From NCBI GenBank assembly GCA_903823665.1, contig CAIJTR010000177.1:1-35270 (forward strand): 35,270 bases of DNA. The letters are read 5' to 3'. Below the pieces are notes generated by a model that was not told the origin of the DNA, ran no database searches, and saw only the letters and a list, made by a program, of their open reading frames with translations. A program made the translations under genes and the position numbers. This document shows, piece by piece, positions 1 through 35,270 of this stretch (position 1 is its first letter; every line of letters starts with the position of its first letter). This DNA comes from an uncultured Rhodospirillales bacterium (GTDB lineage: Bacteria; Pseudomonadota; Alphaproteobacteria; Acetobacterales; Acetobacteraceae).

Positions 1-572
1 ATGTAAAGCGGCGGATCACCCAACGGGCTCGTCACGCCGCCCGCGTTCGCGCACAAAATGATGAAGAACACCACCAGATGCACCCGCTTGCGGCGATGCG
101 CATTCGCCCGCAGCAACGGATGGATCAGCACCATCGAAACACCCGTCGTGCCCATCACGCCCGCCAGCACCATCCCAATCGCCAGCAGCAACGTGTTCCC
201 AGCAGGCGTCCCCCACGGCCCACCCTCCAGCAAAATCCCACCACCAGCGGTGAACAACGCCAGCAGCAACGCAATGAATGGCAGATATTCGATCAGCACC
301 GCGTGCCAACTCGCCGCCGCCGCAAACGGCACACCGCCCAGCATCGCCTGCGGCACCAGCAACGCCAGCGTCCACGCCAGCGCCACCATTCCCATCCGAT
401 GATGCCAAAAATGCGCCGCCACCAACGGCGTCACGGCGATGGAGAGCAGCAGGCCCGCAAATGGAATGCCCCATGCAAGCCCGGGGGCCGCGCCATGCAT
501 ATCCGCAGCCCAAGCCGGGACCGCAAACAGGCCTGACATTGAGGCCAAGCCACCCCATATCAATGACTTCAT
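1..572 (-). CDS. sodium:proton antiporter / ArsB-NhaD-type permease (partial, N-terminal part)
   Basis: The reading frame begins MKSLIWGG at 572 and stays open to the left edge, giving about 190 residues. It starts with a signal-like hydrophobic stretch ending in PAWAAD. Several membrane segments follow, then the motif GDPPLY at the very edge. Stretches such as AHFWHHRMG and GTTGVSMVLIHPLLRAN, together with SPLGDPPLY, are typical of the NhaD/ArsB/CitM ion-transporter superfamily. Members move Na+/H+ or organic or metalloid anions across the inner membrane. The substrate cannot be told from this fragment. It diverges from coxG with 74 bp between start codons. The frame on this strand spanning 16-831 is a shadow with nonsense composition, and this is the true frame. 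The family is quite sure; the ion is not. Confidence 0.78.
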   Translation of the reverse strand, partial: MKSLIWGGLASMSGLFAVPAWAADMHGAAPGLAWGIPFAGLLLSIAVTPLVAAHFWHHRMGMVALAWTLALLVPQAMLGGVPFAAAASWHAVLIEYLPFIALLLALFTAGGGILLEGGPWGTPAGNTLLLAIGMVLAGVMGTTGVSMVLIHPLLRANAHRRKRVHLVVFFIILCANAGGVTSPLGDPPLY

Positions 573-646
573 CGTAGAACGGCCTCGCTCGGTTGCATGG
601 CCCCGACCCTGCAAGTAACGTCCGGCCAACGCAAGGAGACCGCTGA

Positions 647-1261
647 ATGGATATGACCGGCGAACGCCGTATTCCCGCCCCACGCGCCCGCGTGTGGGAA
701 GCCCTCAACAACCCCGACGTGCTGAAGGCCTCGCTGCCGGGCTGTGAGGTGCTGGAAAAAGAGGCCGATGACAAGCTCAAGGCCGTGCTCGCCGTCAAAA
801 TCGGCCCCATCTCCGCCCGCTTCACCGGCAAGGTGCAGCTGCAAGATCTCGATCCACCGAACTCCTACCGAATCGAGGGTGAAGGCCAGGGCGGCGTTGC
901 TGGGTTTGCCAAGGGCGGTGCCAATGTGCGCCTCGCCGATGACGGCCCGGCCGCGACACTCCTCAGCTACGACGTCAAAGCCCAGGTCGGCGGCAAAATC
1001 GCCCAGCTCGGCGCACGCCTGATCGATGCCAGCGCCAAGCAGATGGCCGACGCGTTCTTCGACAATTTCTCCAACGCCGTCGCCAGCGCCGAACCCGCCG
1101 CCGATGGCCACGCAGCCCCGATGCACGCACCTGTCGCCGCCGCCAGCCTCAGCGTGTTCGATCTCATTCCATCCGAGATCTACGGCCTGCCGATCGTCGC
1201 CTGGATCGGCATTGTCATTTACACGCCGATCGCTCTCCTTCTGCTCAGCGCCTATCTGTGA
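647..1261 (+). CDS. coxG: CoxG family carbon monoxide dehydrogenase subunit G (SRPBCC, membrane-anchored)
   Basis: This 204-residue protein has an SRPBCC (START-like) fold at about residues 1-145: MTGERRIPAPRARVWEAL, PGCEVLE, then VGGKIAQLGARLI at 114-126 and MADAFFDNF at 133-141. An Ala/Pro linker leads to one C-terminal membrane helix at about 181-202. In Oligotropha carboxidovorans CoxG is thought to recruit the CoxD/CoxE complex to the cytoplasmic membrane and help dock CO dehydrogenase. The C-terminal anchor seen here fits that. An AAGGAG-like site precedes the ATG. The stop overlaps the GTG start of coxD, so the two are translationally coupled. The family assignment is secure. Whether the client enzyme is CO dehydrogenase or another xanthine-oxidase-family hydroxylase is not, because no coxMSL genes are present. 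Confidence 0.9.
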   Translation: MDMTGERRIPAPRARVWEALNNPDVLKASLPGCEVLEKEADDKLKAVLAVKIGPISARFTGKVQLQDLDPPNSYRIEGEGQGGVAGFAKGGANVRLADDGPAATLLSYDVKAQVGGKIAQLGARLIDASAKQMADAFFDNFSNAVASAEPAADGHAAPMHAPVAAASLSVFDLIPSEIYGLPIVAWIGIVIYTPIALLLLSAYL

Positions 1262-2160
1262 AGCTGCCTCAGTCAGTCGCTGAAACAGCGGCATTGCTCG
1301 CAGAAGGTGGCTATGTTGCCGATCACGCGCTGGCCACCACGGTGTTCCTCGCCCTCTCCATGCAGCGTCCGCTGTTTCTGGAGGGCGAGCCCGGCACCGG
1401 CAAAACCGAAATCGCCAAGGTGCTGGCCGAAGGTCTCGGCCGCCGTCTTGTGCGCTTGCAATGCTATGACGGCCTAGACCTCGCCGCCGCCGCCTATGAA
1501 TGGGATCACGCCCGCCAGCTGATGGCCATCCGTCTCGCCGAAGCCTCCGGCGAAGCAGGTGTCATCGACATTTATGCCCGCCAGTTCCTGCAATCGCGTC
1601 CGCTGCTCTCCGCCATCGACCCCGACCAGCCGCCCGCCGTGCTGCTGATCGACGAGCTCGACCGTGCCGATGAGCCGTTCGAGGCATTCCTGCTCGAAGT
1701 CCTCGCCGACTTCCAGCTCACCATCCCGGAATATGGCACCGTTCGCGCCGCCACGCCCCCGGTGGTGATCCTGACCTCAAACCGCACCCGCGAAGTGCAT
1801 GACGCCATCCGCAGGCGCTGCCTCTATCAATGGGTCGATTACCCCACCGCCACCCGCGAGCGCGAAATCCTCGCCCGCAAGGCCCCGGGCATCGCCGAAA
1901 AGCTCTCCGCCGAAATCGTCGCCTTCGTCCAAAAGCTGCGCGGCGAAGACCTGTTCAAACTCCCCGGCGTCGCCGAAACCATCGACTGGGCCGGTGCCCT
2001 CAAGCATCTCGACCAAAACGAGTTGGCCCCCGGAGCTGTGGACGAAACCCTCGGCGTGCTGCTGAAATATCAAGACGATATCGCCAAAATCAAAGGTGCC
2101 GAAGCAGCCCGACTGGTCAGCGAGGCGAAATCCATCGCAACGCCGCCGCCGCCGGTATGA
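1258..2160 (+). CDS. coxD: MoxR-family AAA+ ATPase, CoxD-like
   Basis: The product is 300 residues and starts at a GTG that overlaps the coxG stop (GTGA). Walker A is GEPGTGKT at 43-50, Walker B is VLLIDELDR at 128-136, sensor 1 is TSN at 173-175, and an Arg-finger-like RRR lies at 185-187. These place it in the MoxR AAA+ clade. Oligotropha CoxD is a membrane-associated ATPase-chaperone needed to insert the sulfur and copper of the [CuSMoO2] centre of CO dehydrogenase. Here it is followed directly by its usual VWA partner CoxE. Alternative clients are related molybdenum hydroxylases, since such AAA/VWA pairs also accompany uncharacterised xanthine-dehydrogenase homologues. Confidence 0.9.
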   Translation: MKLPQSVAETAALLAEGGYVADHALATTVFLALSMQRPLFLEGEPGTGKTEIAKVLAEGLGRRLVRLQCYDGLDLAAAAYEWDHARQLMAIRLAEASGEAGVIDIYARQFLQSRPLLSAIDPDQPPAVLLIDELDRADEPFEAFLLEVLADFQLTIPEYGTVRAATPPVVILTSNRTREVHDAIRRRCLYQWVDYPTATREREILARKAPGIAEKLSAEIVAFVQKLRGEDLFKLPGVAETIDWAGALKHLDQNELAPGAVDETLGVLLKYQDDIAKIKGAEAARLVSEAKSIATPPPPV

Positions 2161-3350
2161 CGGGCACCCTCCCCACCAACATCATGCACTTCGCCCGGCT
2201 GCTCCGCCGGGCCGGGCTGCCGGTGGGGCCTGCTGATATGCTGGCGGCGCAACAGGCCATCGGCCTCGTCACCATCGGCGACAAAATCCAGGTCCAGTCG
2301 GCACTCCGCACCACTTTGGTGCACCGGCACGAGCACGAGGATCTGTTCGACCACGCCTTCTCCCTCTACTGGCGCGACCCGGAGGCCGCCCGCTACGCCC
2401 AGGCAATGGCCGCCATCGACGGCCAAAAAGAACCGCCCCCGGAAAAAGCCCCACCCGGTGCCCGGCGCATCCAAGAGGCGTTCCGCACGCCCAAAGAGCA
2501 GCGCAAGCCGAACGAGGAACAGCCACCCGAAATCGAAGCGACGATGACGGTCTCAGACCGTGAACGCCTGCAAACGATGGATTTCGAGGCCATGTCCGCC
2601 GCCGAAATCGCCAACGCCAAGGCCGAAATCCGAAGGCTCTCTCTTCCGCTCGACGCCAAACGCACCCGCCGCTTGCGCCCTGACCCCACAGGCAGCCGCA
2701 CCGATTTGCGCGCCACCCTTCGCAAATCGCTGCGCAAAGGCGGCGAGCTCACCGAAATCGCCCGTTCTCGCCGTGTCACCCGCCCGCCGCCGCTCGTCGT
2801 CCTATGCGACATCAGCGGCAGCATGAGCCGCTACGCACAAATTCTGCTGCACTTCCTGCACGCTGTGGCCAATGACCGCGACCGTGTCTCCACCTTCCTG
2901 TTCGGCACCCGCCTGTCGAACATCACTCGCCAGCTCCGCGCGCGTGATCCGGAAGTGGCGTTCCAGATGGTCTCCCACGCCGTGCCGGATTGGTCCGGCG
3001 GAACCCGTATCGGCGAAGCACTGGCTGAGTTCAACCAAATTTGGTCCCGCCGCGTTTTGGGCCAAGGTGCCGTCGTCCTGCTCGTCACTGACGGCCTCGA
3101 CCGAGACGGTGCGGCCGGTCTGTCCGAGAACATGGAACGCCTGCACAAATCCTGCTCACGGCTGGTATGGCTGAACCCGCTGTTGCGCTGGGACGGCTTC
3201 GCCCCCAAATCCCAAGGCATTCGTGCAATGCTGCCGCATGTGGACGAGTTCCGCACCATCCACAATCTGGCCAGCCTGCGCTCACTCGTTGAAAGCCTGT
3301 CCCGCGCCGCATCCCCGCGCGATATGGACCGTTGGAGGAACGCCGCATGA
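2157..3350 (+). CDS. coxE: VWA domain-containing protein, CoxE-like
   Basis: The chosen ATG at 2157 overlaps the coxD stop (ATGA) and gives 397 residues. The frame is open further upstream, but that stretch is Arg/Pro-rich noise inside coxD. The N-terminal half is helical and charged (about 1-205, with a Pro/Glu/Lys-rich segment at 88-125). The C-terminal half is a von Willebrand A domain with a complete MIDAS: DISGSMS at 218-224, Thr283 in SGGTR, and Asp312 in LVTDG. CoxE proteins pair with CoxD-type AAA+ ATPases, and VWA/MoxR pairs act as metal-enzyme chaperones. The next gene begins inside its stop codon. The family is very sure; the exact client is inferred. Confidence 0.9.
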   Translation: MTGTLPTNIMHFARLLRRAGLPVGPADMLAAQQAIGLVTIGDKIQVQSALRTTLVHRHEHEDLFDHAFSLYWRDPEAARYAQAMAAIDGQKEPPPEKAPPGARRIQEAFRTPKEQRKPNEEQPPEIEATMTVSDRERLQTMDFEAMSAAEIANAKAEIRRLSLPLDAKRTRRLRPDPTGSRTDLRATLRKSLRKGGELTEIARSRRVTRPPPLVVLCDISGSMSRYAQILLHFLHAVANDRDRVSTFLFGTRLSNITRQLRARDPEVAFQMVSHAVPDWSGGTRIGEALAEFNQIWSRRVLGQGAVVLLVTDGLDRDGAAGLSENMERLHKSCSRLVWLNPLLRWDGFAPKSQGIRAMLPHVDEFRTIHNLASLRSLVESLSRAASPRDMDRWRNAA

Positions 3351-3667
3351 GCGACACAGCCGACATTCTGGCAACCGCCGCCGCCTGGAGGCACGAAGGC
3401 GAAGACGTCGCACTCGCCACCGTCACCCAAACCTGGGGCAGTTCCCCCCGCCCCGCCGGCAGCCAACTCGCCATCACCCGCTCCGGCAAAATGGCAGGCT
3501 CCGTCAGCGGCGGCTGCATCGAAGGGGCCGTGGCCGACATCGGCCTCGAAGTGCTGAACACCGGCATCCCCCGCCTGATGGATTTCGGCATCACCGACGA
3601 ACGCGCCTGGGAAGTCGGCCTCGCCTGCGGCGGCAAGCTCAAAGTGTTCGTGGAAAAGCTGGCATGA
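3347..3667 (+). CDS. XdhC N-terminal domain protein (small half of a split XdhC/CoxF-I)
   Basis: This 106-residue protein starts at the ATG at 3347, overlaps the coxE stop (ATGA), and has GGAGG upstream. It carries only the XdhC_CoxI N-terminal domain: GSSPRPAGSQ at 31-40, GSVSGGCIEG at 51-60 with Cys57, and GLACGG at 91-96 with Cys94. XdhC proteins bind Mo cofactor, protect it during sulfuration and hand it to xanthine-dehydrogenase-type enzymes. The Rossmann-type C-terminal domain is a separate downstream gene that overlaps it by four bases, so the two products probably form one functional unit. Split XdhC pairs are known in cox-type clusters, so this is unlikely to be a frameshift. The ATGA junction supports two genuine genes. 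Confidence 0.88.
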   Translation: MSDTADILATAAAWRHEGEDVALATVTQTWGSSPRPAGSQLAITRSGKMAGSVSGGCIEGAVADIGLEVLNTGIPRLMDFGITDERAWEVGLACGGKLKVFVEKLA

Positions 3668-4347
3668 CCCCCGAAACCCTTGCGGCCCTCACCGAAGCTC
3701 GCGCCGCCAAGCGCCCGGTGGTGCTGGCGACGCATCTCGCTGACGGCGCGCAACAACTCCTGCCCGATCCCGCCGCCCCAGAAGCACTGAACACCGCGGC
3801 CCTGCGCGCGTTGGATCGTGACGAAAGCGGCACCGTCACCATCGATGGTACCGAATGGTTCCTCCACGCCTACGCGCCCCCGGTCCGCCTCGTCATCGTC
3901 GGTGCCGTCCATATCGCGCAATCCCTCGTCCCAATGGCCGCCCATCTCGGCCTCTCCGTCATCGTCGTCGATCCGCGCCGCAGCTTTGCCACCGAGGAGC
4001 GTTTTCCCAACGTCACCCTGATGGACGACTGGCCCGATGACGCGATGGACAAAATCGCGCCGGACAGCCGCACCGCCATCATCACCCTCACCCACGACCC
4101 CAAACTCGACGACCCCGCACTCGACCGCGCGCTTCGGTCTGATGCGTTCTACATCGGCTCCCTCGGCAGCCGGAAAACCCACGCCAATCGCCTTCAGCGC
4201 CTGCGCGATCTCGGCCATGACGACAACACGCTGGCCCGCATCCGTGGGCCCGTCGGCCTGAACATCGGGGCTGTCACTGCGCCCGAAATCGCCGCCTCCA
4301 TCCTCGCCGAATTCATCGCCGTCCGCCGCAACGCCGCCCCAAAATGA
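3664..4347 (+). CDS. XdhC family protein, Rossmann C-terminal domain (large half of split XdhC)
   Basis: The product is 227 residues starting at an ATG that overlaps the previous stop. About 70 residues of less typical sequence are followed by the XdhC Rossmann domain. Its nucleotide-binding-like loop is GAVHIAQ at 80-86, where many relatives have GAGHVGQ. Next come VVDPRRSFATEERFP at 101-115, GSLGSRKTHANR at 165-176, and GLNIGAVTAPEIAASILAE at 198-216. The last is a family signature usually written GLDIGARTPEEIA. The protein probably works with the small XdhC protein in Mo-cofactor maturation and delivery. The next gene starts inside its stop codon (ATGA at 4344). Confidence in the family is high. 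Confidence 0.88.
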   Translation: MTPETLAALTEARAAKRPVVLATHLADGAQQLLPDPAAPEALNTAALRALDRDESGTVTIDGTEWFLHAYAPPVRLVIVGAVHIAQSLVPMAAHLGLSVIVVDPRRSFATEERFPNVTLMDDWPDDAMDKIAPDSRTAIITLTHDPKLDDPALDRALRSDAFYIGSLGSRKTHANRLQRLRDLGHDDNTLARIRGPVGLNIGAVTAPEIAASILAEFIAVRRNAAPK

Positions 4348-5972
4348 TCTTCGGCCTCATCCCGCTCCACGAAGCAGAAGGCGCACTTCTCGCGCATTCC
4401 CGCAGAGCCGGCGGGAGAATGCTAAAGAAAGGCACCACGCTCGATGCCGCCGCAATCGCGGCCCTGCGTGAAGCCGGCATCACCGAAATCATCGCAGCCC
4501 GCCTCGCCCCCGGCGACCTGTTGGAAAACCAGGCCGCCGATCGCCTCGCCGATCATCTGCAAGCCCCGAACCTGCGCCGCAACGCCGCAGCCACTGGCCG
4601 CGTCAATCTCATTGCCGAACAGTCCGGTCTGCTCCGTGTCGATGCTGCCGCCATCGACCGCATCAACCTCACCCACGAATCCCTCACCGTCGCCACCTTG
4701 CCCGATTACGCCGTCGTCGCCCCCGGTGACATGATCGCCACCATCAAAGTCATCCCGTTCGCCATCGAAGCCGAAATCCAGTCCCGCGCCGAAGCAGCAA
4801 GCCAGGGCGGTGCCTTCGCGCTGCACCCGTTCAGGCCGCTCAAAGTCGGCCTCGTCCTCAGCGAAATCGCCACGCTGAAAGACAGCATCGTCACCGGCAC
4901 CATCGAGGTCACCCGCAACCGCGTCGAAGGCTTCGGCGGAACCCTCCTGCCACCCCGTCGTTGCCCGCATGACGAGACAGCCATCGCCGCCGCCCTCACC
5001 CAGCTGCAAACCGAAGGTGCGGATATTCTCCTCATCTCCGGTGCTTCCGCCGTGGTGGACCGCCAGGATATCGGCCCCTCCGCCATCATCCGCGCCGGCG
5101 GCGAAATTCGCCATTTCGGCATGCCGGTTGATCCCGGAAACCTCATCTGCCTCGGCCGCATCGGTCCCATTCCCGCCCTCGTGCTCCCCGGCTGCGCCCG
5201 TTCGCCGAAGCTGAATGGCATCGACTGGGTGCTCGCCCGGCTGTTCGCGGGGCTCGACGTCACGCCCGAGCAAATCATGCGTATGGGCGTCGGCGGCCTG
5301 TTGAAAGACACCCAGGTTCGCCCGCTCCCCCGCGCCCGCGCCACCGCAAAACCGCGCATCGCCGCCATCGTTCTCGCCGCCGGTGCCTCCAGCCGCATGG
5401 CCCCGCGCCACAAACTCCTGATCCCAGGCCCAGACGGCCGCACGATGGTGGCTCGCGTCGTGGACCACCTGCTCGCCAGCACCGCCAGACCCATCATCGT
5501 CGTCACTGGCCACCGTGAACCCGAAATCCGCGCCGCCCTCACCGGCCGCGACGTGCAATTCGTCCACGCCGAACGTCACGCCGATGGCCTCGCCGAAAGC
5601 CTCAAATCCGGCCTGTCCGCCCTGCCCGAGGACGCCGCAGCCACGCTCATCTGCCTAGGCGACATGCCGCTCGTGGCATCGACTGCCATCGAGCGCATCA
5701 TCGCCGCCTATGATCCAGACGAAGGCCGCAACATCGTCGTCCCCACCCACGACGGAAACTTCGGCAACCCCGTTCTATGGGACCGCCGCCACGTCCCCGA
5801 CATGATGCAACTCGCAGGCGACCAGGGCGCCCGCCTCCTCCTCAAACGCCACGCCGAAGAAATCGCCGAAGTGCCGATGGACGACGACGCCGTGCTGCGC
5901 GATTTCGACACGCCGGAAAGTCTCACCCATCTGGCGGGAAACCTCGGCTGGGCAATCGCATCATGCCCATGA
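4344..5972 (+). CDS. MoeA-like molybdopterin-binding / MocA-type nucleotidyltransferase fusion
   Basis: This 542-residue protein has two parts. Residues 1 to about 330 resemble a molybdopterin-binding MoCF_biosynth region: LLISGASAVVDRQDIGPSAI at 229-248 and LPGCARSPKLNGIDWVLARL at 281-300. Residues from about 338 form a MobA/MocA-like NTP transferase with the nucleotide loop LAAGASSRM at 344-352, the Lys of HKLL at 357, and the metal-binding GDMP at 439-442. MocA makes molybdopterin cytosine dinucleotide, the cofactor form of CO dehydrogenase and related hydroxylases, which fits the cassette. Annotation pipelines often call this architecture molybdopterin-binding/glycosyltransferase family 2. 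It closes the six-gene operon. The domain reading is sure; CTP rather than GTP preference is inferred from context. Confidence 0.87.
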   Translation: MIFGLIPLHEAEGALLAHSRRAGGRMLKKGTTLDAAAIAALREAGITEIIAARLAPGDLLENQAADRLADHLQAPNLRRNAAATGRVNLIAEQSGLLRVDAAAIDRINLTHESLTVATLPDYAVVAPGDMIATIKVIPFAIEAEIQSRAEAASQGGAFALHPFRPLKVGLVLSEIATLKDSIVTGTIEVTRNRVEGFGGTLLPPRRCPHDETAIAAALTQLQTEGADILLISGASAVVDRQDIGPSAIIRAGGEIRHFGMPVDPGNLICLGRIGPIPALVLPGCARSPKLNGIDWVLARLFAGLDVTPEQIMRMGVGGLLKDTQVRPLPRARATAKPRIAAIVLAAGASSRMAPRHKLLIPGPDGRTMVARVVDHLLASTARPIIVVTGHREPEIRAALTGRDVQFVHAERHADGLAESLKSGLSALPEDAAATLICLGDMPLVASTAIERIIAAYDPDEGRNIVVPTHDGNFGNPVLWDRRHVPDMMQLAGDQGARLLLKRHAEEIAEVPMDDDAVLRDFDTPESLTHLAGNLGWAIASCP

Positions 5973-6023
5973 AAGCCCAATAATCAAATATCGTTAACTA
6001 AGCGGAACAATTAGAACGCAATT

Positions 6024-6680
6024 CTACTTGGGCTCAGACGAACCCAACACGATATCCAAAACCCCATCTGCGTCATAACCCTCAAGCGCATCGAACTCAT
6101 CAACCACCAGGTTCGACCAAGGCCAAATCACCGGCTCGTCCTCCGCCGTCGCAGTCGCCGCTGCCGCAACCATCGATACCACCGCAACAACCGGCTCCGG
6201 CACAGGGCAGCCCTCGGGCACCAACAGCACCGCCTCATCCAGCGCCAGCATCCGAAAGATTGGCCGCATAATGCGCGCAACCTCTGGCGTGGCCCGCATC
6301 AGCGCCTGCATTTCCGCGTCCTGCATCGCAATGGTCAGCGCCGGGCCGTAATAGATCGCCGTCATCGGAAGCTCCTCGCCGAGCCAGCCGAAGCCATTCG
6401 GCAGCCCCAGCGCCGGCTTGCGCTCACCTCTTGCCACCGGCGCATCCGGTGCCACGCGGGCAGCCCGCAGTCGCCAGGCAAGCTCCCCGCGGCGAAACCG
6501 ACGCATCAGCACGTCAATCCGCGCCGAAGCCCGCTCCAGCCGCAGCATCACCCCCACGGCTTTGCGGGCCGAGATCATCTTCTCCCGGCAGAACGCCGCC
6601 ACAGACTGGGTGACGCGCTGAAACACCTGCCGCAAACTCAGCGGGGCAATCAGCGCATCAGGGTGAACACAAACTTCCAT
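6024..6680 (-). CDS. hypothetical protein
   Basis: This 218-residue protein has no family I recognise. Residues about 15-85 are Arg-rich and helical (FQRVTQSVAAFCREKM, MLRLERASARIDVLMRRFRR). The middle holds GERKPALGLPNGFGWLGEELP and a helix-rich segment IAMQDAEMQALMRATPEVARIMRP. The C-terminus is acidic (DEPVIWPW, DEFDALEGYDADGVLDIV). There is no signal peptide or membrane segment, so it is probably cytoplasmic. The start ATG at 6680 has only a weak ribosome-binding site. It converges on the molybdenum operon and lies upstream on the same strand of nothing obviously related. Codon bias matches its neighbours, which supports a real gene. Confidence 0.7.
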   Translation of the reverse strand: MEVCVHPDALIAPLSLRQVFQRVTQSVAAFCREKMISARKAVGVMLRLERASARIDVLMRRFRRGELAWRLRAARVAPDAPVARGERKPALGLPNGFGWLGEELPMTAIYYGPALTIAMQDAEMQALMRATPEVARIMRPIFRMLALDEAVLLVPEGCPVPEPVVAVVSMVAAAATATAEDEPVIWPWSNLVVDEFDALEGYDADGVLDIVLGSSEPK

Positions 6681-6750
6681 GCCAGGAACATAAGCCGAAC
6701 ATCACCCTGGCCGCTATGTAATAAGCCGATAAATCGACATCAATCCTGCG

Positions 6751-8415
6751 TTAACGCGCGCGCCATTGCTCGATCCACGACGTAATGAAGCCGTAACGCT
6801 GTGGGTTATATATCCCCGTCATCCATTTCGGCGTAATCAGCCCGGTCGCGGGGAAATACAACGGAATTTCCGGCAAATCATACACATACTGGCCCTGAAT
6901 GGTTTTTGACATCTCCCGCCGCTTCTCCGGATCAAGCTCCGCACGCGCCGAAATAATCGCCGCATCCACCGCCGGATTGCGCCAATCCATGTAGTTCAGG
7001 CCGGAATACGAGTTTTCCGCCGACGGAATATACAGCGTGTGGAAATAGATCAGCGGCACATAATCCAGCGCCATATCAGTCTGGAACATCACAATACCGT
7101 TGAAATTCCGCTTGCGCAGCGTCTCGCCGAACATCTCCCGTGCCGGCTGGTTCTTGATCACGAGCTCGATGCCAATAGCCTTCAGCTCGGTTTGTATCAC
7201 CTGCTCCACCAGCTCCCGCGCATGGTTGCCGGCGGTCGTGGTCAAATCGAGCGAAAACTTCTCACCCTCCGGCGACCGCATAATGCCGTCCGGCCCTGGT
7301 TTGAAGCCCATTTCCTCAAGCATGAACCTTGCCTTCTTCGGATCATAAGGCCATTTCTTCGTATCGGTATCATAACCAAACTGGGTGGGATGAACGTAGC
7401 TGTCCGCCACCTGAAACCGGTCCGCGAAAAGCCGGTTCACAATGGTGCCACGATCAATCGCCATCGCAATAATCTGGCGTATGCGCCGCTGGCTCAGAAA
7501 CTTGTTGTCCAAATTGAGCGACAAATGCTCATAGCTCGCAACCGATGGAATGAAATTGAAATCAAACCGGTCCGCAGTCGTCTTTGACATTGAAATAATC
7601 TGGTCCAGCGTCAGGCCAAGATTGCCGCTTGCCACCGTATCAACGTCACCGGCCAATATATTTGCCTGCAAAGCCGCCGTGTTCTCCACCAGCCGCATCT
7701 GCACCTTTTTGAAGTAAGGCACCGGGCCTTTCCAATACTCATTCGGCAGCAAAATCACCATCCCACTGCGCTGATAATCCGCCACGCGGTATGGCCCAAG
7801 CCATAAGCCAGGGTTATTCGCCTGCGTGTTGAACGCTGATTTCTGGCCGTAATCGAGCGGGCTGGTCGCCTTGGCGAAAATCGGCGCTTCGATGTGTTCG
7901 GGCAAAACCGCAGCGCCAGACATCGAGTTTGCAACGCGCTGATAATCATATTGGGTCGATTTCAGCACGAACTTTACGTGCAACGGATCCACCGCCACCA
8001 CGCTCTCAATCACCTGCGGCGGATTGAACGTGCTGCTCACCTGAAACGAAAACGCGAAATCCTTCGCCGTCACCTGCACCCCATCGCCCCAGAACAGATC
8101 GGGCTTCAGCGTGTAGGTCACCTCCATGCCATCGGTGCCGTCATCGCGCTTGATAAGCTTCGCACCGCCGTTCTGCAGCGTGGGAATTTCGGTGCAGAGC
8201 AGGCAAATCACCGAACCATCGGAAGCATACCCAACCATCGGCCGGTTCGCTGCCAGCAGCACCGTGTCCTTGATGCTCGTATCGGTGATGTAAGGGTGCA
8301 GATCAGGCGGAAACTGCACCATCCCAATCGTCAACGTGTTGCGCGGCGTCTGCGCCTGCGCAGGCGCAATCGCAGCCAACAGGGTCGCACCCACAAGGAA
8401 AATGCCAGCTCGCAT
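6751..8415 (-). CDS. ABC transporter substrate-binding protein, family 5 (peptide/nickel/oligosaccharide type)
   Basis: The chosen start, the ATG at 8415, gives 554 residues and a clean Sec signal peptide (MRAGIFLVGATLLAAIAPAQA, about 1-21). A start 36 bases upstream would only add a charged tail. The mature part is a large periplasmic SBP_bac_5 protein with DLHPYITDTSIKD near the N-terminus, then YTLKPDLFWGDGVQVTAKDF, LSQRRIRQIIAMAIDRGTI, and a C-terminal IPLYFPATGLITPKW. Such proteins deliver peptides, opines, glycosides or metals to an ABC permease. No permease or ATPase gene lies beside it, so it is an orphan here. It diverges from the sulfoquinovose-type operon, with 121 bp between starts. 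That makes a role in catching a glycoside substrate possible but unproven. Confidence 0.87.
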   Translation of the reverse strand: MRAGIFLVGATLLAAIAPAQAQTPRNTLTIGMVQFPPDLHPYITDTSIKDTVLLAANRPMVGYASDGSVICLLCTEIPTLQNGGAKLIKRDDGTDGMEVTYTLKPDLFWGDGVQVTAKDFAFSFQVSSTFNPPQVIESVVAVDPLHVKFVLKSTQYDYQRVANSMSGAAVLPEHIEAPIFAKATSPLDYGQKSAFNTQANNPGLWLGPYRVADYQRSGMVILLPNEYWKGPVPYFKKVQMRLVENTAALQANILAGDVDTVASGNLGLTLDQIISMSKTTADRFDFNFIPSVASYEHLSLNLDNKFLSQRRIRQIIAMAIDRGTIVNRLFADRFQVADSYVHPTQFGYDTDTKKWPYDPKKARFMLEEMGFKPGPDGIMRSPEGEKFSLDLTTTAGNHARELVEQVIQTELKAIGIELVIKNQPAREMFGETLRKRNFNGIVMFQTDMALDYVPLIYFHTLYIPSAENSYSGLNYMDWRNPAVDAAIISARAELDPEKRREMSKTIQGQYVYDLPEIPLYFPATGLITPKWMTGIYNPQRYGFITSWIEQWRAR

Positions 8416-8536
8416 CACAGCCCCCACATCGTCTGAGCGCCGAGAGTGCAAGACAAAATGCCTCCCCGCAACTCACTGAATTGACGCAGACAGCGCAACA
8501 CCGGATGGTCACCGGACGGAGAGAGGACGCAGAAAG
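8416..8536. promoter_or_regulatory. shared divergent promoter region of the binding-protein gene and the mutarotase-SDR-GH31 operon
   Basis: This is the only non-coding gap between the divergent binding-protein gene and the three-gene operon, so both promoters and any operator should be here. I see a short direct repeat (ACCGGA twice, separated by five bases, at about 8502-8518) and a purine-rich GGAGAGAGG stretch upstream of the 8537 ATG. I could not pick convincing -35/-10 boxes. No regulator gene adjoins it. Confidence 0.4.
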
Positions 8537-9382
8537 ATGAAGATCACATCGGGTCAGGCAGAATTGGTGCTCGCACCGGATATGGGCGGCTCGATCATCT
8601 CATGGACGGTGGATGGCCGCCCGGTGTTCCGCCCCGCCAATCCCGACGCGACCACGTCGCGCATGCAGTCATGCTACCCGCTGGTGCCGTTCTCCAACCG
8701 CGTCGCCAATGGTCGTTTCACCTTTGCCGGACACGAATACAAGCTGCCCATTCTGCTCGGCCCCTGGGCCATTCACGGTGCCGGCTGGCAATTGCCCTGG
8801 ATGATCCAGGACCACTCCATGCTGCTGCGCTACCCCGGCGGCGAATTATGGCCCTTCGCCTTCGACGCCGAACAGCACTTCGACCTCACGCCCCACAGCC
8901 TCGCCGTCACCATGCGGATCACCAACCGCCACAACGCACCCGTCCCCGCCGCACTCGGCCTGCATCCGTTCTACCCCCGCGACCCTGAAACCCGCCTGCA
9001 ACTGCGCGCTGCCGGGGTGTGGATGTCCGACGAAAACAAAATCCCGGAGCGTCTCGAAGCCGTCCCCGCCGACTGGAACTTCAGCGAGGAACGCCCGCTC
9101 GGTGATGCCAACATCGACCACTGCTTCGCCGGATGGGATGGCACCTACGCCATCACCTGGCCGCAACGCCGAGAGCGCCTTGTCGTCACCGCCACCAACC
9201 CCTTGCGTCACCTCGTCGTCTATGTCCCGCGCGGTGAGAACTTCTTTGCCGTCGAGCCCGTCTCGAACATGAATGACGGCCTCAACCACATGAACACGAC
9301 CGACGATCACGGCATGCGCATCCTGGCCCCCGGCGAATCGCTCGAAGGCCGCATCAGCATGGTTCTGGAACGCACTGAATGA
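8537..9382 (+). CDS. aldose 1-epimerase family mutarotase (probable sulfoquinovose mutarotase)
   Basis: This 281-residue protein has a galactose-mutarotase-like beta-sandwich. Visible family sites are FSNRVANGRF at 52-61 (Arg55 binds sugar), IHGAGWQLPW at 79-88 (His80), GLHPFY at 141-146 (His143, probable catalytic acid), and VEPVSNMNDGLN at 239-250 (Glu240, probable catalytic base). The enzyme interconverts alpha and beta anomers of a free aldose. It is first in an operon with an NAD-type SDR and a sulfoquinovosidase-like GH31, and its stop overlaps the SDR start (ATGA at 9379). By analogy with sulfo-Entner-Doudoroff loci, it should equilibrate sulfoquinovose released by the GH31 for a dehydrogenase that prefers one anomer. 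The fold is sure; the sugar is inferred from neighbours. Confidence 0.88.
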   Translation: MKITSGQAELVLAPDMGGSIISWTVDGRPVFRPANPDATTSRMQSCYPLVPFSNRVANGRFTFAGHEYKLPILLGPWAIHGAGWQLPWMIQDHSMLLRYPGGELWPFAFDAEQHFDLTPHSLAVTMRITNRHNAPVPAALGLHPFYPRDPETRLQLRAAGVWMSDENKIPERLEAVPADWNFSEERPLGDANIDHCFAGWDGTYAITWPQRRERLVVTATNPLRHLVVYVPRGENFFAVEPVSNMNDGLNHMNTTDDHGMRILAPGESLEGRISMVLERTE

Positions 9383-10143
9383 CGAGCCCGTATGACAGCG
9401 TCCGCTACCACTCCCTCGCCGGGCGCTGCGTTGTCATCACCGGCGGAGCCTCCGGCATCGGGGCGGACATGGTGCGCGGCTTTGCCCAGCAAGGCGCGCG
9501 GGTGGCCTTCCTCGATCTCGACCACGATGCCGGCATGGCACTCGCCGCCGAAGTACCGGACACGCGCTTCATCTCGTGTGATGTGACCGATATCGAGGCT
9601 CTGCGCATAGCCCTCGGCCGCATCGAGGACAAAGCCCCCATCGACGCGCTCATCAACAACGCCGCCCGCGACCAGCGCATGGTGATGAGCGAGATCGAGC
9701 CAGATCAGTGGCGGCATATGCTCGCCGTCAATCTCGACCATCAGTTCTTCGCAAGCCAAGAAGTCGCCCGCTTCATGACCACGCGCGGCCAAGGCTGCAT
9801 CATCATGATGGGCTCCATCTCCTGGATGCGCGGCAGGCCCGGCATGATCGGCTACACCACCGCCAAAGCCGCCATCAACGGCATGACGCGAACCATGGCA
9901 CGCGAACTCGGCCCGTCCGGCATCCGCGTCAACTGCATCGTCCCCGGGGCCATTCGCACGCCGCGGCAAGATGCACTTTGGCACTCGCCAGCCGCCAGCC
10001 AGAAATTCATTGATGATCAGGCGCTGAAATTCCGCCTCGACGCCACCCACGTCACCCGCATGGCACTCTTCCTCGCGTCTGACGAAGCGGCAGGCTGCAC
10101 CGGGGCCAATTTCATCGTCGATGCCGGATTGACGCTGAACTGA
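9379..10143 (+). CDS. SDR family NAD(P)-dependent oxidoreductase (probable sulfoquinovose 1-dehydrogenase)
   Basis: This 254-residue classical short-chain dehydrogenase has the cofactor motif TGGASGIG at 21-28, Asp46 at the end of the second strand (LDLD, favouring NAD+ over NADP+), NNAA at 93-96, and the catalytic set Ser146, Tyr159 and Lys163 (YTTAK). The C-terminus LASDEAAGCTGANFIVDAG is typical. Related enzymes oxidise C1 of aldoses to lactones. In the sulfo-Entner-Doudoroff pathway of Pseudomonas putida SQ1 and Rhizobium, an NAD-dependent SDR oxidises sulfoquinovose. This gene overlaps the mutarotase by four bases and the GH31 by one base (TGATG), so all three are probably made together. 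The family is certain; the substrate is inferred. Confidence 0.88.
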   Translation: MTSPYDSVRYHSLAGRCVVITGGASGIGADMVRGFAQQGARVAFLDLDHDAGMALAAEVPDTRFISCDVTDIEALRIALGRIEDKAPIDALINNAARDQRMVMSEIEPDQWRHMLAVNLDHQFFASQEVARFMTTRGQGCIIMMGSISWMRGRPGMIGYTTAKAAINGMTRTMARELGPSGIRVNCIVPGAIRTPRQDALWHSPAASQKFIDDQALKFRLDATHVTRMALFLASDEAAGCTGANFIVDAGLTLN

Positions 10144-12125
10144 TGCACATTCTTCCCACCCCGGATGGCTTCGAACTTTGGCTCGAATCCCGCCTCCTCG
10201 CCCGCCACTCCGCCGCCCGGCCCTTCGCCGAAATCGGCATCGGTCACGCCCACATGGCCATGTATCGCGGCAATTTCGACATTACCGATGAAGTCACAAC
10301 CCGCCACGCCCTCACCCACGCCAAAATCGACGGCACAAGCGTAAGCCTCAGTAGCGCCCAAGGCACCGAGCCGCTTCTCGTCCTCGAACTGGCGCACAAC
10401 GCCCTCATCGTCAGCAGCGCCGCCCCCTCGCTCAATCGCTTCTGGTTCCACCTCCACGCCGAGCCGTCCGAGCACATCTGGGGCTGCGGCGAGCAAATGT
10501 CATATTTCGACCTCAGGGGCCGCCGCTTCCCGCTCTGGACCAGCGAGCCCGGTGTCGGCCGAGACAAATCCACCGCCATCACCAAGCGCGCTGACGCCGA
10601 AGGCCGCGCGGGCGGCGACTACCACACCACCAACTACCCGCAACCCACCTTCCTCACCTCGCGCAAACTCGCCGTCCACCTGCAGACCACCGCCTACAGC
10701 GTGTTCGACTTCACGGCACCCGACGAACACGTCCTGGAAGTCTGGGCCGTGCCCGACCGCCTGGAATTCTTTGCGGCCAATAACGTCCCGGATCTCGTCA
10801 CTCAACTCAGCACCCGCTTCGGCCGCCCCCCGCGCCTGCCGGACTGGATCATGTCCGGCGCCGTCATCGGCCTGAAGGAAGGCCTGCGCAGCTTCGAGCG
10901 CCTCGAAACATTCCTCGCCGCCGGCACCATCGTCTCAGCCCTCTGGTGCGAGGACTGGTCCGGCGTGCGCCAAACCTCCTTCGGCACCCGCCTGTTCTGG
11001 GACTGGCACTGGAACCCCGCCCGCTACCCCGATCTCCCCGCCCGCATCAAGGCGCTGTCCGAGCGCGGCATCCGCTTCATGGGCTACACCAACCCCTATC
11101 TCTGCACCGACGGCACGCAATTCCCCGAAGCCGAAGCCTTAGGCCTCCTCGCCCGCAACGCCCACGGCGAAACCTACCATGTCGATTTCGGCGAATTCGA
11201 TTGCGGCATCGTCGATTTCACCCTCCCAGCCGCGCGCCAATGGTTCGCCGAAACGATCATCCAGCGTGAAATGCTCGACCTCGGCATGTCCGGCTGGATG
11301 GCCGATTTCGGCGAGTATTTGCCGGTGGACGCCCATCTGCACGGCGGCGACGCCATGCTGCTGCACAACGCCTGGCCCACCATTTGGGCCGAGGTCAATG
11401 CCACCGCCACCGCCAATCACCCCGAAGCCGTGTTCTTCATGCGAGCAGGCTTCACCGGCGTTCAAAAGCACAACCGCCTGCTCTGGGCCGGCGATCAATG
11501 CGTCGATTTCTCCCGCCATGACGGCATCGGCACGGTCATCACCGGCGCACTCTCATCCGGCCTGCTCGGCACCCCGTACCATCACAGCGACATCGGCGGC
11601 TACACCAGCCTCTTCGGCCTCACCCGCACGCCCGAACTGATGCAGCGCTGGACCGAGATGGCAGCCTTCACCCCCGTCATGCGCACCCATGAAGGCAATC
11701 GCCCGCGCGATAACCTGCAATTCGACGAAGACGCCCTCGTGCTGGCCCATTTCGCCCGCTTCACCCGCCTGCACGCAGCACTTCTGCCGCTGCTAAAACG
11801 CCTTGCTGACGAAGCAGTGGCAACCGGCCTGCCCATGCAACGCCCGCTCTTCCTGCATTTCCCGGATGACGAAAGCCTCTATGGCGAGCAAACCACCTAC
11901 CTGCTCGGCCCAGACCTGCTGATCGCCCCAGTGTTGGAAGCGGGGCGGAATGAGTGGCGCGTGAAGCTCCCCCCAGGGTGTAACTGGGTGCATCTCTGGT
12001 CTGGCAAAACCCAACAGGGCGGCCAAACCATCACCATCCCTGCCCCCATCGGCCAACCGCCAGTGTTCTGGCGAGAGGGCAGCCAAGACGAGGCGCTGTT
12101 TCGCGCCCTTCCGTCGCCCGGTTAA
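10143..12125 (+). CDS. GH31 sulfoquinovosidase (YihQ/SmoI-like)
   Basis: This 660-residue GH31 alpha-glycosidase resembles E. coli YihQ along its whole length (SEHIWGCGEQMSYFDLRG near 110, GYTNPYLCTDG, FFMRAG, MRTHEGNRP near 513). The nucleophile is Asp388 in WMADFGEY and the acid/base is Asp451 in WAGDQ. Residues at the sulfonate-recognition positions are Lys245, Glu270, Arg283, Trp286 and Tyr487. That is the KERWY set described for Agrobacterium-type sulfoquinovosidases; E. coli has QQRWY. The enzyme should cleave sulfoquinovosyl glycerol or sulfolipid to free sulfoquinovose. It has no signal peptide, so it is likely cytoplasmic. The 3' end overlaps the converging MFS gene at a TTAA. Specificity rests on recalled sequences and residue identity, but the match is unusually specific. 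Confidence 0.9.
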   Translation: MHILPTPDGFELWLESRLLARHSAARPFAEIGIGHAHMAMYRGNFDITDEVTTRHALTHAKIDGTSVSLSSAQGTEPLLVLELAHNALIVSSAAPSLNRFWFHLHAEPSEHIWGCGEQMSYFDLRGRRFPLWTSEPGVGRDKSTAITKRADAEGRAGGDYHTTNYPQPTFLTSRKLAVHLQTTAYSVFDFTAPDEHVLEVWAVPDRLEFFAANNVPDLVTQLSTRFGRPPRLPDWIMSGAVIGLKEGLRSFERLETFLAAGTIVSALWCEDWSGVRQTSFGTRLFWDWHWNPARYPDLPARIKALSERGIRFMGYTNPYLCTDGTQFPEAEALGLLARNAHGETYHVDFGEFDCGIVDFTLPAARQWFAETIIQREMLDLGMSGWMADFGEYLPVDAHLHGGDAMLLHNAWPTIWAEVNATATANHPEAVFFMRAGFTGVQKHNRLLWAGDQCVDFSRHDGIGTVITGALSSGLLGTPYHHSDIGGYTSLFGLTRTPELMQRWTEMAAFTPVMRTHEGNRPRDNLQFDEDALVLAHFARFTRLHAALLPLLKRLADEAVATGLPMQRPLFLHFPDDESLYGEQTTYLLGPDLLIAPVLEAGRNEWRVKLPPGCNWVHLWSGKTQQGGQTITIPAPIGQPPVFWREGSQDEALFRALPSPG

Positions 12126-13477
12126 TCCCGCAACCGCGTCAGCACCACCCCCATCGCCGTCAAGGCCACGCAAGATGCAATGGCAAGCGCCCATTCAGCG
12201 CCACCAGCGACACCGCCGCCGATCCCAAGCCCGAACATCACCGCCACCAATGCCGCACCCAGCGTCTGACCCAGCAGCCGTGCGGTGGAAAGCACGCCAC
12301 TGCCCGCACCTGAGCGTTCGCGCGGCGTAGAGGCCATCAGCAGCCGGTTGTTCGGCGCCTGAAACAGCGCAAACCCACCGCCGCACATCGCCGCCCGCCA
12401 CATGAAATCCCACCACGCCGGATTTTCCGGCAACAGTACCAGCAACGCCAATCCGGCACCGAGGAGGAACAAGCCAAGACCGCACAAAGTCCCCGCCGAG
12501 ATCCGATCAGACAGTCGTCCAGCAAACGGGGCGACAAAACAGGCCGCCACCGGCCAAGGCGTGATCAGCAAGCCGACCTCAATCGTCGATGCCCCGTTCG
12601 CCTGCAGCAGAAACGGCATCGAAACCAGCGCCATCGTGGTCGCCACAAACGCGCAGACCGACGTCATCACGCTGAGTGAAAACGCCGGAATGGCAAACAA
12701 TTCCACCGGCAGCATTGGGGCCAAAAGGCGATACTGTCGGCGCACAAAATAAATGCCAATCACCACGGCACCCGCCAGTTCCGCGGCAATCACCCCATAG
12801 GACGCGCCATGCGCAACGCCGCTGATGGCAGCAATCCCCAGCCCGAACATCCCCGCATTCAACAGCGCACTCGCCCAGTCAAACCGATGCTTGGCCAGCG
12901 GCGTCAGCGGCAATGTCTGAGTAAGCCCAAGCGCCAGCACACCGACGGGAATGTTGATCAGAAACAACCAAGGCCACGTCGATATCGCCAGAATGCCCGA
13001 CGCAATCGAAGGCCCCGCAGCGCCGGAGAGCGACACCACAAGCCCCGTGAGCCCAATCGCCCGACCAAGCTCAGAGCGCGGAAAAATAAAGCGCATCAGC
13101 GCGGGATTGACGCTCATCAATCCCGCAGCGCCAAAGCCCTGCGCCAGCCGGGCAAAAATCAACATCGGCATGGTGGTCGAGCACGCACATCCAACCGACG
13201 CTATGGTGAACAGCCCAATGCCCCAGGCATAGACACGCCGATAGCCATAAATGTCGCCAAGGGCTGCGAACGGGATGAGCGAGACCATCACTGCGAGTTG
13301 GTAGCCGTTGACCACCCAAATGCTCTCAGCAGGCGTGACTGCCAAACTATGCGCAATATTCGGCAAAGCAATGTTCGCAATAGAACCGTCAAGCACCGCC
13401 ATGATCACGACCAAACTCTGGGCAATCACCGCCCAACGTCGCTGCGTAATCGGCAGCCCGTCCATCGTTTGACTCAT
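12122..13477 (-). CDS. MFS transporter, DHA2 (14-TM, EmrB/QacA-like) family
   Basis: The product is 451 residues from the ATG at 13477. A GAGGG ribosome site lies nine bases upstream, whereas the ATG at 13486 has that site abutting it. About 14 hydrophobic segments are visible. Motifs include VLDGSIANIALPNIA near the N-terminus (DHA2 motif D), GDIYGYRRVY (motif A, loop 2-3), and a second loop GRLSDRISAG. DHA2 proteins usually export drugs or anionic compounds by proton antiport. Its end overlaps the GH31 end on the other strand by four bases. It could export a sulfonated end product or an unrelated toxin. The opposite orientation argues against simple co-transcription with the sugar operon. 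Confidence 0.88.
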   Translation of the reverse strand: MSQTMDGLPITQRRWAVIAQSLVVIMAVLDGSIANIALPNIAHSLAVTPAESIWVVNGYQLAVMVSLIPFAALGDIYGYRRVYAWGIGLFTIASVGCACSTTMPMLIFARLAQGFGAAGLMSVNPALMRFIFPRSELGRAIGLTGLVVSLSGAAGPSIASGILAISTWPWLFLINIPVGVLALGLTQTLPLTPLAKHRFDWASALLNAGMFGLGIAAISGVAHGASYGVIAAELAGAVVIGIYFVRRQYRLLAPMLPVELFAIPAFSLSVMTSVCAFVATTMALVSMPFLLQANGASTIEVGLLITPWPVAACFVAPFAGRLSDRISAGTLCGLGLFLLGAGLALLVLLPENPAWWDFMWRAAMCGGGFALFQAPNNRLLMASTPRERSGAGSGVLSTARLLGQTLGAALVAVMFGLGIGGGVAGGAEWALAIASCVALTAMGVVLTRLRD

Positions 13478-13486
13478 CAGGCACAT

Positions 13487-13491
13487 CCCTC
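13487..13491 (-). promoter_or_regulatory. ribosome-binding site that decides the MFS start
   Basis: On the minus strand this is GAGGG. It has nine-base spacing to the ATG at 13477 and zero spacing to the in-frame ATG at 13486, so the shorter start is preferred. Confidence 0.55.
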
Positions 13492-13507
13492 AGTACACAG
13501 CACCGGC

Positions 13508-13581
13508 GTGTCCAATAAAATTTCAGGACACCGCGATAGGAATGTTAGGCACCGATTTCATAACGTTTGGCGACAAACGTT
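13508..13581. promoter_or_regulatory. two inverted repeats upstream of the MFS gene (operator candidates)
   Basis: The gap between the MFS start and the end of the lipoprotein gene holds two inverted repeats. One is GTGTCC/GGACAC with a 12-base spacer (13508-13531). The other is a perfect 8-bp repeat, AACGTTTG-4 bases-CAAACGTT (13562-13581). Either could bind a dimeric repressor controlling the MFS gene. The second has no T-run and so is a poor intrinsic terminator for a gene lying on its other side. No regulator gene adjoins. Confidence 0.4.
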
Positions 13582-13605
13582 CACGTGATCTGATGGAATT
13601 TATTG

Positions 13606-13989
13606 TTACGGGTTGCCAACCGTCACCACCACCCGACGGCTCTCCTGGCGGTTCAGTGCGGGCTTCGGAGTACCGCCGCTCTCCCGATTGATTTGTGACT
13701 GCACCACGCCATTGGCCACCAAACCTTTGGCAACCTCGGCCACGCGCGTGCTGATCAACAGCCCGGTATCGGTTCCAGGTGTCGTGGGGTCTGCAAACCC
13801 CTCAACCGTGATAGCCCGGTCCGGATGGGCGCGGGCGTAATCGGCGGCGCCGGCCAGCACCTGCCTTGCGCCGTCATCCAAAACCGCGCTCTCGTTTGAA
13901 AAGAACACCGCAAAGCGGCGGCCAGACGGCTCCAGCAGGGCGCATGAGGCCATGAGCAGCGGCAGTGCAATCAAAAGGGCGCGACGCAT
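13606..13989 (-). CDS. OmpA-like peptidoglycan-associated lipoprotein
   Basis: This short protein of 127 residues has a lipoprotein signal with lipobox LMASC (Cys16), so it should be acylated and anchored in a membrane facing the periplasm. The rest is a compact OmpA C-terminal domain: FFSNESAVLDDGARQVLAGAADYARAHP, then VEGFADPTTPGTDTGLLISTRVAEVAKGL, and a final NRQESRRVVVTVG. The Asp and Arg positions that grip peptidoglycan diaminopimelate in this fold are present (FAD and STR). It lacks the usual GHTD motif wording and is at the short end of the family. A cell-wall tether role is likely. It is monocistronic as far as visible. Confidence 0.82.
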   Translation of the reverse strand: MRRALLIALPLLMASCALLEPSGRRFAVFFSNESAVLDDGARQVLAGAADYARAHPDRAITVEGFADPTTPGTDTGLLISTRVAEVAKGLVANGVVQSQINRESGGTPKPALNRQESRRVVVTVGNP

Positions 13990-14197
13990 GAGGATTTTCT
14001 CCGCTGAATTTCTGACGCTCCCGCGCCGCCCGGACCGTGTAACACGTAAACCGCGACAAAAAGCGCCGCCAAGCCTATGATTCCACTCCCGTATCGGTAG
14101 CAGTCACACGAATGGTTGTGTCAGCCGGGCGGATTGCCATTATATCGTCTCAAACTTCACCACGCGCCACGCCGCGCCAGGATTACAGACACCACCG
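13990..14197. promoter_or_regulatory. divergent intergenic region between lipoprotein and HtrA-like genes
   Basis: This 208-bp gap separates two divergent starts. For the plus-strand gene, a weak -35/-10-like pair can be drawn: TTGTGT at 14116-14121, a 17-base spacer, and ATTATA at 14139-14144. I see no strong palindrome and no small gene. Confidence 0.3.
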
Positions 14198-15184
14198 ATG
14201 CCAGAGCCCGACTGGGAAATTCCACTCAACCTGCAGCCAGATCCAGACGATTGCAGCTACGACCTCGAAGCAGCCCTCCGTTGCGTCGTCAGTCTTCGCG
14301 CAAACGTGCCCGATGACGCCTTCACCGCCGACAGCCTGGGCACCGAACGCATTGGCAGCGGCGTTGTCATTCGCCTCGATGGCGGACCAGAAGGCCTCGT
14401 GCTCACCATCGGCTACCTCATCACTGAGGCCGATACCGTGTGGCTGATGACCTCGGACGGTCGCGCCATCCCCGGCCACGCGCTGGCCTATGATCAGGCA
14501 ACCGGCTTTGGTCTGGTCGTGGCCCTCGGCAAGCTTGGCGTGGACGGGCTCGAACTTGGTGATTCCGACCATCTGAGCATGGGCACTCCTGTCGTCATGG
14601 CGGCCGGGGGCGGACGTGCGCGCGCCATTGAGGCCAAAGTCGTCGCGCGTCAGGAATTCGTGGGCTACTGGGAATACCTGCTGGAGGAGGCGATTTTCAC
14701 CGCCCCGGCACACCCGTTCTGGAGCGGTGCCGCCCTCATGAGCCAGGACGGAAAACTGGTCGGCACCGGCTCGCTCATCCTCCAGCAAGGTGATCAGGGC
14801 GGCCAGCGCGCCGACATGAACATGGTTGTGCCAATCAACCTGTTGCGCCCCATCCTCGACAAAATGCTGTCCACCGGCACATCAGGCCAGCCGCCTCGGC
14901 CATGGCTTGGCGTGTTCGTGATGGAGAGCGAAGATGGCCCCGTGATCGGCGGCATGGCCGATGGCGGCCCCGCCGATCGCGCCGGGCTGCGGGCTGGAGA
15001 CCACATCACCGGAATCGGCGATGAGACAATAACGGAGGTCGGAGCGCTCTGGCGCCAGATCTGGTCTGCCGGCCGGCCCGGGGTTCAGGTCAAATTGCAG
15101 GTGACACGCGATGACAACCAACTCACCATACGCGTGACAACATCTGACCGCTCCAAGTTCCTGCGCACGCCGCTGATGCACTGA
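14198..15184 (+). CDS. HtrA/DegP-like S1C protein with PDZ domain, predicted catalytically inactive
   Basis: This 328-residue protein has a chymotrypsin-like region (about 25-225) followed by a PDZ domain (about 233-312: WLGVFV, GGMADGGPADRAGLRAGDHITGIGD). The trypsin-fold landmarks are GSGVVI at 53-58, LTIGYLI at 69-75 where HtrA has LTNNHVV, ATGFGLVVA at 101-109 where HtrA has the DLAVL motif, and FWSGAAL at 174-180 where HtrA has GNSGGP. The catalytic His is therefore Tyr73 and the Asp is Gly103. A Ser (176) remains, but the oxyanion glycines are changed. There is no signal peptide, so it is probably cytoplasmic. It is more likely a binding or scaffold pseudoprotease than an active enzyme. 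The fold is sure; inactivity is inferred from the alignment. Confidence 0.82.
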   Translation: MPEPDWEIPLNLQPDPDDCSYDLEAALRCVVSLRANVPDDAFTADSLGTERIGSGVVIRLDGGPEGLVLTIGYLITEADTVWLMTSDGRAIPGHALAYDQATGFGLVVALGKLGVDGLELGDSDHLSMGTPVVMAAGGGRARAIEAKVVARQEFVGYWEYLLEEAIFTAPAHPFWSGAALMSQDGKLVGTGSLILQQGDQGGQRADMNMVVPINLLRPILDKMLSTGTSGQPPRPWLGVFVMESEDGPVIGGMADGGPADRAGLRAGDHITGIGDETITEVGALWRQIWSAGRPGVQVKLQVTRDDNQLTIRVTTSDRSKFLRTPLMH

Positions 15185-15252
15185 TCAAACGGTCGTAACG
15201 TCCTCCAAACGACCAGGCCACTTCCCGGCCGCTTGGACATCGAACCGACGCG

Positions 15253-15471
15253 TCAGATTTTGGCGGCGATGGTCGTGAACGTCGCTTGCAGCTTTGTGCC
15301 CACAGTGGTCAACGATGTGATGATGGTGACGGCGACCAGAGCCGCGATCAAACCATATTCCATTGCGGTAACGGCTTTCTTCTCGTTCCAAAGCGAGTGG
15401 AACGACGCGGACACACCATTCACCAGAGGTGTCAGGTGGAGAAAGTGAACCATATGCGCCAAGTACACCAT
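15253..15471 (-). CDS. Flp family type IVb pilin (copy a)
   Basis: This 72-residue prepilin starts at the ATG at 15471, with AAGGAG five bases upstream (15477-15482). A 33-residue leader-like region is followed by the processing-site region KKAVTAMEYGLIAALVAV. The Glu-Tyr pair at mature positions 5-6 and the following hydrophobic helix are the Flp signature. Ala rather than the common Gly precedes the likely cut site. The C-terminus is short (TKLQATFTTIAAKI). Flp pilins are cleaved by a CpaA/TadV-type peptidase and assembled by the Tad machinery, none of which is in the window. This copy is the most divergent of three, with a longer leader and no palindromic repeat at its end. Confidence 0.88.
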   Translation of the reverse strand: MVYLAHMVHFLHLTPLVNGVSASFHSLWNEKKAVTAMEYGLIAALVAVTIITSLTTVGTKLQATFTTIAAKI

Positions 15472-15845
15472 AAAAACTCCTTAGATTGTACACCAAACGA
15501 TATCAGCACCAGTTCGGTCTATTGTAAAAAAGCGCAACAAGCAAGCACTCCAAATTCTCAATAAATAATTTATACATTAATTCTATTTGTTTGATTAACA
15601 GTAAATTAAATAGACAAGCAGTATTTGGTCGGCACAGGCAGCGCCAGCAGCCGCAAATCCGTGCAATCACAGGCCAACACACAAATGCCGCACAGTTCGC
15701 AGTGTGCGAAGCTGGGGGATGAGAGCATGTTTCGACCAGATGTAATCAACTGGTCGAAAGTTCGTGCTCTAGAAACATATGACTCTAGAGCAACTTAGCC
15801 GCGATCATATTGATCCGAACCGGTTCTATATGATCGGGCGTTGCT
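15472..15845. other. AT-rich spacer between pilin copies a and b
   Basis: This gap of about 370 bp holds the upstream region of pilin a (AT-rich, 15530-15620), a short hairpin TTCGCA-gtg-TGCGAA at 15696-15710, and palindromic repeat unit 1 from 15722. I see no gene. The drop in GC relative to neighbouring genes is obvious by eye. Confidence 0.6.
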
Positions 15846-15850
15846 CTAGA
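15722..15850. repeat. palindromic repeat unit 1 (two stem-loops) at the 3' end of pilin b
   Basis: Stem-loop 1 has an inner perfect 10-bp arm TTTCGACCAG (15730-15739) / CTGGTCGAAA (15750-15759) and an outer arm AGAGCA (15722-15727) / TGCTCT (15765-15770). Stem-loop 2 has an outer perfect 11-bp arm TCTAGAGCAAC (15784-15794) / GTTGCTCTAGA (15840-15850) and an inner 9-bp arm CGATCATAT (15802-15810) / ATATGATCG (15828-15836) around a GAACCGG loop. A TCTAGA box joins the two stems. The design is like the rhizobial RIME and other intergenic mosaic palindromes. No T-run follows, so a plain terminator is less likely. Confidence 0.8.
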
Positions 15851-16037
15851 TCTTTGCACCGATAGACGTGAACGTCGCCTGAAGCTTCGTTCCGACCGTC
15901 GTCACCGAACTGATCATCACGACAGCCACCAGGGCAGCAATCAAACCATACTCCATCGCCGTCACAGCGCGCGTATCGCGGCGAAGAGACCGGCCAAGCA
16001 CGGGCATAACCCGCATAAGATGACACCAATACACCAT
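15846..16037 (-). CDS. Flp family type IVb pilin (copy b)
   Basis: The chosen start, the ATG at 16037, gives 63 residues beginning MVYWCHLMRV. This parallels MVYLAHMVHF in copy a and has GAGG eight bases upstream. A longer frame back to 16151 runs through AT-rich DNA and is not credible. The core is DTRAVTAMEYGLIAALVAV followed by VGTKLQATFTSIGAKI. It is nearly identical in its last 40 residues to copy c. Its TAG stop lies inside a palindromic repeat (15846-15848 within TCTAGA). It is probably a structural subunit, or a minor variant, of a Tad/Flp adhesive pilus. Confidence 0.86.
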   Translation of the reverse strand: MVYWCHLMRVMPVLGRSLRRDTRAVTAMEYGLIAALVAVVMISSVTTVGTKLQATFTSIGAKI

Positions 16038-16444
16038 CATCACATCCTCAATTGCACGCTGAACTACAACATTATGCTTAACTCGTAATGCACCAATACA
16101 CCACGGGCAATCAAAATTTTGTCCATAATTATATATATAAATAAATGCCATTTATTGACAAAATATGAAGGAATCAAAATTCCCATCTAACGAAAAAAAT
16201 AGCTGATCACCCAGCAGTCCGTAATTGCCGTCGCCTGCCGTCCGCAACAGCCGCCAACTCTCAGACGCACTCTGCGCATGCGCCAGCCAATTTGCACGTC
16301 GTGCTACCGAAATATTTGATTCCAGAGCACGTCTCGACAAGTTGGCATCATCTGGTCGAGACGTGCTCTAGAAATGTATCATTCTAGAGAAACTTAGCCG
16401 CGATCCCATTCAACCGAACCGGCTCAATGGGATTGGGCGTTGCT
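16038..16444. other. AT-rich spacer between pilin copies b and c
   Basis: This 407-bp gap contains the upstream region of pilin b (very AT-rich at 16110-16205), a less biased stretch at 16205-16310 without a credible frame, and palindromic repeat unit 2 from 16324. No gene is supported. Confidence 0.6.
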
Positions 16445-16449
16445 CTAGA
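16324..16449. repeat. palindromic repeat unit 2 (two stem-loops) at the 3' end of pilin c
   Basis: Stem-loop 1 has perfect 15-bp arms AGAGCACGTCTCGAC (16324-16338) / GTCGAGACGTGCTCT (16355-16369). Stem-loop 2 has outer arms TCTAGAGAAAC (16383-16393) / GTTGCTCTAGA (16439-16449) with one mismatch, and inner arms ATCCCATT (16403-16410) / AATGGGAT (16426-16433) around the same GAACCGG loop. Compared with unit 1, several arm bases change in pairs, so the structure rather than the sequence is kept. Confidence 0.8.
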
Positions 16450-16636
16450 TCTTCGCTCCAATCGACGTGAATGTGGCCGAAAGTTGCGTGCCTACCGTGG
16501 TAAGGGCTGAGATCATGACCACCGCAACCAGGGCTGCGATCAGCCCATATTCCATCGCTGTGACGGCGCGAGTATCACACCATCCGGCCCGGCAGTTCGA
16601 TCGCAACAAACGCACAGAACCAACCAATCCAATCAT
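16445..16636 (-). CDS. Flp family type IVb pilin (copy c)
   Basis: This 63-residue prepilin starts at the ATG at 16636 (MIGLVGSVRLL), with GGGAG eight bases upstream. A GTG five codons earlier is possible but would sit on that site. The core DTRAVTAMEYGLIAALVAV and the tail VGTQLSATFTSIGAKI match copy b. The leader differs and carries two cysteines (NCRAGWCD). The TAG stop again falls in a palindromic repeat of the same design as after copy b, showing that gene plus downstream element were duplicated together about 600 bp apart. It is the promoter-proximal member of the three. Confidence 0.86.
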   Translation of the reverse strand: MIGLVGSVRLLRSNCRAGWCDTRAVTAMEYGLIAALVAVVMISALTTVGTQLSATFTSIGAKI

Positions 16637-16798
16637 CTCTACGTCTCCCACTCACAAAAAATTGCCTTACAGGCCACAATATCCCTCACATGAAACACAA
16701 CACGCAATCATAATAAGGCCATATTCAACAATTATTATCGTTCGTTAGCGGTTATTGAATAATGCCTTAATTTTGAACCCATTTTAAGATTTTTTTGT
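16637..16798. promoter_or_regulatory. AT-rich region between otsA and pilin c
   Basis: This stretch of about 160 bp is strongly AT-rich and contains many TA-steps. It must hold the promoter of pilin c (minus strand) and the 3' end of otsA. I could not choose boxes with confidence, and I checked for a sigma-54 GG-N10-GC spacing without a match. Confidence 0.35.
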
Positions 16799-18238
16799 TC
16801 AGCCAGTCCCAGCCAGCGCCTGCTGGGCATCCGTCTCCACCAACTCAAGCCGCCCGCTGCCGCGCACCGCACCGCGCAGCAAAGCCGCCAGAAACAGCCT
16901 TCCCCAGGCCAGCGGCGTGCGGTTCTCAATCGCATTCCACAGCGCCTCATGACGCTCCTGGCGCTCGGCCAGCTTCATCGTCATCGCCTGCACCATCGCC
17001 TCCGCCATCGCGTCCGGATCGTTCGGGTTGACCAGCAACGCCGCATCCAGCTGCTGGGCGGCACCTGCAAAGCGGGACAAAATCAGCACGCCGGGATCAG
17101 CGGCGTCCTGTGCTGCCACATATTCCTTGGCAACAAGGTTCATCCCATCTCGCAGCGGCGTCACCAATCCCACGCGAGAGGTGCGCATAAAACCAGCCGC
17201 CGTTGCACGATCCACGCCATGCGAGATCATGCGCAAGGGCAGCCAATCCGGCTCACCGAAATCGGCATTCAAATTGCCCGACTCGCGATCCAGTGCCGAG
17301 CGCAGCGCACGATAGCAGCCAACATCCTTGCGCGAGATCGCCGCCACCTGTAGCAGGGTCAGCCGGCGTTTCCACTCCGGTGCGGTCTCCATCAAACGCC
17401 GCAGGCCGGAAATGCGCTGCAACAAGCCCTTCGTCGGGTCGAGTCGGTCGAGACCCAAAATCAGCGTCTGCCCCGGCAGGCTCTGCCGAAGCCGCACAAC
17501 CGGCAGCTTGCGCGCATTCGCCTCTGCCTGTGCCGCGAATTCATGCGCGTCGATCTCAACCGGGAACACGCCCAGCAGCACGCGCCGCGCCCCCACCTGC
17601 AGCACATTGCCGGGCTGACGCACCGCAGCGGCCAGCAGAACCGCCGTGGCTGCGAAATTCACCATGTCACCCTCGGTCTGGAACCCGATCAGATCGGCCT
17701 CCAGCATTCCCGCAACCAAGTCTGCCATGTCCGGTGCCGCTTCCATCACATCGGGAGCGGCAAAGGGAATGTGCAGGAAAAAGCCGATCGGGTTCGAAAC
17801 GCCAGCCGAACGCAGCGCCGCCGGCAGCGGCAACAGGTGATAGTCATGCACCCAGATCAGATCATCCGGGCGGATGAGCTTCTGCACATGCGCCGCCAGC
17901 CTTGCATTCACATCACGATAAATCTGCGCATCCGTGCGGTCATACTGGATCAAATCCGGCATCGAATGCAGCAGCGGCCACAGCACGCCGTTGGAAAAGC
18001 CGTTGTAATACCGTTCATGCTCTTCCGGCGTCAGATCGACGGTCGCGTAATCCACCATGCCATGACGCTGAATCTGCACATGCTGCTCGCACGCATTCGG
18101 CGAAATCTGGCCAGACCAGCCGAACCACATGCCACCGCGCTTCTCCATCAGCCCATCCAGCGCCACCGCCAAACCACCCGCACGCGGCCCGTCACTCGGC
18201 AACGGCACGCGATTGGAGATCACGACCAAGCGGTTCAT
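16799..18238 (-). CDS. otsA: trehalose-6-phosphate synthase
   Basis: From the ATG at 18238 the product is 479 residues, the family's usual size (E. coli OtsA 474). It begins MNRLVVISNRVPLP, where the family normally begins. Other landmarks are RAGGLAVAL at 19-27, VHDYHLLPLP at 130-139, GLDRLDPTKGL, and RDGMNLVAKEYVAAQ near the C-terminal UDP-sugar site. It joins UDP-glucose and glucose-6-phosphate to trehalose-6-phosphate, a GT20 reaction in osmotic or desiccation protection. No otsB phosphatase gene adjoins it. A better ribosome site sits before an in-frame GTG at 18355, which would add 39 residues (MTRLPRSFAPG...), so the true N-terminus is open. Confidence 0.92.
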   Translation of the reverse strand: MNRLVVISNRVPLPSDGPRAGGLAVALDGLMEKRGGMWFGWSGQISPNACEQHVQIQRHGMVDYATVDLTPEEHERYYNGFSNGVLWPLLHSMPDLIQYDRTDAQIYRDVNARLAAHVQKLIRPDDLIWVHDYHLLPLPAALRSAGVSNPIGFFLHIPFAAPDVMEAAPDMADLVAGMLEADLIGFQTEGDMVNFAATAVLLAAAVRQPGNVLQVGARRVLLGVFPVEIDAHEFAAQAEANARKLPVVRLRQSLPGQTLILGLDRLDPTKGLLQRISGLRRLMETAPEWKRRLTLLQVAAISRKDVGCYRALRSALDRESGNLNADFGEPDWLPLRMISHGVDRATAAGFMRTSRVGLVTPLRDGMNLVAKEYVAAQDAADPGVLILSRFAGAAQQLDAALLVNPNDPDAMAEAMVQAMTMKLAERQERHEALWNAIENRTPLAWGRLFLAALLRGAVRGSGRLELVETDAQQALAGTG

Positions 18239-18361
18239 CGTGTTGCTGCCACCCAAACCCGGATGCAACTCCGTCACCTCCGCACCGAACGGGGCGGTAC
18301 GGTTGAGGGTCTGCGCAAACGAGCCAGGGGCGAACGAACGGGGCAGACGGGTCACGGAAGT

Positions 18362-18367
18362 CTCCTT
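18362..18367 (-). promoter_or_regulatory. strong ribosome-binding site for an alternative GTG start of otsA
   Basis: AAGGAG on the minus strand lies six bases before a GTG (18353-18355) in frame with otsA. The ATG at 18238 has no comparable site. It may direct a 39-residue N-terminal extension. Confidence 0.5.
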
Positions 18368-18490
18368 GCGGCACAGGGGAGAGACCAACTTCGCCGGACC
18401 AAGCGCCCGACGCTCTATCACTCACCTTGGACAACATCACTGTCACACTGACCCGTGGCGACATTGCGGCGGAAATCATGGCGATGCGTT

Positions 18491-18518
18491 TTGTCTGCGC
18501 TTTGCATCAAAGTATTTT
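18491..18518 (+). promoter_or_regulatory. possible promoter of the M20 amidohydrolase gene
   Basis: TTGTCT (18491-18496), a 16-base spacer and TATTTT (18513-18518) form a plausible sigma-70-type pair 52 bases before the start at 18570. The stretch is the most AT-rich part of this gap. Confidence 0.35.
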
Positions 18519-18569
18519 GGCCCAATTCTGGGGCTGGCGCTTTGTGTCAGCGAATGAAAGACTGAAACC

Positions 18570-19712
18570 ATGGACAATACCCTCGCCGAAACCCTCACCG
18601 GCTGGCGCCGGCACCTGCACGAAAACCCCGAATTGTCGCTGCATGAGGCGAACACGTCGGCCTTTGTTCAGGAAAAACTCACCGAACTCGGCGTGCCGTT
18701 TGTGGCCAATATCGGCGGCCACGGCATTGTGGCAACGCTGAGCCGGGGCCAATCGAATCGCAGCGTCGGCCTGCGCGCGGACATGGATGCGCTGCCGATC
18801 ACCGAGACAACCGGCCTGCCCTATGCCTCGAAAACCCCTGGCGTGATGCACGCCTGCGGCCATGACGGCCACACCGTCTCCCTGCTCGGCGCCGCCGCCA
18901 TGCTGCGTGATGACCCAAGCTGGACCGGCACCGTCCATTTCGTCTTCCAGCCCGCCGAAGAGGGCGCGGGGGGCGCACGATCCATGCTGGCCGATGGCCT
19001 GCTGCGGCGTTTCCCGATGGAGCGCATTTTCGGCTACCACAATTGGCCCGGGCTTGAGGCAGGCACCGTCGCCGTCCACCCCGGCCCGGTCATGGCCGCC
19101 GGTTGCCGGTTGGAGTTTGTGATCACCGGCACCTCCGGCCACGCAGCCCTGCCGCATTTGACGCGAGACCCGATTGTGGCCGCTGGACACCTCATCGTCG
19201 CACTGCAAACCATCGTCGCGCGCAATGTCGATCCCATCGAATCGGCCGTGATCAGCCTCGGCATCATCGAAGGCGGCGGTGCCTCCAACCAAATCCCCGG
19301 TCAGGTCCGCATCAAAGGCACCGCCCGCAACTACAATCGCGCAACCCAGGCGGTGATCGATGACGGCATCCGCCGCGTCGCCCGCGGTGTGGCGGAGATG
19401 ATGGGCGTTGAGATCGATGTCGTGCTGCAATACGGCGTCGGCCCCACCATCAATCACGCCGCCGAGGCCGAACTCGCTGCCACCGCCGCCGAAATGGCGG
19501 GCCTGAAAGTGCGGCGAGATCTGCCCCCCGCCATGACCGGCGAAGATTTCGGCTGGATGCTCGAAGCCTGCCCCGGTGCCTATGTGTGGATCGGCAACGG
19601 CCCGGGCGGCAACGGCCGCGATCTGCACAACGACGCCTATGACTACAACGATGCCATTCTCCCCGCTGCCTCCGGCTTCCTTGCCAGCGTGGCCAAAAAG
19701 GCGCTCGGCTAA
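18570..19712 (+). CDS. M20 family amidohydrolase (hippurate hydrolase / N-acyl amino acid hydrolase type)
   Basis: This 380-residue protein belongs to the M20D peptidase/amidohydrolase group. Metal-site motifs are RADMDALP at 69-76, MHACGHDGH at 93-101 (Cys96, His98, His101) and QPAEEG at 127-132 (Glu130, Glu131). A lid domain follows (GTSGHAALPH), then a C-terminal AMTGEDFGWML that supplies a further ligand region. Relatives hydrolyse N-acetyl or N-benzoyl amino acids in the cytoplasm. The exact substrate cannot be read here. Its 3' end overlaps the converging gene by three bases. The family is certain. Confidence 0.92.
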   Translation: MDNTLAETLTGWRRHLHENPELSLHEANTSAFVQEKLTELGVPFVANIGGHGIVATLSRGQSNRSVGLRADMDALPITETTGLPYASKTPGVMHACGHDGHTVSLLGAAAMLRDDPSWTGTVHFVFQPAEEGAGGARSMLADGLLRRFPMERIFGYHNWPGLEAGTVAVHPGPVMAAGCRLEFVITGTSGHAALPHLTRDPIVAAGHLIVALQTIVARNVDPIESAVISLGIIEGGGASNQIPGQVRIKGTARNYNRATQAVIDDGIRRVARGVAEMMGVEIDVVLQYGVGPTINHAAEAELAATAAEMAGLKVRRDLPPAMTGEDFGWMLEACPGAYVWIGNGPGGNGRDLHNDAYDYNDAILPAASGFLASVAKKALG

Positions 19713-20299
19713 AACGGGAATGAGCGGCCCAGCAGGGTGAGCGCTGCGGGCGGCACATGTGTCTGCGCATCCGCCATCAGCGACTCACATTGCTGCCGCT
19801 CCTCTGACAAAGCGTGCTGCCACGTGCCCGCAAGCGGCGGACGCTGTGGTGCATTGACCAGCGAGCGTTCCGAAACACGTAGGTAATCCGTCCAGCTCTC
19901 CTGACGCACCAGCCCGGCATTGCTCGTGGCGTGGCGTTGCAGACTGATATGCTCCCGGTCCGGCATCATCGCCACTTGCGTCACAATCCCGCCCACCCCG
20001 GCACGTCGGCAGGTCAGGCGTTCAAGCGCCAGCAAATGCCCATCAGCATTGACCAATGCGAGCACATCCTGCGTGGCATCAGGCGGGTCCACCGCAAAAG
20101 AAAGGGCTGCAATCGCCATCGCCCGCAGATGAAGAACAGAGATCATATGCACCCGGCTGCTTGTGCAGGTGAACACTCCGCCACCCGGCAGCCAAAGTGA
20201 GGCACCATTGCCCGCAACCGTGACCTGCGGGGTCGCACGCCACGGGCCGAACAGCGGCAAAGCCGCAGGAAGCGTGAAAAATCGTCGTCGATCAAGCAT
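19709..20299 (-). CDS. secreted hypothetical protein with twin-arginine-like signal
   Basis: The chosen start, the ATG at 20299 (MLDRRRFFTLPAALPLFG), gives 196 residues with an Arg-Arg-Arg-Phe-Phe signal that resembles a Tat or Sec leader. The frame is open upstream, but that part is shadow of crcB. The mature part contains short strands such as GNGASLWLPGGGVFTC, AALSFAVDPPDATQDVLALVNADGHLLALERLTCRR, and a C-terminal helical segment with LSEERQQCESLMADAQTHVPPAAL. I do not recognise a family. Two Cys (TC and TCRR) could pair in the periplasm. It lies downstream of crcB on the same strand with a 23-bp gap and may share its transcript. Confidence 0.72.
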   Translation of the reverse strand: MLDRRRFFTLPAALPLFGPWRATPQVTVAGNGASLWLPGGGVFTCTSSRVHMISVLHLRAMAIAALSFAVDPPDATQDVLALVNADGHLLALERLTCRRAGVGGIVTQVAMMPDREHISLQRHATSNAGLVRQESWTDYLRVSERSLVNAPQRPPLAGTWQHALSEERQQCESLMADAQTHVPPAALTLLGRSFPF

Positions 20300-20322
20300 G
20301 GCCGAAGCGTAGCCCGACGAGG

Positions 20323-20703
20323 TTAACCGCGCGTGAAGATCGCAGCCCCCGCCATCGTGGCCAACACACACAGCAGCACCGACGCCGCCACATTCGCAAA
20401 CGCCGCCACCGGCTCCCCCGCCCTCAGCAAATTCATCGTCTGCAGGCTGAACGACGAAAACGTTGTGAACCCGCCACACACCCCCACAATCACCAGCAAC
20501 CGCAACGACATATTGCCCTCAAGGCCGCCGCCCGGCCCCGTCAATGCCGCGAAAGCGCCGATCACGAAGCTGCCGAGCACGTTGATCGCAACCGTGCCCC
20601 ACGGAAACGCCTCGCCCAGCCACTGCGCCACTGCAATCGACATCCAATACCGGCACACGCTGCCGAACGCCCCACCCAACGCCACCAACAACACAGCCTG
20701 CAT
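20323..20703 (-). CDS. crcB: fluoride ion channel CrcB/Fluc
   Basis: The product is 126 residues from the ATG at 20703, which has GAGGG six bases upstream. A TTG two codons earlier is less likely. There are four membrane helices, with the family motifs GGAFGSVCRYW near the start, GTVAINVLGSFVIG, and VGVCGGFTTFSSFSLQ in helix 3, which carries the Na+-binding and Phe-box residues. CrcB works as an antiparallel dimer that lets fluoride leave the cell. I looked for a fluoride (crcB-motif) riboswitch in the 100 bases upstream and could not support one. Confidence 0.92.
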   Translation of the reverse strand: MQAVLLVALGGAFGSVCRYWMSIAVAQWLGEAFPWGTVAINVLGSFVIGAFAALTGPGGGLEGNMSLRLLVIVGVCGGFTTFSSFSLQTMNLLRAGEPVAAFANVAASVLLCVLATMAGAAIFTRG

Positions 20704-20709
20704 CTGCAA

Positions 20710-20714
20710 CCCTC
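20710..20714 (-). promoter_or_regulatory. ribosome-binding site that decides the crcB start
   Basis: GAGGG on the minus strand lies six bases before the ATG at 20703. It favours that start over the TTG at 20709, which would abut it. Confidence 0.5.
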
Positions 20715-20811
20715 CCCCTCCGGGATAGCGCGCCCACGATGCCAGGTCACGCTTCCCTCATCTGACACGCCTGTGATAGCCTTCTGACATGTCACATGGA
20801 TCCAGCCTCGC

Positions 20812-21495
20812 ATGTCGGTGATATCGCGCATCGAACCATCGCAAAATCTCACTGAACAGGCCGTCCAGGCGCTGCGCCGGGAAATCGTGGCCTGCCGCCT
20901 CAACCCTGGTGAAGCCGTCAGCGAAGCCCTCATCAGTGAGCGTCTCTCGTTCGGCCGCGCCGCCATCCGCGCAGCCCTTGCCCGCCTCGGCGAGGAAGGT
21001 CTCGTCACCGCCGTCCCCCGCCGCGGCTGGGTCGTCAGCGTCGTCACCATCCGTGACATCCACGAAGTCTTCGACCTGCGCCTAATGCTGGAGCCCGAAG
21101 CCGCCCGCCGCGCCGCCGGTCACGCTGACCTCGAACGCCTCACCCCGCTCAACGACATCTGCGCCCGCGGCCACCGCCCGGATGACGCCGATAGCGCGTT
21201 GGATTTCCTCGATGCCAACCGGCAATTCCACGTCACCGTCGCCGAACTCGCCGGCAATCAGCGCCTCGCCCGCCAGATCGGCCGCCTGCTCGACGAATCG
21301 ACGCGCATGCTCGTCCTCGGCCTCGCCACCCGCGACCGTAGCCTGGAGATGGCGCACGAACACGGCGCCCTCATCCGCGCGCTACTCGCCCACGCGCCCG
21401 ACGAAGCCGCCCGCATCATGCACGAACAAATCAGCGCCAGCCGGGACATGGTGCTCAGCGCCCTCACCGGCCCCCGTTCAACCTTGGTTGTCTAG
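20812..21495 (+). CDS. GntR family transcriptional regulator, FadR/FCD subfamily
   Basis: This 227-residue regulator has an N-terminal winged helix (about 12-75: LTEQAVQALRREIVACRLNPGEAVSEALISERL, then AIRAALARLGEEGLV and PRRGWVVS). A helical FCD effector domain follows (about 82-215: VFDLRLMLEPEAARRAA, FHVTVAELAGNQRLARQI, MAHEHGALIRALL). The His and Asp residues in FCD domains often bind a metal plus a small carboxylate. The gene sits nine bases before the thiol dioxygenase gene on the same strand, and that gene's ribosome site abuts the GntR stop. It therefore probably regulates that gene in response to its substrate or a related acid. The family is sure; the ligand is unknown. Confidence 0.9.
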   Translation: MSVISRIEPSQNLTEQAVQALRREIVACRLNPGEAVSEALISERLSFGRAAIRAALARLGEEGLVTAVPRRGWVVSVVTIRDIHEVFDLRLMLEPEAARRAAGHADLERLTPLNDICARGHRPDDADSALDFLDANRQFHVTVAELAGNQRLARQIGRLLDESTRMLVLGLATRDRSLEMAHEHGALIRALLAHAPDEAARIMHEQISASRDMVLSALTGPRSTLVV

Positions 21496-21504
21496 GACAC
21501 CGCC

Positions 21505-22029
21505 ATGAACGCCATCAGCAAGCCCATCCTGGCCGCACCGCTGGAAGCGATGCTGGCCGCTATCGCCCTTGCCGCCCGCGCTGATTTCAGTGAGCGCCAC
21601 CTCGCCGTGGCCGCCGCCATCGCGCCCTATCTCGGCACCGAGAACCTCCTGGCAGGGCGGGATTGTCCCTGTAATCCGCATCGCTACAGCCGCCATCTGC
21701 TGCACAACAACGAAGAAGCCGGATACGCCGTCGTCGCCATTGTCTGGACGCCCGGGCAAATGTCCCCGGTCCACGGCCACCGCACATGGTGCGCCCTTGG
21801 CGTGCATCGCGGCTGGCTGGCCGAGACCTATTTCACCCGCACCGGCACCGAAATCCTGCCCACCCGTTGCACTCAACGGACCCCGGGCATGACCAGCCAC
21901 GCCACCGCAGATCGGGACGCCATCCATCGCCTCGCCAATCTTGGTACGCAGGAAGCCGTCTCAATCCACGTCTACGGCGTGGCATTCGATGATTTCGGTG
22001 ACGGCGTGAACGAGGTTTACGCAATGTGA
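21505..22029 (+). CDS. cysteine dioxygenase-type thiol dioxygenase (3-mercaptopropionate dioxygenase-like)
   Basis: This 174-residue cupin is of the CDO_I family. Iron ligands are visible as His90 and His92 (VHGH) and probably His141. YSRHLLH at 61-67 is the carboxylate-binding region. SIHVYG at 152-157 supplies the Ser153-His155-Tyr157 outer-sphere set known from thiol dioxygenases. Cys96, in WCALG, stands about where bacterial 3-mercaptopropionate dioxygenases usually have Gly. The enzyme adds O2 to a thiol to give a sulfinate, from cysteine or 3-mercaptopropionate. The AGGA ribosome site overlaps the end of the GntR gene, so both are one transcript. Which thiol is used cannot be decided by eye. 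Confidence 0.85.
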   Translation: MNAISKPILAAPLEAMLAAIALAARADFSERHLAVAAAIAPYLGTENLLAGRDCPCNPHRYSRHLLHNNEEAGYAVVAIVWTPGQMSPVHGHRTWCALGVHRGWLAETYFTRTGTEILPTRCTQRTPGMTSHATADRDAIHRLANLGTQEAVSIHVYGVAFDDFGDGVNEVYAM

Positions 22030-22033
22030 ATTA

Positions 22034-22108
22034 TAGGGTGCAGTCCGCTTTTGGACTGCACCAACGTCGCCACAAAAATGGTGCAGTGCCGACGCGCACT
22101 GCACCCTA
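22034..22108. repeat. nested palindromes between convergent genes (REP-like or bidirectional terminator)
   Basis: Two perfect 10-bp hairpins with six-base loops stand side by side: GGTGCAGTCC/GGACTGCACC (22037-22062) and GGTGCAGTGC/GCACTGCACC (22080-22105). Their outer arms also pair with each other, TAGGGTGCAGT (22034-22044) with ACTGCACCCTA (22098-22108). They lie between the stop codons of the thiol dioxygenase and the FKBP gene. That fits transcription termination from both sides or a REP/BIME-type element present elsewhere in the genome. Confidence 0.8.
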
Positions 22109-22119
22109 CAAAATGCAGC

Positions 22120-22533
22120 TTACTTTACGCCGAGCAATTCAACGTCGAACATTAGCGTGGCGTTCGGCGGAATGACCGCACCGGCCCCGCGCGCGCCATA
22201 ACCAAGCTCGGGCGGAATAACGAGCGTGCGGCTTCCACCAACCTTCATGCCGGCCACGCCCTGGTCCCAGCCCGCAATCACGCGACCCGCGCCCAGCGGA
22301 AACACGAACGGGTCGCCCCGGTCGCGTGAGCTGTCAAACTTGCGGCCCTTGTTCTCCGGTGCCGCTTCGTCGAACAGCCAGCCGGTGTAGTGAACAGTCA
22401 CCTGCTGGCCAGCCTTGGCTTCATCACCGGAGCCGATTTTGTGGTCGATCATTTGCAATCCTTTGGTTTGGGCGAACGAAACCGCCGACACACCAATCAT
22501 GGCGGCAGCGAGCAAAAGCATACGACGGGTCAT
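22120..22533 (-). CDS. FKBP-type peptidyl-prolyl cis-trans isomerase, exported
   Basis: From the ATG at 22533 the product has 137 residues. A start ten codons upstream would lie within kdsA and spoil the signal. A Sec signal peptide (MTRRMLLLAAAMIGVSAVSFA, 1-21) precedes one FKBP domain (about 30-136): VTVHYTGWL at 45-53, KFDSSRDRG at 65-73, VIAGWDQGVAGMKVGG at 85-100, and GYGARGAGAVIPPNATLMFDVEL near the end. The Tyr, Asp, Phe and Trp residues of the proline pocket are present. It should speed proline isomerisation in proteins folding in the periplasm. It is the last gene of the tpiA-to-FKBP series, and its start is two bases from the kdsA end. Confidence 0.9.
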   Translation of the reverse strand: MTRRMLLLAAAMIGVSAVSFAQTKGLQMIDHKIGSGDEAKAGQQVTVHYTGWLFDEAAPENKGRKFDSSRDRGDPFVFPLGAGRVIAGWDQGVAGMKVGGSRTLVIPPELGYGARGAGAVIPPNATLMFDVELLGVK

Positions 22534-22534
22534 G

Positions 22535-25070
<2,536 letters not shown>

Positions 25071-25086
25071 TCAGACGATGCAGAGG

Positions 25087-25437
25087 CTAGTTGGTCGGAA
25101 CGGCGGGGCCTTTTGGCGCGGCAGGCAAAGCAGGAGCAGCCGGAGCGGCGGGTGCTGCCGGAGCAGACGCAGCCGGCGGCGGCTCATCGAAAAGCGAATG
25201 GCCTGTAACCGTGCCACGGTTCAGCAGCGCCAGCGCCAGCGAAAGGCCGAAGAACAGCGCGCCCAGAATGGCGGTGGTGCGGGTGAGCAGGTTCGCAGTG
25301 CCGCGCCCGCCCATGAACGCACCCATGCCCTGCGAGCTGCCAATGCCAAGCCCGCCGCCCTCACTGCGCTGGATCAGCACAAGGCCAATCAGCGCCAAGG
25401 TCACAAACAGATGGATGACAAGCAGAACGAAGGTCAT
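25087..25437 (-). CDS. secG: preprotein translocase subunit SecG
   Basis: From the ATG at 25437 (MTFVLLVIHLFVTLALIGLVLIQRSEGGGLG) this is a 116-residue protein with two membrane helices. Helix 1 is at about 4-22 and helix 2 at about 50-70, with the conserved loop QRSEGGGLGIGSSQGMGAFMGGRG between them. The tail is rich in Ala and Pro (repeated APAAP), as in many alphaproteobacterial SecG. SecG assists SecYE in moving proteins through the inner membrane. It is followed by pyrG with a 79-bp gap. The longer upstream frame belongs to tpiA on another frame. Confidence 0.92.
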   Translation of the reverse strand: MTFVLLVIHLFVTLALIGLVLIQRSEGGGLGIGSSQGMGAFMGGRGTANLLTRTTAILGALFFGLSLALALLNRGTVTGHSLFDEPPPAASAPAAPAAPAAPALPAAPKGPAVPTN

Positions 25438-25483
25438 GGATTGCCTTAGATAACGATCACTACAAATGCAGCGTTGGCGGCTT

Positions 25484-26242
25484 CTAGCTTGCGGCGGGGG
25501 GTTCGGCAACCATTTGGGCAGCGTGCGCAATCGCCAGGAAGTCTGCATCCACCAGGCTGGCACCGCCGATCAACGCCCCGCCCACCTCCGGCAGATGCAG
25601 CAATTCCTTGGCATTGGAGGGTTTCACCGAACCGCCATAAAGGATGCGAACCCCCTGCCCCGCCGCCCCAAGATGGCTGATCAGCGTGGCGCGGATAAAG
25701 CCGTGCATGGCAGCCACGTCATCGGTCGAAGGGGTTCGCCCAGTGCCGATCGCCCAGACCGGCTCGTACGCCACAACACCCTGAAATTCCTTCGGCAAGC
25801 TGTGAACCAACTGGCTGCCGACAACCGCGTTCTGCTCCCCAGCCACTCGCTGTGCCTCGGTCTCGCCCACGCAAACAATGGGTGTTAGATCCGCCTTCAC
25901 GGCCGCCTCGGTCTTGGCCTTCACCTCAGCATCTGTCTCGCCATGATCGCCCCGGCGCTCCGAATGGCCGAGTATCACCCAGCTTGCCCCGGCGTCGCGC
26001 AGCATGGCCGCCGACAGATCACCGGTGTGCGCACCGCTCACCTTGGCATGGCAATCCTGCCCACCCACCATCGTGGCCGAACCAACCAGAATATGCGCCA
26101 CCGTCGAGATCATCGTCGCCGGTGGACACACGAGCATATCGCAGTCCAGCCCATCAGCGCCGCGCCGCAACGACCCTGCCAACGATGCCGACAACTCGGT
26201 CAGCCCGTTCATCTTCCAATTGCCTGCAATGAGCTTTCGCAT
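25484..26242 (-). CDS. tpiA: triosephosphate isomerase
   Basis: This 252-residue TIM barrel has all catalytic signatures. AGNWKMNG is at 6-13 with Lys10; the His electrophile is in VILGHSERR; the Glu base is in [12 protein letters not shown]; and the phosphate-gripping lid IGTGRTPS and [10 protein letters not shown] follow. It interconverts dihydroxyacetone phosphate and glyceraldehyde-3-phosphate. It heads the minus-strand tpiA-secG-pyrG-kdsA block. Its upstream region, shared with the divergent ppiD gene, contains the 45-bp tandem repeats, so those repeats lie where its promoter or leader should be. Confidence 0.95.
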
Positions 26243-26286
26243 CGTCCGTCCCTCGATTTCCCTTAGCGTCTACGCCCTCCTCGCCC

Positions 26287-26448
26287 CGGCTGGCAAACCG
26301 GCGACGCCGCGCAAAAGCCGGTCCAGCCCGTCGGCTGGCAAACCGGCGACGCCGCGCAAAAGCCGGTCCAGCCTGTCGGCTGGCAAACCGGCGACGCCGC
26401 GCAAAAGCCGGTCCAGCCTGTCGGCTGGCAAACCGGCGACGCCGCGCA
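26287..26448. repeat. 45-bp tandem repeat, 3.6 copies
   Basis: Three full units (26287-26331, 26332-26376, 26377-26421) and 27 bases of a fourth (26422-26448) follow head to tail. They are nearly identical: copy 1 has CCCGT where copies 2 and 3 have CCTGT at the end. Each unit contains the inverted pair ACCGGC/GCCGGT, so each could form a hairpin. The length is a multiple of three, and both strands stay open through the array (for example SAGKPATPRKSRSSL per unit on the plus strand). Neither frame belongs to a credible gene. The array fills the space between divergent tpiA and ppiD. Confidence 0.88.
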
Positions 26449-26482
26449 TATGGTGCGCCGAATTCTGACGTGGGACGTTGTG

Positions 26483-28387
26483 ATGCTGACGCTGTTTCGC
26501 CGCCTAACCGACACCTGGATCGCCAAACTGCTGTTCATCGTCCTGGTGGCGTCGTTCGGCTTTTGGGGCATCGCTGACGTCGTGCGTCAAATCGGCGGCG
26601 AAACCTCGCTCGCCACCGTAGGTTCGCGCAAGATCGAACTGCCCGAGGCGCAGGACGCCTATCGCCGCACGCTTGCCCAGGTGATGCGCAGCTTCGGCAC
26701 CGACCTCCAGCCCACTGCGGAGATCCGCCAGTCGGTTGCCGCCCAAACGGTCGAACGGCTGATCACCATGACGGCCATTCAAAACAAGGTGGACGAGATG
26801 CATCTCGCTGCCCCCGACGCTGCTGTAAAAAAGGCCGTCTACGAAATGCCCGCCTTCAAAGGATCAAACGGCGCATTCGACAAAAACCTGTTCGCCAACC
26901 TGCTGCGCGAAAACGGACTGTCCGAAAAGCACTTCCTTGAGCTCATGCGCTCCGATCTCGGCCAAAAGCAGCTGCTCGAAGCCGTCCGTAGCAACACCGC
27001 CGCCAGCGACGTGATGACGAAAGCCGTCTTCGCCTTCCAGCGCGAACAGCGCGTGGCCGATGCCGTGAGCCTGCCATTCTCCGCAGCCCCAGCACCAGCC
27101 GCCCCCACCGAGGCCCAGCTTGCGCGCTATTACGACAACAACAAGGACCGCTATAGCACCGCCGAATTGCGCCGCATCAAGGCCGTGGTGCTGGCACCGG
27201 GCACCGTCGCCCAAGAGGCCGACATCACCGACGCCGACATCGCCACCGCCTATGCCAACCGCAAGGCGGAGTTCAACAGCGAGGAAAAGCGCACCGTCCA
27301 GGTATTGCTCGCCCCCGACGAAGCCGCCGCGAAGAAAATTGCGGAGGCCTGGACACCCATCACCAGCTGGGACGACATTCAAAAGATCGCAACCGCTGCC
27401 GGTGGCTCAGGCGTGGAGGTCACCGCCGCCACCAAAACCCAGTTCCCAGCCCCAGAACTTGGCGAAGCAGCGTTCGATGCCGCCGAGAACATCGTCTCCG
27501 CGCCGCTGCAATCCACCTTCGGATGGGACGTGTTCAAGGTCACCGCAGTCAGTCCCGCGGTCACCAAATCACTGGCCGAGGTCACGCCGATGCTGCGCGC
27601 CCGCCTGCTCGCCGAAAAGGCATCTGACCTGCTCGACACCCGCGCCGGCAAAATCGAGGACCAGCTCGCCGCCGGCACCTCGCTTGACGATCTCCCCGGC
27701 GATTTCGGCCTTGCCGCCATCACCGGCACACTCGACGCAAAAGGCATGACGCTCGACGGCAAACCCGCCCCGATCCCAGGCCCCGCCGAACTCCGCCCCG
27801 CCCTCATCCAGGCCGCCTTCAACGCCAAGGTTGGTGACACTCCGCACCTGACCCAGGCCCCCAACGCCGCTGACGGCTCGCAATCCTTCTACGCCTTCGT
27901 CGTGGAAGAGATTATCCCGCCCGCCGCAAAGCCTATTGATCAGGTCACCGACGCCGTTCGCGCCGATTGGACACGTGACGCACTCCGCCGCGCTCAGGAA
28001 GAATCGGCCACCAAAATCATGACGGCAGTCAAAGAAGGCCAGGCGCTCGACGCCGCCTCCAGCCTCCCCGTCACCACCCTACCGCCGATCAGCCGCAACG
28101 CTGCCGCTCCGGGCGTGCCGACCCAGCTGATCACCCCGCTATTCGGCCTCAAAATCGGTGAAGCAACGATGGTCGAAACGCCCGAAGGGTTCACCGTCGC
28201 CCGCCTCACCAAAATTATCACCGCTGATCCCGCAGCGGACCCCGCAGGCTTCGCCCAGATGCGCGACCAGCTCACAAAAGCACTGTCCGATGACACCGAG
28301 ACCGTGTTCGTCTCCGCCATCCGCCAGAAATCCAACGCTCGCGTAAACCGCGCCCAGCTCGACACCCTCTCGCAGGCAACGCAATAA
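26483..28387 (+). CDS. ppiD: peptidyl-prolyl isomerase PpiD / SurA-N domain periplasmic chaperone
   Basis: From the ATG at 26483 (MLTLFRRLTDTWIAK) the product has 634 residues. An ATG 33 bases earlier, at the edge of the tandem repeats, would add a tail unlike the family. A single N-terminal membrane helix (about 15-33, LLFIVLVASFGFWGIADVV) leaves the rest in the periplasm. A SurA-N-like chaperone region follows (AVGSRKI-type start, VERLITMTAIQNKVDEM, FLELMRSDL), then parvulin-like segments (about 230-345) and an Ala/Pro-rich C-terminal domain. PpiD sits at the Sec translocon and helps outer-membrane and periplasmic proteins fold. trpE starts one base after its stop. Confidence 0.87.
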   Translation: MLTLFRRLTDTWIAKLLFIVLVASFGFWGIADVVRQIGGETSLATVGSRKIELPEAQDAYRRTLAQVMRSFGTDLQPTAEIRQSVAAQTVERLITMTAIQNKVDEMHLAAPDAAVKKAVYEMPAFKGSNGAFDKNLFANLLRENGLSEKHFLELMRSDLGQKQLLEAVRSNTAASDVMTKAVFAFQREQRVADAVSLPFSAAPAPAAPTEAQLARYYDNNKDRYSTAELRRIKAVVLAPGTVAQEADITDADIATAYANRKAEFNSEEKRTVQVLLAPDEAAAKKIAEAWTPITSWDDIQKIATAAGGSGVEVTAATKTQFPAPELGEAAFDAAENIVSAPLQSTFGWDVFKVTAVSPAVTKSLAEVTPMLRARLLAEKASDLLDTRAGKIEDQLAAGTSLDDLPGDFGLAAITGTLDAKGMTLDGKPAPIPGPAELRPALIQAAFNAKVGDTPHLTQAPNAADGSQSFYAFVVEEIIPPAAKPIDQVTDAVRADWTRDALRRAQEESATKIMTAVKEGQALDAASSLPVTTLPPISRNAAAPGVPTQLITPLFGLKIGEATMVETPEGFTVARLTKIITADPAADPAGFAQMRDQLTKALSDDTETVFVSAIRQKSNARVNRAQLDTLSQATQ

Positions 28388-28388
28388 C

Positions 28389-29888
28389 GTGACCGACGAA
28401 AGCAGCTTCCTCGCCGACTACAACGCCGGTCGCGGCCACCTCGTCTGGAGCCGCGCCGTCGCGGACCTCGAAACGCCAGTCGCAGCCTTCATCAAACTCG
28501 CGCAAGGGAAACCCAATAGCTTCCTGCTCGAATCCGTCGAAGGCGGTGCCGCGCGGGGCCGCTACTCCATTATCGGAATGGAACCGGATCTCGTCTGGCG
28601 CTGCAAAAACGGCGTGGCGGAAATCAATCGCAACGCCCAGGCCGCACCTTTCGGCTTCGAGCCGGAACCGGGCGCGCCCCTCGAAAGCCTGCGCCGCCTG
28701 ATCGAGGAGGCCAAGCTCGACGTTCCCAAGGATCTGCCACCCATGGCCGGCGGTCTCGTCGGCTATCTCGGCTACGACATGGTGCGCCAGATGGAGCGCC
28801 TGCCCGCCAAAAACGCCGACGCGCTCGGCGTCCCAGATGCGGTGATGCTGCGCCCCACCCTCTTCGCCATCTTCGACAACGTCACCGACCTGCTGACCTT
28901 CGCAGCCCCGATCTACCCGCGCGAGAATATTCCAGCCGCCGCTGCGTGGCAGACCGCGCAGGACCGTCTGGCCCAGGCCGCCCTCGCCCTCTCACGTCCG
29001 CTGCCCCTCGCAGCACCCACCGTGAACCTGCCACCGCTTCCAGAGCCGACATCGAGCTTCACCAAACAGGGCTTCATCGACGTGGTGGAGCGCGCCAAGG
29101 AATACATCCGGGCCGGAGACGTGTTTCAGGTCGTCCCCAGCCAGCGCTTCTCCGTGCCGTTCGCACTGCCGCCCTTTGCACTCTACCGCGCCATCCGCCG
29201 CATCAGCCCGGCCCCATTCCTGTTCTTCCTCGATTTCGGTGGCTTCTCCATCGTCGGCTCCAGCCCAGAAATTCTCGTCCGCCTGCGCGATGACATCGTC
29301 ACCATCCGCCCCCTCGCCGGCACTCGCCCACGCGGCGCCACCCACGCCGAAGACCAACGCCTCGCACGAGAACTCCTGGCCGACCCGAAGGAGCGCGCGG
29401 AACACCTGATGCTGCTCGACCTCGGTCGCAACGATGTCGGCCGTGTCGCTGAAATCGGCACCGTGAAAGTCACCGAGAGCTTCGCCATCGAACGCTTCAG
29501 CCACGTCATGCACATCATGTCGGACGTCCAGGGCCGCATCCGCAAAGGCCTGGACGCTGTGGACGCCCTCGTCGCAGGCTTCCCCGCCGGAACCCTCACC
29601 GGTGCGCCAAAGGTGCGCGCCATGCAAATCATCGAGGAACTGGAGCCCGTCCGCCGCGGCATCTACGCCGGCTGCATCGGCTACTTCGCCCCCGACGGCA
29701 CCATGGACACCTGCATCGGCCTGCGCACCGCCGTGGTCAAAGACGGCGTCATGCACGTCCAAGCCGGTGCCGGCGTCGTCGCCGACAGCGACCCAGAAGC
29801 CGAATACGAGGAAACCCGGCAGAAAGCGCGTGGGTTGTTCCGAGCCGCCGAAGAAGCCGTCCGCTTCGCCTCAGGCCGCGCGATTTAG
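28389..29888 (+). CDS. trpE: anthranilate synthase component I
   Basis: The product is 499 residues from a GTG start one base after the ppiD stop. The feedback-site motif LLES is at 46-49, within FLLESVEGGAARGRYSIIG. The chorismate-binding domain has AGDVFQVVPSQRFS, GSSPEILVRL, TIRPLAGTRPRG, LLDLGRNDVGRV, FPAGTLTGAPKVRAM and GCIGYF. It converts chorismate with ammonia from the glutaminase TrpG to anthranilate, the first step of tryptophan synthesis. trpG usually follows trpE in related genomes but is not here; glutamate dehydrogenase follows instead. No leader-peptide attenuator precedes it, as it is coupled to ppiD. Confidence 0.95.
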   Translation: MTDESSFLADYNAGRGHLVWSRAVADLETPVAAFIKLAQGKPNSFLLESVEGGAARGRYSIIGMEPDLVWRCKNGVAEINRNAQAAPFGFEPEPGAPLESLRRLIEEAKLDVPKDLPPMAGGLVGYLGYDMVRQMERLPAKNADALGVPDAVMLRPTLFAIFDNVTDLLTFAAPIYPRENIPAAAAWQTAQDRLAQAALALSRPLPLAAPTVNLPPLPEPTSSFTKQGFIDVVERAKEYIRAGDVFQVVPSQRFSVPFALPPFALYRAIRRISPAPFLFFLDFGGFSIVGSSPEILVRLRDDIVTIRPLAGTRPRGATHAEDQRLARELLADPKERAEHLMLLDLGRNDVGRVAEIGTVKVTESFAIERFSHVMHIMSDVQGRIRKGLDAVDALVAGFPAGTLTGAPKVRAMQIIEELEPVRRGIYAGCIGYFAPDGTMDTCIGLRTAVVKDGVMHVQAGAGVVADSDPEAEYEETRQKARGLFRAAEEAVRFASGRAI

Positions 29889-30058
29889 TCGTAACCAGCC
29901 TAATACACTGTGCTTTGGCACTGCACCACCACGCATGACCTTACGCCACGCCAACATTTCGAGTGAGCGACCTCACAGACCGCCGCGAATATCTTCCCCC
30001 TGGCACGCAACTCCCCAATCAGGCACCCTCCCGGTAAAAAGCCAGGGAACCAAGCCAC

Positions 30059-33000
30059 ATGGCCCAAAGCACCGCCGCTGACGCGCCCAACGACATCTTC
30101 CTCACCGCCCTCACGCGAAACCTGCCGCAGCGTGACATCGAACGGCTCGGATTCAACGGCATTGCCGCAATCGCAGCATCGCTGTGGAATTTCGCCGCCA
30201 CCCGCGCCCCCGGCCAGCCAGCCATTCGCATCACCGAGAACGCTAGTGCCATCGAGATCGTCAATGACGACATGCGCTTCCTGCTCAACAGCACCACGGC
30301 CGCCCTCGCCGACATGGGCCTCGCCACAGGCCTCGTCATCCACCCCATCATGCCCACCAGCCGTGACCCCCAAGGCCTCCGCATCCTACCAGCAGAACCC
30401 AACGCACCAGCTGAATCGTGGATGCACCTCGCCCTCGACGCGCCCATCGATCCCGGCCGCCACGAGGCCGTGCTGGCGCGCCTCACCACCGTACTCGCTG
30501 ACGTCGCCGCCGCCGTGGTGGATTGGCCCACCATGCGCGCCCAGGTCCGCCAACTCAGCGAGGCAATCCGCAGCACCCCGCACGTCGCAGCCCTGCCGAA
30601 CGCGCCGGAGGACGCCGCGTTCCTCGACTGGCTGGACGACCGCAACTTCCTCTTCCTCGGCACCCGCCGCTACTCGCTGAACGGGGCCGACCTCGCCGTC
30701 ATCTCCGGCATAGGCCTTCTGCGAGACGACAACTTTCTGGTGTTTGACGGCCTACGCGCCCTCACCCGCAGTTCGCCGGACGTGCAGGCATTCCTGCAGG
30801 TGCAGGACCCGGTGCTGGTCACCAAATCCAACCGCCGCTCACCCGTCCAGCGCCCGGTGCTGATGGACACCATCATCGTCAAGATCTTCAACGAACAACT
30901 CGACGTCATCGGCCTGAACCTCATCCTCGGCCTGTTCACCATCGGCAGCACCTACCACCCACCGCGCGAAATCCCCGTCCTGCGCAGCAAGATCGCCGGA
31001 TGCCTCCAACGCTCCGGCCTGCCTGCGGACAGCCGCGACGGCCACGCGCTGGCGCACATCCTCGACAGCTTCCCGCGTGACGAGCTGTTTCAGATCGATC
31101 AGGCCCAGCTGTTCGACACCGCCATCGGTATCCTGCACCTCAAGCAGCGCCCAGGCCTCGCCCTGTTCACCCTGCACGACCCGTTCGGCCGCTTCACCAC
31201 CTGCCTCGTCTACCTCCCACGTGAGCGCCTGAACGCCGAAACCACGCGCCGCATCGGGGCCATTCTGGAGCAGGATTTCCAGGGCCAGATCAGCGTCGAA
31301 GCCACCCATTTCGAGGACGACATCCTCGCCCGCCTGCATTTCGTCATTGCCACCCACCCCGGCCAAACCAGCCCCACCCAGCCCGCCGAAACCGAACGCA
31401 AACTCACCGAAGCGCTGCGCAACTGGTCCGACCGCCTGGGCGAAAGCCTCGCACCCACCGCCACCACAATCCTTCGCCGCTACGCCAACGCATTCCCCGC
31501 CGCCTATCGAGACCGCTTCGACGCCGCCACCGCCACCACCGATATCCCCCATGTCGAAGCCGTGCTGGAAGGTGCCCCCGTCTCGGTCACGCTCAAGCCG
31601 ACAGACGACGGCCGCCTGCATTTGCGCAGCTTCCACGCGGCCCACCCAGCCGCACTATCCGACATGCTGCCCGTGCTCGAAAATCTCGGCGTGCGCGTGG
31701 TGACGGAGAACCCGTTCGAAATCACGCCACGAGACGCCACCACCAGCGTCTGGCTGCAGGAGCTCGAACTCACCACCGCCGCCAAACCCACAGCCGAGGA
31801 CTGCACCCGCTTCGAGAAAGCCTTCACCGATGTCTGGACCGGCATCGTCGAGAATGACGGCTTCAACCGCCTCGTGCTCACCGCAGGACTCACAGCGCGC
31901 GAAGTCGTCATCCTGCGCACCTACGCCCGCCTTCTCCGCCAGGCCGGTTTCGCCTTCAGCCAAACCACCATCGAAACCACGATGCAGGCCTACCCGCATC
32001 TCGCCTCCATGCTGGTCCGCCTGTTCGACATCCGCGCCAACCCTGCACTCACCCCAGCCACCCGCATGGGGCAAGCGAACTTCGTCTCCACGAACATCCA
32101 AACCACCCTCGCCAGCGTCGACAATCTCGACGATGACCGCATCATCCGCGCCTTCCTGCAGCTGATCAGCAAAACCCTGCGCACCAACTACTATCAGCGC
32201 GACGCCGCAGGCCTGCCGAAATCCTATCTCAGCCTCAAACTCGCCAGCCGCGAGATCGACTTGCTGCCGGCCCCGCGCCCGCTCGTTGAAATTTTCGTAG
32301 CCTCCCCCCGCATGGAAGGCTGCCATTTGCGCGGCGGCAAAGTGGCCCGCGGTGGCATTCGTTGGTCAGACCGGCGTGAGGATTTCCGCACCGAAATTCT
32401 GGGCCTGATGAAGGCGCAGATCATGAAGAACGCCGTCATCGTCCCGATCGGATCAAAGGGCGGCTTCGTCCCCAAGCGCCCACCGACCGGCACGCGCGAG
32501 GACATCCAGGCGGAGGCCATCGCCTGCTACAAAATCCTCATGTCCGGCCTGCTCGACCTCACCGACAACATCGTGGCAGGCCAGGTCGTCCCACCAATTA
32601 ACGTCGTCCGCCATGACGGCGATGACACCTACCTCGTCGTCGCCGCCGACAAAGGCACCGCCACCTTCTCGGACATCGCCAACGGTGTCGCCCACGACTA
32701 CGGCTTTTGGCTCGACGACGCCTTCGCCAGCGGCGGCTCCATTGGCTACGACCACAAAATCATGGGCATCACCGCCAAGGGCGCGTGGGAGGCGGTGAAG
32801 CGGCATCTCCGCGAAATCGGCACCAACATCCAGGCGGAGGATTTCACCTGCATCGGCGTCGGTGACATGTCCGGCGACGTGTTCGGCAACGGCATGATGC
32901 TGTCCCCCCACACCAAACTCATCGCTGCCTTCAACCACATGCACATCTTCATCGACCCGAATCCGGTGCCGTCCGCCTCCTTTGCCGAGCGCGTGCGCCT

Positions 33001-34711
33001 GTTCAAACTGCCGCGCTCCGGCTGGAACGATTACAACACCACGCTCATCTCCCAAGGCGGCGGCGTGTTCGAGCGCCGGGCAAAATCAATTCCGCTCTCG
33101 CCAGAAATCCGCGCCCTGTTCGGCCTCACGCAAGACAGCATGGCCCCGTCCGAGCTGATCCAGGTGCTGCTGCGCCACAACACCGACCTGCTCTGGTTCG
33201 GCGGCATCGGCACCTACGTCAAAGCGTCTAGCGAAACCAACGCCGACGTGGGTGACCGCGCCAATGACGCCCTGCGCGTCAACGCATCTGACCTGCGCTG
33301 CAAGGTCATCGGCGAAGGAGCCAACCTCGCCCTCACCCAACGCGGCCGCATCGAATACGCCCTCGCCGGCGGCAGGCTCAACACCGACGCCATCGACAAC
33401 TCCGCAGGCGTGGACACGTCCGATCACGAGGTGAACATCAAAATCGCCACCGGTGACGTGATCGCCGCAGGCCTCGTGCCGCAATCCGAACGCACAGCTT
33501 TCCTCGCCTCCATGACCGATGAAGTCGAGCGGCTCGTGCTCATCGACAACTACCTGCAAACGCAAATCCTCACCGTCGTGCAGTCTCAAGCCGCGGCGCT
33601 CCTCGAAAGCCACACGGCCCTGATGCGCGCCATGGAACGCACCGGCCAACTCGACCGCGCCGTCGAGTTCCTGCCCGATGACGAAGCCCTCGCCCATCGC
33701 GCTGCCGCCCGCGAGGGCCTCGTTCGCCCCGAACTCGCGGTGATCCTCGCCTACGCCAAAAACGGCCTTTACGACGAGTTGCTGACCTCCGACCTGCCCG
33801 ACCTCCCCGCCCTCAACACCCTCCTGCTCGACTACTTCCCCGAACGACTGCGCAGCCTCGCCCCCGATGTGCTCAGCAAATACCGCCTGCGACGCGAAGT
33901 GATCGCAACCGTGGTCGCCAACGCGCTCATCAACCGCATGGGCCCCAGCTTCGTGCACGACACGATGATCCGCACCGGGGCCTCCGCCGCCGAAATCGCC
34001 CGCGCCTTCCTCATCACGTCAGACGTGTTCAGCCTTCCCGAACTCTGGGCCGACATCGAAGCGCTCGACAATCACGCCCCCGCCGCCACCCAAACCCGCC
34101 TGCACATCGCCATTTCTACCATCATCGACCAAGCCGTCCGCTGGTTCCTGCTCAGCGGCGAACTGCTCGACCCCGCCGTGATGGTGCCGAAATTCAAACC
34201 GGGCGTGATGTCACTGACCGGCCAACTCACCTCGCTGCTGCCAGAAAGCGAGCGGGAAATTCGCCGCACCCGAGAACTCGCCCATATCGAATCAGGTGTT
34301 CCGCAAGCGCTCGCCGAACGCATCGTCGTCCTCACCACGCTCAGCACGGCGATGGACATCATCGAAATCGCCGACCACGCGCATGCCGATCTGGCTGAAA
34401 CCGGAAGGCTCTATTTCAGCGTCGGGGCTGAATACGGCCTGCTGCTCATCCGCCGCCAATCCCGCCTCATGCAGCAATCCACCGCCTGGCAACGCTTGGC
34501 CGCCGACGCCTTGGCCGATGACAGCACCGCCCTGCAACGCGAAATCACCGCAGGGCTCGCGGCCAAAGACGCACACACCGCCCCCACCGAAATCCCCACC
34601 ATGCTGCGCGACATTCTCGCCGAAATCAGCCGCACCACGCCGCCAGACCTCGCCATGCTCACCGTCGCCAGCCGCCGAATTCGCGCCGCTGCGTCCGGGC
34701 TGCCCGGCTGA
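30059..34711 (+). CDS. gdhB: NAD-specific glutamate dehydrogenase, large (about 180 kDa) type
   Basis: This giant protein of 1550 residues matches the bacterial NAD-GDH family (about 1600 residues), which oxidatively deaminates glutamate to 2-oxoglutarate. The N-terminal half has ACT-like regulatory modules, for example DWLDDRNFLFLGTRRYSL and LPRERLNAETTRRIGAIL. The catalytic core begins near residue 760 with KVARGGIRWSDRREDFRTE, MKAQIMKNAVIVPIGSKGGF, NVVRHDGDDTYLVVAADKGTATFSD, IGVGDMSGDVFGNGMML and FGGIGTYVKAS. The C-terminal domain is helical. Allosteric control by amino acids is known in the family. A weak AGGGA ribosome site precedes the ATG. A 170-bp gap with no gene separates it from trpE, so it may have its own promoter. 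Confidence 0.95.
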   Translation: MAQSTAADAPNDIFLTALTRNLPQRDIERLGFNGIAAIAASLWNFAATRAPGQPAIRITENASAIEIVNDDMRFLLNSTTAALADMGLATGLVIHPIMPTSRDPQGLRILPAEPNAPAESWMHLALDAPIDPGRHEAVLARLTTVLADVAAAVVDWPTMRAQVRQLSEAIRSTPHVAALPNAPEDAAFLDWLDDRNFLFLGTRRYSLNGADLAVISGIGLLRDDNFLVFDGLRALTRSSPDVQAFLQVQDPVLVTKSNRRSPVQRPVLMDTIIVKIFNEQLDVIGLNLILGLFTIGSTYHPPREIPVLRSKIAGCLQRSGLPADSRDGHALAHILDSFPRDELFQIDQAQLFDTAIGILHLKQRPGLALFTLHDPFGRFTTCLVYLPRERLNAETTRRIGAILEQDFQGQISVEATHFEDDILARLHFVIATHPGQTSPTQPAETERKLTEALRNWSDRLGESLAPTATTILRRYANAFPAAYRDRFDAATATTDIPHVEAVLEGAPVSVTLKPTDDGRLHLRSFHAAHPAALSDMLPVLENLGVRVVTENPFEITPRDATTSVWLQELELTTAAKPTAEDCTRFEKAFTDVWTGIVENDGFNRLVLTAGLTAREVVILRTYARLLRQAGFAFSQTTIETTMQAYPHLASMLVRLFDIRANPALTPATRMGQANFVSTNIQTTLASVDNLDDDRIIRAFLQLISKTLRTNYYQRDAAGLPKSYLSLKLASREIDLLPAPRPLVEIFVASPRMEGCHLRGGKVARGGIRWSDRREDFRTEILGLMKAQIMKNAVIVPIGSKGGFVPKRPPTGTREDIQAEAIACYKILMSGLLDLTDNIVAGQVVPPINVVRHDGDDTYLVVAADKGTATFSDIANGVAHDYGFWLDDAFASGGSIGYDHKIMGITAKGAWEAVKRHLREIGTNIQAEDFTCIGVGDMSGDVFGNGMMLSPHTKLIAAFNHMHIFIDPNPVPSASFAERVRLFKLPRSGWNDYNTTLISQGGGVFERRAKSIPLSPEIRALFGLTQDSMAPSELIQVLLRHNTDLLWFGGIGTYVKASSETNADVGDRANDALRVNASDLRCKVIGEGANLALTQRGRIEYALAGGRLNTDAIDNSAGVDTSDHEVNIKIATGDVIAAGLVPQSERTAFLASMTDEVERLVLIDNYLQTQILTVVQSQAAALLESHTALMRAMERTGQLDRAVEFLPDDEALAHRAAAREGLVRPELAVILAYAKNGLYDELLTSDLPDLPALNTLLLDYFPERLRSLAPDVLSKYRLRREVIATVVANALINRMGPSFVHDTMIRTGASAAEIARAFLITSDVFSLPELWADIEALDNHAPAATQTRLHIAISTIIDQAVRWFLLSGELLDPAVMVPKFKPGVMSLTGQLTSLLPESEREIRRTRELAHIESGVPQALAERIVVLTTLSTAMDIIEIADHAHADLAETGRLYFSVGAEYGLLLIRRQSRLMQQSTAWQRLAADALADDSTALQREITAGLAAKDAHTAPTEIPTMLRDILAEISRTTPPDLAMLTVASRRIRAAASGLPG

Positions 34712-34714
34712 TCA

Positions 34715-35270
34715 TCACGACGCACCAAAACTCTGCACCAGGGAGCCCGCCACCAGCCGCCAGCCATCCACCAGCACGAAAAAGATCAGCTTGAACGGCA
34801 AGGAGATCACGCTTGGCGGCAGCATCATCATGCCCAGGCTCATCAGCACGCTGGCAACAACCATGTCGATCACCAGAAATGGCAGATACAGCATGAACCC
34901 CATCTCAAACCCACGCCGCAGTTCGCTCACCAAAAACCCTGGAATGAGCGCCCGCCACGACGCCTGATCCAGGCTCGCGGGCTCGGGCAAATGCGCCAGA
35001 TTGAGAAACAGCGCCAGATCATCCGAACGCACATTCGCCGCCATAAAATGCCGGAAAGGTTCAGTGGCCAGCGCAAGACCGTCCATCTCGCCGATACTGC
35101 CATTGGCCATTGGCAGCAGACCCAACGTCCACGCCTGATCAAACACCGGCTGCATCACGAAATAAGTCAGGAACAACGCAAGCCCGATCAGCACCGTGTT
35201 GGGCGGTGTGCCCTGTGCCCCAATCGCAGAGCGCAGCAGCGACAGCACAATCACGATCCGGGTGAACGCC
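34715..35270 (-). CDS. fliP: flagellar type III export protein FliP (partial, C-terminal part)
   Basis: The frame runs off the right edge, and about 185 residues are visible from FTRIVIVLSLLRSAIGAQ to the stop. FliP signatures are clear: TPPNTVLIGLALFLTYFVM, RHFMAANVRSDDLALFL, IPGFLVSELRRGFEMGFMLYLPFLVIDMVVASVLMSLGMMMLPP, and ISLPFKLIFFVLVDGW near the end. FliP forms the core of the flagellar export gate in the inner membrane with FliQ and FliR. Its stop is three bases from the gdhB stop on the other strand. Upstream flagellar genes are expected beyond the window. Identification is certain. Confidence 0.95.
   Translation of the reverse strand, partial: AFTRIVIVLSLLRSAIGAQGTPPNTVLIGLALFLTYFVMQPVFDQAWTLGLLPMANGSIGEMDGLALATEPFRHFMAANVRSDDLALFLNLAHLPEPASLDQASWRALIPGFLVSELRRGFEMGFMLYLPFLVIDMVVASVLMSLGMMMLPPSVISLPFKLIFFVLVDGWRLVAGSLVQSFGAS

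Follow-up and report, generated by a model that had tools for sequence, protein, structure and literature searches.

How much of a sulfoquinovose (SQ) pathway is encoded by an operon that carries SQ-entry genes of the sulfo-Entner-Doudoroff (sulfo-ED) type and lacks the genes of the lower half? SQ is a sulfosugar of plants and algae. The operon lies in a stretch of 35,270 nucleotides from an uncultured Rhodospirillales bacterium of the Acetobacteraceae (hereafter the window). Handles beginning with G denote Acetobacteraceae genomes, those with L fetched loci, and those with C contigs of the window's own genome.

Gene layout and neighbors

Three ORFs on the forward strand were confirmed at 8537..9382 (P0001), 9379..10143 (P0002) and 10143..12125 (P0003), together with the gene overlaps that had been read from the sequence, ATGA at 9379–9382 and TGATG at 10141–10145. 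In gene order they carry the Pfam domains Aldose_epim (PF01263, 144 bits), adh_short_C2 and Glyco_hydro_31. By the ORF coordinates, a gap at 8452..8536 separates the operon from the listed frame of a divergent family-5 solute-binding protein (SBP; 6751..8451, reverse strand; PF00496, 184 bits), and this gap likely holds the operon promoter. The ATG start of the SBP is likely near 8415, and its N-terminus, judged by eye, resembles a signal peptide. G103 and L066 also have an SBP homologue upstream of their SQ genes. Beside the operon, the window shows no obvious gene for an SQ importer or a dedicated regulator.

The convergent neighbor of the operon is an MFS permease gene (12122..13486, reverse strand; MFS_1). 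A homologue adjoins the sulfoquinovosidase (SQase) gene in G000, G010, G150, G098, G155, G198, G105 and G004; within one genus (g11) it lies beside SQase either with an SQ dehydrogenase (SQDH) gene (G105) or with SQ monooxygenase genes (G010). No close homologue was found beside three loci carrying a SmoF-like ABC cassette. MFS homologues, counted among the best eight candidates per genome, were present in at least 145 of 200 Acetobacteraceae genomes as against 17 of 200 for SQase, and a role as an SQ-specific transporter was rejected on this count. Because such homologues are common without SQase, adjacency alone is insufficient to assign the permease to the system; it is either a transporter of the system, with a possible role in import, or a bystander. 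At L066 a different convergent MFS gene (27%) stands beside an HlyD-type gene.

Assignment of the three enzymes

The GH31 protein P0003 scored 864.5 bits on the NCBIfam model PRK10426 (YihQ family; cut-off 553), and the solved structures closest to it are 5ohy and 5ohs (921 and 919 bits). Alignment bore out the predicted residues K245, E270, R283, W286, Y487, D388 and D451, whose counterparts in E. coli YihQ are Q262, Q288, R301, W304, Y508, D405 and D472. We follow the original prediction in using KERWY and QQRWY as names of what we take to be the sulfonate-recognition motifs. The pattern KERWYDD was found in 100 of 102 aligned GH31 rows (the window plus 99 homologue rows, which include seven second copies of the same contig), the two exceptions being QQRWYDD in YihQ and AAKVFDD in another, unrelated GH31 of the window's own genome. 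In a tree that included YihQ, with this other GH31 as an outgroup on a very long branch and with second copies of the same contig removed at seven loci, the window GH31 joined the KERWY enzymes of its relatives, apart from YihQ. Motif count and tree excluded L061, L062, L063 and L064, whose matches covered fewer than 500 aligned columns. By family model, motif and tree, P0003 is assigned to the KERWY-type sulfoquinovosidases.

The solved protein nearest to the SDR P0002 is the P. putida SQ 1-dehydrogenase (PpSQDH; 9gwu, 296 bits). The two share 56% identity and are identical at 10 of 10 functional positions checked, as given in PMC12133307: the catalytic Asn-Ser-Tyr-Lys, the NAD residue Asp45, and the SQ contacts D99, R101, R152, R154 and Q198. 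The C-terminal Gln260 of PpSQDH is Asn in the window SDR, a change that appears conservative at a residue with a second-shell role and hence was not treated as defining. C67 encodes a XylB-like paralog with 49.6% identity to PpSQDH, in which Ile and Gln occupy the sulfonate-pocket positions Arg152 and Arg154, so these two positions discriminate; the SDR of G183 has Leu at Arg154. The window SDR is 68% identical to the SQ dehydrogenase of a rhizobial plasmid locus (L007) and scored 302.7 bits on the NCBIfam D-xylose 1-dehydrogenase model, below the cut-off of 400. For the SDR tree, second copies of the same contig (five loci) and eight further distant SDR hits were removed. Pairwise dN/dS against seven relatives was 0.13–0.40 (dS partly saturated), which suggests that the gene is maintained. 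P0002 is probably an SQDH.

The aldose-1-epimerase family protein P0001 keeps His80, His143 and Glu240, located by motif, which we take as the likely counterparts of His92, His162 and Glu254 of HsSQM, the reference set in PMC5902678; P0001 is probably an SQ mutarotase. The original prediction that the window genes release SQ and carry out its first oxidation is thus well supported at the level of sequence by the GH31 model and motif, the solved relative of the SDR and the conserved SQ-contact residues.

Search for the sulfo-ED lower half

With rhizobial and Burkholderia queries, no homologue of the lactonase, dehydratase, aldolase or SLA dehydrogenase was found in the window, as had been claimed. 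In the window's own genome, KDSG aldolase had no close match (best 34%, 120 bits, besides which other PF03328 members are encoded), and neither did SmoC, the FMN-dependent SQ monooxygenase (best 27%, 63 bits). Known SG dehydratases formed one clade (SH-aLRT 99), and no member of it from this genome was found in the tree, from which matches below 480 were left out. The best homologue, on C62 (59%), fell outside the clade and scored 1072 bits on the L-arabinonate dehydratase model versus 922 for the rhizobial SG dehydratase; tree and model together rule it out as an SG dehydratase orthologue. Its neighbors, including NAD-dependent epimerase-like and calpain-like genes, are not sulfo-ED genes. 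The genome has three SGL-family genes; one of them, on C67 in the vicinity of the XylB-like SDR, shares 39% identity with the rhizobial lactonase. The best matches reached 41% identity to rhizobial SLA dehydrogenase and 46% to that of Burkholderia, within a large enzyme superfamily. Because the assembly is a draft of 211 contigs with 97.7% completeness, absence from this single genome is weak evidence, and its strength lies in its repetition over 12 genomes.

Among the 200 Acetobacteraceae genomes searched, 17 carried SQase and 13 carried SQDH. Neither KDSG aldolase nor a dehydratase of the SG clade was found in 12 of the 13 SQDH-bearing genomes (seven genera), Acidocella facilis being the sole one with both. 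The best KDSG-aldolase match did not exceed 132 bits in 16 of the 17 SQase genomes and reached 348 bits in G187, compared with 307–570 bits in 10 other genomes that possess the aldolase. Several of the aldolase-lacking, SQDH-bearing genomes are listed at 96–100% completeness. G105, G018 and G010 have dehydratase genes broken or split into pieces too short to enter the tree; compared piecewise, every one of these came out nearer to the non-SG clade. G004 has a SmoC-like gene (71%) on another contig, so SQ could go by that route there.

The order mutarotase-SDR-GH31 on one strand is beyond chance: of the 12 SQDH-bearing genomes without the aldolase, nine repeat it (in two of these the GH31 gene is cut by a contig end). 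The three exceptions are G018, with a relic mutarotase, G004, with one gene between SDR and GH31, and G183, where the mutarotase lies behind an ABC cassette. At the same-type loci G018, G183 and L066 there is an ABC cassette akin to the one in the rhizobial SQ operon (SBP 58–60%, permease 72–75%). Genes common to at least three of 21 clustered loci (the window, L047–L064, L066 and L068; genes were called by a crude method, and many loci are truncated at contig ends) were those for the mutarotase, SDR, GH31, MFS, ABC permease, penicillin-amidase family, SBP5, a Deg-type protease and an SbmA-like ABC protein; no dehydratase or aldolase was found among them. The aldolase of two Janthinobacterium loci lay just beyond the fetched stretch. 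Gene identities, key residues, conservation and the negative searches for the canonical lower genes are all computed results. The locus had been proposed to be either split or a new minimal arrangement; the whole-genome searches favor the latter, in the form of a conserved truncated arrangement, because no close KDSG aldolase or SG-clade dehydratase was found in the window's own genome, nor in the 11 other SQDH-bearing Acetobacteraceae genomes without the aldolase.

Proposed function and the fate of sulfogluconate

We infer the activities that follow, their direction, the cell location and everything beyond sulfogluconolactone. The GH31 enzyme, presumably cytoplasmic, would hydrolyze alpha-SQ glycosides, for example SQ-glycerol to SQ and glycerol; the mutarotase would bring the SQ anomers to equilibrium; and the SDR would convert SQ and NAD+ to 6-sulfogluconolactone, which would then open to sulfogluconate. 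Breakdown of sulfogluconate would most likely be finished by sugar-acid enzymes encoded elsewhere and non-orthologous to those of sulfo-ED. Candidates for the recruited steps are the arabinonate-type dehydratase on C62, through a promiscuous activity on sulfogluconate, and a galactarate-dehydratase/aldolase pair on C44. We hold with good confidence that the operon feeds SQ glycosides into oxidation and that Acetobacteraceae kept this module without the canonical sulfo-ED lower half, with recruited enzymes most likely finishing the pathway.

An ordinary sulfo-ED pathway whose lower half is encoded at an unlinked locus, missed or split in the 211-contig draft, has precedents: Jiella flava, Jiella mangrovi and an Aurantimonas carry SQDH and SQase without a nearby aldolase, and in these three genomes the aldolase (67–70% identity) is on another contig. 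However, the same search found no such aldolase in the 12 SQDH-bearing Acetobacteraceae genomes besides G187, and the SG dehydratase clade is absent from those 12 as well; we regard this explanation as very improbable. Still harder to credit is a non-sulfonated sugar as the substrate of GH31 and SDR. The SDR does reach 303 bits on the D-xylose 1-dehydrogenase model, but this is under the cut-off, the sulfonate-binding residues are kept in both proteins, and own-genome paralogs lack them.

It appears improbable that the C44 pair itself (a galactarate/altronate-dehydratase family gene and an HpaI/GarL-like aldolase) serves as the lower half that processes sulfogluconate. The two genes stand side by side in all 22 examined SQase genomes without KDSG aldolase; in 11 genomes that possess it, the pair was not seen at any of the sites inspected (some weaker aldolase hits fell outside this comparison). 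The aldolase of the pair belongs to the same Pfam family as KDSG aldolase. Yet the pair also occurs in seven genomes without SQDH beside SQase, one of which (G010) has SQ monooxygenase genes there, which speaks against a tight link; moreover, the pattern is confounded by phylogeny (two lineages), the pair resembles an ordinary galactarate route, and in Microvirga ossetica the C44-type dehydratase (74%) is on one plasmid and SQase and SQDH are on another. Incomplete oxidation, in which glycerol split from SQ-glycerol, together with the NADH gained by oxidizing SQ, sustains the cell and sulfogluconate is released, is unlikely but deserves serious consideration. It would fit the lack of canonical dehydratase and aldolase in 12 of the 13 SQDH-bearing Acetobacteraceae genomes. 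Five Bradyrhizobium genomes likewise lack KDSG aldolase, three of them having importer, regulator and SQase but neither SQDH nor SQ monooxygenase within 10 kb, and the SQ cluster of Burkholderia multivorans has glpK and a glycerol-3-phosphate dehydrogenase gene, so that the glycerol part may be used there. On the other hand, the gain is small (one NADH per SQ), no dedicated sulfogluconate exporter was found, the neighboring MFS being common without SQase, and no mention of sulfogluconate excretion was found in those parts of the literature that our search covered. More speculatively, Acetobacteraceae, perhaps also Bradyrhizobium, might oxidize SQ only to 6-deoxy-6-sulfogluconate and release it, living on glycerol and one NADH; if so, this six-carbon sulfonate would be a cross-feeding product.

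Comparison with known sulfoquinovose systems

We return to the favored reading, an entry module completed by recruited enzymes. Canonical sulfo-ED loci have SQase, mutarotase and NAD-type SDR SQ dehydrogenase in common with the window, whereas the window locus is without lactonase, SG dehydratase, KDSG aldolase, SLA dehydrogenase and a TauE-type exporter. The partial sulfo-ED cluster of Elstera is likewise an alphaproteobacterial SQ cluster missing a standard step: PMC13372026 states that it has no obvious lactonase, and describes SQ carbon uptake by a related sequence variant, shown by 13C labelling. Elstera litoralis (L068), however, has dehydratase (84%) and aldolase (72%), and the window's genome has neither. 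The E. coli yih (sulfo-EMP) operon shares SQase and mutarotase with the window but has the QQRWY motif and, by annotation, an isomerase, kinase and aldolase route in place of SDR oxidation. Sulfo-ASMO loci share the KERWY SQase, and in G010 the SQase gene adjoins LLM-monooxygenase and aldo/keto-reductase genes plus an MFS gene homologous to that of the window, whereas the window's genome has no close SmoC.

No SQ paper on Acetobacteraceae was found in the literature search, and the SQ pathways described in the sources consulted have C3 or C2 sulfonates, or sulfite, as their end products. SQase and SQDH alone are insufficient to predict a full sulfo-ED pathway. An SQ-entry module that lacks the canonical lower half of sulfo-ED would be a variant of the known SQ systems; that it is conserved with none of the known follow-on steps suggests that Acetobacteraceae use a route, or form an end product, not yet described.

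Enzymes encoded by the operon

The three open reading frames and both overlaps originally predicted were seen in the sequence: a mutarotase gene (8537–9382), an SDR gene (9379–10143) and a GH31 gene (10143–12125), all on the forward strand and overlapping at ATGA (9379–9382) and TGATG (10141–10145). Pfam assigned the products to Aldose_epim, adh_short_C2 and Glyco_hydro_31, and the gene identification stands. The GH31 protein scored 864.5 bits (cut-off 553) on NCBIfam PRK10426, titled 'alpha-glucosidase', which we take to be the YihQ model. Its top solved relatives were 5ohy and 5ohs (921 and 919 bits), the latter presumably the Agrobacterium enzyme, then two at 720 and 681 bits; E. coli YihQ (5aed) scored 670 bits and the remaining GH31 enzymes ≤159 bits. 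The predicted functional residues K245, E270, R283, W286, Y487, D388 and D451 aligned with Q262, Q288, R301, W304, Y508, D405 and D472 of YihQ from the E. coli K-12 genome. KERWYDD occupied these positions in 100 of 102 aligned rows (the window enzyme and 99 homologue rows, seven being second copies of a contig already included); the YihQ row reads QQRWYDD, and the second GH31 of the same genome (contig C15, 29% identical) has AAKVFDD. In a FastTree phylogeny (95 rows, rooted on this second GH31), the window enzyme grouped with three sulfoquinovosidases (SQases) from loci bearing a sulfoquinovose (SQ) dehydrogenase (SQDH), with support 99. This clade was nested in a 16-SQase group of moderate support (84; 14 from genomes of the window's family, inferred to be Acetobacteraceae, plus loci L066 and L071), and the Acidocella SQase fell in a different clade.

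Against solved structures, the SDR matched Sulfoquinovose 1-dehydrogenase 9gwu best (296 bits; runner-up 219). The structural report on the P. putida enzyme, PpSQDH (PMC12133307), names catalytic Asn119-Ser147-Tyr160-Lys164, NAD-binding Asp45, SQ contacts Asp99, Arg101 and Gln198, and a sulfonate pocket with Arg152 (direct) and Arg154 (via water), and describes strong preference for SQ over glucose-6-phosphate. The window SDR was identical at all ten positions; the C-terminal Gln260 was replaced by Asn. A XylB-like paralog on contig C67 of the same genome, 49.6% identical to PpSQDH, kept eight of the ten and had Ile/Gln at 152/154, and a second paralog (C102) had Lys/Ala there. Among the SQase-linked SDRs listed, Arg152 was present in all and Arg154 in most, the exceptions being N, M, V, I and, in family genome G183, L. 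A quick tree, weakly supported at many forks, placed the family SDRs outside the clade (support 95) holding most alphaproteobacterial sulfo-Entner-Doudoroff (sulfo-ED) SDRs.

Mutarotase residues His80, His143 and Glu240, located by motif, were taken as counterparts of catalytic His92, His162 and Glu254 of HsSQM, as given in PMC5902678; since HsSQM is tolerant at C6, a mutarotase gene alone would not prove SQ use. Pairwise dN/dS between the window and seven relatives was 0.13–0.40 for the SDR, 0.13–0.44 for the GH31 and 0.22–0.78 for the mutarotase, values that are rough because dS was high. The mutarotase of G018 is a damaged relic (L047:3560–4090) in which internal deletions remove the catalytic region. 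Judged from sequence, the upper module as a whole, which would serve SQ release and first oxidation, looks maintained.

Distribution and gene neighbourhood

SQase was found in 17 of 200 family genomes, with an SDR beside or near it in 13 (G000, G018, G164, G150, G103, G004, G098, G155, G198, G069, G105, G183 and G187, whose contig also occurs in Acidocella facilis); without G187, the 12 SQDH-bearing genomes span seven genus codes. In G018, G183 and L066, SQase adjoins genes for an ABC cassette akin to the importer of the rhizobial SQ operon. In the window, a convergent MFS gene occurs instead, of a type found beside SQase in eight family genomes but common across the family at large. In one genus, G010 (L048:8103–12247) and G105 (L061/L063) share an SQase-MFS pair, preceded by SQ monooxygenase genes in G010 and by mutarotase and SQDH genes in G105. 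Three Bradyrhizobium loci (L109, L119, L123) combine a KERWY SQase with a LacI regulator and an SQ-type ABC importer; neither SQDH nor SQ monooxygenase was found within 10 kb, and their genomes have no close KDSG aldolase. In three genomes of two genera, the mutarotase gene is immediately preceded by a penicillin amidase-type gene, typed by Pfam from its L059 copy (L054:3672–5918, L059:137–2521, L064:3577–6456).

Other scanned window genes were apparently unrelated to the operon and mostly housekeeping. At 21505–22029, a gene of the Cysteine dioxygenase type I family follows a GntR-type regulator gene and is possibly sulfur-related, though unlinked to the operon; CoxG-like, MadB-type AAA ATPase, XdhC and MocA-like genes (647–5972) resemble molybdenum hydroxylase accessory genes.

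Search for the lower half of the pathway

The window's own genome (4.54 Mb, 211 contigs, the window being C177) is 97.69% complete. Lower-half queries were proteins of a full sulfo-ED operon on a rhizobial plasmid (L007). Among the 17 SQase family genomes, the KDSG aldolase query matched G187 at 348 bits (64%); the other 16 had no close match (best per genome ≤132 bits). Ten of 16 further genomes gave 307–570 bits, and no close aldolase was found in the other six (117–133 bits), namely five Bradyrhizobium and the genome of L066, a locus closely related to that in the window. Because the aldolases of Jiella flava, Jiella mangrovi and Aurantimonas were found on contigs separate from the SQ locus, the search detects split loci. 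Three such loci (L096, L105, L112; Aurantimonas, Jiella) have a second gene of ~785–850 aa beside SQDH and SQase, GH31-like by weak match in two of three.

Sulfo-ED dehydratases formed a single clade (support 99) when 53 dehydratases were placed in a tree, and G187 alone of the 17 genomes contributed a row to this clade. Pieces from G105, G018 and G010, too short for the tree, were closer to the non-SG clade. The own genome's C62 dehydratase was rejected as an orthologue of the sulfogluconate (SG) dehydratases: it grouped with a second Acidocella copy in an adjacent 11-member clade, scored 1072 bits with L-arabinonate dehydratase versus 922 with rhizobial SG dehydratase, and had no sulfo-ED genes among its neighbours. 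A sulfofucose pathway (PMC12421959) employs a different dehydratase family, showing that enzymes of other families can carry out this step.

The own genome had no close SmoC-type monooxygenase (best match 27%). Close copies among SQase family genomes were confined to G010 and G004 (71%), the next being G164 at 40%; G004, one of the 12 SQDH-bearing genomes, may thus have an alternative way to use SQ. Its SmoC-like gene (L175, contig C302; 71% to that of G010) is on a contig separate from its SQDH module. The best SLA dehydrogenase matches in the own genome were 41% and 46%, and of its three SGL-family genes, the C67 copy, near the XylB-like SDR paralog, was 39% identical to the rhizobial lactonase.

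Fate of sulfogluconate

The sole match to the KDSG aldolase query in the own genome, an HpaI-family protein on C44, adjoins a galactarate/altronate-dehydratase-family gene. At L042:5123–8240, this gene, the HpaI/GarL-like aldolase and aquaporin Z stand side by side. The pair might be a route for SG: it was present in all 22 examined genomes that have SQase but no KDSG aldolase, Bradyrhizobium included. In 11 genomes with a KDSG aldolase, none of the sites inspected held it (one to three weaker aldolase matches in each of seven genomes, the other four having no second match). However, seven of the 22 pair-bearing genomes have no SQDH match beside SQase, and the aldolase-bearing and -lacking groups are phylogenetically distinct; we consider this route improbable. 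The other option is excretion of SG. The question thereby moves from whether the locus is split or a new minimal arrangement, the choice originally left open, to what follows SG.

A literature search on sulfoquinovose and Acetobacteraceae returned nothing, and the available part of a review (PMC12890257) names no SQ route of the window's kind. For Elstera, a 2026 ISME J paper (PMC13372026) describes a partial sulfo-ED cluster in which no lactonase is obvious, and proposes that the route is non-canonical; unlike the window's locus, the Elstera locus examined here (L068) has both dehydratase and aldolase.
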